NCBI GenBank assembly: GCA_947165295.1
Contig: CAMUZU010000017.1
Coordinates: forward strand, 1 to 45,993
DNA length: 45,993 nt
Origin: an uncultured Selenomonadales bacterium
GTDB taxonomy: Bacteria > Bacillota > Negativicutes > Selenomonadales > Selenomonadaceae
Direction of reading: 5' to 3'
Part shown: one piece after another, positions 1 through 45,993 of the stretch
Numbering within the stretch: position 1 is the first letter of the stretch
Layout: each line of letters starts with the position of its first letter
Made by a program: the position numbers and the translations under genes
The notes under the pieces: model-generated
What the model was told of the DNA's origin: nothing
The model's database searches: none
The model's input: only the letters and a program-made list of their open reading frames with translations

Positions 1-118
1 CCAACTGTTCCGCCGCTTTTAAAGCGACTGCGGCTGAAGTGAATTTAATCTTGACTTACCGACGCTTAACGGTCGGCAGTAAAATATTCGTGAACAAAAC
101 TTTTCGGAGGTAACAAAC

Positions 119-1447
119 TTGAAAGCAGGCTTTGTGAGTTTGGGCTGTGCAAAAAATCTGGTCGACACCGAAGTCATGCTCGGCCTTATGCAGGCGCACG
201 GCATCGAGTTGACGGCCAACCCCGCCGACGCCGATATTTTGATTGTCAACACCTGCGCGTTCATTCTTTCGGCGAAGGAAGAATCAATCACCACGATTTT
301 GAATTTGGCCGAATACAAGTCGAACGGTCGTTGCAAGTCGCTGATTGTGGCGGGCTGTTTGGGTCAACTTTACAAGCGCGAACTTTTGGACGAAATGCCC
401 GAAGTCGACGCAATTATCGGTACGGGCGCATGGAACCGAATTGTCGAGGCGATTGAGGAAACTCTTTCGGGTCGGCGCGTTGTTTTGATTGGCGACAAAG
501 AAATTATTTACGACGCGAAGACGCCGCGAATCCGCACGACGCCCGATTATTCCGCTTACGTGAAAATCGCCGACGGTTGCAACAATCGCTGCGCGTTCTG
601 TACGATACCTTTGATTCGCGGCAAGCAAATTTCCCGCACGATTGAAGACATCCGCGCCGAAGTCGAACAACTTGCAAGTCAAGGCGTCAAGGAAATTAAT
701 TTAATCGCGCAGGACACCACGGCTTACGGCACAGACATTTACGGTCAACCGAAACTTGTCGAACTTTTGCGTGCGTTGACAACGGTCGACGACGTGCGCT
801 GGATTAGAATTCTTTACGCTTACCCGCGCAGGTTCACCGACGAGCTGATTGACTTCATTGCCGCCGAGCCGAAAGTTTGCAATTACTTCGATTTGCCGCT
901 TCAACACGCGAGCAACAAAATTTTGCGTTCGATGAATCGTCCCGACACCCGCGAATCAATCGAGGCTCTGTTGACGAAAATTCGCACGAAAATTCCCGAC
1001 GCGACAATTCGGTCGACGTTTATTGTCGGCTTCCCCGGCGAGACCGAAGACGACTTCAACGAGCTGAAAACTTTCCTGCAGACGCAGCGGCTTGACAAGG
1101 TCGGCATCTTCACTTATTCCCGCGAAGAAGACACGCCCGCTTACGACATGCCCGAACAGGTGCCCGAAGAAGTCATGCAGGAACGCTATCATGACTTGAT
1201 GAGCACGCAGTCTTTGATTTCGCAGGAGATTAACGAGTCGCTTGAAGGCCGCGAACTTGACGTGCTGATTGAGAATCGCGACGAAGAAGTTCCGCAGGTT
1301 GTGGCGGGACGTTCTTATCGCGACGCGCCCGAAGTCGACGGGCTTGTTTACATTGAAAACGACGGTCGCAGTCAAGCAGGCGACATTGTCCGCGTCAAAG
1401 TTCTTGCGGGCTTCGTTTACGACCTTGCCGCCGAGAGGATTGACTAA
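119..1447 (+). CDS. rimO: Ribosomal protein S12 methylthiotransferase RimO
   Basis: Radical-SAM enzyme that methylthiolates an aspartate of ribosomal protein S12 using two 4Fe-4S clusters. The N-terminal UPF0004 domain carries cysteines at 10, 46 and 80, and the opening SLGCAKNLVDTE is the RimO signature that separates it from MiaB. The radical-SAM CxxxCxxC is C154, C158, C161 (DGCNNRCAFC). A TRAM-type RNA-binding region fills roughly the last 65 residues. Length 442 is normal for the family. The start is TTG with CGGAGG eight bases upstream (105-110). pncC begins directly after the stop codon, so the two are co-transcribed. Identification is secure. Confidence 0.95.
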   Translation: MKAGFVSLGCAKNLVDTEVMLGLMQAHGIELTANPADADILIVNTCAFILSAKEESITTILNLAEYKSNGRCKSLIVAGCLGQLYKRELLDEMPEVDAIIGTGAWNRIVEAIEETLSGRRVVLIGDKEIIYDAKTPRIRTTPDYSAYVKIADGCNNRCAFCTIPLIRGKQISRTIEDIRAEVEQLASQGVKEINLIAQDTTAYGTDIYGQPKLVELLRALTTVDDVRWIRILYAYPRRFTDELIDFIAAEPKVCNYFDLPLQHASNKILRSMNRPDTRESIEALLTKIRTKIPDATIRSTFIVGFPGETEDDFNELKTFLQTQRLDKVGIFTYSREEDTPAYDMPEQVPEEVMQERYHDLMSTQSLISQEINESLEGRELDVLIENRDEEVPQVVAGRSYRDAPEVDGLVYIENDGRSQAGDIVRVKVLAGFVYDLAAERID

Positions 1448-1894
1448 ATGATTGGCGCGTTGCTCACGTCGAAGAATTTGACTGTCGCGACGGCGGAAAG
1501 TTGCACGGGCGGACTTTTGGCGAGCGCGTTGACGGACGTTGACGGTTCTTCGGCTTACGTCAAAGGCGGCGTTGTCGCTTACTCGAACGCGATTAAAAAT
1601 TCCGTCCTGCACGTCGACGCGGTGACTTTACAGACTTTCGGCGCGGTGAGTTCGCAGACTGCGCGGGAGATGGCATCCAACGTTCGCAAAATTTTTTCGG
1701 CGTCAATCGGCATATCGACAACGGGCGTGGCGGGCTCTTCCGTCGAAGGAAAACCCGTCGGCACGGTCTTTGTCGCCGTCGACGCGGACAACTTTTCGGA
1801 CGTGCGGGAATTTCATTTCGCGGGCAGTCGGACGCAGATTAAAGCTCTGGCGGTTGACGCTGCTTTGAAACTTTTGACGGAGCATTTGACGTGA
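1448..1894 (+). CDS. pncC: Stand-alone CinA C-terminal domain, nicotinamide-nucleotide amidase (PncC-type)
   Basis: Family members deamidate nicotinamide mononucleotide to nicotinate mononucleotide in the pyridine nucleotide salvage cycle. The 148-residue protein consists only of the CinA_C fold: the opening ATAESCTGGLLASALT holds the conserved serine/threonine-rich active site, followed by the YSNAIK region and STTGVAGSS (the GxxGP-type loop). The CinA N-terminal MoCF-like domain is absent. ATG follows the rimO stop without a gap and the GTGA of the next gene overlaps its own stop, so translation is coupled. The fold is clear; the amidase activity is inferred from the family. Confidence 0.88.
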   Translation: MIGALLTSKNLTVATAESCTGGLLASALTDVDGSSAYVKGGVVAYSNAIKNSVLHVDAVTLQTFGAVSSQTAREMASNVRKIFSASIGISTTGVAGSSVEGKPVGTVFVAVDADNFSDVREFHFAGSRTQIKALAVDAALKLLTEHLT

Positions 1895-3144
1895 AGAAAC
1901 TTACGCGGCGTGAATTCGTCAAAATTTCGGCGGTCGGTTTGGCGACGGCGTTCACGAGTTGCAAACCCGAAAATTCGTCGCCCGAAGAGTTGCCGATAAA
2001 ATTTCTGCGACAAACCGTCACGAAAGATATTTCAACTTCGCGGCTGGTGACGGTTGAAGTTGACGCGCCGTTGAAAAATCCCGCCGTGGAAGTTCGCGTG
2101 ACGGGTGCCGAGGCGACGCAGATGTTCCCCGCCGTTGACGCAAGCTTTACCGACGACGGTCAAAAAATTTTCCAGTACAGCGCGCACGTCGAAAATCTTT
2201 CGCCCGCCGAAGCTTACGAGTATCGCGTTGTCGACGGGGACGCCGCAACCGATTGGCACGCGCTCAAGAAAGTTTCGGGCGACAAGTTCAAAGCGTTGAT
2301 TTTCCCCGATTCGCAATGCGGCAACGGCTACGACACGTGGGGCAACGTGGCGCGACTTGCCTTCGAGCGAAACCTCGACGCGGATTTTTTCGTCAACGTC
2401 GGCGATCTTGTCGACAACGGCGAAGACTCCGCTCAGTGGCAAGATTGGTTCGCGCAGATTGAAAACTTCCTGCCGACAATGCCGCTTGCGCCGATTTTGG
2501 GCAACCACGAAACTTACACGCGTAATTGGAAAGTTCGCCTGCCCGAAGCGTATCTGAAGTACTTCGCTCCGCCCGACAACGGCGTCGAAAACTTTGCGCG
2601 ACGGTTTTATTCGTTCGACTGCGGCGCGGCACATTTCGCGATTCTCGACAGCCAATGGGACGAGTTGGACGAGTTCACGCCGAATTTGATTGACGCGCAG
2701 AAGTCGTGGCTCCGTCAAGATTTGTCGTCGACCGTCAAGCCGTGGAAAATTGTCTTCGTGCACAAAGACGTTCTGCAGTACCGAATCAACGGGCGACCCG
2801 AACGTCGCGAAGGTTTTTCGGACGTGGGCGAAGTCTTCATGCCGGAATTCGACGCGCTTAATGTCGACGCGGTTTTTACGGGTCACCTGCACACGTACCG
2901 AAATCGCGGGCGGCTGAAAAATTTTCGTCCCGACGAAACGGGTGCGCTGTACATTTTGACGGGCTTAAGCGGCAACGTTCGCTACGACGGCTTGTGGATT
3001 GATCATGCGCTTGACATCGTCACGGCTCCGCAACCCGAAACGGACAATTTCTTGACGCTCGACGTTGACGCGCAAACTTTGTCGGCGAAATGTTTTTTGG
3101 CAAGCGGCGAACTTTTGGACGAAGTCACCTTGCACAAAGCTTGA
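1891..3144 (+). CDS. Exported metallophosphoesterase, purple-acid-phosphatase-like, with Tat signal
   Basis: A calcineurin-type binuclear metallophosphoesterase predicted to act outside the cytoplasm. The N-terminus TRREFVKISAVGLATAF fits the twin-arginine consensus; a cysteine at 24 might be lipidated, but the lipobox is poor. Residues about 40-125 look like the fibronectin-like domain that precedes purple acid phosphatases. Metal-site motifs occur in order: D140 (FPDSQ), GDLVDNGED from 171, GNHE from 204, H291, and GHLH at 331-334. Start is GTG overlapping the pncC stop by four bases. Substrate unknown. The protein could be a phosphodiesterase or phosphomonoesterase. Confidence 0.85.
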   Translation: MKKLTRREFVKISAVGLATAFTSCKPENSSPEELPIKFLRQTVTKDISTSRLVTVEVDAPLKNPAVEVRVTGAEATQMFPAVDASFTDDGQKIFQYSAHVENLSPAEAYEYRVVDGDAATDWHALKKVSGDKFKALIFPDSQCGNGYDTWGNVARLAFERNLDADFFVNVGDLVDNGEDSAQWQDWFAQIENFLPTMPLAPILGNHETYTRNWKVRLPEAYLKYFAPPDNGVENFARRFYSFDCGAAHFAILDSQWDELDEFTPNLIDAQKSWLRQDLSSTVKPWKIVFVHKDVLQYRINGRPERREGFSDVGEVFMPEFDALNVDAVFTGHLHTYRNRGRLKNFRPDETGALYILTGLSGNVRYDGLWIDHALDIVTAPQPETDNFLTLDVDAQTLSAKCFLASGELLDEVTLHKA

Positions 3145-3159
3145 GAGGAGGAATTTTTT

Positions 3160-3678
3160 TTGCGCAAAACTTTTTTCGTCGCAGTTGCAATGTTAATCGC
3201 GTTGACGGCGTTGACGGGCACGACCTTTGCCAAGCGCAGTTATCGACCCGTCGGCGTGATAATCGTCGACTCTGCGGAGACGAAGCTCAACAACTACTTC
3301 AACACCGTCGAAGGACTGCTCAATCCCAAAAGCCGCGCAAGGTTTTTCGTCGGCAAGGACATGCAGTTTCAGTACCAAAAATATCTTATCGGATTCGGCA
3401 AGGCGGAAAGCAACGAAGTTGAAAGCCACGAACTTACCCGCGACGAGATGATCGAATTCACGCGGCTCAGCGGTTGCACGAAAGTTTTGTTCCTGGTGAA
3501 TTCAAACGCTGTCGACGGCGACAAAACTTCCCTGAAGGTGGACGCGTACCTTTGCACAAGCGACGGCGTGCAGGAGACTTTCACGGCTTCCGAAGACATG
3601 GACAATCCGCGTGAACGCCGCAGTGCATTCCGAAAATGCTTGACCGAAATTGTCAAGTCGTTGAACCAAATTCTTTGA
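3160..3678 (+). CDS. Secreted protein of unknown function
   Basis: I do not recognise the family. The 172-residue product starts with a Sec signal peptide (MRKTFF, hydrophobic core, probable cleavage after TFA near residue 23). The mature part, about 150 residues, is mixed alpha/beta with two cysteines near 107 and 128 and a further one near the C-terminus. Start is TTG, about eight bases after GAGGAGG. It lies 15 bases after the phosphoesterase and 13 bases before another secreted protein, so the three probably form one transcript. The style resembles small periplasmic proteins of diderm Firmicutes, but no role can be assigned. Confidence 0.7.
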   Translation: MRKTFFVAVAMLIALTALTGTTFAKRSYRPVGVIIVDSAETKLNNYFNTVEGLLNPKSRARFFVGKDMQFQYQKYLIGFGKAESNEVESHELTRDEMIEFTRLSGCTKVLFLVNSNAVDGDKTSLKVDAYLCTSDGVQETFTASEDMDNPRERRSAFRKCLTEIVKSLNQIL

Positions 3679-3691
3679 GAGGTGTTTTGAA

Positions 3692-4462
3692 TTGCGCAGA
3701 ATTTTTTTGTCGGTAACCTTGCTCCTTATGCTTTTGACGGCGACGGCGTTTGCGGAGGAACCGACCGAACAATCAACCGAACCGTCGACCGGACAACAAA
3801 ACCTTGAGCAACTTACCGAAGATGTTTTCGGCAAACAAGATTTTGACCAGCCCGACGAAATTTACGTTCACACGAGCGAAGATTTCAAGTACACGATAAC
3901 TTGTCCGATGAAGCCGTTGGCCGTCGTGCAAAATCCGTGGCAAGACCCCGCCAGACGCGGCGAGATGCTTGTCTTCGACGCGGACGGCTTTAACGTTCGT
4001 TACGCGTATTACATTTGCGTCAACGAGTGGGATCCGGAAGACGAGAGCATTCCCGACTTCAACAAAGGCTCCGTTCCGGCTATCGGCGAATACCTTAAGG
4101 CGCTCAGAACAACCGGCGGTTTCGCGGTTGCCAATCTGGTCAACATCAGCAAGACCAACAAAGGCGTGTGCGCAGTCACGGCCGAACGAATCGAAGTCAC
4201 CAATCCCGAAACGGGCGAAGTCGAAGGCGAACTGATTGCCGACAGACAGGACGTTTACACTTACTTCCGCACGCCGCAGGGTCGTTGCATCAGCATTCAA
4301 CTTGTCAGCGTCGACATGAACAAAAACTTCGTGGACACTTACCGCGGCTCCGTCGCCTCCTTTGTCGACAACAGCGACAAGAAGTCCAAAAAGTCCAAGA
4401 AAGACAAGGACAAGAAAGACAAGAAGGACAAAAAAGACAAGAAAGACAAAGACAAGAAATAA
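3692..4462 (+). CDS. Secreted protein with lysine-rich C-terminal tail
   Basis: Unrecognised exported protein of 256 residues. A signal peptide (MRRIFLSVTLLLMLL, cleavage after TAFA around residue 22) is followed by an acidic Glu/Thr/Pro/Gln linker, then a globular region about 50-225 with FKYTITCP at its start. The last 30 residues are almost only Lys, Asp and Ser (KKSKKSKKDKDKK and repeats of KKD), a highly basic tail that could bind anionic cell-wall polymers, lipopolysaccharide or nucleic acid; that is inference. Start is TTG after GAGAGG. The tail is encoded by near-identical AAAGACAAG units and may vary in length by slippage. Last gene before a new promoter. Confidence 0.7.
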   Translation: MRRIFLSVTLLLMLLTATAFAEEPTEQSTEPSTGQQNLEQLTEDVFGKQDFDQPDEIYVHTSEDFKYTITCPMKPLAVVQNPWQDPARRGEMLVFDADGFNVRYAYYICVNEWDPEDESIPDFNKGSVPAIGEYLKALRTTGGFAVANLVNISKTNKGVCAVTAERIEVTNPETGEVEGELIADRQDVYTYFRTPQGRCISIQLVSVDMNKNFVDTYRGSVASFVDNSDKKSKKSKKDKDKKDKKDKKDKKDKDKK

Positions 4463-4464
4463 CG

Positions 4465-4493
4465 TTGACAAAGCCGACGCCGTGTGGTATAAA
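4465..4493 (+). promoter_or_regulatory. Sigma70-type promoter for tRNA-Gln
   Basis: Perfect -35 TTGACA (4465-4470), 17-base spacer, -10 TATAAA (4488-4493). The predicted start near 4500 lies about 12 bases before the tRNA 5' end. Confidence 0.85.
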
Positions 4494-4511
4494 TGACAAC
4501 GGTTTTATCGA

Positions 4512-4587
4512 AGGGGTATAGCCAAGTTGGTAAGGCACCGGACTCTGAATCCGGTATGCGTTGGTTCGAGTCCAGCTACCCCTGCCA
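4512..4587 (+). tRNA. tRNA-Gln (anticodon CTG)
   Basis: A full cloverleaf of 76 bases with CCA encoded. Acceptor stem AGGGGTA pairs with TACCCCT; D stem GCC/GGC; anticodon stem CCGGA/TCCGG around loop CTCTGAA, giving anticodon CTG, which reads CAG; T stem GTTGG/CCAGC with one G-T pair around TTCGAGT. It lies between its own promoter and a terminator, apparently as a single-tRNA transcript. Confidence 0.95.
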
Positions 4588-4600
4588 CCGAAGAAAATTC

Positions 4601-4635
4601 AAGCCTGCGTCGAAATGTCGGCGCGGGCTTTTTCG
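4601..4635 (+). terminator. Rho-independent terminator after tRNA-Gln
   Basis: AAGCCTGCGTCG pairs over 12 positions (two G-T) with CGGCGCGGGCTT, followed by TTT. Partial readthrough could supply the next gene, which has no obvious promoter of its own. Confidence 0.8.
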
Positions 4636-4657
4636 ATTCACGCGGAGGTGTTCGCTT

Positions 4658-5359
4658 ATGGAAGAAGCGGCAACAACATTAATTTCGCCGCAAGTGGATT
4701 CGATTGTGCGCTATTTGGATTTGGGCTTGAGCATACTGCTTTTGTTCGTCGCAGCTTACCTGTGGTTGGCAAACTCCAGAAAATCCGACGAGATACGCAA
4801 CCTTCAAGCGGAAGTTGTTCGTGCCCGCCGCGACTTAAATCGACTTGACGAACGAATTAGCCAAATTCGTCAGCCCAAAGTCGTCGACACCGTGCCGCAG
4901 ATTGAGCCGTTCGGTTTGGATTTTTCGGAGCCGTCGAAGGTCGGGACGCTTGCCCCGCAGAAGCCGTGGCTTGACTTCGTCGAAAAGTACAACGAACTTG
5001 CCGAACTGATGTCGAAGCCCGGTCAACTCAAAAAGTGCGAGAAGTTTGTTTACGAATTCAAACTGCGCGTGTTGACTTACGGCGGCGCGATGACTTTTCG
5101 TCCCGCCATTGACGTCAAGGACAGCCGATACTGGGCGTTCAAATGTTCGTCGGACGAGTTTGCCGTTGTGCCCAATCCGATGCACCCGTGCGACGAAGAT
5201 TTTCACGAACACGGCGGCATGAAGGAAACTTACGCGCTCAATTATCAAGACGGCGTTTATCGCAAGTACTTCGTCAAGTTGCCCGCGATTTTTGCTTACG
5301 AGCCGGCGACGGGCTGGCGGCTCAAAGATGCGGGCGTCGTGAATTTGGAGAGAAACTGA
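4658..5359 (+). CDS. Membrane-anchored coiled-coil protein of unknown function
   Basis: Unrecognised 233-residue protein. A single transmembrane helix spans about residues 19-38 (LGLSILLLFVAAYLWLA), followed by a charged heptad-like coiled coil about 42-70 and a soluble domain to the end. The open frame extends upstream to 4493, but that stretch runs through the tRNA and its terminator. The ATG at 4658, eight bases after GGAGGTG, is therefore taken as the start. It abuts the NagZ-like gene (one base apart), which suggests cotranslation and possibly a role at the cell envelope. Confidence 0.75.
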   Translation: MEEAATTLISPQVDSIVRYLDLGLSILLLFVAAYLWLANSRKSDEIRNLQAEVVRARRDLNRLDERISQIRQPKVVDTVPQIEPFGLDFSEPSKVGTLAPQKPWLDFVEKYNELAELMSKPGQLKKCEKFVYEFKLRVLTYGGAMTFRPAIDVKDSRYWAFKCSSDEFAVVPNPMHPCDEDFHEHGGMKETYALNYQDGVYRKYFVKLPAIFAYEPATGWRLKDAGVVNLERN

Positions 5360-5360
5360 C

Positions 5361-6455
5361 ATGAAAAAATTTTTTACGTTGCTCATTGTGCTTGTGCTGT
5401 TTGCGGCGGGTTGCAACACCGTCAAAGAAGTTCAAGCGGACGTCGCGCCCGTTGACCCGGTCGAAAACATTCTGCGCACAATGACGCTCGAAGAGAAAGT
5501 CGGTCAAATGATGATGGTCGGCTTTTATGGCACGGAAATTAACGACGATGTGATTTATTCGCTCAACGCGTTTCACTTCGGCGGAATAATTTTCTTCGAC
5601 AGGAACCTCGAAAACGTCGCGCAGTCCAAAAAGTTGGCGAACGACATTTCTGCGGCGGCGAATCAAAAACTCCCGCTGTTGTTTGCGATTGACGAGGAAG
5701 GCGGACGCGTCGCTCGCGGTCGGGCTTTTTTGGAAGTTGCCCCGTCGCAGGAAGAAATCGGTTTGAGCGGTGACCCCGAACTTGCAAAGTATTGGGCGCG
5801 CCATAACGCGACGATTCTTCGCAGTATCGGCATGAACATTAATCTTGCGCCCGTGGCAGACGTCGGAAGCCGCGACACGCGTTCATTCGGCGACAACGCG
5901 CAGACCGTCGCAAATTTCGTCGACGCTGCCGCCAACGGTTACGAGTCCGAAAACTTTTTGTACACGCTCAAACACTTCCCCGGTATCGGCAAGAGCAAAA
6001 TTGACCCGCACAAGGAAGTTTCGTCCGTCGAAGTTGACAAAGCCACGCTCGACGCCGAAGACCTGCCGCCGTTCAAGCAAATTCTTCGCGGACACGATCA
6101 CTCGAACTTCATGATTATGGTCGGGCATTTGAAGTACGACGCGCTTGACCCCGTCAACTCCGCAAGTTTGTCGCCCGCCGTCATGACGGGACTTTTGCGC
6201 AACGAACTGGGCTTTCAAGGCGTGGTGATTACCGACGATTTGGAAATGGGCGCGATTAAAAATCATGTCGACTTGGCGACGCTGGGCGTCAAGATGGTTC
6301 TTGCGGGCGGCGACGTCGCGCTTGTTTGCCACAATTACGAAAGTCAGCAAGTCGTTTACAACGGCATTCTTGAGGCGGTCAAACGCGGCGAAATTTCCGA
6401 AGAGCGAATCAACGAATCTGTCCGCAGAATCATTCGCTTGAAGGCGCATTTGTAA
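5361..6455 (+). CDS. Glycoside hydrolase family 3 lipoprotein, beta-N-acetylhexosaminidase-like (NagZ-like)
   Basis: GH3 single-domain enzyme expected to remove N-acetylglucosamine from peptidoglycan or muropeptides. The N-terminus carries a lipoprotein signal (LVLFAAGC, Cys at 18), so unlike cytoplasmic E. coli NagZ it should be anchored at the membrane surface or in the periplasm. Family marks: EEKVGQMMMVGF, DEEGGRVAR, KHFPGIGKSKIDPH (the flexible loop with the Asp-x-His general acid/base dyad, with Pro in place of the usual Ser) and VVITDDLEMGAI, where the first Asp is the nucleophile position. Length 364 is usual. It follows the coiled-coil gene and precedes the Dabb gene. Confidence 0.85.
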   Translation: MKKFFTLLIVLVLFAAGCNTVKEVQADVAPVDPVENILRTMTLEEKVGQMMMVGFYGTEINDDVIYSLNAFHFGGIIFFDRNLENVAQSKKLANDISAAANQKLPLLFAIDEEGGRVARGRAFLEVAPSQEEIGLSGDPELAKYWARHNATILRSIGMNINLAPVADVGSRDTRSFGDNAQTVANFVDAAANGYESENFLYTLKHFPGIGKSKIDPHKEVSSVEVDKATLDAEDLPPFKQILRGHDHSNFMIMVGHLKYDALDPVNSASLSPAVMTGLLRNELGFQGVVITDDLEMGAIKNHVDLATLGVKMVLAGGDVALVCHNYESQQVVYNGILEAVKRGEISEERINESVRRIIRLKAHL

Positions 6456-6470
6456 ATCGGAGGCGATTTC

Positions 6471-6764
6471 ATGTTCAGACATATTTTTATCGGCACGTTC
6501 AAAGCCGACGTTGACGTCGCGACGAAAAATCGCGTGCTTGCCGACATGCGGGCGATGCGCGAAAAAATTCCCGACATTGTCGACTTGCACGCCGATTTTT
6601 GCACGGGCTGGGTCGGCGGCGAAAATTCCGTTGCAATGACCGTTGACCTTGCGACGAAGTCGGCGTTCGATGTTTACTTGAATCACCCGTACCACACGGA
6701 GCACGTCGCCAAACTCGGCGCGGAGTTTTTGTCGGGTTACGTCGCCGCGCAGTTTGAGTTATGA
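6471..6764 (+). CDS. Dabb (stress-responsive A/B barrel) domain protein
   Basis: A 97-residue single-domain ferredoxin-like dimeric barrel protein. The pattern MFRHIFIGTFK at the start and the segment DVYLNHPYHTEHVAKL near residues 66-81 match the Dabb domain, whose histidine-rich strand is its best conserved part. Bacterial members are mostly uncharacterised; some are implicated in stress or in polyketide cyclisation, so no precise role is claimed. ATG is preceded by GGAGGCG. The nitrilase ATG overlaps its TGA-type stop region by four bases, which indicates translational coupling. Confidence 0.75.
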   Translation: MFRHIFIGTFKADVDVATKNRVLADMRAMREKIPDIVDLHADFCTGWVGGENSVAMTVDLATKSAFDVYLNHPYHTEHVAKLGAEFLSGYVAAQFEL

Positions 6765-7507
6765 AAATTTCAATCGCACAATTCAAGTCGAAACTCGGCG
6801 CGCTTGACGAAAACTTTTCCACGGCAGAAAGATTAATCGAAGCGGCGCGAAATTCCGACGCGATACTTTTGCCCGAACTTTGGTCGACGGGATATTACCC
6901 GACGCCCGCCGAAAATTTCGCTGACATTGATGGGCAACGCACGAAAACTTTTTTGAGCACGCTGGCGAAAAAATTTTCCGTAAACATAATCGGCGGCTCG
7001 ACACTCGTCAACGACGGCGGCAACCTTTTCAATCGCTGTCACGTCGCCAATCGTCGCGGGGAAATTGTCGCAGCTTACGACAAGGCGCACCTGTTCAGCT
7101 TCGCGGGCGAAGAAAAAATTTTCACGGCGGGCGACAAACTTTCGACGGTTGAGCTTGACGGCGTGACGTGCGGGCTTGCAATTTGCTACGACCTGCGCTT
7201 CCCCGAATTCGTTCGCAAGCTTGCAGTCAACGGCGCGGAAATTCTGTTCGTGCCCGCCGCGTGGAGCTTGAAACGTTTGACGCCGCGACGAATCTTGACG
7301 AAAGCGCGGGCGATTGAAAATCAAATGTTCGTCGCCTTCGCAAACAGCGCGGGCATTTCGGAAGTCATTGACCCGCTCGGCGAAGTCACGGCCGAAGTCG
7401 ACACGGGCGAACAAATTCTTTCCGCCGAAATAAACTTGTCACAACGCGCCGAAGTTGTCGCGACGATGAACTTGCTTGCCGACAGAAATTTACATACCGA
7501 CGAATAA
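6761..7507 (+). CDS. Carbon-nitrogen hydrolase (nitrilase superfamily, omega-amidase-like)
   Basis: Cytoplasmic amidase of the nitrilase superfamily. The catalytic triad is visible: E39 (LLPELWSTGY), K108 (AYDKAHLF) and C142 (GLAICYDLRFPEF). The LRFPE context after the Cys is typical of the omega-amidase/YafV branch that hydrolyses alpha-ketoglutaramate-type metabolite-repair substrates, but the substrate cannot be fixed from sequence. Length 248 is normal. ATGA overlap with the Dabb gene shows coupling. A strong terminator follows, so this closes the operon that starts at the coiled-coil gene. Confidence 0.85.
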   Translation: MKISIAQFKSKLGALDENFSTAERLIEAARNSDAILLPELWSTGYYPTPAENFADIDGQRTKTFLSTLAKKFSVNIIGGSTLVNDGGNLFNRCHVANRRGEIVAAYDKAHLFSFAGEEKIFTAGDKLSTVELDGVTCGLAICYDLRFPEFVRKLAVNGAEILFVPAAWSLKRLTPRRILTKARAIENQMFVAFANSAGISEVIDPLGEVTAEVDTGEQILSAEINLSQRAEVVATMNLLADRNLHTDE

Positions 7508-7512
7508 ACTTG

Positions 7513-7542
7513 TCCCGTCACCTTGGCGGGGATTTTTTTTTT
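7513..7542 (+). terminator. Rho-independent terminator of the nitrilase operon
   Basis: CCCGTCA-CCT-TGGCGGG hairpin (one G-T pair) followed by a run of ten T residues interrupted only at its start. Confidence 0.85.
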
Positions 7543-7562
7543 GCGCAGAAGCCAAACGTAAA

Positions 7563-7668
7563 CCGGCCGTCATGGATGACGGCCGCAACGCTTGCGCGTG
7601 ATACAGGATGTATCACAGCAAGCGCGGTTTCTTTTGGTTACTTTTCTTTGCCGCCAAAGAAAAGTAAC
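7563..7668 (+). repeat. Dispersed palindromic intergenic element, copy 1
   Basis: Three nested palindromic blocks: a GC palindrome (GGCCGTCATGGATGACGGCC, 7565-7584); a long hairpin core 7590-7624 with outer arms GCTTGC/GCAAGC and inner TGATAC/GTATCA; and a perfect 14-bp stem GTTACTTTTCTTTG/CAAAGAAAAGTAAC with loop CCGC (7637-7668). It starts about 20 bases after the terminator of the upstream gene. The same order of blocks recurs on the other strand at 30346-30449, and in part at 42337-42494. It contains no supported coding frame. Confidence 0.8.
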
Positions 7669-7709
7669 GTTCAACACACGTTGCAACCGAAAATTTTTTT
7701 CAGCGCAGG

Positions 7710-7738
7710 TTGATACTTGTTTTCAAACGTGGTACACT
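7710..7738 (+). promoter_or_regulatory. Sigma70-type promoter for feoAB
   Basis: TTGATA (7710-7715), 17-base spacer, TACACT (7733-7738). The predicted transcript begins near 7745, about 37 bases before feoA. No clear Fur box is visible. Confidence 0.65.
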
Positions 7739-7781
7739 GCGCGCAAGTCAAATGAAAAATTTTTTCAAGGGAGTGAACGAC

Positions 7782-8003
7782 TTGACACTCGACGAAACGA
7801 AAACCGGCATGACCGTGCGCATTGATTCGCTCGGAGAATCGGCACTCAAACAGCGGCTCATGACCATGGGCTTAATCCCCGGCACGCGTGTGGAAATTTT
7901 GAACTCGGCACCGATGGGCGACCCGATTGCGCTCAGATTGCGTTCGTACAATTTGGCAATGCGCAAGGCCGACGCCGCGTCAATCCAAGTCACAGAAATT
8001 TAA
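7782..8003 (+). CDS. feoA: Ferrous iron transport accessory protein FeoA
   Basis: Small SH3-like cytoplasmic protein that supports FeoB-mediated Fe(II) uptake. The 73-residue product shows the FeoA core: LKQRLMTMGLIPGTRVEIL followed by GDPIALRLRSYNLAMRKADA. In-frame ATG (7752) and GTG (7773) lie upstream, but AAGGGAG at 7767-7773 sits eight bases before the TTG at 7782, and that start gives the normal family length (MTLDETKTGM). feoB follows after 14 bases, forming a two-gene operon. There is no FeoC here. Confidence 0.9.
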   Translation: MTLDETKTGMTVRIDSLGESALKQRLMTMGLIPGTRVEILNSAPMGDPIALRLRSYNLAMRKADAASIQVTEI

Positions 8004-8017
8004 GCGAGGTGAGTTTT

Positions 8018-9922
8018 ATGTCAACGTTATCCGTCGCCTTGACGGGCAACCCGAATACCGGCAAGTCGACAATCTTCAACGAACTGACGGGCGCACGTCA
8101 AAAAATCGGCAACTGGCCGGGCGTCACCGTCGACAAAAAAGTCGGCATCATCGAACACAACGGGCGGAAAATTTCCGTCGTTGACCTGCCGGGCACTTAC
8201 TCGATTAACGCTCGTTCGCAGGAAGAGCAAGTCGTAAGCGATTATTTCAAGACCAACAAGCCCGACATTGTCGTCAACATAATCGACGCGTCGAACATTG
8301 CGCGCAATTTGTTTTTGACCGTTCAGCTCATGGAAAACGGAATTCCGCTGATTCTGAACCTGAACATGATGGACGAAGCGCAACGTCACGGCATCAAAAT
8401 CGACATGAAAAAGTTGGAAGACGCCTTCGGAATGCCCGTGACAAATACCGTCGGACGCAGCAACAAAAGCGTTCGCAAGCTGTTGGACGTGTTCACCAAC
8501 GCGGTTATGACGAATTACAAGCCGAGCGAACTTATCAACGAACACATTGAACGCGTGCACAACATTGAACGCAGCGGACTTTCGCCCGAAAAAATCGACG
8601 AAGAAATTATCGCCGCACGTTACGATCTCATCGATAAAATCATGTCGCAGGCGGTCACCGTGAGCGCGGCGGGCAAGACCTTGACGGACAAGCTTGACTC
8701 GTTCCTTGCAAACGGCGTGTCGTCGCTGGTGATTATGGTCGTCGCGTTCTACCTGATGTTTCAGATTTCGTTCAACTGGATTGGTCAACCGCTGGCGGAC
8801 ATTGTCGGCGAATTCTTCGACGAAACGCTTGTGCCGTGGGCGGCGGAGGCAATGGCAAATGCGGGCGTGGCGGACTGGATGCGGTCGCTTGTTTCGGACG
8901 GCATAATCGCGGGCGTCGGCGCGGTCGTCAACTTCGTGCCGCTGATTTTCACGCTGTTTATCATTTTGAGTTTCCTCGACGGCACGGGTTACATGGCTCG
9001 CGTCGCGTTCATAATGGATCCGATTATGCGTCGCGCAGGTTTGTCGGGCAAATCAATCATGCCGCTGATGATGGGCTTCGGTTGCGCCGTGCCCGCGATT
9101 ATGGCGAATCGCGCACTCGACACGCACAAGGACAGAATGATTTCAATCTTCGTGACGCCGTTTATCACCTGCAACGCGAAAGTTCCGATTATCGCGCTGT
9201 TCGCGGCGATGTTCTTCCCAGACAACGTCGCAAACGTCGTCTTCGCAATGTATTTCGTCGGCATTGTCACGGCGATTGTCATGGCGAAAGTTTTAAGCTC
9301 GACGATGTTCAAAGAGCAACAATCGACGTTCCTGCTTGAATTGCCGCCGTATCGCCTGCCCGACCCGAAAACCGTTCTGCTTGAAGCGTGGGACAAAGGC
9401 AAAGGTTACCTCATTAAAGCCGGCACGATTATTTTCGCAATGTCCGTGCTGATTTGGTTCCTCAGCAGTTTCAATTCCGACGGCATGACCGAAGACATGA
9501 ACGAAAGTTACCTTGCAAGTATCGGTTCGGCGACGTGCGTTATCTTCGCCCCGCAAGGTTTCGACACGTGGCAAGCGGGCGCGGCTGCCGTCACGGGTAT
9601 CCTTGCGAAAGAAGCCGTCGTTTCGACGATGGGCATTTTGTACGGCGTGGACGACGAACTTTCCACCGAAGACGAAGACGTTGCCGAATCCGCCGAAACG
9701 ATGATGGCAACGGGCATGGGCGCGGCGTTCACTCCGCTGACGGCGTTGGCGTTCATGGTGTTCAGCCTGCTGTATTCGCCGTGCATGACCGCACTCGGCA
9801 CCGTCAAAAAAGAAGCGCAAGGCCTTAAGTGGATGGCGTTCGTCTTCCTGTACACGACGGCCGTCGCGTGGGTGATTTCGCTGGTCGTTTATCAAGTCGG
9901 CAAACTTTTGGGCTTCGAATAA
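8018..9922 (+). CDS. feoB: Ferrous iron transporter FeoB
   Basis: Inner-membrane Fe(II) transporter with an N-terminal GTPase. G1 is GNPNTGKS (residues 10-17), G2 lies around GVTV at 35-38, G3 is DLPGTYS (56-62) and G4 is NMMD (116-119), followed by the helical GDI-like region to about 230. The transmembrane part has the two Gate domains with GFGCAVPAIMANR, including the conserved cysteine. The 634-residue length is at the short end of the family. ATG at 8018 follows GCGAGGTG at seven bases; a GTG at 8009 is less likely because it falls inside that site. A Cys-rich FeoB-associated segment is encoded elsewhere, at 11415. Confidence 0.95.
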   Translation: MSTLSVALTGNPNTGKSTIFNELTGARQKIGNWPGVTVDKKVGIIEHNGRKISVVDLPGTYSINARSQEEQVVSDYFKTNKPDIVVNIIDASNIARNLFLTVQLMENGIPLILNLNMMDEAQRHGIKIDMKKLEDAFGMPVTNTVGRSNKSVRKLLDVFTNAVMTNYKPSELINEHIERVHNIERSGLSPEKIDEEIIAARYDLIDKIMSQAVTVSAAGKTLTDKLDSFLANGVSSLVIMVVAFYLMFQISFNWIGQPLADIVGEFFDETLVPWAAEAMANAGVADWMRSLVSDGIIAGVGAVVNFVPLIFTLFIILSFLDGTGYMARVAFIMDPIMRRAGLSGKSIMPLMMGFGCAVPAIMANRALDTHKDRMISIFVTPFITCNAKVPIIALFAAMFFPDNVANVVFAMYFVGIVTAIVMAKVLSSTMFKEQQSTFLLELPPYRLPDPKTVLLEAWDKGKGYLIKAGTIIFAMSVLIWFLSSFNSDGMTEDMNESYLASIGSATCVIFAPQGFDTWQAGAAAVTGILAKEAVVSTMGILYGVDDELSTEDEDVAESAETMMATGMGAAFTPLTALAFMVFSLLYSPCMTALGTVKKEAQGLKWMAFVFLYTTAVAWVISLVVYQVGKLLGFE

Positions 9923-9932
9923 GTCTTACCGA

Positions 9933-9982
9933 TAAAAAAAATCCCCGATGGTCTGCCGACTGTCGGGGATTAAAAATTTTTG
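9933..9982. terminator. Bidirectional terminator between feoB and the VOC gene
   Basis: ATCCCCGA and TCGGGGAT pair (8 bp, plus inner GGTC/GAC pairing). An A8 run precedes it and a T-rich stretch follows, so it serves both convergent genes. Confidence 0.8.
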
Positions 9983-9990
9983 CGAAAGTT

Positions 9991-10395
9991 TTAGTCGCGT
10001 TGTCCGGGGTTGCCCGCGATAAGTTCAATCTCGTTGCCTTCGGGGTCGAGTACGACGCTCTCGTAATAGCCGTCGCCCGTCGTCCTTGCGCCGCTCACGA
10101 CGATAACGCCGTCGGCCGCCATTTTCTTCGTCATGTCGTCAACGTCTTTGCGGTCGCCGACTTCAAGCGCAATGTGATGATAGCCGGAGCGATATTTGGG
10201 CTTTTCGGCGTCGACCATGCTTGTGCGCGACATAATCTCAAGGCGCGAGCCGCTGTCGAATTTGAGGAAGTAGTTGCTGAAGTCGTTGCGGAAATTGCTG
10301 TACTTGGAGCCTGCCGTTGCGCCGAAATATTTCACGAAGAAATTTTTTTCGGCCTCCAAATCGTTAACGTAGATTGCCACGTGCTCAATGTTCAT
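9991..10395 (-). CDS. VOC superfamily (glyoxalase/dioxygenase-like) protein
   Basis: A 134-residue metal-dependent beta-alpha-beta-beta-beta protein. The first half opens with IEHVAIYVNDLEAEKNFFVKYFG (shown here as HVAIYVNDLEAEKNFF), the usual VOC start with a metal-ligand His at 5. The second half has YHHIALEVGDRKDVD with another His, and VVLDPEGNEIELI with the C-terminal metal Glu. This matches glyoxalase I-like/lactoylglutathione-lyase family proteins, but the substrate is not deducible. It is transcribed divergently from the AraC-type regulator at 10521, which could control it. Confidence 0.85.
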   Translation of the reverse strand: MNIEHVAIYVNDLEAEKNFFVKYFGATAGSKYSNFRNDFSNYFLKFDSGSRLEIMSRTSMVDAEKPKYRSGYHHIALEVGDRKDVDDMTKKMAADGVIVVSGARTTGDGYYESVVLDPEGNEIELIAGNPGQRD

Positions 10396-10420
10396 TTAAA
10401 TCGCCCTCCTGATTTACTTG

Positions 10421-10449
10421 TTGAAGGTGTTTCCTTTTGATAGGATAAT
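10421..10449 (+). promoter_or_regulatory. Candidate promoter of the AraC-type regulator
   Basis: TTGAAG (10421-10426), 17-base spacer, GATAAT (10444-10449). An imperfectly conserved but well-spaced pair, about 65 bases before the start codon. Confidence 0.4.
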
Positions 10450-10472
10450 ACCGCAAAGATTTTTCGGGCGTT

Positions 10473-10488
10473 ACGAAAATTGTTTCGT
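10473..10488. promoter_or_regulatory. Inverted repeat, possible operator
   Basis: ACGAAA-ATTG-TTTCGT, a perfect 6-bp inverted repeat in the divergent region between the VOC gene and the AraC-type gene. It lies just downstream of the candidate promoter. The role is inferred only from its position. Confidence 0.3.
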
Positions 10489-10520
10489 GCGTCGAAGTAA
10501 ATTTATCAACAGGGGATAGT

Positions 10521-11414
10521 ATGATGTATCAATCTATTTTGAACGTGAACACGGACGACGACGGGCAAGAAATTCGAGTGCACGGGACGTTCGCTTACCC
10601 CGTCGCCTGTTATTTTGACGACATGAGCCGCGCAAAAATCATTTCGCATTGGCACGCGGAACTTGAATTGATTTTCGTGACGCAAGGCGAAGTTCTCGTC
10701 GGCGCGGGACAGACCGAAAAAATTTTGCACGCGGGCGACGCTTGCTTCATTAACGCGAATGTCCTGCATGACGTGCGGCAAGTCAAGAGTCGGGCGGGCG
10801 TCCTCAAGTCGATTGTTTTTCACCCGCGCTTCATCGGCACACGCGAAGACATCTTTTGGATAAAATTTCTTCGGCCGCTGATTGACGACAAGCGCAAGGA
10901 ATTTATTTTCTTCGACGCGCAACGGGATTCGCAAATTGTTTCGCAGACGGCGGCGGCGTGGGCGGCTCAGGCGGAAGAATTGCGCGGCTTTGAATTCGAC
11001 GTGCGAAATTTTTTGTCGCAGGTCGTGCGCGAAATTTCGTCGGGCGGTCGCGGGAAAATTTATTCGCCGACACCCGCACAACTGCGCGACACCGAACGCG
11101 TCAAGCTGATGATAACGTTCATCGAAAAAAATTACGCCGAAGACATAAAGCTTGAGCAAATCGCGGCGGCGGCGTTTATCAGTGGAATTGAGGCTAATCG
11201 TTGCTTCAAACGGACGACGGGCTTGCCTCCGAAACAATTTTTGATTAAGTACCGAATTCTTTTGGCGGCGGAAAGATTGCGTTCGACGCAACAGAGTATT
11301 TCGGATGTCGCGGCAGGTTGCGGCTTCCTTGACATGAGTTATTTCGCAAAATCTTTTCGGGACGTGTTCAAGACGACACCGACCGATTACAGAAAAAATT
11401 TGGAGATGATTTAA
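10521..11414 (+). CDS. AraC-family transcriptional regulator with cupin sensor domain
   Basis: DNA-binding regulator of 297 residues. The N-terminal cupin (about 25-100) is recognisable by ISHWHAELELIFVTQGE and LHAGDACFINANVLHDV, typical of small-molecule-binding AraC proteins. The C-terminal double helix-turn-helix (about 195-297) carries DIKLEQIAAAAFISG, then FKRTTGLPPKQFLIKYR and the hallmark ISDVAAGCGFLDMSYFAKSF. The ligand is unknown. The next gene starts at the very next base after the stop, so they are co-transcribed, and the VOC gene is divergent. Either neighbour may be a target. Confidence 0.9.
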   Translation: MMYQSILNVNTDDDGQEIRVHGTFAYPVACYFDDMSRAKIISHWHAELELIFVTQGEVLVGAGQTEKILHAGDACFINANVLHDVRQVKSRAGVLKSIVFHPRFIGTREDIFWIKFLRPLIDDKRKEFIFFDAQRDSQIVSQTAAAWAAQAEELRGFEFDVRNFLSQVVREISSGGRGKIYSPTPAQLRDTERVKLMITFIEKNYAEDIKLEQIAAAAFISGIEANRCFKRTTGLPPKQFLIKYRILLAAERLRSTQQSISDVAAGCGFLDMSYFAKSFRDVFKTTPTDYRKNLEMI

Positions 11415-11828
11415 TTGACAGCGACAATCGTTCTGGGCGTGGTGATTGCGGCGGCGTTCGTTTTCGGCGTGCGCACGGCTTACAAAAGTTTCTTCAAAGG
11501 CGAGGCGGCCTGCTGTTCCGAAGACGGCTGTTCAAGTTGCGGCGGCTCCTGCGCAATGAAAAACGCGCTTGACCAAAGTTATCGTGCCCGCGTCGAGAAG
11601 ATCGAAAAGTTTCCGATTCACCGCACGATTGACGTTGACGGCATGACTTGCGAAAAATGTATCGTCAACGTGATTCGCGCACTTGAGAAAGTCGACGGCG
11701 TGACGATTGCGGCGGCAAGTCTTGAAAAACAATCCGCGCAAGTCGGCATGAAGTCGAATGTTCCCGACGACGTTTTACGTGACGCGATTAATCGGGCGGG
11801 TTACACGGCGGGCGCAATTACCGCATAA
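11415..11828 (+). CDS. FeoB-associated-type Cys-rich membrane segment fused to an HMA metal-binding domain
   Basis: A 137-residue fusion. Residues 3-20 form a transmembrane helix; 33-46 is a cysteine cluster (ACCSEDGCSSCGGSC) of the kind seen in the short FeoB-associated Cys-rich membrane proteins; and 66-137 is a heavy-metal-associated ferredoxin-like domain with GMTCEKC (C79, C82). Such domains bind Cu(I) or similar soft metals. TTG start directly after the AraC stop, with GGAGATG about eight bases upstream. It may buffer or relay metal at the membrane. The combination of the two modules in one protein is unusual. Confidence 0.75.
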   Translation: MTATIVLGVVIAAAFVFGVRTAYKSFFKGEAACCSEDGCSSCGGSCAMKNALDQSYRARVEKIEKFPIHRTIDVDGMTCEKCIVNVIRALEKVDGVTIAAASLEKQSAQVGMKSNVPDDVLRDAINRAGYTAGAITA

Positions 11829-11841
11829 CATTTTCGCAAAC

Positions 11842-11882
11842 AAAAATCCCCGGCAGTCTTCGTGACCGTCGGGGAATTTTTT
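11842..11882. terminator. Bidirectional terminator (GGCAGTCTTCGTGACCGTC type)
   Basis: CCCCGGCAGTC...GACCGTCGGGG hairpin with A5 before and T6 after. The core matches the terminator at 19468-19507 base for base over about 25 positions. The T-run overlaps the stop codon of the convergent M23 gene. Confidence 0.8.
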
Positions 11883-12324
11883 ATTGGTACAGCGTCAGCG
11901 GGTCGACGTATTGATAACCTTGCCCGACGCGCACGATGTATTCCAAATGCAGGTGCGGCCCCGTCGAGTAGCCCGTTGAGCCGACTTGAGCGATGACTTG
12001 CCCGCGAGCGACGCTTTGTCCCGCCGCGACGTGCAAAACACTGCAGTGAGCGTAGCGCGTGTAAGCGTCAATCGCCGCGTGGTACAGCAAAACCTGGTTG
12101 CCGTAGCCGTCGCCGAAATCGCCCGCCGCGACAACCACGCCGTCGAACAGCGCGCCGACATACGAGCCGTATTCGTAGCCGAGATCAACGCCCGCATGAA
12201 ATTTCCATTCACCCGAAATCGGATGAATTCGCCAACCGAAAGGCGACGTCACGGGGAAATATACGGCTTCGACGTTCGCACAAATTATCAGCAGAGCGCA
12301 AACCGTCACGAGAAATTTTTTCAC
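11881..12324 (-). CDS. Exported M23-family (LytM) peptidase
   Basis: Zinc metallopeptidase domain that cleaves peptide cross-links in peptidoglycan, or acts as a LytM regulator. A signal peptide (residues 1-20, ending VEA) leads directly into the catalytic core: SPFGWRIHP, H43-x3-D47 (HAGVDLG), H93 (YAHC) and HLH with H124/H126 (GPHLHLEY). All four zinc/catalytic positions are present, so activity is expected. At 147 residues it is the bare domain, without LysM or coiled-coil regions. GTG start overlaps the ribD stop by four bases, with GAGGTG upstream. Confidence 0.9.
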   Translation of the reverse strand: MKKFLVTVCALLIICANVEAVYFPVTSPFGWRIHPISGEWKFHAGVDLGYEYGSYVGALFDGVVVAAGDFGDGYGNQVLLYHAAIDAYTRYAHCSVLHVAAGQSVARGQVIAQVGSTGYSTGPHLHLEYIVRVGQGYQYVDPLTLYQ

Positions 12325-13415
12325 GGTGACACACCTCGAACGTAACCGCTCAACAGAAAGTCCGCGCCGAGTTGTTGCACGGTGAAATTTTCAAGTTCGA
12401 CGGCGTCCGACAAGTTGACGAAACCTGCGCCCGCGACGGCAGTCAACGCTTGCGAGCCGCCGAGAATTTTTGGCGCGACGAACGCAAGAACTTTGTCGAC
12501 GAGCCCGGCTTCAAGCATTGCGAAATGAATTGTTGCGCCGCCTTCGACCAAGACCGAAGTAATTTCGCGTGCGGCAAGTTCGCTCATTAAAGTTCGCAAG
12601 TCAACGCGCTCTCCGTCGCCCGCCGTGACAATTTCGACGCCGAGACTTTCAAGCGCGGAAACTTTTTCGGGCGGAGCATTCGACGTGACCGCAACAATCG
12701 TTCGCGCAGATTTATCCGTGACAACTTGAGCGTCCAGCGGAATTCTGGCGTTGCTGTCGACAATGACGCGCACGGGATTTTTGCCGTCGACAAGCCGCGT
12801 CGTCAAGCGTGGGTTGTCCGCAAGTACCGTGCCGATACCGACTAAAATTGCGTCGTTGATGTCGCGCAGTCCGTGTGAAAACTTCCGTGACTCTTCGCAG
12901 GAAATCCACTGCGATTGACCGCCGACCGTCGCGATTTTCCCGTCAAGCGAACAGGCGAATTTCAGCGTGACGAACGGCAACTTTCGCGTGACCCACTTGA
13001 TGAACGCTTCGTTGAGCCTGCGCGCTTCGTCTTCAAGCAAACCGACTTCGACTTCAATGCCCGCCGAACGCAAAATTTCAAAGCCGCGACCCGCGACTTT
13101 CGGATTCGGGTCACTCATTGCGGCGACGACTTTTTTTATGCCCGCGTCGACAATCGCAAGCGCACAAGGCGGCGTCCGACCGAAATGCGAACACGGTTCG
13201 AGCGTCACGTAAAGAGTTGAGCCCCGTGAAAGTTCGCCCGCCATGTTCAGCGCGTGAATTTCGGCGTGAGGCGTGCCCGCCCGTCGATGCCAACCTTGTG
13301 CGACGATTTTTCCGTCACGCACGACTACGGCTCCGACCAGCGGATTCGGCGACGTGCAACCTTTGGCGTGTCGAGCGATTCGCAACGCTTCACGCATGAA
13401 AAATTCTTCCGTCAA
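12321..13415 (-). CDS. ribD: Bifunctional riboflavin biosynthesis deaminase/reductase RibD
   Basis: Catalyses deamination and then side-chain reduction of the pyrimidine intermediate in riboflavin synthesis. The N-terminal cytidine-deaminase-like zinc domain has HAE (H50, E52) and PCSHFGRTPPC (C75, C84); the reductase domain (about 140-364) shows VTLKFACSLDGKIA and the LVEGGATIHF substrate loop. Start is taken as the TTG at 13415, six bases after GGAGGCG; an upstream TTG at 13430 overlaps that site and is less likely. The other rib genes are not here, and no FMN riboswitch precedes it. It lies between an EamA transporter and an M23 peptidase with overlapping ends. Confidence 0.93.
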   Translation of the reverse strand: MTEEFFMREALRIARHAKGCTSPNPLVGAVVVRDGKIVAQGWHRRAGTPHAEIHALNMAGELSRGSTLYVTLEPCSHFGRTPPCALAIVDAGIKKVVAAMSDPNPKVAGRGFEILRSAGIEVEVGLLEDEARRLNEAFIKWVTRKLPFVTLKFACSLDGKIATVGGQSQWISCEESRKFSHGLRDINDAILVGIGTVLADNPRLTTRLVDGKNPVRVIVDSNARIPLDAQVVTDKSARTIVAVTSNAPPEKVSALESLGVEIVTAGDGERVDLRTLMSELAAREITSVLVEGGATIHFAMLEAGLVDKVLAFVAPKILGGSQALTAVAGAGFVNLSDAVELENFTVQQLGADFLLSGYVRGVSP

Positions 13416-13430
13416 AATTTTCGCCTCCAA

Positions 13431-14273
13431 TCAGCGACGTTTCATGTTCGCGACCAAAATTATTCCCGCGAAGATTAACGCAATTCCCAAGACGATGTGC
13501 GCGGTGAACGGTTCGCCCAAAAATATCACGCCGCCGAGGACGCCGACTGCCGGTGCGACCAAAGTTGCGACCGACGCCGTGCCCGCCTGCAGGTGAGTCA
13601 AGACGACGTTCCACAGCAAGAACGCCAACGCCGACGCCAACGCGCCGTTGTAGATGATGCACAAAATCGCGGGTAAACACCAGTTGATTTCGCCTTGCGG
13701 GAACAGCGACGAATAAATCACCAGTGCCACCGCGCCGAAGACCATTTGCCACGTCGTCAGCTGAATCATGTCGCATTTGCTCAGCCGCAACTTGACGAAG
13801 ATGTTCGAGAACGCCAACGCGACCGCGCCCGCAAGTATCACGAACGCCGCAGTCAAATCTTCGACGCCCTGCAAGCCCATCAACACGTACAGCCCGACGA
13901 CCGCGACGATTAATCCGACGACCTTTCGACGCGTCAACTTTTCGTCAAGCGCGAAGTGTGCAAGAATCGCCGTCCAAAGCGGTGCCGTGTAATTCAGCAC
14001 AGCCGCCATGCCCGCGCCGATTGACATCATGCCGACCTGCGCGGCGACGTTGTTAATCGTCAACTGCAGGACGCCCGTCAAAATTATCCACGGCAGAAAT
14101 TTCGCGTCGGGCAACGGAATTTTTCGCCACAGTGCGACGGCAAGCAAAATCAGCGCGCCCGAGGCGAAACGCCACGTCACGAACAAAATCGGCGGGAAGT
14201 AAGTGTTCGCGGTTTTCATGACGACCCAGTTCAAGCCCCAGATTAACCAAATTGCAACGAGTGCGCGGAGCAT
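13431..14273 (-). CDS. EamA/DMT-family transporter
   Basis: Inner-membrane drug/metabolite transporter of 280 residues with the ten-helix, two-EamA-repeat layout. The start LRALVAIWLIWGLNWVVMKT is the usual first helix; the second repeat begins near residue 145 (LAFSNIFVKLR). FLGEPFTAHIVLGIALIFAGI is the conserved last hairpin, with the EP motif. Substrates vary across the family (metabolites, amino acids, purines) and cannot be assigned. It is first in a three-gene minus-strand operon with ribD and an M23 peptidase; a role in flavin export is possible but is only suggested by position. Confidence 0.88.
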   Translation of the reverse strand: MLRALVAIWLIWGLNWVVMKTANTYFPPILFVTWRFASGALILLAVALWRKIPLPDAKFLPWIILTGVLQLTINNVAAQVGMMSIGAGMAAVLNYTAPLWTAILAHFALDEKLTRRKVVGLIVAVVGLYVLMGLQGVEDLTAAFVILAGAVALAFSNIFVKLRLSKCDMIQLTTWQMVFGAVALVIYSSLFPQGEINWCLPAILCIIYNGALASALAFLLWNVVLTHLQAGTASVATLVAPAVGVLGGVIFLGEPFTAHIVLGIALIFAGIILVANMKRR

Positions 14274-14361
14274 TCAATCACGACCTTGTAAAAATTCTTC
14301 GGCAAGCTTACGGCAAATTCGCGGCCGTGTCAAAAAGTTTTCGTCGGCGAACGCAAAAATC

Positions 14362-14390
14362 TTGCAACGCGTCATGAAATTTGTTAAAGT
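14362..14390 (+). promoter_or_regulatory. Promoter of the partner-switch operon
   Basis: TTGCAA (14362-14367), 17-base spacer, TAAAGT (14385-14390), followed by AAAGGAGG at 14401-14408, nine bases before the first start codon. Confidence 0.6.
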
Positions 14391-14417
14391 TGCCCGCGAC
14401 AAAGGAGGCGTTTTATC

Positions 14418-15620
14418 TTGAAGTTTGAAAGCAGCAACAGCGTCTTGACCGTCTACTTGGAAGGCGATCTGGACGCACAAAACGCAAGTTCGGTTCAAGC
14501 AGAAATTGAGGCGGCGCAAAAAGCTCACCCCGGCGACAACATTTTGTTCGACGCGGAAAATCTTCGTTACATTTCCAGCGCGGGACTTCGCGTCTTGCTC
14601 AAATTCGTTCGTGCCGCCAAAGGCAAGGAAGTTGTCATCCAAAATGTTTCCCGCGACGTGTACGACGTGCTTGAACTTACGCGTTTCGTCGACCTCATGA
14701 CCGTAAAAAAAAAATTGCGTGAAATAAGCATCGACGGTTGCGAAGTCATCGGCAAAGGCCGCAGCAGTTCCGTTTACCGCACAGACCCCGAAACGATCGT
14801 CAAGCTTTACACCGACGGCGTTCCGCTCGAAAAAATCGAACAGGAAATTGACCTTGCGAAAAAAGCTTTCGTCGTCGGAATTCCCACGGCGATTTCGTAT
14901 GACCTCGTGCGTTGCGGCGACGTTTACGGCGTTGTCTTTGAAATGATTGCTCACGCAGACACTGTCGGTCGCACAATCACCGCGCACCCCGACCAATTCG
15001 ACGAGATTACGGAAAAATTCGTTGCGACGTACAAAATCATTCACTCGACCGACATAAAAGAATTCGGCGGCTTCCAATCGCTCAAAGAAACTTGGCACAA
15101 ATGGGCGGACGGCATGTCGACGGCTTTCACGGCGGACGAAACGGCTTTGCTTCACAAGATGATTGACGTTATCCCCGAACGCTCGACAATGGTTCACTGC
15201 GACTTTCACGCGGGCAACGTCATGTATCAGGAAGGTCAAATCGTCGTCATTGACATGGCGGACATCGGCTACGGTCACCCGATTTTCGACTTGGCGGGCA
15301 ATGCTTTCCACGCAAGATACAGCGGTTCGGCGACGCGCCAAAAAGTTCACGGCATGACGCAGGAAAACATGTTGCGCTTCTGGGACAAGCTGTTGACGAC
15401 CTACTTCAACATCAAAGACGACGAAACACTTGCCAAAGTCAAAGAAATGTGCGACGCTTTCGGACTGCTTCGCGGCGCGCTGTTCCCAATGAAACACCGT
15501 CAAATTGCGCCCGAATTGAAGGCTTTCCACGTCGAAGAAACGCGCAAGAATCTTTTCCCGCGCATTGATTGGGCACTTGCCGAGGCAGCTCGTCTCGACG
15601 AATATTTTGCCAAAGTTTAA
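14418..15620 (+). CDS. STAS domain fused to an aminoglycoside-phosphotransferase-like kinase
   Basis: A 400-residue fusion. Residues 1-98 form a STAS (anti-sigma-factor antagonist) domain; YISSAGLRVLL at 51-61 is the conserved phospho-acceptor loop, with S53/S54 near the site modified in SpoIIAA and RsbV. Residues 104-400 form an APH-type small-molecule kinase: glycine-rich GKGRSSSVYR (112-121), ATP lysine K129, catalytic HCDFHAGN (H260, D262, N267) and metal aspartates D279/D282 (VIDMADIG). I take it to resemble the TIGR02172 paralogous family. TTG start follows AAAGGAGG. It is first in an operon with a HATPase-like/SDF fusion and a PP2C phosphatase. The kinase substrate is unknown; a protein substrate is possible. 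Confidence 0.85.
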   Translation: MKFESSNSVLTVYLEGDLDAQNASSVQAEIEAAQKAHPGDNILFDAENLRYISSAGLRVLLKFVRAAKGKEVVIQNVSRDVYDVLELTRFVDLMTVKKKLREISIDGCEVIGKGRSSSVYRTDPETIVKLYTDGVPLEKIEQEIDLAKKAFVVGIPTAISYDLVRCGDVYGVVFEMIAHADTVGRTITAHPDQFDEITEKFVATYKIIHSTDIKEFGGFQSLKETWHKWADGMSTAFTADETALLHKMIDVIPERSTMVHCDFHAGNVMYQEGQIVVIDMADIGYGHPIFDLAGNAFHARYSGSATRQKVHGMTQENMLRFWDKLLTTYFNIKDDETLAKVKEMCDAFGLLRGALFPMKHRQIAPELKAFHVEETRKNLFPRIDWALAEAARLDEYFAKV

Positions 15621-15632
15621 GGAGGTTTCAAC

Positions 15633-17258
15633 ATGGTCGAATTGACCATGCACAACCTGTCCGACACCAGACAACTTTTGACTGCTGAACTGCAAAAGAC
15701 CAAAGCCACCGAAAAAGAAATTGCACGCGCAAAGTTGCTTCTGGAAGAAACATTCATCAGACTGAAAACCGGCATGGGCAACCTGCCGGATTTTTCTGTG
15801 AAAGTTTACTTGAAGGTCAGGTTCGGCGAAGTTAATCTGCGCATGGTTGCTCGCGGCGAAGAATACGACCCGATTGTCACGCTCACCGAACAGAGCACCG
15901 ACGACGAAAACGTTTACCGCTTGGTTATCCTCAAGGCGTTCCGCGACAAGATGAGTTTCGTGCGCAAGAACGGCGAAAACATCGTGACAATCACCGTTCA
16001 CGAAACAAGCTCGGCGCAAAAGCAAATGATTTATACAATCGCCGCGCTTTTCCTCGGAATTGTTGTCGGTTTTGCAATGCAATTCGGTTTGGACGCCGAA
16101 ACAATCAATATGCTCAACACGGAGTTTATCAGTCCCGTGCGCCGTGTCTTTTTGAACGCCTTGCAAATGATGGTTGCGCCCGTGACGTTCCTGGCGATCA
16201 TTTCGGGAATAACCAACATGTCCGACGCCGTCGACATCGGCAAAGTCGGCTCAAAGTTGGTGTTCACGTCGGTTTTAATGGTCGCGCTCGTGACGCTTTG
16301 CAGTTTGGGAGTCAGCTTCCTCGTCTTCAGCGGCGATTTGTCTTACCTGCAGTCGGCAATTCAAACGGGCGGCGAACAAACCGCGTCGCAATACGGCTCG
16401 CTTAAAGACATGATTTTCGACATCGTGCCGGACAATCTGGTTGACCCGCTCAAAGGCAAAAAAATTCTGCAGGTCTTGTTCCTGGCAATTTTCTTCGGCA
16501 TCGTCCTCAACCGCATGGGCGAAAAAGCTCGCGGCGCAACGGAAACTTTGGACTTCCTGTTTAAGTTCACCGTCGGCGTGCTGAAAATAATCGTCAAGGC
16601 AATTCCGCTGATTGTTTTCCTGTCAATGGCGTCACTTCTTGCGAACACGGGTATTGATTCGATTTTGACGTTCAGTCGGCTGTTCGTCGGGTTGGCGGTC
16701 GGGGTAATTTTCGTTTGGCTCGTCAACGGGCTTGCCACGCTGTTGATTGGAAAAATTTCGCCGATTAAGATTGTAAAAAAACTTGTCGCGTATGCGCCGA
16801 TGCCGTTCACCATTTCGAGTTCGGGGCCGCGCCTGCCGTTCGACTTGCAATTCTGCACGGACAAGTTGGGCATTGATCCGAAGATTGTTTCGTTTTTGAT
16901 TCCCGTCGGCATACAGCTCAACAAGGCGGGGCAAGGCGTTTACTTTTCGCTGGTGACCGTCATGTTGATGAGCGTCTACCAAATCGAAGTGACGACAAAC
17001 CTGCTGATAACGCTGTACTTTTCGCTGGTGATAATGTCGATGGCAAAACCGTCAATTCCTTGCGGCGGGATAATTTGCTTGAGCTATCTGTTTTTGACGG
17101 TCGGAGTACCGGCTGAAGCCGTGACTTTGATTCTGTGCATTGACCCGATAGCCACAATGTTTAACGCCATTTGCAACGCAAGCACGAACATTACTTCGAC
17201 GCTTATCGTGGCAAATTCGCTCAACCTCGTCAACAAAGAACAGTATTTTGCAGACTGA
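15633..17258 (+). CDS. HATPase-like (RsbW-type) domain fused to an SDF-family transporter-like domain
   Basis: A 541-residue membrane protein. Residues 1-125 resemble an RsbW-type GHKL domain (ARAKLLLEETFIRLK for the N-box helix, ARGEEYDP, and a last strand RKNGENIVTITV), but the Mg-binding Asn of the N-box and the glycine-rich G boxes are not conserved, so it may bind a partner without kinase activity. Residues 132-541 have the dicarboxylate/amino acid:cation symporter fold with both re-entrant hairpins (SSSGPRLP at 395-402; PSIPCGGIICL). The NMDGT motif reads NKAGQ (430-434). The TM8 DxxxDxxRTxxNxxGD pattern keeps the first Asp (504) and an Asn, but lacks the second Asp, the Arg and the last Asp. 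ATG after AAGGAGG. Confidence 0.75.
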   Translation: MVELTMHNLSDTRQLLTAELQKTKATEKEIARAKLLLEETFIRLKTGMGNLPDFSVKVYLKVRFGEVNLRMVARGEEYDPIVTLTEQSTDDENVYRLVILKAFRDKMSFVRKNGENIVTITVHETSSAQKQMIYTIAALFLGIVVGFAMQFGLDAETINMLNTEFISPVRRVFLNALQMMVAPVTFLAIISGITNMSDAVDIGKVGSKLVFTSVLMVALVTLCSLGVSFLVFSGDLSYLQSAIQTGGEQTASQYGSLKDMIFDIVPDNLVDPLKGKKILQVLFLAIFFGIVLNRMGEKARGATETLDFLFKFTVGVLKIIVKAIPLIVFLSMASLLANTGIDSILTFSRLFVGLAVGVIFVWLVNGLATLLIGKISPIKIVKKLVAYAPMPFTISSSGPRLPFDLQFCTDKLGIDPKIVSFLIPVGIQLNKAGQGVYFSLVTVMLMSVYQIEVTTNLLITLYFSLVIMSMAKPSIPCGGIICLSYLFLTVGVPAEAVTLILCIDPIATMFNAICNASTNITSTLIVANSLNLVNKEQYFAD

Positions 17259-17273
17259 ACGGGCGTCAAAGTC

Positions 17274-19460
17274 ATGAACGAATTTAAAACGCTTATCGAA
17301 GGTCTTCTCGGCCGACGGAAACTCAACATTTATCAACGCGTCCTGCGGCTGGCACTTCTGGGCAGCTTGTTGACGTTCGCGGTAATGAGCGGGCTTTACG
17401 TTTACGCCATCTTCACAATCAACGGCACGTTGCGCGAACAGACAATCGAGTTGAGTGACACGGTCTTTGCGTACATTGAAGACGAGATGAACGAGCAAGT
17501 CAAACTGCGCATGACCGAAACGACGCAGATGCGGTCGTATCTTATTAACCTTGAACTTGAAAACGCCGTAAAAGACGTTCAGTGGCTCAGCGACTTCGTT
17601 TCAATGAACTTGAAACATCCCGAACAGCACATGCCGCACACGTTGCCAAACGCGCTTTATGAAGACGTTTATTCGGGCACGCCGTACATTTTCTTCAGCC
17701 CGGAACTTGTCGCACGCGGCGTCGACGAAAATATTTCCCGCGAAATCGGCGTTGCTTCCGCCTGTGAAGATTTGCTTTTGACAATGAGCAACCAATACGA
17801 CTGCATTGTCGTCGCGTCGAAGAACGGCTACGTTATCCGCATTGACAAATTGCCCGACGAAAATTCACTCGTGCCGCTGTGCAATGAGCCGCTGAAAAGT
17901 TCCTACGACTCGCGCAAACGCAATTGGTACCTGCAGGGCGAAAAAGTTTCCGCGCCGATTTTCACCGACCTGTACAGCTCCTCGACGACCGGCGAACCTT
18001 GCGTTTCGATTTTGATGCCGTACTACGACAACGACGGCATTGCGGGCGTAATCGGTCTGGACGTCAGCCCGAATGACATTTACAAACAAGTCAACGCTTC
18101 GTCGCTTGAAGGGCGCGACACAATTTTTGTCCTCGGCAAGAACGGCGAAGTGCTTTTCTCCACAAGCAAAGACGAAGACTTGACGCCGTATATTCTTGAC
18201 CGCGATCTTCGCAACGACGACGATGTAACTTTGGCGCAGGCGGCTCGACGCATGGTTGACGGCGAACAGGACATTGCGGAAGTCGACATTGACGGCAATA
18301 AATATTTTCTTGCCTTCGCGCCGCTGAAGTCAATCGGTTGGAGTTTCGGCACGCTCATTGACCAAAGCAAAGTTCACTTGGTCGGCGAACAAGTCAAGGA
18401 AGATGTCGGCGAATACGTTAGCGGTTACTCGAACTTTCTGGAGAGCTTCCTGTTCAAAGTTTCGGCGGCGTCGCTGTTTATCGTGGCGATTATCTTCGCC
18501 GTGCTGTTCCGTCGCAGTCTCCGTGATTCGGCGGGCTTCGTCGAACCGATTCACAGCTTGATTGACGGCGTACAGGAAGTTGCGGGCGGCAACCTCGACA
18601 AGAAAATCGAAATTCACACGGGCGACGAAATTGAATTGCTTGCCGACAACTTCAATCACATGACGGGCGAACTTTCCGCGCTGATGAAAAATCTTGCCGC
18701 AAAGACCGCTGCCGCCGAACGCACGAAGACCGAACTTGCCGTTGCGACGAAAATTCAGGAAGGCATGTTGCCGACAAATTTTCCCGTGCGCGACGAATTC
18801 AATCTTTATGCCTCAATGACACCCGCAAAGGCCGTCGGCGGCGACTTCTACGACTTTTACTTTCTTGACAAAGATCACTTCGTCATAACGATTGCCGACG
18901 TTTCGGATAAAGGCGTGCCCGCCGCGCTGTTCATGGTCATGGCGAAAACTTTGCTCAAAGACAACATTTTGACGAGCGGCAAGCCCGAAAACATTTCCGA
19001 CGTCATGCGCGACACGAACAACGAACTTTGCGACAACAACGAAGCCGACATGTTCGTCACGCTGTTTACCGCGATAATCGAACTGTCGACGGGCGAAATG
19101 ACTTTCGTCAACGCGGGACACAATCCGCCGTTCGTTCGCCGCAACAAAAAGTTTTCTTCGTTGGGCGTGGCGCAAAGCCCGATTTTCGGCACGTTGCCCG
19201 GCTTAAAGTTCCCGTCGAAAAAAATTCAACTTCATGACGGCGACGCGATTTTTCTGTACACCGACGGCGTGACCGAGGCAATGGACGACAAGCGCGAACT
19301 TTTCGGCGAAGAACGTTTGCAAGTCGTGCTTGACAAATTGTCCGACGAAGAAGCCGCCGAAAAAATTCTTTCGGATGTCAACGCGGCAGTGAAAAGTTTC
19401 GTCGGCGACGCGCAACAATCCGACGATATAACGATGCTTGCGTTCGTCCTTCGCGGTTGA
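17274..19460 (+). CDS. Membrane sensor phosphatase: dCache, HAMP, SpoIIE-type PP2C
   Basis: A 728-residue sensor phosphatase. TM1 spans about 23-47, then an extracytoplasmic double-Cache-like sensor (about 50-390; SSYDSRKRNWYLQG and GVIGLDVSPNDIY are typical Cache segments). TM2 is about 394-412, a HAMP domain about 413-470, a short coiled coil, and a PP2C/SpoIIE domain 500-728. The catalytic metal aspartates are present: GGDFYDF (D524), ADVSDKG (D542) and QSDDITM near the end, so it should dephosphorylate Ser/Thr on a STAS partner. The only STAS protein visible is the operon's first gene. Start is ATG at 17274, with weak GGGCG. A bidirectional terminator follows. Confidence 0.9.
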   Translation: MNEFKTLIEGLLGRRKLNIYQRVLRLALLGSLLTFAVMSGLYVYAIFTINGTLREQTIELSDTVFAYIEDEMNEQVKLRMTETTQMRSYLINLELENAVKDVQWLSDFVSMNLKHPEQHMPHTLPNALYEDVYSGTPYIFFSPELVARGVDENISREIGVASACEDLLLTMSNQYDCIVVASKNGYVIRIDKLPDENSLVPLCNEPLKSSYDSRKRNWYLQGEKVSAPIFTDLYSSSTTGEPCVSILMPYYDNDGIAGVIGLDVSPNDIYKQVNASSLEGRDTIFVLGKNGEVLFSTSKDEDLTPYILDRDLRNDDDVTLAQAARRMVDGEQDIAEVDIDGNKYFLAFAPLKSIGWSFGTLIDQSKVHLVGEQVKEDVGEYVSGYSNFLESFLFKVSAASLFIVAIIFAVLFRRSLRDSAGFVEPIHSLIDGVQEVAGGNLDKKIEIHTGDEIELLADNFNHMTGELSALMKNLAAKTAAAERTKTELAVATKIQEGMLPTNFPVRDEFNLYASMTPAKAVGGDFYDFYFLDKDHFVITIADVSDKGVPAALFMVMAKTLLKDNILTSGKPENISDVMRDTNNELCDNNEADMFVTLFTAIIELSTGEMTFVNAGHNPPFVRRNKKFSSLGVAQSPIFGTLPGLKFPSKKIQLHDGDAIFLYTDGVTEAMDDKRELFGEERLQVVLDKLSDEEAAEKILSDVNAAVKSFVGDAQQSDDITMLAFVLRG

Positions 19461-19467
19461 TGTCAAC

Positions 19468-19507
19468 AAAAAATCCCGGCAGTCTTCGTGACCGTCGGGA
19501 TTTTTTT
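19468..19507. terminator. Bidirectional terminator
   Basis: A6 run, TCCCGGCAGTC-TTCGT-GACCGTCGGGA hairpin, T7 run. It ends the PP2C operon and the convergent minus-strand gene; its core is identical to the terminator at 11842-11882. Confidence 0.88.
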
Positions 19508-19519
19508 CGTGCGGAAAAT

Positions 19520-20146
19520 TTACTTGAGCGCGGCAGTGAACGTCGAGTTGCCCTTGTCGGCGTGCACGGAATAAGTGACTCCGCCGCGTTCGGTCGTCCA
19601 ATCGTAGCTGCCTTCGGTCGAAACTTCCTTGAGCATACGCAAATCGCGCAGGACTTCGCCGCGGTTTTCGGCGTCAAGTTCGGGATTCAACGTCGCGATT
19701 AACAATCCCAAAACGTTGATCGTCTGAAACGATTCGTCTTGATTTTCGGGCGCGGCAAAAATTTTCAGCTCGTCAATCAAGCCGTCGTTGCCGACATTGC
19801 CGACAAGTTTCAATTTGGGCGCGAATTCGTGACTGAAATTTTCGTTGTCGACGGTCAACGGCTCTTCAATCGTCAAGTTCAGATTCGGCGCGAGTTTGCG
19901 TGCGGCGGCATTGAATTTGTCGCGGAAGACTTCGGGCGTCGTGCGCAGTTCAAAACTTTTGTTCCCGCCGAAAAGCGCGATGTTGCCCGCAGACATGTTC
20001 GCGTACACGAAGAAAGCCAAACACGCGGCGGCAAGCACGAAGTTTGTCCGCTTGTCGAACGGCGAATATTTGTACATGACAAACCAGCCCAGCGGCGGCA
20101 GGAAAATGCACAGCGTTATCATTGCGGCGGTCTTTATGTAACTCAA
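19520..20146 (-). CDS. Membrane protein of unknown function
   Basis: Unrecognised 208-residue protein. Two transmembrane helices are predicted at about residues 5-25 (IKTAAMITLCIFLPPLGWF) and 34-54, separated by a short basic turn (KYSPFDKR), then a soluble domain of 150 residues with alternating strands. The paired N-terminal hydrophobic helices resemble small membrane-anchored bacterial hypotheticals. TTG start with GGAGGTG about five bases upstream. That ribosome site directly follows the T-run of the ptsG terminator, so expression may depend on readthrough from ptsG or on a promoter inside the ptsG end. Confidence 0.7.
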   Translation of the reverse strand: MSYIKTAAMITLCIFLPPLGWFVMYKYSPFDKRTNFVLAAACLAFFVYANMSAGNIALFGGNKSFELRTTPEVFRDKFNAAARKLAPNLNLTIEEPLTVDNENFSHEFAPKLKLVGNVGNDGLIDELKIFAAPENQDESFQTINVLGLLIATLNPELDAENRGEVLRDLRMLKEVSTEGSYDWTTERGGVTYSVHADKGNSTFTAALK

Positions 20147-20158
20147 GCTGACACCTCC

Positions 20159-20189
20159 AAAAAAATTGCCCGCCGAAGTTATCGACGGG
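20159..20189 (-). terminator. Terminator of ptsG, abutting the next ribosome binding site
   Basis: Minus strand: CCCGTCG-ATAACTT-CGGCGGG (one G-T pair), then CAATTTTTTT running straight into TGGAGGTG, the ribosome binding site of the next gene. Confidence 0.75.
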
Positions 20190-20239
20190 TTGAAGTTAAG
20201 GAAGAATGTTATTCACTCGGATTGTGGAACGTTGACGAC

Positions 20240-22438
20240 TCAGCCGAGAACTTCGAGCAAGTCGTCGGTGCCGGCTTTGACGTCACCGGTCTTGAGCGGG
20301 CGAACAGTGCCGTACGAGCCGGAGTTGGTGACGATAAGCGGCGTGGTGACGGGATAGCCCGCCTTGTGAATCGCGTCGATGTCGAAGGTGACAAGCACGT
20401 CGCCGCGTTTGACTTCCTGACCTTCGCTGACATGGGTTTCAAAGTGTTGACCGTCGAGTTTAACCGTGTCAATGCCGATGTGCATGAGAAGTTCCGCACC
20501 GTCGGGCGTGACCATGCCGACAGCGTGTTTCGTCGGGAACACGAGGCTGATTGTACCGTCGGCCGGCGCAACGAGTTTGCCTTCCGTCGGTTCAACAGCA
20601 ACGCCGTCGCCCATTGCGCGGGAAGCAAAGCCGTCGTCGGGAACTTCGTTCATGAGCATCATGCGACCCGTCAAGTGTGCGCCGAAGACAGCGTCTTTCA
20701 TCTTCGGTTTTTCGGGTTCAGCGGAAGCAGCTCCGCCGCCGCCCGACGCGCCTTCGAGAATCGAACGGTCAATCTTGCCTGCGCGAATGTCTTCAACGAA
20801 TTCTTCAAAGTTCGCCTTGACAATCGTGACGCTGGGACCGTAAATGACTTGAATTGCGTTGCCTTTGATAACGACGCCGCCCGCGCCCGTGGACTTGAGG
20901 ATACCTTCGTTGACTTTCGTGCTGTCAACCAAAGTCAAGCGCAAACGAGTTGCACAGCAGTCAATTTCGGTGACGTTGTCGACGCCGCCGACACCGCTCA
21001 AAATCGTCGCGGATTTCTGCTGGTCGGGAGTGAGACTTGCAAGAGCCGCCGAGCCTGCGCCGCCGCCTGCAACACCGACGCCCGTAGCTTTCTGATAATC
21101 GGCTTTGGACATCATCTTGATTTCTTCGTCGTCAGCTTCACGACCCGGAGTTTTCAAATCCCACTTGAGAATGAAGAACTTAAACGTGATGAAGTAAATC
21201 ACCGCGACAACGGCGAACAGCGGCAACATCAACATCCAGTGCGATTTGTCGTTGCCGGGCAACACGCCGTACAGAATGAAGTCAATCAAGCCGTCGGAGA
21301 ACGTGGTACCCATTGCAATGCCCATAATGTGGCACGCCGCGAAACAGCAACCCGCGTAGAAAACGTGAATCGCGAACAATTCTTTCGCGAGGAACAGGAA
21401 CGTGAATTCGATAGGTTCGGTGATACCCGTCAGGAACGAAGTCAAGCCGACCGAGAACAGCAGCGAGCCGGCCGCTTTTTTCTTTTCGGGACGTGCGCAG
21501 GTATACATTGCGAGCGCCGCCGCAGGAAGACCCGCCATCATGAACGGGAATTTGCCCATCAAGAAACGGCACGCGTCAACCGAGAAATGCTCCGTGTTCG
21601 GCGAAGCAAGTTCCGCGAAGAAAATATTCTGTGCGCCCATGACGGTTTGTCCGTCGATAACCGCCGTGCCGCCGAGACCCGTCTGCCAGAACGGCAGATA
21701 GAAGATGTGGTGCAAGCCGAACGGAATAAGCGCACGTTCACAGCAACCGAAGAAGAATGTTCCGAAGTAGCCCGCCGCTTGAACGACGCCGCCGAGCGCG
21801 AAGATACCGTTTTGAATGAACGGCCAAACGAAGTACATGATAACGCCCGTCACGATGCCGAAAATCATACAAACAATCGGGACAAAGCGCGTGCCGCCGA
21901 AGAACGAGAACGCCGCCGGCAATTGCATTTTGTAGTAACGGTTACAAAGTTCAGCCGCGACCAAACCCGTAACGATACCCGCGAAAACGCCCATTTGCAA
22001 CGTGGTGATACCAAGCACGGACGTTATCGCACCTTCCTTGACGCTCTCATCAATCGAGCCGTCGGCGTGAATCGAGCCGTCAAGTCCCAAGAAGACGTGA
22101 ATCGTCGTCAACATGACAAGATAAAAAATTGCTGCGCCAAGGACGGCGATACCTTTTTCTTTTTTCGCCATGCCCAAAGCAACCGCCAACGCGAAAATCA
22201 ACGGCAAGTTGCCGAAGATCGCGCCGCCGACGTTTGACAAAATCAGCATGAAGCTGAACAGTCCGCCGCCGGGATGAAGTACACTTTCCAGGCCGTAAGC
22301 CGCGATTGTCGTCGGGTTCGAGAACGACGCGCCGATACCCAACAGGACGCCCGCGAACGGCAATACGGCAATCGGCAGGAACAGTGACTTACCGATCTGT
22401 TGCGCTACGGCAAATGCCGAGCCGCCTCCGTCACTCAT
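20240..22438 (-). CDS. ptsG: PTS glucose-type permease, EIICBA
   Basis: Three-domain phosphotransferase permease that imports and phosphorylates glucose or a related hexose. EIIC occupies about residues 1-400 (PIAVLPFAGVLLGIG at the start; GITEPIEFTFLF is the signature near 350). EIIB is about 445-535 with the phospho-cysteine motif DCCATRLRLTL, and EIIA about 570-725 with LLMHIGIDTV containing the phospho-His. Linkers are Gly/Ala- and Pro-rich. The full 732-residue order C-B-A is that of Gram-positive PtsG. ATG has AAGGAGG seven bases upstream. It is expressed from the promoter at 22592-22620 through a structured leader; glucose and GlcNAc permeases share this layout, so the exact sugar is not certain. 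Confidence 0.9.
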   Translation of the reverse strand: MSDGGGSAFAVAQQIGKSLFLPIAVLPFAGVLLGIGASFSNPTTIAAYGLESVLHPGGGLFSFMLILSNVGGAIFGNLPLIFALAVALGMAKKEKGIAVLGAAIFYLVMLTTIHVFLGLDGSIHADGSIDESVKEGAITSVLGITTLQMGVFAGIVTGLVAAELCNRYYKMQLPAAFSFFGGTRFVPIVCMIFGIVTGVIMYFVWPFIQNGIFALGGVVQAAGYFGTFFFGCCERALIPFGLHHIFYLPFWQTGLGGTAVIDGQTVMGAQNIFFAELASPNTEHFSVDACRFLMGKFPFMMAGLPAAALAMYTCARPEKKKAAGSLLFSVGLTSFLTGITEPIEFTFLFLAKELFAIHVFYAGCCFAACHIMGIAMGTTFSDGLIDFILYGVLPGNDKSHWMLMLPLFAVVAVIYFITFKFFILKWDLKTPGREADDEEIKMMSKADYQKATGVGVAGGGAGSAALASLTPDQQKSATILSGVGGVDNVTEIDCCATRLRLTLVDSTKVNEGILKSTGAGGVVIKGNAIQVIYGPSVTIVKANFEEFVEDIRAGKIDRSILEGASGGGGAASAEPEKPKMKDAVFGAHLTGRMMLMNEVPDDGFASRAMGDGVAVEPTEGKLVAPADGTISLVFPTKHAVGMVTPDGAELLMHIGIDTVKLDGQHFETHVSEGQEVKRGDVLVTFDIDAIHKAGYPVTTPLIVTNSGSYGTVRPLKTGDVKAGTDDLLEVLG

Positions 22439-22585
22439 GATAAAACCTCCTTACCAGAACAAAAAACTTTCCGAGCGAACTAAACTCCTTCCGTGTATAT
22501 TTGTTTTTGGAGTCGGGATTAAACCTGCTCCGCTTGCAAAAGGAGGACGCCCAGTCAACGAGCCTCCTCCTCTTGTAAAACAATT
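22439..22585 (-). promoter_or_regulatory. Structured 5' leader of ptsG with alternative anti-Shine-Dalgarno pairing
   Basis: About 147 bases from predicted transcription start to ATG. On the minus strand, GAGGAGGAGG (22563-22572) can pair with TCCTCCTTTT (22538-22547) in a stable hairpin. The same CCTCCTT is also complementary to the ptsG ribosome site AAGGAGG (22446-22452), so the two pairings exclude each other. No T-run terminator is present. I cannot match it to a named riboswitch, and no PTS antiterminator-type terminator is visible. The regulatory role is inferred. Confidence 0.5.
22451..22558 (-). CDS. Possible 35-residue leader peptide upstream of ptsG
   Basis: Short frame beginning at a TTG (22556-22558) seven bases after GAGGAGG and ending at TAA (22451-22453), whose last bases overlap the ptsG ribosome site (TAAGGAGG). 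The peptide opens MTGRPPFASGAGLIPTPKTN and ends SESFLFW. This geometry fits a translated upstream ORF coupled to ptsG: ribosomes on it would open the leader hairpin and end next to the ptsG start. No family is recognised, and an untranslated leader is also possible. Confidence 0.4.
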   Translation of the reverse strand: MTGRPPFASGAGLIPTPKTNIHGRSLVRSESFLFW

Positions 22586-22591
22586 TTCAAA

Positions 22592-22620
22592 ATTATACAC
22601 GACGCGGCAAGCTTTGTCTA
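22592..22620 (-). promoter_or_regulatory. Sigma70-type promoter of ptsG
   Basis: Minus strand TAGACA (22615-22620), 17-base spacer, consensus TATAAT (22592-22597). The predicted start is near 22585. Confidence 0.8.
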
Positions 22621-22640
22621 CGATTGTGCAAGCAAAATTT

Positions 22641-24437
22641 TCAGTGCTGCCGACAGCGGAAGCCTTGACCGTCGTCGCGAACTTCGTACACGTCGGGGAA
22701 CGCCTCAATGAATTTGCGCACGGACGAATAGCCGAAATCTTTCACGCCGAAGCCGAGATTTTTGTTTTTAATCGCCTCGCCCGCGTAATTGAGTGCCGCA
22801 AAGCCGTCGCCGTCCGCGTGAACTTTCCACGCCTCGCGCAAGATGTCATGCAGTTGAACGAGTCCGGCGTCGTCCGTGCGGCAACGGTAATAAAGCTTGT
22901 TGTCGACCTTGCGAATTTCGTAAAGTTTCGGAAACGCCTCAAGCAAAGGTTGCAACGCGTCGAAGCCGAAAGTTTTAACGTCGAGATGATTTTCTTTGAG
23001 TAAAGCACTTGCCCGACATAAATCCACGAAGCCCGTTTCGTCGCCGTGAAGTTTGACCGCCTCGCACAAAACTTCATGCGGTTGACGGAGCCGACCGTCG
23101 GAATTTTCGCGGCAACGGTAATAAAGCTTGTTGTCGACCTTGCGAATTTCGTAAAGTTTCGGGGACGCCGAAACGAAATTTCCCAGCGTGCCGTAACCCA
23201 AAGTTTTTACGTCGAGATTTTTTTTGCCGATAACGTCGCCCGCGTAACTTAAATCCGCAAAGCCCGTCGCGTCCGCATGAACTTTGGCCTCTTCGCGCAA
23301 GATGTCATGCAGTTGACCGTTTAAATCGGCGGAAGTTTTCGGCGCGTTCGTTCGACAGCGAATAAAAGCTTTGTCGTTGCTCCGTCGCAATTCGTACAGG
23401 TCGGGGAACGCCGCAATGAATTTTTGTAACGTAGCGTGACCGGTGTCCTTGAGCTTGAGCTTGAGCTTTTTTTTTCTGATGAAACTGCCGACGAAGCACA
23501 GATCCGCAAAGCCGGAAGTGTCGCCGTAAACTTTGGTCGCCTCGCGCAGAGCGTCATGAAATTGACTGACGGCTTTGTCCTGCGGCGAAGTTTTGTCGGC
23601 GGGAGTTTGCGTGCGACAACGGAAGCAGTAATTTTCTCCGTTCGTGCGGTGAATCAATTCGTAAAGTTTCGGAAACGCCTTGACGAACGCTTGAAACGAA
23701 CTGTAACCGGTCTGCTTTATGCCGAAGCCGAAATTTTTTGTGCGCAAGGTTTGTCCCGCCCAACAAAGAGGCGCGAAACCTTTGGCGTCGCCGTGCGTTT
23801 TGGCAACTTCGCTCAAAAGTTCGTGCACGCGTTGAATTCGTTTGTCGCGTTCGCTTTGCAGTTGACGTTCGCTAATCGGGACGACTTTGGGCTTTGCGAC
23901 GACGGGCGCAATTTTCGCGACGGGCTGAACTTTTGCGACGGTTGCGGCAACTTTCGGCGTGGAAATTTTTTCCGACGTCTTAAGCCCGACGAGTTGAATT
24001 TTTTCGACGGCGGGCGCGTCCAAGTCGATAAACTCACTGCACGCCATGCGGAAAGCGTTGGCGGCTTGCCCGTTGCCCAAGCCGATGACGGTCATTCCGC
24101 CTTCGCGAAGACGAATCGCAAGCGGCGTGAAGTCGCTGTCGTTTGACACAAGCGCGAAAATGTCCGCCTGTCGACCGTAAAGCACGTCCATTGCGTCAAT
24201 CGTCAACGACATGTCGGTTGCGTTCTTGCCCGCGCAAAAGTCGGTTTGTTGCACGGCGCGCAACGAAAAATTCAGGATGCATTCGTTCCAGCCGTGAAGA
24301 GTATTTTTTTCCCAGTTGCCGTAAATCCTCCGAATAAAAATTTCGCCGCGGGCAGTCAGCGCGTCGATAATTTGCTTGCCGAACTTAGCCGAAACGTTGT
24401 CGGCGTCGATAAACAGCGCGATTTTCTTGTCTGCCAT
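22641..24437 (-). CDS. NYN-domain ribonuclease-like protein with five OST-HTH (LOTUS) repeats
   Basis: A 598-residue protein. Residues 1-150 form a NYN/PIN-like nuclease domain (LabA/DUF88 type): FIDADNV with D11 and D13, NATDMSLTIDAMD with D75, and SNDSDFTPLA with D100 and D102, giving the acidic metal site expected of an active nuclease. A Val/Pro/Lys linker (about 150-195) follows. Then come five tandem OST-HTH repeats at roughly 202-275, 291-362, 374-443, 451-520 and 527-597, each ending in a YRCR-like segment. Repeats 3 and 4 share a 54-bp identical stretch. OST-HTH domains are linked to RNA binding. It is downstream of two small genes; no target is known. Confidence 0.85.
   Translation of the reverse strand: MADKKIALFIDADNVSAKFGKQIIDALTARGEIFIRRIYGNWEKNTLHGWNECILNFSLRAVQQTDFCAGKNATDMSLTIDAMDVLYGRQADIFALVSNDSDFTPLAIRLREGGMTVIGLGNGQAANAFRMACSEFIDLDAPAVEKIQLVGLKTSEKISTPKVAATVAKVQPVAKIAPVVAKPKVVPISERQLQSERDKRIQRVHELLSEVAKTHGDAKGFAPLCWAGQTLRTKNFGFGIKQTGYSSFQAFVKAFPKLYELIHRTNGENYCFRCRTQTPADKTSPQDKAVSQFHDALREATKVYGDTSGFADLCFVGSFIRKKKLKLKLKDTGHATLQKFIAAFPDLYELRRSNDKAFIRCRTNAPKTSADLNGQLHDILREEAKVHADATGFADLSYAGDVIGKKNLDVKTLGYGTLGNFVSASPKLYEIRKVDNKLYYRCRENSDGRLRQPHEVLCEAVKLHGDETGFVDLCRASALLKENHLDVKTFGFDALQPLLEAFPKLYEIRKVDNKLYYRCRTDDAGLVQLHDILREAWKVHADGDGFAALNYAGEAIKNKNLGFGVKDFGYSSVRKFIEAFPDVYEVRDDGQGFRCRQH
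22878..23162. repeat. 54-bp exact direct repeats inside the OST-HTH gene
   Basis: 22878-22931 and 23109-23162 are identical over 54 bases (start GCGGCAACGGTAATAAAGCT on plus), 231 bases (77 codons) apart. They encode the end of repeats 4 and 3, pointing to recent duplication or gene conversion. Confidence 0.9.
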
Positions 24438-24455
24438 TGGGGAACCTCGAAGTTG

Positions 24456-24731
24456 TCAGTAACAGTCAAAAGCACGAATCGCGCCGAATTGCATGAAGTT
24501 GCCGGCTTCGACGGGGTCGCCTTCGAGAATCGCTTTTTCGACGACGGGGAGATTTTCCGCCGCAATTTGAATTCGTTCCGCGCCGTACTCCTCGCGGATT
24601 TTTTTCCAGAGATTTTTGCGCGAAGTTTTGGTGTCCTTGTAGATTGCGCGGTTGTAAAAAATATTCATCGACGCTTCGCTTTTGTCGGCGTCGCAGTTGA
24701 AGAAGACGAATACTTTTGCAGTTTTTGCCAT
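24456..24731 (-). CDS. Small protein of unknown function
   Basis: A 91-residue product with no family I recognise. It begins MAKTAKVFVFFNCDADKSEA, suggesting a beta strand and an acidic loop, and ends with GDPVEAGNFMQFGAIRAFDC; the centre is basic and helical (SRKNLWKKIREEYGAER). The frame is open ten codons further upstream, but ATG at 24731 has AAGGAG eight bases before it and is taken as the start. It lies 18 bases upstream of the NYN/OST-HTH gene, so the two are probably translated from one message and may be functional partners. Confidence 0.65.
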   Translation of the reverse strand: MAKTAKVFVFFNCDADKSEASMNIFYNRAIYKDTKTSRKNLWKKIREEYGAERIQIAAENLPVVEKAILEGDPVEAGNFMQFGAIRAFDCY

Positions 24732-24768
24732 GTGATAAACTCCTTTCAAGAATTTTGGCACGCGGGGA

Positions 24769-25269
24769 TTATAAACAATTCCGCCGCGCTGTGCAATAGC
24801 TTTTGGTCATGCGGCTGTACGTCGGCAGTTCGTCAAGTTGAACGTCGCGTTCGCCGTCGAAATAAAAGCTGAAGAATTCTTCGCCGTTGGTAAGCGCGCA
24901 AAATTCACAGCCCAAGTCGGCGGCATAATTGAACATCTGTCGAAACGCGGCGTCGTCAAGCGAAACTTCGGGCGACTTGCACACAATCACGGCGACAGGG
25001 TACACGGAATTTTCTTTGGCGTCGCGGGCTTCGACGATAAAATCTGCGCGGGTTTTGACGTTGAGACCGTAACGGGTGAACTTGCCTTCGACGCGCAAAA
25101 AATTTTCGGGCACGCCAATTTCTTCGAGCAGCCACGGAATCAAACGTTGGCGAACGGTTTCTTCGGGCGTGACGAAAACAAATTTCTTGCGCACGGGGTC
25201 AAAGTACGCGGCTTGATTTTCGACGCGATAAACTTGCGGCGCGGGATAATCCGAAAAATTTTTGCGCAT
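24769..25269 (-). CDS. HSDR_N-type restriction-like domain protein with altered catalytic motif
   Basis: A 166-residue protein resembling the N-terminal domain of type I restriction HsdR subunits (HSDR_N_2 type). FVTPEETVRQRLIPWLLEE near 32-50 and RADFIVEARD around 78-87 fit the family, as does a later FRQMFNYAADLGCEFCALTNG segment. In active PD-(D/E)xK members the core is roughly D...VECKAP, whereas here it reads AVIVCKSPE: the lysine is kept but the acidic residue two before it is Val, so cleavage is doubtful. It abuts hemC (four-base gap) and precedes the small protein and the NYN gene. No HsdM or HsdS is nearby. Confidence 0.7.
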   Translation of the reverse strand: MRKNFSDYPAPQVYRVENQAAYFDPVRKKFVFVTPEETVRQRLIPWLLEEIGVPENFLRVEGKFTRYGLNVKTRADFIVEARDAKENSVYPVAVIVCKSPEVSLDDAAFRQMFNYAADLGCEFCALTNGEEFFSFYFDGERDVQLDELPTYSRMTKSYCTARRNCL

Positions 25270-25272
25270 AAG

Positions 25273-26223
25273 TCAACCTCCAAGTTCGTCAAGAATTTTT
25301 CTGCCGCCGTCGTCAAGCAAAGTCCGAGCCAAATTTTTGCCGAGACCGTCAATTTCGCTCACGGGCACTTCGAGCGTTTCGGCGACGAACTTTTTGCCGT
25401 CAAGCGACGAGATGAGCGCACGAACAGTCAATCGCCCGCCGTCGACTTGAGCGAAGACGCCGACGGGAACTTGACAACTGCCGCCGACTTCGCGCAGGAA
25501 TTCGCGTTCAAGCTTCGTCGCCAAAAAAGTTTCGTCGTCGTTGAGCGGTTGCACGAGTTTGGAAATTTCGTCGTCGTCGCGAACTTCAATTGCAAGTGCG
25601 CCTTGACCCGCCGCAGGAATTATTTCGGGCAACAGTTGCCGAATCCGCGTCGCATGTCCGAGACGTTCAAGTCCCGCCGCTGCAAGAATGATCGCGTCGA
25701 ATTCGCCCGCGTCCAACTTCTTCAGCCGTGTGTCGACGTTGCCGCGCAGGTTTTTGATTCGCAGGTCGGGGCGCAACTTCAACAGCTGAGCCGAACGCCG
25801 CAAGCTTGACGTCCCGACGATTGAGCCTTCGGGCAGTTCGGCGAGCGACGAAAATTTTTCGCTGACAAACGCGTCGAACGGTTGAGCACGTTGAGTGACC
25901 GCCGCGATTTTGAAACCTTCGGGCAAGTCGGTCGGCACGTCTTTTAAGCTGTGAACCGCCAAGTCGATTTCGCCGCGTGCAAGTTGGAGTTCGAGTTCTT
26001 TGGTGAACAGACCTTTGCCGCCGATTTTCGCAAGCGGTGCGTCAAGAATTTTGTCGCCCGTCGTGTGCACGTGAATTAATTCCACGTCGAGCGCGGGGAA
26101 AAATTTTTTCAGCTGAGCCGCGACGAATTCGGCCTGCCACAGTGCCAAGCGACTTGCCCGCGTGCCGATTTTGATTAAGGGACACGGGACACGGGACACG
26201 GGACAAGTTTTTTCGTTATGCAT
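25273..26223 (-). CDS. hemC: Porphobilinogen deaminase (hydroxymethylbilane synthase) HemC
   Basis: Polymerises four porphobilinogens to hydroxymethylbilane in haem and sirohaem synthesis. The body is typical: IKIGTRASRLALWQAE, VHSLKDVPTDLP, GTSSLRRSAQLL and GGSCQVPVG, whose Cys carries the dipyrromethane cofactor. Length is 316. The ATG at 26223 overlaps the hemA stop and has GGAGG about nine bases upstream. Its N-terminus (about 15 residues) is longer than usual because it includes a GGGACAC heptanucleotide run; a GTG at 26199 is an alternative start inside that run. Confidence 0.92.
   Translation of the reverse strand: MHNEKTCPVSRVPCPLIKIGTRASRLALWQAEFVAAQLKKFFPALDVELIHVHTTGDKILDAPLAKIGGKGLFTKELELQLARGEIDLAVHSLKDVPTDLPEGFKIAAVTQRAQPFDAFVSEKFSSLAELPEGSIVGTSSLRRSAQLLKLRPDLRIKNLRGNVDTRLKKLDAGEFDAIILAAAGLERLGHATRIRQLLPEIIPAAGQGALAIEVRDDDEISKLVQPLNDDETFLATKLEREFLREVGGSCQVPVGVFAQVDGGRLTVRALISSLDGKKFVAETLEVPVSEIDGLGKNLARTLLDDGGRKILDELGG
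26179..26206. repeat. Heptanucleotide tandem repeat in the 5' end of hemC
   Basis: GGGACAC three times exactly and a fourth unit GGGACAA on the plus strand, within the first codons of hemC. Because the unit is seven bases, gain or loss of one unit shifts the reading frame. Confidence 0.8.
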
Positions 26224-27481
26224 TGCCGGTAGCCTCCTCGGTGAAAAGCGCCCGCATTGCCTGCGCGTAAAAATTTTCGACGTCCGTGCCCGCCGACGCG
26301 TTGAGCTTCATCATCGGCATCCGCAGAAGTTTGCGCACGATTCGCCGCGTCATTCGGTCGACAATCTTGCGTTCGTCGTCGGTCAAGTTCGGAAGTTTAC
26401 TCGCCACGCGACGAAGTTCACGCCCGCGAATTTTTTCCGCACGTTCGGACAAGTTCGCCATGAGCGGCCGAAACTTCAGGTACTTGAAACGCTCCATGAC
26501 GGCGGCAACATGTTCGGCGACAATCGTCTTGGCAACTTCGGCTTCGCGTTGACGAGCTTGCAAATTTTTTTCCACGACGGATTCAAGGTCGTCAATGTTG
26601 TAAAGCGTGACGCCCTTGATGTTGCCGACTTCGGGGTCGACGTCGCGGGGAACGGCAATGTCCACGAAAACAATCCCGCGTCCGTCGCGCCGCGTCATGA
26701 GTTGTTGCGTTTGCCAAGGCTTAACGACGTAATGCGGGGCACCGGTCGACGTGATGATTATGTCAACGTCGGCGGCACTTGTGAAAGCGTCTTCCCACGG
26801 AACGGCCTGCCCGCCGATTTTCGACGCCATGTCAACCGCACGTTCAATGTGACGATTCGCGACGAAAATTTTTTTCAAGCCGTGGTCAAGCAGATGTCGC
26901 GCAGTAAGTTGAGCCATCTTGCCCGCGCCGAAGATTAACGCGCTTCGTTCGCCGAGACCGCCCAAAACTTTTTCCGCCAAGTCAACCGCCGCCGAGCTGA
27001 CCGAAACCGAATTGTACGCGATTCGAGTTTCCGTGCGAACAGCTTTGCCCGCCGCTATCGCCCGGTGAAACAGCGTGTTCAAAATCGTGCCCGTCGCCGC
27101 CGCAGATTTCGCCGTCGCGTAAGCTTCCTTGACCTGCGACAGAATTTGACCTTCGCCGAGAATCAACGAGTCAAGCCCCGCCGACACCGCGAACAGATGT
27201 CGAACGCAAGCTTCGCCCGTGAATTCGTACAGAAACTTTTCGTCGACGACCGTACCGATTAAATCGTTCAGGAATTGCCGAACGCTTGAGTCGCAGTCTT
27301 CGGCGGTGACCGCGTAAATTTCGCTTCGGTTGCACGTCGACAGAACAACTGCTTCGTTCAAGCCGTCGTAGCCGTCGAGATTTTCAAGCCCGCGACGCAG
27401 TGCTTCCCGCCCGACGGAAAATTTTTCGCGGACTTCAATCGGCGTCGTGCGGTGATTGAGCCCCAGAATTTTTAAGTGCAT
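26216..27481 (-). CDS. hemA: Glutamyl-tRNA reductase HemA
   Basis: Makes glutamate-1-semialdehyde from Glu-tRNA, the first step of the C5 tetrapyrrole route. Family marks: MHLKILGLNHRTTPIEVREK at the start, LSTCNRSEIYAV with the catalytic Cys, GEGQILSQVKEA, the NADPH fold around LIFGAGKMAQLTARHL, and TSTGAPHYV. The frame is open 25 codons further upstream, but ATG at 27481 gives the conserved N-terminus and has a rather distant TGGAGG (12 bases). Product is 421 residues. It is part of the minus-strand tetrapyrrole operon with the siroheme synthase and hemC. Confidence 0.94.
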   Translation of the reverse strand: MHLKILGLNHRTTPIEVREKFSVGREALRRGLENLDGYDGLNEAVVLSTCNRSEIYAVTAEDCDSSVRQFLNDLIGTVVDEKFLYEFTGEACVRHLFAVSAGLDSLILGEGQILSQVKEAYATAKSAAATGTILNTLFHRAIAAGKAVRTETRIAYNSVSVSSAAVDLAEKVLGGLGERSALIFGAGKMAQLTARHLLDHGLKKIFVANRHIERAVDMASKIGGQAVPWEDAFTSAADVDIIITSTGAPHYVVKPWQTQQLMTRRDGRGIVFVDIAVPRDVDPEVGNIKGVTLYNIDDLESVVEKNLQARQREAEVAKTIVAEHVAAVMERFKYLKFRPLMANLSERAEKIRGRELRRVASKLPNLTDDERKIVDRMTRRIVRKLLRMPMMKLNASAGTDVENFYAQAMRALFTEEATGNA

Positions 27482-27500
27482 CGTTAATGAGTTCCTCCAG

Positions 27501-27517
27501 CCACTTTTAAAAAGTGG
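27501..27517. promoter_or_regulatory. Perfect inverted repeat just upstream of hemA
   Basis: CCACTTTT-A-AAAAGTGG, 8-bp arms, immediately before the TGGAGG of hemA. It could be a regulator site or an mRNA hairpin near the ribosome site; no T-run follows it on either strand. Confidence 0.4.
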
Positions 27518-27571
27518 ACAAACAGTTGGCGCGCCGCGACGTTTCGATTGCCGCAACTTTATCGCCGCGTG

Positions 27572-28213
27572 TCAAATGTTGTCGTTAAGTAATGAGTTAA
27601 TTGCCTCGTCAAAAAATTTTTCGAGCGCGTTGACGTCGCCCGACTTCAACAGTTGCCAAAGTTCGGGCGTCAAGATTTCCCGCCAAAATTTTTCTCGCGC
27701 AGATTGATTCGGCAACCGACGCTTGACTTCCCGCCGTGCACGCGAAATTATTTCGAGAGCCGCGCCGAAGTTTTCGCCGAGTTCAGCTTCCAACATGAGC
27801 CGCACGAATTTTGCGAACGCCGGGGAAGTTGCGCCCGTCGAGATTGTTAATAAAAATTCGCCGCGTCGGATTCGTGACGGGACGTTGAAGTTGCCGCCCG
27901 CGTCCACGCTGTTGACCAAAATTTTTCGAGCTTGAGCCGCCTCGCAAGCTTGCCGATTGACTTCAGCCGAATTCGTCGCCGCGATTAAAATAAGTTCGTC
28001 GCCCAAAAGTTCAGGCGAAAAATTTTCACGCGTCCAAAGAATTTCGCCGCGTTGAATGAGTTCGTCGACTTCCGCGCAGATTTCGGGAGCAATGACCGTG
28101 ACTTGTGCGCCCGCCTCAAGCAAGCCGCGAATTTTACGCAGGGCAACTTTCCCGCCGCCGACAACGACGCAAGCTTTTCCGTCGACGTCAAGGTTTATCG
28201 GGTAAAAATTCAT
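27572..28213 (-). CDS. Precorrin-2 dehydrogenase/sirohydrochlorin ferrochelatase (CysG N-terminal/Met8-type)
   Basis: Oxidises precorrin-2 and may insert iron in sirohaem synthesis. The 213-residue protein has the Rossmann motif VVVGGGKVALRKIRGLLEAG near 17-36, LIAATNSAEVN, and VNSVDAGGNFNVPSRIRRG with the catalytic Asp region. The C-terminal SUMT methylase domain of full CysG is absent. Start ATG overlaps the end of the secretin gene by 26 bases. hemA lies about 90 bases downstream; the gap contains only the inverted repeat at 27501-27517. Sirohaem-dependent sulfite or nitrite reduction cannot be judged from this window. Confidence 0.9.
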   Translation of the reverse strand: MNFYPINLDVDGKACVVVGGGKVALRKIRGLLEAGAQVTVIAPEICAEVDELIQRGEILWTRENFSPELLGDELILIAATNSAEVNRQACEAAQARKILVNSVDAGGNFNVPSRIRRGEFLLTISTGATSPAFAKFVRLMLEAELGENFGAALEIISRARREVKRRLPNQSAREKFWREILTPELWQLLKSGDVNALEKFFDEAINSLLNDNI

Positions 28214-29666
28214 CGTCGCGCCTCTCGAACGGTTGATTGACTTCGCCTCCGATAACGTGCGCCGTCAAAAAAATTATCAGTTCGGATTCGGTCTTGCTGT
28301 TGCGGTGATTCTTGAACAGCGCGCCCAAAATCGGCAGGTCGCCCAGGAACGGAATTTTGCTGACGGATTTGGCTTCCTCCGCGCCGATAAGCCCGCCGAT
28401 AACCATCGGTTCGCCGTTGCGCACGGTGACGGTCGTGTCGGCCGAACGCGTGTTAAATCGATAAGCCTTCAAGTCCGAAACGTATTGCGGCGTGCTAACC
28501 TCCGTGTGAATCGTGGCGGTTATCGTGCCGTCGGCGTTGATTCGCGGCGTGTAACGCAAAATAATTCCCGCGTCGCGATACACAACCGAAGTCGTCACGG
28601 TCGAATTGGTCGTTTGCGTCTGCTGAATGGGCACGGAACTTCCGACGTTAATCACGGCTTCGCGCCCTTGAATTGTGGTGACGTTCGGGCGAGAAAGAAT
28701 TTTCGCCTTGCCGTCGGTGACAAGGGCGTTAAGTCTTGCGCCGTAATAAAATTCAAACGGTGTCCCCAAAGGACCTCTGCCGAATTGAATAATGCCGTAA
28801 CCTGTCGTGTCGTTGGCGTTGCGAGTATAAGTTTCTTTGTAGTAACCGGGAGTGCGCAGAGTGCCGTTGGAATTGTATGTTGGTGCCGTATATTCTACGT
28901 CACGGTCGGGGTATTGCGGCAAAGTTGACCACATCCACTCGACGCCGAGATTTTTTGTCGCGTCCTTGTCAATGGCAACAATACGCGCTTCAACGGAAAC
29001 TTGCTTAAGTTCAACGTCAAGAGTCGCCAAAAGATTTTTGACGCGTTCATATTCGGCGGGCGTCCCGAACAGCACAATCGCGTTCACTTCGGGGTTGACG
29101 TAAACTCTGTCTTCGCGCTTGAGCCTGTCACTGCGTGTTTTCTCCATAGGACGTGAAAAGGTGATTGTTTCACGACTACTAAACGAAACTTTAAACCGTG
29201 ACGAATTGTCATCGCGGTCATTTTTTTTGTCGTTGTTATCGCGGTCGTCGTTGTTAGCTGAATTTTTGTCTTCACGCCTTTGAATGTTATCCAGCGACAT
29301 GACAACTGCTTTGCGCAACTCTTCTGCGTTGCCGTAACGAATCGGGAAAACATACGTTTGCATTAGTGAATCGTAATGTTCGCCCGTGACGATGAAAACG
29401 CCCGCTTCTTCGACGAGCTGAAGATTTTTCGTCTTCGTGATGATTTCGAGGACTTTGGTCGGTTCGACGTCGGTGACGGAAACGGAGATTGTGCCCTTGA
29501 CCGAATCGTCAATCGAGACGTTGAGGCCGCCGGCTTTGGCGACGAGCATAATCGTCGAGCGCAAATCCGCTTCGTGCACGCTGAGCGTCATTGGTGCGGC
29601 GTGAAGTTGCGCGGGCAAAAAAAAAGTTGCCGAGACCAGCAGCGGCAGAAATTTTTTCAGCTTCAA
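28188..29666 (-). CDS. Secretin (PilQ/GspD-type outer membrane channel)
   Basis: Outer-membrane pore subunit of a type IV pilus or type II secretion-like system; its presence implies a double-membrane cell. A signal peptide (cleavage near HAA, residue 24) is followed by N-domains (ADLRSTIMLVAKAGGLNVSI; TKVLEIITKTKNLQLV). An unusual Asn/Asp-rich insert lies around 140-157 (NNDDRDNNDKK). The C-terminal secretin domain follows, with PLGTPFEFYYGARLNALV, NVTTIQGREAVINVGSSVPI and GGLIGAEEAKSVSKIPFLGD near the end. Length 492. TTG start with AAGGAG nine bases upstream, directly after the PilP-like gene. Other pilus genes (pilM, N, O) are not in this window. Confidence 0.9.
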   Translation of the reverse strand: MKLKKFLPLLVSATFFLPAQLHAAPMTLSVHEADLRSTIMLVAKAGGLNVSIDDSVKGTISVSVTDVEPTKVLEIITKTKNLQLVEEAGVFIVTGEHYDSLMQTYVFPIRYGNAEELRKAVVMSLDNIQRREDKNSANNDDRDNNDKKNDRDDNSSRFKVSFSSRETITFSRPMEKTRSDRLKREDRVYVNPEVNAIVLFGTPAEYERVKNLLATLDVELKQVSVEARIVAIDKDATKNLGVEWMWSTLPQYPDRDVEYTAPTYNSNGTLRTPGYYKETYTRNANDTTGYGIIQFGRGPLGTPFEFYYGARLNALVTDGKAKILSRPNVTTIQGREAVINVGSSVPIQQTQTTNSTVTTSVVYRDAGIILRYTPRINADGTITATIHTEVSTPQYVSDLKAYRFNTRSADTTVTVRNGEPMVIGGLIGAEEAKSVSKIPFLGDLPILGALFKNHRNSKTESELIIFLTAHVIGGEVNQPFERRDDEFLPDKP

Positions 29667-30257
29667 TCAGTTCAGCTCCTTTTGCAGGTAAAGACGCTTG
29701 CCGTCCGCGAACGTGACAAAGTCGGGCGCGACGTCGGAGATGATTCGCCCGCCGATTTCGTCGCCGACGGACAGGAACACGGTTTCCTTGCCGCGCAGGA
29801 ACATTGCGGTTTTGTTCGTGCCGCTTATTGCCGTGCCGGTCAAGATGATTCGTTCTGTCGGGGCGGTCGGCTGAGGTTGAGGCGGTTGAATCGGTTGCGA
29901 CGGCGGTATCGGCGGCAGAGTGACTTTCGGCGGCGGTTGAGGCTTTGGCTTCGGCGGCGCGGCGAACGGGTCACCGACATAAAGCGTGTCGGAGTTTGCG
30001 CCCAAGACGATTTTGACGCCGTCGGGTGCTTCGGGCACTTGCGCGGTTTTGTCGGGCAACTTTTGCACGGGCAGATCTTTCGTGACGGGCGGCGCGTCAA
30101 CGTCAATTTCTTCAACGTCGGAGCCGTCGTCGGTCAACCAAAACGCAACCGCCATTACGAAACAAACTCCCAGCGCAATTACGCGAACTTTGTTTTGCTT
30201 GAGTTCGTCGAGGTCGCGACGAAACCATTCGGCGAGCTTGTCTTTGAGTTCGTCCAC
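29667..30257 (-). CDS. PilP/GspC-like inner-membrane protein
   Basis: A 196-residue bitopic protein likely to link the inner membrane with the secretin. A cytoplasmic segment (MDELKDKLAEWFRRDLDELK) leads to a transmembrane helix about residues 26-42 (VIALGVCFVMAVAFWL), a long Pro-rich periplasmic linker (about 95-135, PPKPKPQPPPK), and a small C-terminal beta domain (about 135-196) with LTGTAISGTNKTAMF and VGDEIGGRIISDVAPDFVTF, the pattern of PilP/GspC HR domains. GTG at 30257 with GGGAG eight bases upstream is preferred over the GTG at 30302. Pairing with the secretin supports the call. Confidence 0.7.
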   Translation of the reverse strand: MDELKDKLAEWFRRDLDELKQNKVRVIALGVCFVMAVAFWLTDDGSDVEEIDVDAPPVTKDLPVQKLPDKTAQVPEAPDGVKIVLGANSDTLYVGDPFAAPPKPKPQPPPKVTLPPIPPSQPIQPPQPQPTAPTERIILTGTAISGTNKTAMFLRGKETVFLSVGDEIGGRIISDVAPDFVTFADGKRLYLQKELN

Positions 30258-30286
30258 CGTCGACACTCCCGAAAAAATTTTCGTCG

Positions 30287-30315
30287 AGTTTATCACACGC
30301 ACGAAACTTTTTCAA
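30287..30315 (-). promoter_or_regulatory. Promoter of the secretin-tetrapyrrole gene string
   Basis: Minus strand TTGAAA (30310-30315), 17-base spacer, TAAACT (30287-30292), about 30 bases before the chosen PilP-like start. It may drive all genes down to the NYN protein, as no terminator is evident between them. Confidence 0.55.
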
Positions 30316-30345
30316 CGCAAAACTCCCCGTCGCGTATGGTGTTAT

Positions 30346-30449
30346 GTTACTTTCTTTTGGCAGCAAAAGAAAGTAACCAAAGAAAACTGCGCTTGCTATG
30401 ATACATCCTGTATCATGCGCAAGCGGGGGCGGCCGACGTCCTGTCGGCC
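30346..30449 (-). repeat. Dispersed palindromic intergenic element, copy 2
   Basis: Same block order as copy 1 when read on the minus strand: GC palindrome (30431-30449, GGCCGAC/GTCGGCC arms), core hairpin with GCTTGCGCATGATACAGGAT (30389-30425 region), then a perfect 14-bp stem GTTACTTTCTTTTG/CAAAAGAAAGTAAC (30346-30377). Relative to copy 1 a base in each arm has moved, but pairing stays perfect. It again starts about 20 bases after the terminator of the preceding gene. Confidence 0.8.
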
Positions 30450-30472
30450 GGTGTTGCACTTGCGCTGTCAAC

Positions 30473-30500
30473 AAAAAAAATCCCCGCCGACTTGACGGGG
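30473..30500 (-). terminator. Terminator after the SH3-domain gene
   Basis: Minus strand CCCCGTC-AAGTC-GGCGGGGA hairpin followed by T8. It closes the transcript of the glycosyltransferase, SYLF and SH3 genes. Confidence 0.85.
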
Positions 30501-30519
30501 ACGAGTTGCCGAAAAGTTT

Positions 30520-30993
30520 TCATTCGAGTCGCAGGTAAGCTTTGAGCGCGTAACCTGTGACGCCGCGATATTCAATCTGATAGAATTCGTTCGTTTCGCC
30601 GCCCAAGAATCTCACGCGTGCGCCGAGCGGAATTTGCATCAATTCATAGCCGCTTACCGACGGAGTTTCGCGCAAGGTGATTGACTCCCTGCAGTTGACG
30701 ACGGTCGCCGTGCGCGCAGATTTTTGCGGCGACAGATATTCCGCCAACGCGAAGCCGACAAGTCCGTCGTAATTGATTTTGTAAAAGCCGTTGCCGATGT
30801 CGTCGATAAAGCCGACTGCCTGACCGAGCGGAATTTGCGCGAGTTCGTCCGCGTAAACCGACGGGGTCGCACGAAGTGTGATTGACTCCCTGCAGTTGAC
30901 GACGATGTAAGTCGCGACAACGTTGTTTTCGGCAAAAGCCGTCGCAGTCAACAGACAAACGAGCGTCGCAGTCACAGCGAAAAATTTTTTCAT
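30520..30993 (-). CDS. Secreted protein with two bacterial SH3 (SH3b) domains
   Basis: A 157-residue exported protein. A signal peptide (cleavage after AFA near residue 21) is followed by two tandem SH3b domains, about 27-88 and 96-155. Each opens VVNCRESITLR and contains FYKINY/FYQIEY and a GYALKAYL-type end; such domains bind peptidoglycan or ligands in the envelope. Each domain's start is encoded by an identical 27-bp DNA stretch (30677-30703 and 30878-30904), so the second domain arose by duplication. It is 12 bases downstream of the SYLF gene and ends the operon. Confidence 0.85.
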   Translation of the reverse strand: MKKFFAVTATLVCLLTATAFAENNVVATYIVVNCRESITLRATPSVYADELAQIPLGQAVGFIDDIGNGFYKINYDGLVGFALAEYLSPQKSARTATVVNCRESITLRETPSVSGYELMQIPLGARVRFLGGETNEFYQIEYRGVTGYALKAYLRLE

Positions 30994-31005
30994 GATGTCA
31001 CCTGC

Positions 31006-31569
31006 TTAAATTGGGCTGAGTTTCTTGTCGCGCCAAATTTTCATGCCTTTGAGCGTCATTTCAGCCGCAACGCCTTTGGTCGACAGCTGGTAAACCCAAA
31101 CGCCGGGGGCAACGTAAGCCGCGCCTTCAACCGAGCCGCCCTTCGCGCCGTCGGTTGCCGTAGCGTCCGCGTTCGCCGCGAAACGAATCTTGCCCGCGAG
31201 AAAACCGTCCCAGGCTTCGCGGCTGTTGATTACGAAAATCAAATCGTATTCCTTGACGCCGAGGCCGATACCCGCCGACTGTTCCGCCGTCTTCAGGTAA
31301 ACGCGTTCGCCCGTGTCGTTGTTAATCGCGACGCCGCGCCCGTGTGCGTCACCGAAAATGCCGAGCTTTATGCCCGTGTTCGACAGCGTGGCGTAAGCGT
31401 AACATTTGCTGATAACGCGGTTAGCGTTGGGAAATTTGTTGTAAAGGTTTTTGAGTGCTTTGTCGTGGAGCGCGTTAATTTCCGTGCGCTGTTCGTCCGC
31501 AGACTTTGCCAAAGCCGTCGAAGTCAACAGACACAGCAGAACGGGCAACGCCACAAAAATTTTTCTCAT
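31006..31569 (-). CDS. Exported SYLF (Ysc84-like) domain protein
   Basis: A 187-residue protein with a signal peptide (cleavage after ALA near residue 21) and a single SYLF domain, a family associated with phospholipid binding in eukaryotes and of unknown role in bacteria. VISKCYAYATLSNTGIKLGIFG near residues 52-73 (here AYATLSNTGIKLG), AHGRGVAINND, SAGIGLGVKEYDLIFVI and KGGSVEGAAYV are the typical blocks. The frame extends seven codons further up, but ATG at 31569 has GGAGATG before it and gives a clean signal peptide. Lies between the glycosyltransferase and SH3 genes. Confidence 0.8.
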   Translation of the reverse strand: MRKIFVALPVLLCLLTSTALAKSADEQRTEINALHDKALKNLYNKFPNANRVISKCYAYATLSNTGIKLGIFGDAHGRGVAINNDTGERVYLKTAEQSAGIGLGVKEYDLIFVINSREAWDGFLAGKIRFAANADATATDGAKGGSVEGAAYVAPGVWVYQLSTKGVAAEMTLKGMKIWRDKKLSPI

Positions 31570-31582
31570 GTGAACATCTCCG

Positions 31583-32503
31583 TTAATCAAGTGAAATGAC
31601 GCCGAAACGTCCCAGGTTGAAAAAATACGTGTGCTCGAATTTGTCCGTCAACATCATCACGCCGACGGAACCGCTGCACCGCGCCGCCACGAACGAGTTG
31701 CACGTCGACAGCAAAACCATCTGCGTCAAGTAGTCTTTGCCCTGAATGTAATGGTCGTTCGGCCTGTCAATGTGAACAAGACCGATTAGTTGCCCCGCCT
31801 TAAAGTCGACGTATTCGCGATCAAACGTCACGCACAAATCGTCAAACACTTGCTTGAACGCCTGCACGATTGACTTGTCTTCCGTCGCCAGGAAAATTTT
31901 GTTGCACTTCCACTCCTGAAGTTTGGCAACGACGACGCTTGCCGCGAATTCGACGGGGGGGGGTATCGGATGATTGTGCGGCCGCTCCGTCACGTAATCC
32001 GTCCCTCGAAGTAACACGCCGAGCACGCGGTCATTTTGGGCGAACAACTTTGCACGCGTCGACAAAATTTCTTCGTGAAGCGCGGGCTTGATTTTCAGCA
32101 AACCGAGTTTAACAAGCATTCGCCATTGCGTCAATTCGTTATTTCGGTTTTCGTAGAAAGATACGCCGTCATTCGGGCACGGAGCAACAATGTCGCCCTT
32201 GGACAAGATGACGTTTTCGCCGCCGTAAGCCTGTTCAAGCCCGATACGAAGCGGTTGCTCGAAATAGTATTCCCACGAATTTTCTTTGCCGAACTTTTCG
32301 GGCGCAAGGTATATGTTGGCATAATTTTGCATGTCGACGACGGGCAACCAGCCGTTTGACAGCGCACGGCGAATATGTCCGGCAAAAATGACATATCGGG
32401 CGAAAAGTCCGTTGGTTTCACTTTTGCGGCGGATTATATAATACGTCGGCTTTGTCGGGTCGCCGCGCTTGATGTAGTGTTCGTCCCAATTCGTGTCGGT
32501 CAA
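31583..32503 (-). CDS. Fucosyltransferase-like (GT-B) glycosyltransferase, possibly phase-variable
   Basis: A 306-residue protein with the pattern of NodZ/O-fucosyltransferase-like enzymes: the donor-site segment VLGVLLRGTDYV near 160-171, KIFLATEDKSIVQAFKQ around 206-222, and STCNSFVAARCSGSVGVMML near the end. It probably transfers a sugar to a surface glycan; donor and acceptor are inferred only from the family. TTG start five bases after GGAGGCG, which itself directly follows the gpmI terminator's T-run. A run of nine C on the coding strand (IPPPV, residues 180-184) lies in mid-gene, where slippage would truncate the protein. Confidence 0.7.
   Translation of the reverse strand: MTDTNWDEHYIKRGDPTKPTYYIIRRKSETNGLFARYVIFAGHIRRALSNGWLPVVDMQNYANIYLAPEKFGKENSWEYYFEQPLRIGLEQAYGGENVILSKGDIVAPCPNDGVSFYENRNNELTQWRMLVKLGLLKIKPALHEEILSTRAKLFAQNDRVLGVLLRGTDYVTERPHNHPIPPPVEFAASVVVAKLQEWKCNKIFLATEDKSIVQAFKQVFDDLCVTFDREYVDFKAGQLIGLVHIDRPNDHYIQGKDYLTQMVLLSTCNSFVAARCSGSVGVMMLTDKFEHTYFFNLGRFGVISLD
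31955..31963. repeat. Nine-base poly-G (poly-C in the gene) tract
   Basis: G9 on the plus strand inside the glycosyltransferase gene. The present length keeps the frame open; 8 or 10 would break it. Confidence 0.9.
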
Positions 32504-32515
32504 AATATCGCCTCC

Positions 32516-32555
32516 AAAAAAATTGGCGACGACTCAACCGCAACGAATCGCCGCC
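32516..32555 (-). terminator. Terminator of gpmI, abutting the next ribosome binding site
   Basis: Minus strand GGCGGCGA and TCGTCGCC pair (one G-T) around a 15-base loop, then AATTTTTTT running into TGGAGGCG of the glycosyltransferase gene. Confidence 0.75.
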
Positions 32556-32579
32556 GAAAAATCTTTCAGACGCAGAAGT

Positions 32580-34115
32580 TTATTTCATCGTGACAAGAGG
32601 CTTGCCCGTCATTTCGGCAGGAATTTCCATGCCCGCCATTGTGAGCAACGTCGGAGCCACGTCGCACAGCGCGCCGTCTTTGACTTCGGCCACGCGGTCG
32701 GAAACGACGATAATCGGCACGGGATTGGTCGTGTGCGCGGTGAACGGCTCTTTGAGTTTGTAATCGAACATTTGATCTGCGTTGCCGTGGTCGGCGATAA
32801 TGACGACTTCGCCGCCAACTTTTTTCATGCACTCGACGAAAATGCCGACACAAACGTCAACGGTTTCGACGGCTTGCACAGCGGCTTTCATAACGCCCGT
32901 GTGACCAACCATGTCGCCGTTCGCAAAGTTCAAGATAATGAAGTCGTACTTTTCGGAGAGAATCGCTTCGGCAACTTTCAACGTGACTGTCGGCGCGCTC
33001 ATTTCGGGTTTGAGGTCGTAAGTTGCAACTTTCGGCGACGGGACAAGAATTCTGTCTTCGCCCGCGTACGGTTCCTCGACACCGCCGTTGAAAAAGAACG
33101 TGACATGCGCGTACTTTTCGGTTTCGGCAATGCGAAGTTGCGTCAAGCCCGCCTTGCTGATTGTTTCGCCCAAACCGTTGGTGACACTTTCGGGCGGATA
33201 AGCGACGTCGACATTGAGGCCTTCCTCGTATTGCGTCATTGTCGCGAACGGAATGCCGACAATTTCTTCGACGCGTTCAAAGCCGTCAAATTTTTTGTCC
33301 GTGAAAGCGTGCGTCAATTCGCGAGCACGGTCGGGGCGGAAGTTGAAGAAAATAATTCCGTCGTCCTTCGTGATGCCCGCGTAATCGCCGATAACGACGG
33401 GGTCAACAAATTCGTCGGTGATTTTTGCGTCGTAGGAAGCTTGAATCGCCTCGGCACTGGAAGCTCTCTTGGGCGCGTCGGCTTTGGCAATGGCGTCGTA
33501 AGCCTTCTGCACGCGATCCCAACGTTTGTCGCGATCCATTGCGTAATAGCGGCCGGAAATCACGGCGATTTGACCGATGCCAATCTCTTTGATTTTGTCT
33601 TCGAGTTCGGCAAGATATTCGGCGGCGGAGCTGGGCGGCACGTCGCGGCCGTCAAGGAAGCAGTGAACGTAAACTTTCGTCAAGCCTTTGTCTTTGGCAA
33701 ATTTGAGCAAGCCGTAAAGATGTTCGGTGTGACTGTGAACGCCGCCGGGCGAAACAAGTCCGAACAGGTGAAGCGCGCCGCCCGAAGCTTTGACTTTGTC
33801 GACGACACCGACGAGAGCTTTATTCTCGAAAAAGTCGCCGTCACGAATCGCCTTGGTGATTTTCGTCAGCGGCTGATAAATGATTCGACCCGCGCCAATG
33901 TTCATGTGTCCGACTTCGGAGTTGCCCATTTGTCCATCAGGCAGACCGACGAATTCGCCCGAAGCTTGAAGTTGTGCGTGTGGGAATTTTTTCGTCAGTT
34001 CGTCGAGCACGGGCGTGTTGCCGACTTGAATTGCGTTGAACTTGTCGGTTTCGTTGCCGATACCCCAGCCGTCCATGATAATCAAGCAAATCGGCGCGTG
34101 TTTAATTGTTGCCAT
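32580..34115 (-). CDS. gpmI: 2,3-bisphosphoglycerate-independent phosphoglycerate mutase GpmI
   Basis: Interconverts 3- and 2-phosphoglycerate in glycolysis with two Mn ions. The 511-residue length is standard for the alkaline-phosphatase-superfamily enzyme. Marks: LIIMDGWGIGNE, MGNSEVGHMNIGAGR with the phosphorylated Ser, GLVSPGGVHSH, FLDGRDVPPSSA, FFNFRPDRARELT, LNFANGDMVGHTG and IIADHGNADQM, which together provide the metal ligands. ATG has GGAGAG upstream. It is the last gene of the gap, pgk-tpiA cluster, with two unrelated unknowns between. No enolase is found in the window. Confidence 0.95.
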   Translation of the reverse strand: MATIKHAPICLIIMDGWGIGNETDKFNAIQVGNTPVLDELTKKFPHAQLQASGEFVGLPDGQMGNSEVGHMNIGAGRIIYQPLTKITKAIRDGDFFENKALVGVVDKVKASGGALHLFGLVSPGGVHSHTEHLYGLLKFAKDKGLTKVYVHCFLDGRDVPPSSAAEYLAELEDKIKEIGIGQIAVISGRYYAMDRDKRWDRVQKAYDAIAKADAPKRASSAEAIQASYDAKITDEFVDPVVIGDYAGITKDDGIIFFNFRPDRARELTHAFTDKKFDGFERVEEIVGIPFATMTQYEEGLNVDVAYPPESVTNGLGETISKAGLTQLRIAETEKYAHVTFFFNGGVEEPYAGEDRILVPSPKVATYDLKPEMSAPTVTLKVAEAILSEKYDFIILNFANGDMVGHTGVMKAAVQAVETVDVCVGIFVECMKKVGGEVVIIADHGNADQMFDYKLKEPFTAHTTNPVPIIVVSDRVAEVKDGALCDVAPTLLTMAGMEIPAEMTGKPLVTMK

Positions 34116-34134
34116 CGTAACACTCTCCTTTGAA

Positions 34135-34665
34135 TTACAAATCGTTCAAACTGATGTTGGTGAGCATACCCTTGCTGCTCAAAATCTTGCCCAAAAATTT
34201 GTCGTCACTCGGCACGAAAGGCGAAGAATCGTAATTCGTCACGGCGCGAACTTTGACGAAAAATCCCAATTCCGCCGCGTTGCCGTTGCGAACGATGCCT
34301 TGACCCGAAACTATGGTTGCGTTCAAAAAGTTCAGCTTGTCGGGCGGCAAACGGTCAATCGGTTTCGCCGTTTCCAGAATTTCAAAAATCCCAAACGCCG
34401 CGGCTTTGACTGTCGGCACGACAACAAAATCGCCGATCTTGAATTCGTGAAGAAATCGCCACAGGACGCCGGCATTTACACCGAGCTTGACGTCCGTCCA
34501 GCCGTAATGATTCTTCAAGATAACTTTAAGCGCGTCGAAATTTGCTGCGTCAATCGTGCTTTGTTGCGCGACTTCATTAAAGCCGATTGTCAAAATGCCG
34601 CGTTCGAGCAACGGCACGGACAATTCGGGTTCCTGCGCGAAAACTCTGTGGAGCCAATAATCCAT
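34135..34665 (-). CDS. Conserved-type hypothetical protein in the glycolytic cluster
   Basis: A 176-residue soluble protein whose family I cannot name firmly. MDYWLHRVFAQEPELSVPLL and LWRFLHEFKIGDFVVVP (about 79-95) resemble the N-terminal domain found in some Mrr-like restriction or modification-recognition proteins, where an EVE/PUA-like fold binds modified nucleic acid; here no nuclease domain follows. The frame is open ten codons further upstream, but ATG at 34665 with AGGAG before it is favoured. It lies 17 bases downstream of a small secreted protein and 19 bases upstream of gpmI. Confidence 0.6.
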   Translation of the reverse strand: MDYWLHRVFAQEPELSVPLLERGILTIGFNEVAQQSTIDAANFDALKVILKNHYGWTDVKLGVNAGVLWRFLHEFKIGDFVVVPTVKAAAFGIFEILETAKPIDRLPPDKLNFLNATIVSGQGIVRNGNAAELGFFVKVRAVTNYDSSPFVPSDDKFLGKILSSKGMLTNISLNDL

Positions 34666-34682
34666 GACGAATCTCCTGCGAA

Positions 34683-35057
34683 TCAGTAATACCACATATC
34701 AACGACTTTGTATGACCAACCGAGCTTGCCCATGCAGAATTCAAACAGCGGGCTGCGCGGGATAACAACCGCCGTGTGCGTGCCGTCCATTGTGCTTGTT
34801 TCGTAACGCCACATGTCGTCGCGAAATTTGCTGAACGACCAGTTCACGACTTCGAGCAGTTGACCGCCGCGCACGAACTTGGTTGTGACTTTGAAATATC
34901 TGCCCGTGTCCGACGTGCCGCTTGTGATTGTGTCGTCCATTGCGTAAATGTCGACGTTCTCCGCGTTCCAATGCGCAACCCAAATATCTTGAGCCGCGCA
35001 GGTTTGGGCGACAATCAACGTTACGGCAAACGTCGCCGCGAAAAAAATCTGTCGCAT
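34683..35057 (-). CDS. Small secreted protein of unknown function
   Basis: A 124-residue product with a signal peptide (MRQIFFAATFAVTLIVAQTC, cleavage near CAA|QD at 22). The mature part of about 100 residues is rich in aromatic residues (IWVAHWNAENVDIYAMDD, GWSYKVVDMWYY at the end) and probably all beta. It is not recognised. ATG at 35057 follows CGGGTG; five more open codons precede. It comes after a terminator that closes pgk-tpiA, and no strong promoter is evident in the short gap, so it may depend on readthrough. Confidence 0.6.
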   Translation of the reverse strand: MRQIFFAATFAVTLIVAQTCAAQDIWVAHWNAENVDIYAMDDTITSGTSDTGRYFKVTTKFVRGGQLLEVVNWSFSKFRDDMWRYETSTMDGTHTAVVIPRSPLFEFCMGKLGWSYKVVDMWYY

Positions 35058-35075
35058 GTGAATCACCCGCATGTC

Positions 35076-35110
35076 AAGAAAAGCCGCCTCTGTCGAAACA
35101 TTGGCGGCTC
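35076..35110 (-). terminator. Terminator after pgk-tpiA
   Basis: Minus strand AGCCGCC (7-bp stem) - 14-base loop - GGCGGCT, then TTTTCTT. Leaky termination is likely, given the downstream genes on the same strand. Confidence 0.75.
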
Positions 35111-35147
35111 AACTTACGTTCGCTTAGTCAAGCAGAGAATTTTTTGT

Positions 35148-37085
35148 TCAGAAGTTGACGATCTCGCTGAAGTCTTTGGACTTGAGGCTTGCGCCGCCGA
35201 CCAAAGCACCGTCGACGTTCGGTTGTTTCATGAGGTCTTTAATCGTCGCGGGTTTGACGGAGCCGCCGTATTGAATGCGAATCGCGTCCGCCGCATCTTG
35301 ACCGAATTTCGCGGCAACGGCTTCGCGAATGGCCTTGCAGACTTCTTCCGCCTGTTCAAACGTCGCGGTTTTGCCCGTGCCGATAGCCCAAATCGGTTCG
35401 TAAGCAATGACGAGTTTCTTGACTTCCGCAGGCGCAAAACCTTCGAGCGCGGCGTTAATCTGGTTGACGACGTGCTCAATGTATTTGCCCGACTCGCGGA
35501 TTTCGAGCGATTCGCCGCAGCAGATAATCGGAGTGATACCCGCGTTGAAAGCGGCCTTCGCACGTTTGTTGACGCCTTCGTCGGTTTCGCCGAAGTAGTC
35601 GCGGCGTTCGCTGTGACCGAGGATAACATAGTCAACGTTGATTTCGTTGAGCATGCCCGTGGAAATTTCGCCCGTGTACGCGCCTTTGGGTTCCCAGTGC
35701 ACGTTTTGCGCGGCGACGTGAATGTTGGTGGATTTCGCGGCTTTGGCAACGGCGGCCAATGCCGTCGCGGTCGGAGCGACGACAACGCGGCATTCGGCGT
35801 CTTTGACGAGCGGGATAAGCTCTTCGACGAGCGCGACGCCTTGTTTAATCGTGTTGTTCATCTTCCAGTTGCCCGCGATAATCGGTGTGCGTCCGACGCC
35901 GTCAATCGCGTCAATGCCGGGCAGAACTTTGCCTTCGAGGTATTCGAGGGTCGCGCCGCCGCCGGTGGAGATGTGCGAAATTTTCTTGTCGAGACCGGTT
36001 TTCTTCAGCGCCGCAATGGAGTCGCCGCCGCCGACGATTGAAATTGCGCCTTTGTCGGTCGCGTCCGCAACAGCCTTTGCAACGGCGAGCGTGCCTTTCG
36101 CGAAGTTGTCAAATTCAAAGACGCCCATGGGTCCGTTCCAAATAATCGTCTTCGCGCCTTCGAGAGCTTTGACGTATTCTTGAGAAGTTTTTTCGCCACT
36201 GTCGAGACCCATCCAGTCAGCCGGGCACTGGTCAACGGGCACGGTTTTGAATTCGGCATCGGCAGCGAATTTGTTGGCAACAACGAGGTCAACGGGCAGG
36301 ACGACTTTGACGCCTTTGGCAGCCGCTTTTTCGAGGAGCTGTTTGGCAAGTTCGATTTTGTCCGCTTCAAGGAGCGACGTGCCGACTTCGTAGCCTTTCG
36401 CCTTGTCGAAGGTGTGAGCCATGCCGCCGCCGATAATAATCGTGTCGACTTTGTCAATCATGTTGCTGATAACGCCGATTTTGTCGGAGACTTTCGCGCC
36501 GCCGATAATGCCGACGAACGGACGTTGCGGAGCTTGAAGCGTCTTGCCGATGTAGTTGATTTCTTTTTCCATGAGGAAGCCCGACGCGGTTTCGAGGAAA
36601 TGCGTAATGCCGACGTTCGAGGCGTGTGCGCGGTGAGCCATGCCGAACGCGTCATTGACGGCGATGTCTGCAAGCGCGGCGAGTTGTTTGGCGAATTTGG
36701 GATTGTTTTTCTTTTCTTCTTTGTGATAGCGAAGGTTCTCAAGCAAAAGAATTTCGCCCGGCTGAAGTTCGGCGGCGGCTTTTTCCGCGGGTTCGCCGAT
36801 GCAGTCTTCCGCCCATTTGACGGGTTTGCCGAGGATTTCGGCGAGTTTCTTCGCTATGGGTTTCGTGGAGAATTTCGGTTCGCGAGCTTCGGTAGGACGT
36901 CCGAGATGGCAACCGATGATGATGGCCGCGCCCTGTTCGAGCAGATAGTTGAGCGTCGGGAGCGTCGCGTCAATGCGCTTGGTGTTGGTGATGTTCTGGT
37001 TTTCGTCCATCGGGACGTTGTAGTCGACGCGCAGGAAAACTTTTTTGCCCTTCAGATCGATGTCGCGAATGTTTTTCTTGTTCAT
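35148..37085 (-). CDS. pgk-tpiA: Fused phosphoglycerate kinase-triosephosphate isomerase
   Basis: A single 645-residue frame carrying both enzymes. PGK spans about residues 1-395: VFLRVDYNVPMDENQ, GCHLGRP, LLLENLRYH, VGIIGGAKVSDKI and GAISIVGGGDSIAAL are family marks. TIM spans about 398-645: IIAGNWKMNN, VILGHSERRDYFGE (electrophilic His), VIAYEPIWAIGTGKT (catalytic Glu) and IQYGGSVKPAT. A short linker DAIDGVGRTP joins them. ATG at 37085 has GGGGAGG upstream; eight further open codons precede. Comparable PGK-TIM fusions are known in Thermotoga. It lies between gap and gpmI on the minus strand. Confidence 0.93.
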   Translation of the reverse strand: MNKKNIRDIDLKGKKVFLRVDYNVPMDENQNITNTKRIDATLPTLNYLLEQGAAIIIGCHLGRPTEAREPKFSTKPIAKKLAEILGKPVKWAEDCIGEPAEKAAAELQPGEILLLENLRYHKEEKKNNPKFAKQLAALADIAVNDAFGMAHRAHASNVGITHFLETASGFLMEKEINYIGKTLQAPQRPFVGIIGGAKVSDKIGVISNMIDKVDTIIIGGGMAHTFDKAKGYEVGTSLLEADKIELAKQLLEKAAAKGVKVVLPVDLVVANKFAADAEFKTVPVDQCPADWMGLDSGEKTSQEYVKALEGAKTIIWNGPMGVFEFDNFAKGTLAVAKAVADATDKGAISIVGGGDSIAALKKTGLDKKISHISTGGGATLEYLEGKVLPGIDAIDGVGRTPIIAGNWKMNNTIKQGVALVEELIPLVKDAECRVVVAPTATALAAVAKAAKSTNIHVAAQNVHWEPKGAYTGEISTGMLNEINVDYVILGHSERRDYFGETDEGVNKRAKAAFNAGITPIICCGESLEIRESGKYIEHVVNQINAALEGFAPAEVKKLVIAYEPIWAIGTGKTATFEQAEEVCKAIREAVAAKFGQDAADAIRIQYGGSVKPATIKDLMKQPNVDGALVGGASLKSKDFSEIVNF

Positions 37086-37129
37086 CAGAAAACCTCCCCA
37101 AAAAATCAATGCGTTAATTGAAAACGACC

Positions 37130-37153
37130 CGGCTCAACAATGACGAAGAGCCG
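37130..37153 (-). terminator. Intercistronic hairpin between gap and pgk-tpiA
   Basis: Minus strand CGGCTC-12-base loop-GAGCCG followed by GGTCGTTTTC. The U-run is short, so it is more likely a processing, stabilising or attenuating hairpin than a strong terminator. Confidence 0.4.
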
Positions 37154-37197
37154 AGCCGTCACAAAGGTCAAACGTGTGCAGTTGTCGCCGCGAGAAA

Positions 37198-38226
37198 TTA
37201 CTTCAATTCAGCGAAGTACTTAATCGTGCGAACCATTTGGCTGGTGTAGCTGTTTTCGTTGTCGTACCAGGAAACGACTTGAACGAGGGTGTTGCCGTCG
37301 CCAATGGGGCTGACCATGGTTTGGGTCGCGTCGAACAGCGAGCCGAAGCGCATGCCGATGATGTCGCTGGAAACGATTTGTTCGTCGCAATAGCCGAAGG
37401 ATTCGTTGGACGCCGCTTTCATGGCTTCGTTGATTTGGTCAACGGTGACTTCGCCTTTAACAACCGCGAACAAGAGCGTGGTCGAGCCGGTCGGAGTCGG
37501 GACGCGTTGCGCCGCACCGATGAGTTTGCCCTTCAATTCGGGGATAACCAAGCCGATAGCTTTCGCCGCGCCCGTGGAGTTCGGAACGATGTTGCATGCG
37601 CCTGCACGGCTACGACGGAGGTCGCCTTTGCGTTGCGGACCGTCGAGAATCATTTGGTCGCCGGTGTACGCGTGAATCGTCGCCATGATGCCGCTTTGAA
37701 TCGGAGCGAGTTTGTGCAGAGCCGCCGTCATGGGAGCCAAGCAGTTGGTCGTGCAGGACGCCGCCGAAAGAACTTTCACGTCCGGGGTCAAAGTCTTGTG
37801 GTTGACGTTGTAAACGATTGTCGGGAGGTCATTGCCGGCAGGAGCCGAGATGACAACTTTCTTCGCGCCCGCTTCAAGGTGAGCCGAAGCTTTTTCTTTG
37901 CTGGTGTAGAAGCCCGTGCATTCGAGGACGACGTCGACTCCGTGTTTGCCCCAGGGGATTTCTTTCGCGTCTTTGATGGCGTAGATGATGATCTCTTTGC
38001 CGTCGACGACGATGGAGTTTTCTTTCGCTTCAACCGTGTGTTTGCCTTCGCCGATCTTGCCGCAGAAACCGCCCTGCGCGGTGTCGTACTTCAAGAGGTG
38101 TGCGAGCATCTTCGGGCTGGTCAGGTCGTTGATTGCGACGACTTCGTAGCCCTCGGCGTCGAACATCTGACGGAACGCGAGGCGACCGATACGACCGAAA
38201 CCATTGATAGCAACTTTAACAGCCAT
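37198..38226 (-). CDS. gap: Glyceraldehyde-3-phosphate dehydrogenase, type I
   Basis: Oxidises glyceraldehyde 3-phosphate to 1,3-bisphosphoglycerate. The NAD fold begins [17 protein letters not shown], and INDL after the second strand points to NAD preference. The catalytic Cys is in [13 protein letters not shown], with [14 protein letters not shown] and a WYDNENSYT end. The 342-residue length is normal. ATG with GGAGG about ten bases upstream (minus strand GGGAGGTATTTTTAA). It leads the glycolytic gene cluster and is preceded by a strong promoter with a palindrome, so it is likely to be the regulated entry gene of the string. Confidence 0.96.
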
Positions 38227-38281
38227 TTAAAAATACCTCCCTATACTTTGAAAAACTCGTGTGGGTGAATCTTTAATCTGC

Positions 38282-38315
38282 GTGTAATGTTACACCAAAT
38301 ATTTTTCACTGTCAA
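38282..38315 (-). promoter_or_regulatory. Promoter of gap with palindromic operator over the -10
   Basis: Minus strand TTGACA (38310-38315), 17-base spacer, TAACAT (38287-38292). A perfect palindrome GTGTAA-CA-TTACAC (38282-38295) covers the -10. It does not match a Rex box that I know, so the regulator is unidentified. Confidence 0.7.
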
Positions 38316-38389
38316 TAAATATTCGGAACATTTTTATATTTCATGTTCGTTTCAGGAAAGCCCGACAAACGGCGTCCGACAAAAATCTT

Positions 38390-38418
38390 TTGCAAGTCAT
38401 CAACGTGTGTGTTATAGT
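38390..38418 (+). promoter_or_regulatory. Promoter of the GT2 pair
   Basis: TTGCAA (38390-38395), 17-base spacer, TATAGT (38413-38418), about 37 bases before the start codon. Confidence 0.6.
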
Positions 38419-38454
38419 TTCCGCGCAAAATTTTTCAACATGGAGAGTCGATTA

Positions 38455-39594
38455 ATGTCAAAGTTCAAAAAACCTCATAAAGCTCAAGAGCCTGCCGCGC
38501 CGCAAGTTCAACAAGTTCAACAGGTGCCGCGCCTGCCCGCCGTGAGCGTGATTCTGCCGATGTACAACGCTTCGCGATATATTACCTCGTGCGTCAAAAG
38601 CGTCTTGAATCAAACCTTCGGGCTGTTCGAGTTGATTTGCGTGGACGACTGCTCAACCGACGACACGGTTAATATCGTCGCGGAGCTTGCAAAATCCGAC
38701 GGCCGAATCCGAATCGTGCGCTTGCCGAAAAATTCCGGCGGAGCTTCGGAACCGCGAAACACCGGATTGCGAATCAGCCGAGGGAAATATATCGCCTTCC
38801 TTGACAGCGACGACATGTACACGCCGACCGCGCTTGCCGAACTCGTTTCCGTCGCCGAAAAGTGGAACGCCGACGTTGTCCACACGGAGCAGGTTTACTT
38901 CCCCGAAAACCAGACGATTGACGTGACGCCCGAAACGAAGTTCACGACCTTTAGCAAGGAACTCGGCGGCTTTTGCAAAGAACCGATGCTCGAAACAGAC
39001 GACCTTGCCAAACGCGTGCAAATGTTTTACAAGGGACGCTTCTTCGGCTGGGTGCACAACAAGCTTTATCGCCGCGATTTGCTCATGGAGAAAAACATCC
39101 GCTTCGACAAGCTGTTGACAAGCGAAGACATAATTTTTTACTTCCGCGTGCTGTGTACTGCGCCGCGAATCGTGCGCGTGCCGAACATCATTTACATCTA
39201 CCGTCACAACCCGAACTCGATTACGCGCAAGATGGTTTCCGTCGAAGAAAGTTTGCACGTGTTGACGCATTTGATGATTGAAGGCTCGAAAGTTTTGGAT
39301 GACTTCATGAGCGGCTTTGAACTGTTCGTCAAGAATCCGCAACTTCGTCAACTGCCGATCGATTACATCATTCAGCAGCATTTGATTTGGACGCAACGTT
39401 TCTATGAAAAGTACACGACCGCGCAACTCGACGCGCTTGTTCGCCGTGAGCTGAAAAAATATTGCGGTGACTTCGTGCCGTTCTTCGCGTACCTGTACGG
39501 CGCAATTCACACTTACCGCAAGCGGCTTGTTAATTACGACAAGCAAATCAAACAGCTCAAAGCGCAGGTCGGAGGCGAACAAGTTGCGAAATAA
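38455..39594 (+). CDS. Family 2 glycosyltransferase
   Basis: A 379-residue GT-A fold transferase, cytoplasmic, probably building a cell-surface polysaccharide. After a Gln-rich N-terminus (QVQQVQQVPR) come VSVILPMYNASRYI, FELICVDDCSTDDT and LDSDDMYTPTAL, the DxD metal site, then a C-terminal basic segment (HTYRKRLVNYDKQIKQL). The frame extends far upstream to 38287, but ATG at 38455 with GGAGAG about eight bases before it is chosen. It overlaps the second GT2 gene by 11 bases, so the pair is coupled. Donor and acceptor cannot be told. Confidence 0.9.
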   Translation: MSKFKKPHKAQEPAAPQVQQVQQVPRLPAVSVILPMYNASRYITSCVKSVLNQTFGLFELICVDDCSTDDTVNIVAELAKSDGRIRIVRLPKNSGGASEPRNTGLRISRGKYIAFLDSDDMYTPTALAELVSVAEKWNADVVHTEQVYFPENQTIDVTPETKFTTFSKELGGFCKEPMLETDDLAKRVQMFYKGRFFGWVHNKLYRRDLLMEKNIRFDKLLTSEDIIFYFRVLCTAPRIVRVPNIIYIYRHNPNSITRKMVSVEESLHVLTHLMIEGSKVLDDFMSGFELFVKNPQLRQLPIDYIIQQHLIWTQRFYEKYTTAQLDALVRRELKKYCGDFVPFFAYLYGAIHTYRKRLVNYDKQIKQLKAQVGGEQVAK

Positions 39595-40726
39595 AAATCG
39601 TCGTCGCGAATCGCCGCCGCAAGTCACGTCGCTCGTCGCGGAAAAAATTCCGCTCGTGTCGGTCGTCGTGCCAATGTTCAACGCGGCAAAGTTCGTCACG
39701 CAGACGCTGGAGAGTTTGCTTTACCAGACGATGACGGATTTTGAAGTCGTCATTGTCGACGATTGCTCAACCGACAATTCAATCGAAGTCGTCGAAAGTT
39801 TTCGCGAACGTTTCAACGGGCGACTGCAACTTGTTAAGTTGCCGAAGAACACGGGCACGCCCGGCCTTCCGCGAAACGTCGGCATTCAACTTGCTCGCGG
39901 TAAATATATTTCGTTTCTCGACTGCGACGACCTTTATACGAAGACCGCGCTTGAAGAGCTGTCGACGCTTGCCGAAAAGTTTCAAGCCGACGGCGTGCGA
40001 CTCAATAGCACGTTCGACTTGTGGCAGGGCGAAAAAAAATCCGTCGACGACCCCGCAATGACGAACTTCGCGCAGTTGACCGACCCGAAGAATTTCACCG
40101 TGCACACATATCGCAAAGAAAAAATTTCCGAGGCGACGCTTGAGCCGAACGACATTGCCGAACGCGTGCGACGTTGGGTTTCGTCGACGCCGAATGCTTT
40201 TTGGGCGACGTGCCTGACTTTTTATCGACGCGACTTCCTGATTGCGAATCAGATTTTCTTCTCGAAGATGCGCACGTGCGAAGACGCGCCGTTTTCGTTC
40301 AAGGCACTGTGCCTGGCGAAAAAGTTTCTGAACGCGCCGAACACCACGTACATTATCCGCCCGCGTGACGGCTCCGTTTCGCGTGACCATGAGACCATTG
40401 ACGGGATTTCGTACCTGCGCAAGCGGCTTGACGCGTTCAACGACGGTTGCAACGAATTTGAGCGCATCTTCGACGAGATAAGTTTTTTCCGCAACCGTCC
40501 CGATTATCGTTACGCCGTGCTTGAGTGGTTTGCCGCGCATCGCTTCATGGTAACGCAGGGTTATTACGTGCAGGCACCGGCGTTTCGACTGTACGAGTTC
40601 GTCAAGAAAACTTTTCACCCCGACGACGCCGCGTTGGCCGCGTTCCTGTTCAACACGGCGAACGTTTATCGCCTGAAGGTTATGAAGTTGCAACGCGAAC
40701 TTGCCGCGCTGAAAAATTCCAAATAA
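39584..40726 (+). CDS. Family 2 glycosyltransferase, paralogue of the preceding gene
   Basis: A 380-residue GT2 transferase with VSVVVPMFNAAKFVTQTLES, VVIVDDCSTDNS, NTGTPGLPRNVGIQLARGKY and LDCDDLYTKTAL as the nucleotide-sugar and metal sites, and a long helical C-terminus (VYRLKVMKLQRELAAL). It resembles the previous gene over the first 130 residues, so a tandem duplication is likely. TTG at 39584 is chosen because GGAGGCG lies eight bases upstream, inside the end of the first gene; the frame is open well further up. It ends in a terminator. Confidence 0.9.
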   Translation: MRNKNRRRESPPQVTSLVAEKIPLVSVVVPMFNAAKFVTQTLESLLYQTMTDFEVVIVDDCSTDNSIEVVESFRERFNGRLQLVKLPKNTGTPGLPRNVGIQLARGKYISFLDCDDLYTKTALEELSTLAEKFQADGVRLNSTFDLWQGEKKSVDDPAMTNFAQLTDPKNFTVHTYRKEKISEATLEPNDIAERVRRWVSSTPNAFWATCLTFYRRDFLIANQIFFSKMRTCEDAPFSFKALCLAKKFLNAPNTTYIIRPRDGSVSRDHETIDGISYLRKRLDAFNDGCNEFERIFDEISFFRNRPDYRYAVLEWFAAHRFMVTQGYYVQAPAFRLYEFVKKTFHPDDAALAAFLFNTANVYRLKVMKLQRELAALKNSK

Positions 40727-40732
40727 AAAAAG

Positions 40733-40765
40733 TCCCCGACGGTCGGAAGACTGTCGAGGCTTTTA
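40733..40765. terminator. Bidirectional terminator between GT2 and prfA
   Basis: CCCCGACGGTC-GGAA-GACTGTCGAGG (11 positions, one mismatch, one G-T) with A-rich left and T-rich right flanks. Serves the convergent GT2 and prfA genes. Confidence 0.8.
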
Positions 40766-41830
40766 TTTTTGTGCGGCTAATTTCTTCGTACGGTCGGCGG
40801 TTATCAGCGCGTTGATTATTTCGTCAAGTTCGCCATTCAAAATCGCGTCGAGTTTGTGGAGCGTCAAACCGATTCGGTGGTCGGTTACGCGGCCTTGCGG
40901 AAAGTTGTACGTGCGGATTCGTTCGCTGCGGTCGCCCGTGCCGACTTGCGATTTTCGGTCTGCGGCAATGGCTTCGTTCTGTTCGCGCACGGCAAGATCT
41001 TTCACGCGGGCACGCAGGACACGCAAAGCTTTCTCTTTGTTCTTGAGCTGAGATTTTTCGTCCTGACATTGAACGACGATACCCGTCGGAATGTGCGTGA
41101 TTCGGATTGCGGTTTCGGTTCGGTTGACGTATTGACCGCCGGCACCCGACGCGCAGTAAGTGTCGATTCGCAAGTCGGCGGGATTAATCGTCACGTCGAC
41201 TTCGGCGGCTTCGGGCATGACGGCGACGGTGACCGCGCTTGTGTGAATTCGTCCGCCGCTTTCGGTGACGGGCACGCGTTGGACTCGGTGAGTGCCGCTT
41301 TCGTATTTGAGTTTGCCCGCCGCGCCCGCGCCGTCAACGGTAAACGAAATTTCTTTGATGCCGCCGATTGAAGTTGCGTTCATGTCGACGACATCGACGC
41401 GCCAACCGTGACGTTCGGCAAAGCGCGTGTACATGCGGAACATTTCGCCCGCGAAGAGAGCCGCTTCGTCGCCGCCGACTCCGCCGCGAATTTCCATGAC
41501 AACGTTCTTGTCGTCGTCGGGGTCTTTGGGCAAAAGTAACAGCGGTAATTCGTCGTCGAGCACGGCTTTGGATTTTTTGAGTTCGGCAAGTTCTTCCGCC
41601 GCCAAAAGTTTCAAGTCTTCGTCCGCCGACGTTTCGAGCAAAAATTTATCCTCGTCAATCTGCGCGAGGATTTTTTTGTATTCGCGAATTTTGTTCACCA
41701 GCGGTTCGAGTGCGGCAAGTTCGCGGGTGAGTGCGGTGAACTTCGTCACGTCCGCCACTGTAGACGGGTCACCCAAACGCGCTTCAACCTCCGCGAAATG
41801 TTCTTCGACCGCTTGAAGTTTGTCTAACAT
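40763..41830 (-). CDS. prfA: Peptide chain release factor 1
   Basis: Recognises UAA and UAG in the ribosomal A site and triggers peptide release. 355 residues. The codon-recognition motif is the PVT of HRVQRVPVTESGGRIHTS, an RF1-type PxT, and the GGQ catalytic loop is CASGAGGQYVNRTE; the Cys before SGAGGQ and the Tyr after it differ from the usual Arg and His. The frame is open 40 codons further upstream, into sufU; ATG at 41830 with AAGGTG upstream is taken. It lies 4 bases after sufU, so it is translated in the same unit. No prmC is seen beside it. Confidence 0.93.
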   Translation of the reverse strand: MLDKLQAVEEHFAEVEARLGDPSTVADVTKFTALTRELAALEPLVNKIREYKKILAQIDEDKFLLETSADEDLKLLAAEELAELKKSKAVLDDELPLLLLPKDPDDDKNVVMEIRGGVGGDEAALFAGEMFRMYTRFAERHGWRVDVVDMNATSIGGIKEISFTVDGAGAAGKLKYESGTHRVQRVPVTESGGRIHTSAVTVAVMPEAAEVDVTINPADLRIDTYCASGAGGQYVNRTETAIRITHIPTGIVVQCQDEKSQLKNKEKALRVLRARVKDLAVREQNEAIAADRKSQVGTGDRSERIRTYNFPQGRVTDHRIGLTLHKLDAILNGELDEIINALITADRTKKLAAQK

Positions 41831-41834
41831 GCGT

Positions 41835-42272
41835 TCACCTTTGCGCTTCCGAACGTTTAATCGCCGTGTCGAACGTGTGCCAAGCAAGCGTCGCGCATTT
41901 GACGCGGGCGGGCATTGTAGAAATGTTTTTGAGCGCGGCGGCTTCGTCAAGCGGTTCGAGTTCGTCGTCGTCGGTAATGTCGCCGTGAATCATGTCGATA
42001 AAAAGTTCGGCAAGTTTTTTCGCTTCGTCGACGGTTTTGCCGCGCAGAAGTTCAATCATCATGTCGGTTGACGCCTGCGAAATTGCGCAACCGTCGCCCG
42101 AAAAAGCCGCGTCGCGAATCAATCCGTCGGTAACTTCCAGGGACAAAGTTATCTCGTCGCCGCAGGTGGGATTGTGTCCGCGTTCGGTTATCGTTGCGTT
42201 CGGCAACGTCCGCCGATTGTCGCGTGATTGACTGTGTTCGGCAATGAGTTCCGTGTAAATGTTCTCAAGCAA
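41835..42272 (-). CDS. sufU: Fe-S cluster scaffold/sulfur carrier SufU
   Basis: SufU accepts sulfur from SufS in Firmicutes and actinobacteria. The three zinc/cluster cysteines are visible: NPTCGD, GCAISQ and ARVKCATLAW. The middle segment EAKKLAELFIDMIHGDITD is the insertion that separates SufU from IscU. GTG at 42281 is an alternative start, but the TTG at 42272 has AAGGAG eight bases upstream, giving 145 residues. It is separated from sufS by repeat copy 3. Confidence 0.92.
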   Translation of the reverse strand: MLENIYTELIAEHSQSRDNRRTLPNATITERGHNPTCGDEITLSLEVTDGLIRDAAFSGDGCAISQASTDMMIELLRGKTVDEAKKLAELFIDMIHGDITDDDELEPLDEAAALKNISTMPARVKCATLAWHTFDTAIKRSEAQR

Positions 42273-42336
42273 AAGTTTCACTCCTTAAGGTTCGTCGCTT
42301 CGATTGAACTCGTTCGTAAGTCTTGCGTTGTAGCAT

Positions 42337-42494
42337 CTACTTTCTTTGACCGAGCAAAGAAAGTAGCAAAGAAACTCGCCACTGCGTGGAGCACAGTGTC
42401 GCGTACCCGCACGTTGTCGAAAGTCGAGAGTACTCAGGCCGACGGAGTTTGCGTCACGCAAACACGTCGGCTGCGGCCGTCATCCATGACGGCC
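42337..42494 (-). repeat. Dispersed palindromic intergenic element, copy 3 (divergent middle)
   Basis: On the minus strand the GC palindrome GGCCGTCATGGATGACGGCC (42475-42494), identical to copy 1, comes about 20 bases after the sufS stop. A different middle follows, with its own hairpin (GCCGACG/CGTCGGC and GTTTGCG/CGCAAAC arms, 42438-42471) and a second stem CACTG/CAGTG (42381-42398). The last block is a perfect 12-bp stem CTACTTTCTTTG/CAAAGAAAGTAG (42337-42366). It separates sufS from sufU. Confidence 0.75.
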
Positions 42495-42515
42495 GATTAC
42501 CTTCGTTGTCGCGGG

Positions 42516-43736
42516 TCAGGCAAGGTGCATTACTCCTCGGACAGTTTTGACGGCGTCAATCAGTCGTTCGACATCGCGGCGCGTGTTGTAAAAGTAAAAA
42601 CTTGCCCGACATGTCGCGTTGACGCCAAGAAATTTCATCAGCGGTTGAGCGCAGTGGTGACCGGCACGAATCGCCACGCCTTGCGCGTCAAGAATCGTCG
42701 CCACGTCATGCGGGTGCACGTCGCGGACATTGAACGTGACGATACCGACTTTGTTCGCCGCGTCGCAACCGTACAGCTCGACGTAAGGAAGTTTCTTCAG
42801 CTCGTCGATTGCAAAGGTCGTCAAGTTGTGTTCAATGCGCGCAATTTCGTCGAAGCCGACGGTTTGCAGATAATCAATCGCCGCGCTTAAACCCGCCGCG
42901 CCTTCGACGTTTTGCGTGCCCGCCTCGAATTTCTGCGGCAGTTCGGCGAAAGTCGTTTCCTGTTCGGTGACGTATTCGATCATGTCGCCGCCGCGCAGAA
43001 ACGGTGGCATTTCGTCCAAAAGTTCGCGCTTGCCGTAAAGGACGCCGATACCCATTGGCGACAGCATTTTGTGACCCGAAAACGCCAGAAAGTCCGCGTC
43101 CAAGTCACGAACGTCAACGGGAATGTGCGGGACGGATTGCGCGCCGTCGACGACAACGATTGCGCCTACTTCGTGAGCACGTGCCGCCAAAGTCTTCACG
43201 TCGTTGACAAGACCGAGCACGTTTGAAATTTGCGTGACCGCCAAAATTTTCGTGCGCCGCGTCAACTTCGCGTCAATGTCCGCCGCCGACAAGTTTCCGT
43301 CCGCCGTCAAGTAAATGTAATTCAACCTCGCGCCCATCGCTCTGGCAACCATCTGCCACGGAACAAGATTCGAGTGATGTTCGGCGACCGTAATTAAAAT
43401 TTCGTCGCCTGCGTGAAGGTTCGTCAAGCCGTAACAGTACGCGACAAGGTTAAGCGACTCGGTTGCGTTCTTCGTGAAGATGATTTCCCGCGCAGATTTC
43501 GCGTTGATGAATTTGGCGACCTTGCGTCGGGCGTCCTCGTAAATCTTCGTCGCCTTGGCACTGAGCTCGTAAACTCCGCGGTGTGGATTGGCGTTGCAAC
43601 CACCGTAGTAGCCGCAGATTGAGCGAACGACGCAGTCGGGCTTTTGAGTTGTCGCGCCGTTGTCTAGGTAAGCAAGCGCGTGCCCGTTCATCTGCGTGCG
43701 CAAAATCGGGAAGTCGTCAATAAAATTTTTACTCAC
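42516..43736 (-). CDS. sufS: Cysteine desulfurase SufS
   Basis: PLP enzyme delivering sulfur for Fe-S assembly. Marks: YLDNGATTQKP, HHSNLVPWQ, VDGAQSVPH, the PLP lysine in FSGHKMLSPMGIGVLYG, and the persulfide cysteine in RAGHHCAQPL. The 406-residue length is standard for group II (SufS) enzymes. The GTG at 43736 has AAAGGAGG seven bases upstream and overlaps the end of the sufD-like gene by eight bases; the frame extends further upstream, but that is not conserved. Followed by repeat copy 3 and sufU. The SufBC partners are not in the window. Confidence 0.94.
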   Translation of the reverse strand: MSKNFIDDFPILRTQMNGHALAYLDNGATTQKPDCVVRSICGYYGGCNANPHRGVYELSAKATKIYEDARRKVAKFINAKSAREIIFTKNATESLNLVAYCYGLTNLHAGDEILITVAEHHSNLVPWQMVARAMGARLNYIYLTADGNLSAADIDAKLTRRTKILAVTQISNVLGLVNDVKTLAARAHEVGAIVVVDGAQSVPHIPVDVRDLDADFLAFSGHKMLSPMGIGVLYGKRELLDEMPPFLRGGDMIEYVTEQETTFAELPQKFEAGTQNVEGAAGLSAAIDYLQTVGFDEIARIEHNLTTFAIDELKKLPYVELYGCDAANKVGIVTFNVRDVHPHDVATILDAQGVAIRAGHHCAQPLMKFLGVNATCRASFYFYNTRRDVERLIDAVKTVRGVMHLA

Positions 43737-44472
43737 GGTCAAGCCTCCTTTGCAACGTGTCCAAAAGTTGAGCGCGTAAATTTTCGTCGGGAATTTTTTC
43801 GACGACGGGATTGAACGCCGCTTCGACAATCAATCGTTGCGACTGCGCCTCGTCAAGCCCGCGACTCATCAGGTAAAAAATTTTCTCTTCGTCAAGCCGC
43901 CCGATTGAAACCGCGTGGTGTCCGTCGACTTCGTCCTCTTCGGCAAGCATGAGCGGCACGGAACGATTACGCGTCCCCGGCGACAGAATAATAACTTCTT
44001 CGACTTCGCGACCGACGGAGCCTTTCGATCCGCGTTTGAAGTCCAACGTCCCGCGAAAGATTTTGTCGCACTTGTCGACCAAAGCACCGCGCACGTTCAT
44101 TGACGCCGAAGTATTTTTACCGCGCTGACGAATCACGTAATTAAAATCGAGCCGTCGGTTGCCGTCGCCGAAATAAACTGCGTCAAGTTCTGCCGAAGAG
44201 TCGTCGCCGTGCAAGTCAATTTCCACGTCCGCAGAAAAGTTGCCGCGACCCGCGTCCGCCGCCGTGAATTCGACACGTGCGCCGTTGCCGACGGAAATTT
44301 TTATTCGCCGCGCAATGTCGTCGTCGCTCAAGTTCACGTCGGAAAAAATTTTCGTTTCGCCGTCCGCCACGTCGATTGAAGTTTCGTCAATCTGCGCGCA
44401 GGTTTTCAGTTCGTTGACGCCGAGCCACCGCCACGAGCGCAAGGGAATTTCGCCCAAAAGTTTTTCGTCCAT
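43729..44472 (-). CDS. SufD-like Fe-S assembly protein (short form)
   Basis: A 247-residue SufB/SufD-family protein. The C-terminal half is diagnostic: KIFRGTLDFKRGSKGS, LMLAEEDEVDGHHAVSIGRL with the conserved His, and IFYLMSRGLDEAQSQRLI. E. coli SufD is about 420 residues, so the N-terminal helical part is largely missing and this is a reduced form, like short SufD-type proteins of some anaerobes. It opens the sufD-like, sufS, sufU, prfA transcript from the promoter at 44494-44522. No sufC ATPase or second sufB is adjacent upstream; metQ is there instead. Confidence 0.85.
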   Translation of the reverse strand: MDEKLLGEIPLRSWRWLGVNELKTCAQIDETSIDVADGETKIFSDVNLSDDDIARRIKISVGNGARVEFTAADAGRGNFSADVEIDLHGDDSSAELDAVYFGDGNRRLDFNYVIRQRGKNTSASMNVRGALVDKCDKIFRGTLDFKRGSKGSVGREVEEVIILSPGTRNRSVPLMLAEEDEVDGHHAVSIGRLDEEKIFYLMSRGLDEAQSQRLIVEAAFNPVVEKIPDENLRAQLLDTLQRRLDRE

Positions 44473-44493
44473 AAGCTCACCTCGTTTGAAACG

Positions 44494-44522
44494 ATTTTAC
44501 ACGCGGCCAAATAAAAAAGCAA
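44494..44522 (-). promoter_or_regulatory. Promoter of the suf string, overlapping the metQ terminator
   Basis: Minus strand TTGCTT (44517-44522), 17-base spacer, TAAAAT (44494-44499). The -35 lies in the descending arm and T-run of the preceding terminator. Confidence 0.6.
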
Positions 44523-44549
44523 ACTCCCCGCCGCAAGCGAAGAGTCTGC
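44513..44549 (-). terminator. Terminator of metQ
   Basis: Minus strand GCAGACTC-15-base loop-GAGTTTGC (one G-T), then TTTTTTATTT. Confidence 0.8.
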
Positions 44550-44567
44550 CGAAAAAGTTTTCGTTGT

Positions 44568-45401
44568 TCAGAACGCGGGAACGATTGCGCCCGTGTACTT
44601 GTCGAGAATGAATTTCTTGACTTTGTCGGATTTGAGAGCCGCCAAAAGTTTTTTGATGTCGTCGCGGTTTTCGTCGCCGTCGCGCACGGTGACAATGTTG
44701 ACGTACGGCGAATCTTTGTCTTCGATAAAGAGCGCGTCTTTCATCGGGTTGAGGTTGGCATTGAGCGCGAAGTTCGTATTAATAATTGAGATGTCCACGT
44801 CGTCAAGCGTGCGGGGCAGTTGCGCGGCTTCAACTTCGCGAATCGTCAAGTTGCGCGGATTGTTCGTGATGTCTTGGAGCGTCGCTTCTGCGCCCGTGCC
44901 TTCTTTGAGCTGAATCAGTCCGGCCTTTTGCATGAGCAACAGAGCGCGGCCGCCGTTTGTCGGGTCGTTGGGAATTGAAACGGTTGCGCCTTCGGTCAGC
45001 TCGGTCAAGTCTTTAACCTTGCGCGAATAAATGCCCATCGGTTCGACGTGAATGCCGCCCGCGTTCTTGAGCTTCATCTCTTTGTGCTCTTTGACGAAGT
45101 CGTTCAAGTACGGCTCGTGCTGGAAAAAGTTCGCGTCAAGTTCTTTGTCGTTGAGCGCAATGTTCGGCTGAACGTAGTCGTTGAACTCGACAATTTCCAG
45201 ATTGACGCCTTGAGCTTTGAGGTCGGGCTTAATCTGTTCAAGAATTTCAGCGTGCGGAGCGGGCGTCGCGCCGATTTTCAACGTCGACTCGGCAGTCGCG
45301 GCAGGTTTGTCCGCAGGTTTGTCGCCGCCGCCTGAGCCGCCGCAACCCGTGAGCAGAAGTGTCGCCGCCAACGTCAACGCGGCAAAAAGTTTTCCTTTCA
45401 T
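44568..45401 (-). CDS. Methionine-binding lipoprotein, MetQ/NlpA family
   Basis: Substrate-binding protein of an ABC importer for methionine, most likely. A lipoprotein signal (TLLLTGC, Cys at 20) is followed by a Gly/Ala/Lys-rich spacer and the NlpA domain, with IGATPAPHAEILEQIKPDLK at its start, DANFFQHEPYLNDFVKEH and SIPNDPTNGGRALLLMQKAG later. Length 277. The neighbours are not metN or metI, so the ATPase and permease must be encoded elsewhere or upstream of the divergent region. Own promoter at 45435-45462 and own terminator, thus a single-gene transcript. No S-box or T-box is visible upstream. Confidence 0.85.
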   Translation of the reverse strand: MKGKLFAALTLAATLLLTGCGGSGGGDKPADKPAATAESTLKIGATPAPHAEILEQIKPDLKAQGVNLEIVEFNDYVQPNIALNDKELDANFFQHEPYLNDFVKEHKEMKLKNAGGIHVEPMGIYSRKVKDLTELTEGATVSIPNDPTNGGRALLLMQKAGLIQLKEGTGAEATLQDITNNPRNLTIREVEAAQLPRTLDDVDISIINTNFALNANLNPMKDALFIEDKDSPYVNIVTVRDGDENRDDIKKLLAALKSDKVKKFILDKYTGAIVPAF

Positions 45402-45434
45402 GGAAGGTGCCTCCTTGTGATTAAATTCGCCGCG

Positions 45435-45462
45435 ATTATATCAGACGCAAAAATTTTTGCAA
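45435..45462 (-). promoter_or_regulatory. Promoter of metQ
   Basis: Minus strand TTGCAA (45457-45462), 16-base spacer, consensus TATAAT (45435-45440). A perfect GCAAAAATTTTTGC palindrome lies between the boxes. Confidence 0.7.
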
Positions 45463-45487
45463 CGAAACTTTGCCGACGCCGCCGACG

Positions 45488-45516
45488 TTGACGCGCCAAA
45501 GTTCGCTTGATAAAAT
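45488..45516 (+). promoter_or_regulatory. Promoter of the coiled-coil gene
   Basis: TTGACG (45488-45493), 17-base spacer, TAAAAT (45511-45516), divergent from the metQ promoter. Confidence 0.65.
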
Positions 45517-45548
45517 TCGTTTAACTTCGACGACGGGAGGCGTTTATT

Positions 45549-45848
45549 ATGGCTCAGCAAGAAAACGTTCAGCAGGAAGTCAAAATCACCATAAGCGATT
45601 TGATTTACACGCAGGTTAAAGACTTGGGCAAGCGCATGGATCGGCTCGAAAACCGCATGGACAAAATCGACGCACGCATTGACAAACTCGATGCACGCAT
45701 TGATAAACTCGACGAGCGAATTGACAAGCTTGCCGAGAAAATCGACGGTTTGCGCCGCGACATGAACACTTCGACAAACCACGGACAAATTGCAAACATC
45801 TCGACAATCGGCATTGCGATTGCGGTTATCTATTCACTTCTGCGCTGA
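45549..45848 (+). CDS. Coiled-coil protein with C-terminal membrane helix
   Basis: A 99-residue protein of unknown function. Residues about 20-72 are a continuous heptad coiled coil built from repeats of the type RIDKLDARIDKLDERIDKL, and residues about 82-98 are a hydrophobic helix (ISTIGIAIAVIYSLL) likely to sit in the membrane. The DNA of the coil consists of near-identical 21-bp units, so repeat number may vary. ATG with GGGAGG about eight bases upstream. A sirtuin gene starts 24 bases after its stop, so the two are probably co-transcribed. Small tail-anchored coils of this type occur beside phage and stress genes, but no function is claimed. Confidence 0.75.
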   Translation: MAQQENVQQEVKITISDLIYTQVKDLGKRMDRLENRMDKIDARIDKLDARIDKLDERIDKLAEKIDGLRRDMNTSTNHGQIANISTIGIAIAVIYSLLR

Positions 45849-45872
45849 TTGCACTTCACGGAGGCGAACATC

Positions 45873-45993
45873 ATGACGGACGTTGAAAAGCTTGGCGAAA
45901 TTTTATCGCACAGCACAAGCGCGGTTTTCTTCGGCGGGGCGGGCATGTCCACCGAGTCGGGCATTCCCGATTTCCGAAGCGCGACGGGCATTT
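45873..45993 (+). CDS. NAD-dependent protein deacylase (sirtuin), 5' part
   Basis: Partial gene cut by the right window edge. The visible 40 residues include FFGGAGMSTESGIPDFRSA, the NAD-binding GAGxSxxSGIPDFR motif of Sir2-type deacylases, so identification as a sirtuin is safe. Whether it is a deacetylase, desuccinylase or other class depends on missing residues. ATG has GGAGGCG about five bases upstream. It follows the coiled-coil gene, likely in the same transcript. Confidence 0.9.
   Translation, partial: MTDVEKLGEILSHSTSAVFFGGAGMSTESGIPDFRSATGI

Follow-up and report, generated by a model that had tools for sequence, protein, structure and literature searches.

A putative partner-switching operon of a Selenomonadaceae bacterium whose output may be a transporter-like membrane protein

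Introduction

The question raised by this locus is what a partner-switching module acts upon when its own genes offer no sigma factor. Partner switching controls transcription and, in the SiaABCD system, a signalling enzyme. Three adjacent genes in the window, by which we mean the whole 45,993-nucleotide stretch of a contig from an uncultured Selenomonadales bacterium of the rumen that was analysed, encode the recognizable parts of such a module with two of these parts fused to a kinase and to a transporter-like membrane domain. We describe the operon, its individual domains and its occurrence in related genomes, and then weigh what its output may be.

Results

Layout of the operon

The three open reading frames (STAS-APH, N-terminal domain-SDF and dCache-HAMP-PP2C) are all intact and lie in the same direction with intergenic gaps of 12 nt between genes 1 and 2 and 15 nt between genes 2 and 3. 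The features are as follows.

14402..14408, + strand: ribosome-binding site AAGGAGG ahead of the TTG start at 14418, read from the sequence
14418-15620, + strand: gene 1, STAS-APH kinase
14418..14723, + strand: STAS domain, residues 1-102, with Ser54 in ISSAGLR as presumed phosphosite
14724..15620, + strand: APH-type kinase domain including stop; K129, H260xD262xxxxN267 and D279 retained
15633-17258, + strand: gene 2, N-terminal domain plus SDF/SLC1
15633..16016, + strand: pseudo-GHKL (degenerate anti-sigma-kinase-like) domain, residues 1-128; N-box Asn replaced by Arg43
16023..17258, + strand: SDF/SLC1 membrane domain including stop (Pfam E 1e-66 and alignments); NKAG in TM7, IDPIATMFNAICNASTN in TM8
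17274-19460, + strand: gene 3, dCache-HAMP-PP2C
17274..18743, + strand: membrane receptor part, dCache_1 followed by HAMP (Pfam); motif Y211 R216 W218 Y219 Y234 D263
18744..19460, + strand: SpoIIE/RsbU-type PP2C phosphatase domain (Pfam E 8e-46)
19468-19505, + strand: intrinsic terminator; hairpin of -22 kcal/mol, z -3.64, T run

AGGAGG-type ribosome sites can be read upstream of both genes 1 and 2. The terminator was recognized by its folding energy and z-score and was not reported by a simple terminator scanner. A long antisense ORF overlaps genes 1 and 2 and outranks both in simple gene calling; the two genes were called by a codon-based gene caller.

Much of what the sequence-only reading had proposed is borne out by these data. 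Pfam together with profile and fold comparison confirmed its domain make-up of the three genes, domain matches within single ORFs confirmed the fusion of STAS to APH and of a HATPase-like part to SDF, and the co-directional frames, short gaps and hairpin agree with an operon-like layout that ends in a terminator. No sigma factor gene is present among the three operon genes, also as had been stated. A promoter of its own, which that reading had assigned to the operon, was not recovered, as a promoter scan gave no sigma-70 consensus upstream of gene 1.

A STAS domain fused to a small-molecule-type kinase

Gene 1 matches both STAS (E 4.8e-14) and APH (E 9.3e-16) in Pfam. Ser54, which we take to be the position of SpoIIAA Ser58, is kept within ISSAGLR in at least 90% of 16 STAS-APH sequences, with L107 deviating, and the presumed phosphosite serine is also kept in L157, L158, L159 and L161. 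The APH domain retains the catalytic lysine, the HxDxxxxN motif and the subsequent aspartate of the APH/choline-kinase-like family, and K129, H260, D262, N267 and D279 are invariant across the 16 sequences. In a model built on six sequences (the best of five models scoring 81.4 and the others 60-67), the STAS part is structurally closest to SpoIIAA, and the APH part has its top fold matches among small-molecule kinases that act on choline/ethanolamine, aminoglycosides, macrolides and methylthioribose. L103, L152 and L156 have a deleted or broken APH part, and in L153 and L155 its reading frame is broken. The dN/dS of STAS is low (0.09-0.17) in copies with APH gone or broken, a value to be read with the possibility that the loss is recent.

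A degenerate anti-sigma-kinase fold at the N-terminus of gene 2

The HATPase-like part of gene 2 is faint in single-sequence Pfam searches, where it scores E 0.15 within the whole protein and E 0.0074 when a 134-residue fragment is searched by itself, and where 8 of 20 relatives give a match at E<=1. A search of its profile against PDB sequences (hmmsearch) returned YjgH at E 0.54 as the sole match. Profile-profile comparison with canonical HATPases gave 98% in hhalign, and an AlphaFold model with pLDDT 91 has SpoIIAB, UsfX and RsbW as its best PDB matches. A GHKL fold with the anti-sigma layout is thus present by profile and by model, the HATPase-like fold is confirmed and an unrelated fold is ruled out. 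SpoIIAA, the best match of the STAS domain, and SpoIIAB, that of this domain, occur together as partners in crystal entries 1th8 and 1til.

The residues that would bind ATP are another matter. Among 40 copies chosen from the window and loci L152-L205 (a set that omits the HATP-bearing L155, L165, L166, L175, L177, L181, L184, L189, L193, L196, L197, L206 and L208), the N-box Asn (E-x3-N, Mg-ATP) is Arg in 39 and Leu in one, and the G1-box Asp is found in none. A further set of 42 copies, which overlaps with the first, has Arg at the N-box position in 38, again lacks the G1-box Asp (0/42) and keeps the three G2-box glycines in 1/42, 0/42 and 0/42. By sequence, then, this domain is a pseudo-kinase with no working RsbW-type kinase activity, and both an active RsbW kinase in gene 2 and the earlier assignment of the HATPase-like part as such a kinase are rejected for the copies examined. 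The loss of these residues leaves the operon without a GHKL kinase for STAS. Since an anti-sigma fold is retained and ATP-binding residues are not, the domain, judged from sequence and model, most likely serves as a docking platform or receiver. Its tie to STAS is seen as genomic linkage only.

A complete SDF domain with altered motifs

The remainder of gene 2 is a full-length SDF domain (PF00375, positions 5-386 of 387, E 1e-66). Alignments place it in a distinct clade with NKAG in TM7 and IDPIATMFNAICNASTN in TM8. The usual TM7 NMDG(T) and TM8 Asp/Arg, which we take to be the SLC1 coupling and substrate residues, are absent from the window protein, with T/N standing in place of the TM8 substrate-site Asp/Arg. 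In the aligned clade members (non-aligning reference or frame-broken rows L012, L017, L113, L114 and L026 were ignored, and the SDF_L140 row was excluded for its wrong reading frame) NMDG/NLDG is replaced by NKAG or NKTG and the TM8 Asp/Arg are substituted, so that the clade has a new and strongly conserved TM7/TM8 signature of its own. A glyA-linked SDF subfamily likewise lacks the usual motifs. Because the coupling and substrate residues are changed, dicarboxylate transport cannot be assumed, and with the usual sodium and substrate residues missing we are unsure that members of this clade transport at all. Some other SLC1 members differ at these TM7/TM8 sites yet transport.

A receptor phosphatase with an amino-acid motif

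Gene 3 matches SpoIIE-type PP2C (PF07228, E 8e-46), dCache_1 (E 1.6e-22) and HAMP (E 5.8e-12). GGDFYD, ADVSDKG, TDGVTEA and SDDIT, presumably the PP2C metal-site motifs, can be read from its sequence. The dCache domain carries a Y-R-W-Y-Y-D amino-acid pocket motif at the spacing of PctA, where we assume W128 and Y144 to be the corresponding tryptophan and second-to-last residue. An excerpt of PMC10104139 gives Y121, R126 and Y129 of PctA, and D173 in PctD numbering, as part of this motif. The previously proposed route from an extracellular dCache ligand to the membrane protein is plausible. The amino-acid motif occurs also in the canonical C10 operon, and thus does not single out this system.

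Occurrence in related genomes

The three-gene order is common to four genomes of the genus, the window included: G054 (L099=L152), G050 (L091=L156) and G076 (L103, without the APH part) share it, all three with frames broken in at least one gene. This recurrence rules out a chance neighbourhood. In other Selenomonadaceae the set is present with rearranged gene order, and Prevotella MAGs have STAS-APH and SDF only. Twelve loci have an SDF protein of the window's clade, defined by an SDF identity of 50% or more to the window copy, and STAS adjoins it in all 12; 11 of them were found via SDF or N-domain queries and one, L100, via STAS-APH. The dCache-PP2C gene is present in seven of these 12, with contigs L153 and L159 too short for judging its presence. 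L157-L159 are >99% identical over two genes and are therefore counted as one lineage.

Four loci, three named Prevotella plus the near-identical L157, pair STAS-APH with SDF, and neither pseudo-GHKL nor PP2C is found in their locus sequence; the dock is thus not the sole link between the two proteins. APH is the best conserved part of these loci (68% versus 41% for STAS and 51-55% for SDF). L172 and L188 combine PP2C, a free STAS and pseudo-GHKL-SDF with no APH in the locus. Among 51 N-domain loci (L152-L208), a STAS, dCache or PP2C match lies in the flank of 17, a count for which flank lengths vary and STAS queries may miss divergent copies, and the surroundings of mapped N-domain copies include RND-efflux and glyA contexts among others. 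In Schwartzia succinivorans DSM 10502 (L167), a type strain, genes for pseudo-GHKL-SDF, dCache-PP2C and STAS lie within 5 kb.

A related arrangement involves a second carrier. Of 20 loci examined, three (L231 (=L107), L234 and L243 (=L105), from three genomes) have STAS-APH directly adjoining a MATE-HATPase fusion, and in L233 an APH gene without a STAS domain lies beside MATE-HATPase. The HATPase_c_2 tails of the MATE proteins keep the N-box Asn and G1 Asp in 19 of 19, with the G2 box reduced in most.

Discussion

What the operon may control

We give about an even chance to the reading that this is a partner-switching module with a membrane transporter, or a transporter-like receptor, in place of a sigma factor as its output. 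On this reading the dCache receptor would bind an amino acid or comparable solute outside the cell and switch on its own PP2C, which, from what is known of the family, would remove the phosphate from Ser54 of STAS-APH. Dephosphorylated STAS could then dock on the cytosolic pseudo-GHKL domain of the SDF protein, and docking would gate the membrane protein and bring APH, a small-molecule kinase, to the inner side of that protein. If the pseudo-GHKL domain is most likely a receiver, the STAS kinase would be another protein acting in trans, or APH itself. Candidates for re-phosphorylation are present, as a canonical RsbW-like HATPase is encoded elsewhere in the same genome (G000:C10) and a HATPase_c_2 match above cut-off occurs in 7 of 7 other genomes.

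The anti-sigma fold of the dock, its lost ATP residues, the STAS-SDF linkage, the L172 and L188 sets, the MATE-HATPase neighbours, the HATPase in trans and the dCache motif all favour a transporter as output. Against it stand the 17 of 51 flank count, the four loci that pair STAS-APH with SDF but show neither pseudo-GHKL nor PP2C, the APH of L233 without STAS, the loss or breakage of APH in several loci and, as far as residues can tell, the changed SDF coupling sites and the motif shared with the C10 operon. A bolder version, which we offer only tentatively and consider rather unlikely as a whole, is that the pseudo-GHKL domain, a dead anti-sigma kinase, serves an SLC1-type carrier permanently as its docking site for STAS, that an amino-acid-sensing phosphatase times the clamping of the kinase to it, that signal-switched transport would thereby be coupled to phosphorylation, and that the design arose separately with MATE carriers.

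The kinase invites other explanations. SDF may move a hydroxylated, amino-acid-like solute that is phosphorylated by APH held at the membrane by STAS, with partner switching optional. The pairing of STAS-APH with SDF in the four loci without pseudo-GHKL or PP2C, the superior conservation of APH there, the persistence of APH beside MATE-HATPase in L233 and its small-molecule fold matches all speak for this coupling; we nevertheless regard it as unlikely, since STAS and SDF genes are still recognizable where APH is lost or broken (L103, L152, L156), L172 and L188 have a PP2C-STAS-transporter set without APH, and the canonical SDF substrate residues are changed. It is quite improbable that APH is instead the STAS kinase, acting on Ser54 in cis or in trans in replacement of the lost GHKL activity and reversed by PP2C. 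The operon GHKL does lack ATP residues, the APH catalytic residues are kept and the fusion unites enzyme and site on one chain, but the best APH fold matches are small-molecule kinases, HATPase_c_2 proteins are available in trans and STAS retains its low dN/dS despite APH being gone or broken, even if that loss may be recent.

The altered TM7 and TM8 motifs, their new conserved signature and their loss in the glyA-linked subfamily would also suit an SDF protein that no longer transports and signals to STAS as a membrane receptor via its pseudo-GHKL domain. To this we assign a lower probability still: a strongly conserved new signature is also compatible with a new substrate, other SLC1 members transport despite variation at these sites and the operon already contains a receptor in dCache.

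Should a transporter-like output prove correct, rumen bacteria would have a means of regulating transport quickly and reversibly at the level of proteins, and the operon would clearly exemplify the conversion of a GHKL kinase into a pseudo-kinase receiver. The gene set of S. succinivorans DSM 10502 makes the system accessible in a cultured organism.

Comparison with known systems

The operon shares with RsbU-RsbV-RsbW and SpoIIE-SpoIIAA-SpoIIAB a PP2C, a STAS domain with conserved Ser and a GHKL anti-sigma fold. It differs in that its GHKL domain, attached to an SLC1 protein, has lost the ATP residues, its STAS domain is fused to APH and no sigma factor is found among the three genes. In SiaABCD of Pseudomonas aeruginosa, as described in an excerpt of PMC7647112, SiaB has kinase activity and a diguanylate cyclase is what the pathway controls; in contrast, the GHKL domain of the operon looks dead and its output would be a transporter-like protein. 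The SulP/SLC26 transporters likewise have STAS at a membrane transporter, but there, according to part of PMC8256260, it belongs to the transporter itself, whereas the operon has STAS on a separate kinase and a STAS-partner fold on the transporter. With SLC1/SDF carriers such as GltPh, DctA and GltP the operon protein shares the whole SDF fold by profile, and it differs by an added N-terminal pseudo-GHKL domain and altered TM7/TM8 motifs. We recognized no description of such a fusion among the open-licence PMC papers that our searches returned, as far as titles and the starts of abstracts reveal, and the word "symporter" is absent from the available portion of the Quinella genome paper (PMC9585023). 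The MATE-HATPase_c_2 fusions resemble the operon in having STAS-APH beside a transporter that carries a GHKL domain, and are unlike it in that the carrier is MATE, the HATPase is C-terminal and the main ATP-site residues are kept. The operon appears to connect a partner switch both to a carrier in the membrane and to a kinase of the metabolite type, and a second carrier fold offers parallels.

Organization of the operon

Three genes reading in one direction occupy 5.0 kb of the window, with the following layout:

14418-15620, plus strand, gene 1, STAS followed by an APH-type kinase (TTG start, 400 aa)
15633-17258, plus strand, gene 2, 128-residue N-terminal domain, then a full SDF/SLC1 domain (541 aa)
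17274-19460, plus strand, gene 3, dCache-HAMP-PP2C of the SpoIIE/RsbU type (728 aa)
19468-19505, plus strand, strong terminator hairpin 3' of gene 3

A promoter scan found no consensus promoter upstream of gene 1. By its sequence the N-terminal domain of gene 2 is a pseudo-kinase, with an anti-sigma-kinase-like fold that lacks the ATP-binding residues (pseudo-GHKL). A run of ten A residues (window 14705-14714) lies at the STAS-APH junction; it is shorter in the related loci L152 and L103, both of which have a stop after the STAS domain, and in L103 APH is also gone. Elsewhere in the window, a minus-strand product (22641-24437) begins like an NYN-type nuclease and carries several similar repeats that by eye are possibly OST-HTH.

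Alignments give the SDF clade of the window a signature of RLP in hairpin 1 and CGG in hairpin 2. Its TM7 reads NKAG (NKTG in L152), whereas related carriers have N(M/L)DG, and its TM8 is IDPIAAMFNGVCNESAN-like, without the Asp/Arg of ordinary members. By the motif roles established for GltPh, this changed signature would therefore mean either that a different solute is carried or that transport has been lost.

Host and distribution of the fusion

The window belongs to a draft genome of 2.5 Mb in 110 contigs (80% complete). The host is probably a Quinella-type rumen member of the Selenomonadaceae, since a Quinella sp. 2Q5 record (L179) contains a stretch identical, letter for letter, to one in G042, a genome of the window's genus.

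The sequence-only reading had proposed that a HATPase-like part is fused to an SDF domain, and this fusion proved real: the N-terminal domain as query matches 36 of 66 genus genomes (E<=0.001), a few of these matches being stand-alone HATPases or fragments. Outside the genus, the fusion is present at full length in Schwartzia, Anaerovibrio and one Synergistales record. The contexts of the mapped genus copies vary, with RND efflux operons and the vicinity of glyA as examples, and a STAS, dCache or PP2C match was present in the available flank of only 17 of the 51 fetched loci with the domain. The efflux arrangement, with the fusion between HlyD-type and AcrB-type genes, is seen at L033:7308-13641, L036, L038 and L006 (by Pfam for L033 and for the HlyD of L036, the others by blast cluster). 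Three tandem copies adjoin glyA at L037:7152-13147, and in their SDF parts the motifs of TM7 and TM8 have been lost. A tandem pair in the genome of the window follows a GH32 fructan-hydrolase-type gene (L028:2325-7111, contig C20), and a stop splits the second copy.

Comparison of loci

Twelve loci with at least 50% SDF identity make up the window's clade, 11 found by SDF or N-domain queries and L100 via STAS-APH. STAS adjoins SDF in all 12, and the constant pair within the clade is STAS and the transporter. APH is at least partly present in 11: it is an intact single ORF in the window, L100, L154, L157, L158, L159 and L161, broken in L152, L153, L155 and L156, and absent from L103. Pseudo-GHKL is found in 8 of 12, being missing from L157, L158, L159 and L161, and dCache-PP2C lies in the locus in 7 of 12. 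The window's gene order is repeated in L152, L156 and L103, while L100, L154 and L155 have dCache-PP2C, STAS-APH, then pseudo-GHKL-SDF; in an additional locus, L102, STAS-APH comes after dCache-PP2C, and the sequence ends before any SDF.

The gene set recurs across genera and into Prevotella MAGs. In Schwartzia-like loci (grouped by N-domain sequence), free STAS, dCache-PP2C and pseudo-GHKL-SDF occur together without APH (L172, L188); the same set is more loosely grouped in L167 and L175, and L170 has STAS and pseudo-GHKL-SDF only. Pfam confirms STAS in all five. L158, L159 and L161 are named Prevotella, and L157 is >99% identical to L158 and L159. These rumen MAGs hold a two-gene unit of STAS-APH and SDF, with APH 68% identical to the window gene; in L157 and L158, 5 nt separate STAS-APH from SDF. 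Barring misbinned contigs, the unit points to transfer between phyla.

A possible partner switch or kinase-carrier unit

We give an even chance to partner-switch control of a transporter-like protein, in which PP2C action, STAS docking onto the partner domain and gating of the transporter-like protein would be the steps and an amino acid would be the receptor ligand; what APH phosphorylates is likewise an inference. A candidate STAS kinase is available in trans, because a canonical STAS and HATPase pair lies together with two dCache-PP2C genes on contig C10 of the window's genome, and at least one HATPase_c_2 match above cut-off occurs in all seven other genomes checked, Prevotella included (each also with at least five SpoIIE matches). 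The alternative is that APH itself is the STAS kinase. DNA alignment reveals several separate deletions in APH of L152, one deletion and one stop in L156, and loss of all of APH in L103. STAS remains readable in these loci despite this damage (dN/dS versus the window of 0.12, 0.17 and 0.09, respectively), which weakly supports a switch that outlasts its kinase. The leftover APH pieces have a dN/dS as low (0.10), which makes the losses in L152 and L156 look recent, and SDF and dCache frames are also broken in L156 and L103. APH loss could also be part of decay of the whole operon.

The main rival to partner switching is coupled transport and phosphorylation. STAS-APH genes of a second branch lie immediately upstream of MATE carriers that end in a HATPase_c_2 domain (Pfam E 3.6e-9 and 1.5e-6 in two cases), a parallel found in three genomes. 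STAS-APH adjoins the carrier directly in three (L231, L234, L243) of the 20 MATE-HATPase search loci, whose flanks reached up to 1.5 kb; two of the three correspond to:

L105:8475-10235 (=L243), MATE-HATPase beside STAS-APH
L107:9449-11203 (=L231), MATE-HATPase beside STAS-APH

All 19 tails read retain the Asn of the N-box and the Asp of G1, with the G2 box reduced in most. The window's own genome has a MATE-HATPase with an internal stop (L142, contig C5 near 66007). Because two carrier folds share a STAS-partner fold, each adjoining STAS-APH, we argue that STAS-GHKL contact may be the point of the arrangement. In a fourth genome, at L233, the MATE-HATPase adjoins an APH gene that lacks STAS, which argues instead for a core made up of kinase and carrier.

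Comparison with amino-acid receptors

PMC10104139 names Y121, R126 and Y129 for PctA and, in PctD numbering, D173. The dCache residues Y211, R216, W218, Y219, Y234 and D263 match the spacing of the PctA amino-acid pocket. Its remaining positions we take to be W128 and Y144. In a comparison that leaves out L156, all six residues also occur in L099 (=L152), L100, L154 and L155; in L103 a stop takes the place of the Trp, and Schwartzia-like receptors have Ser at the last. The canonical C10 operon (L141) shares all six, and thus the motif is not special to the system of this operon.
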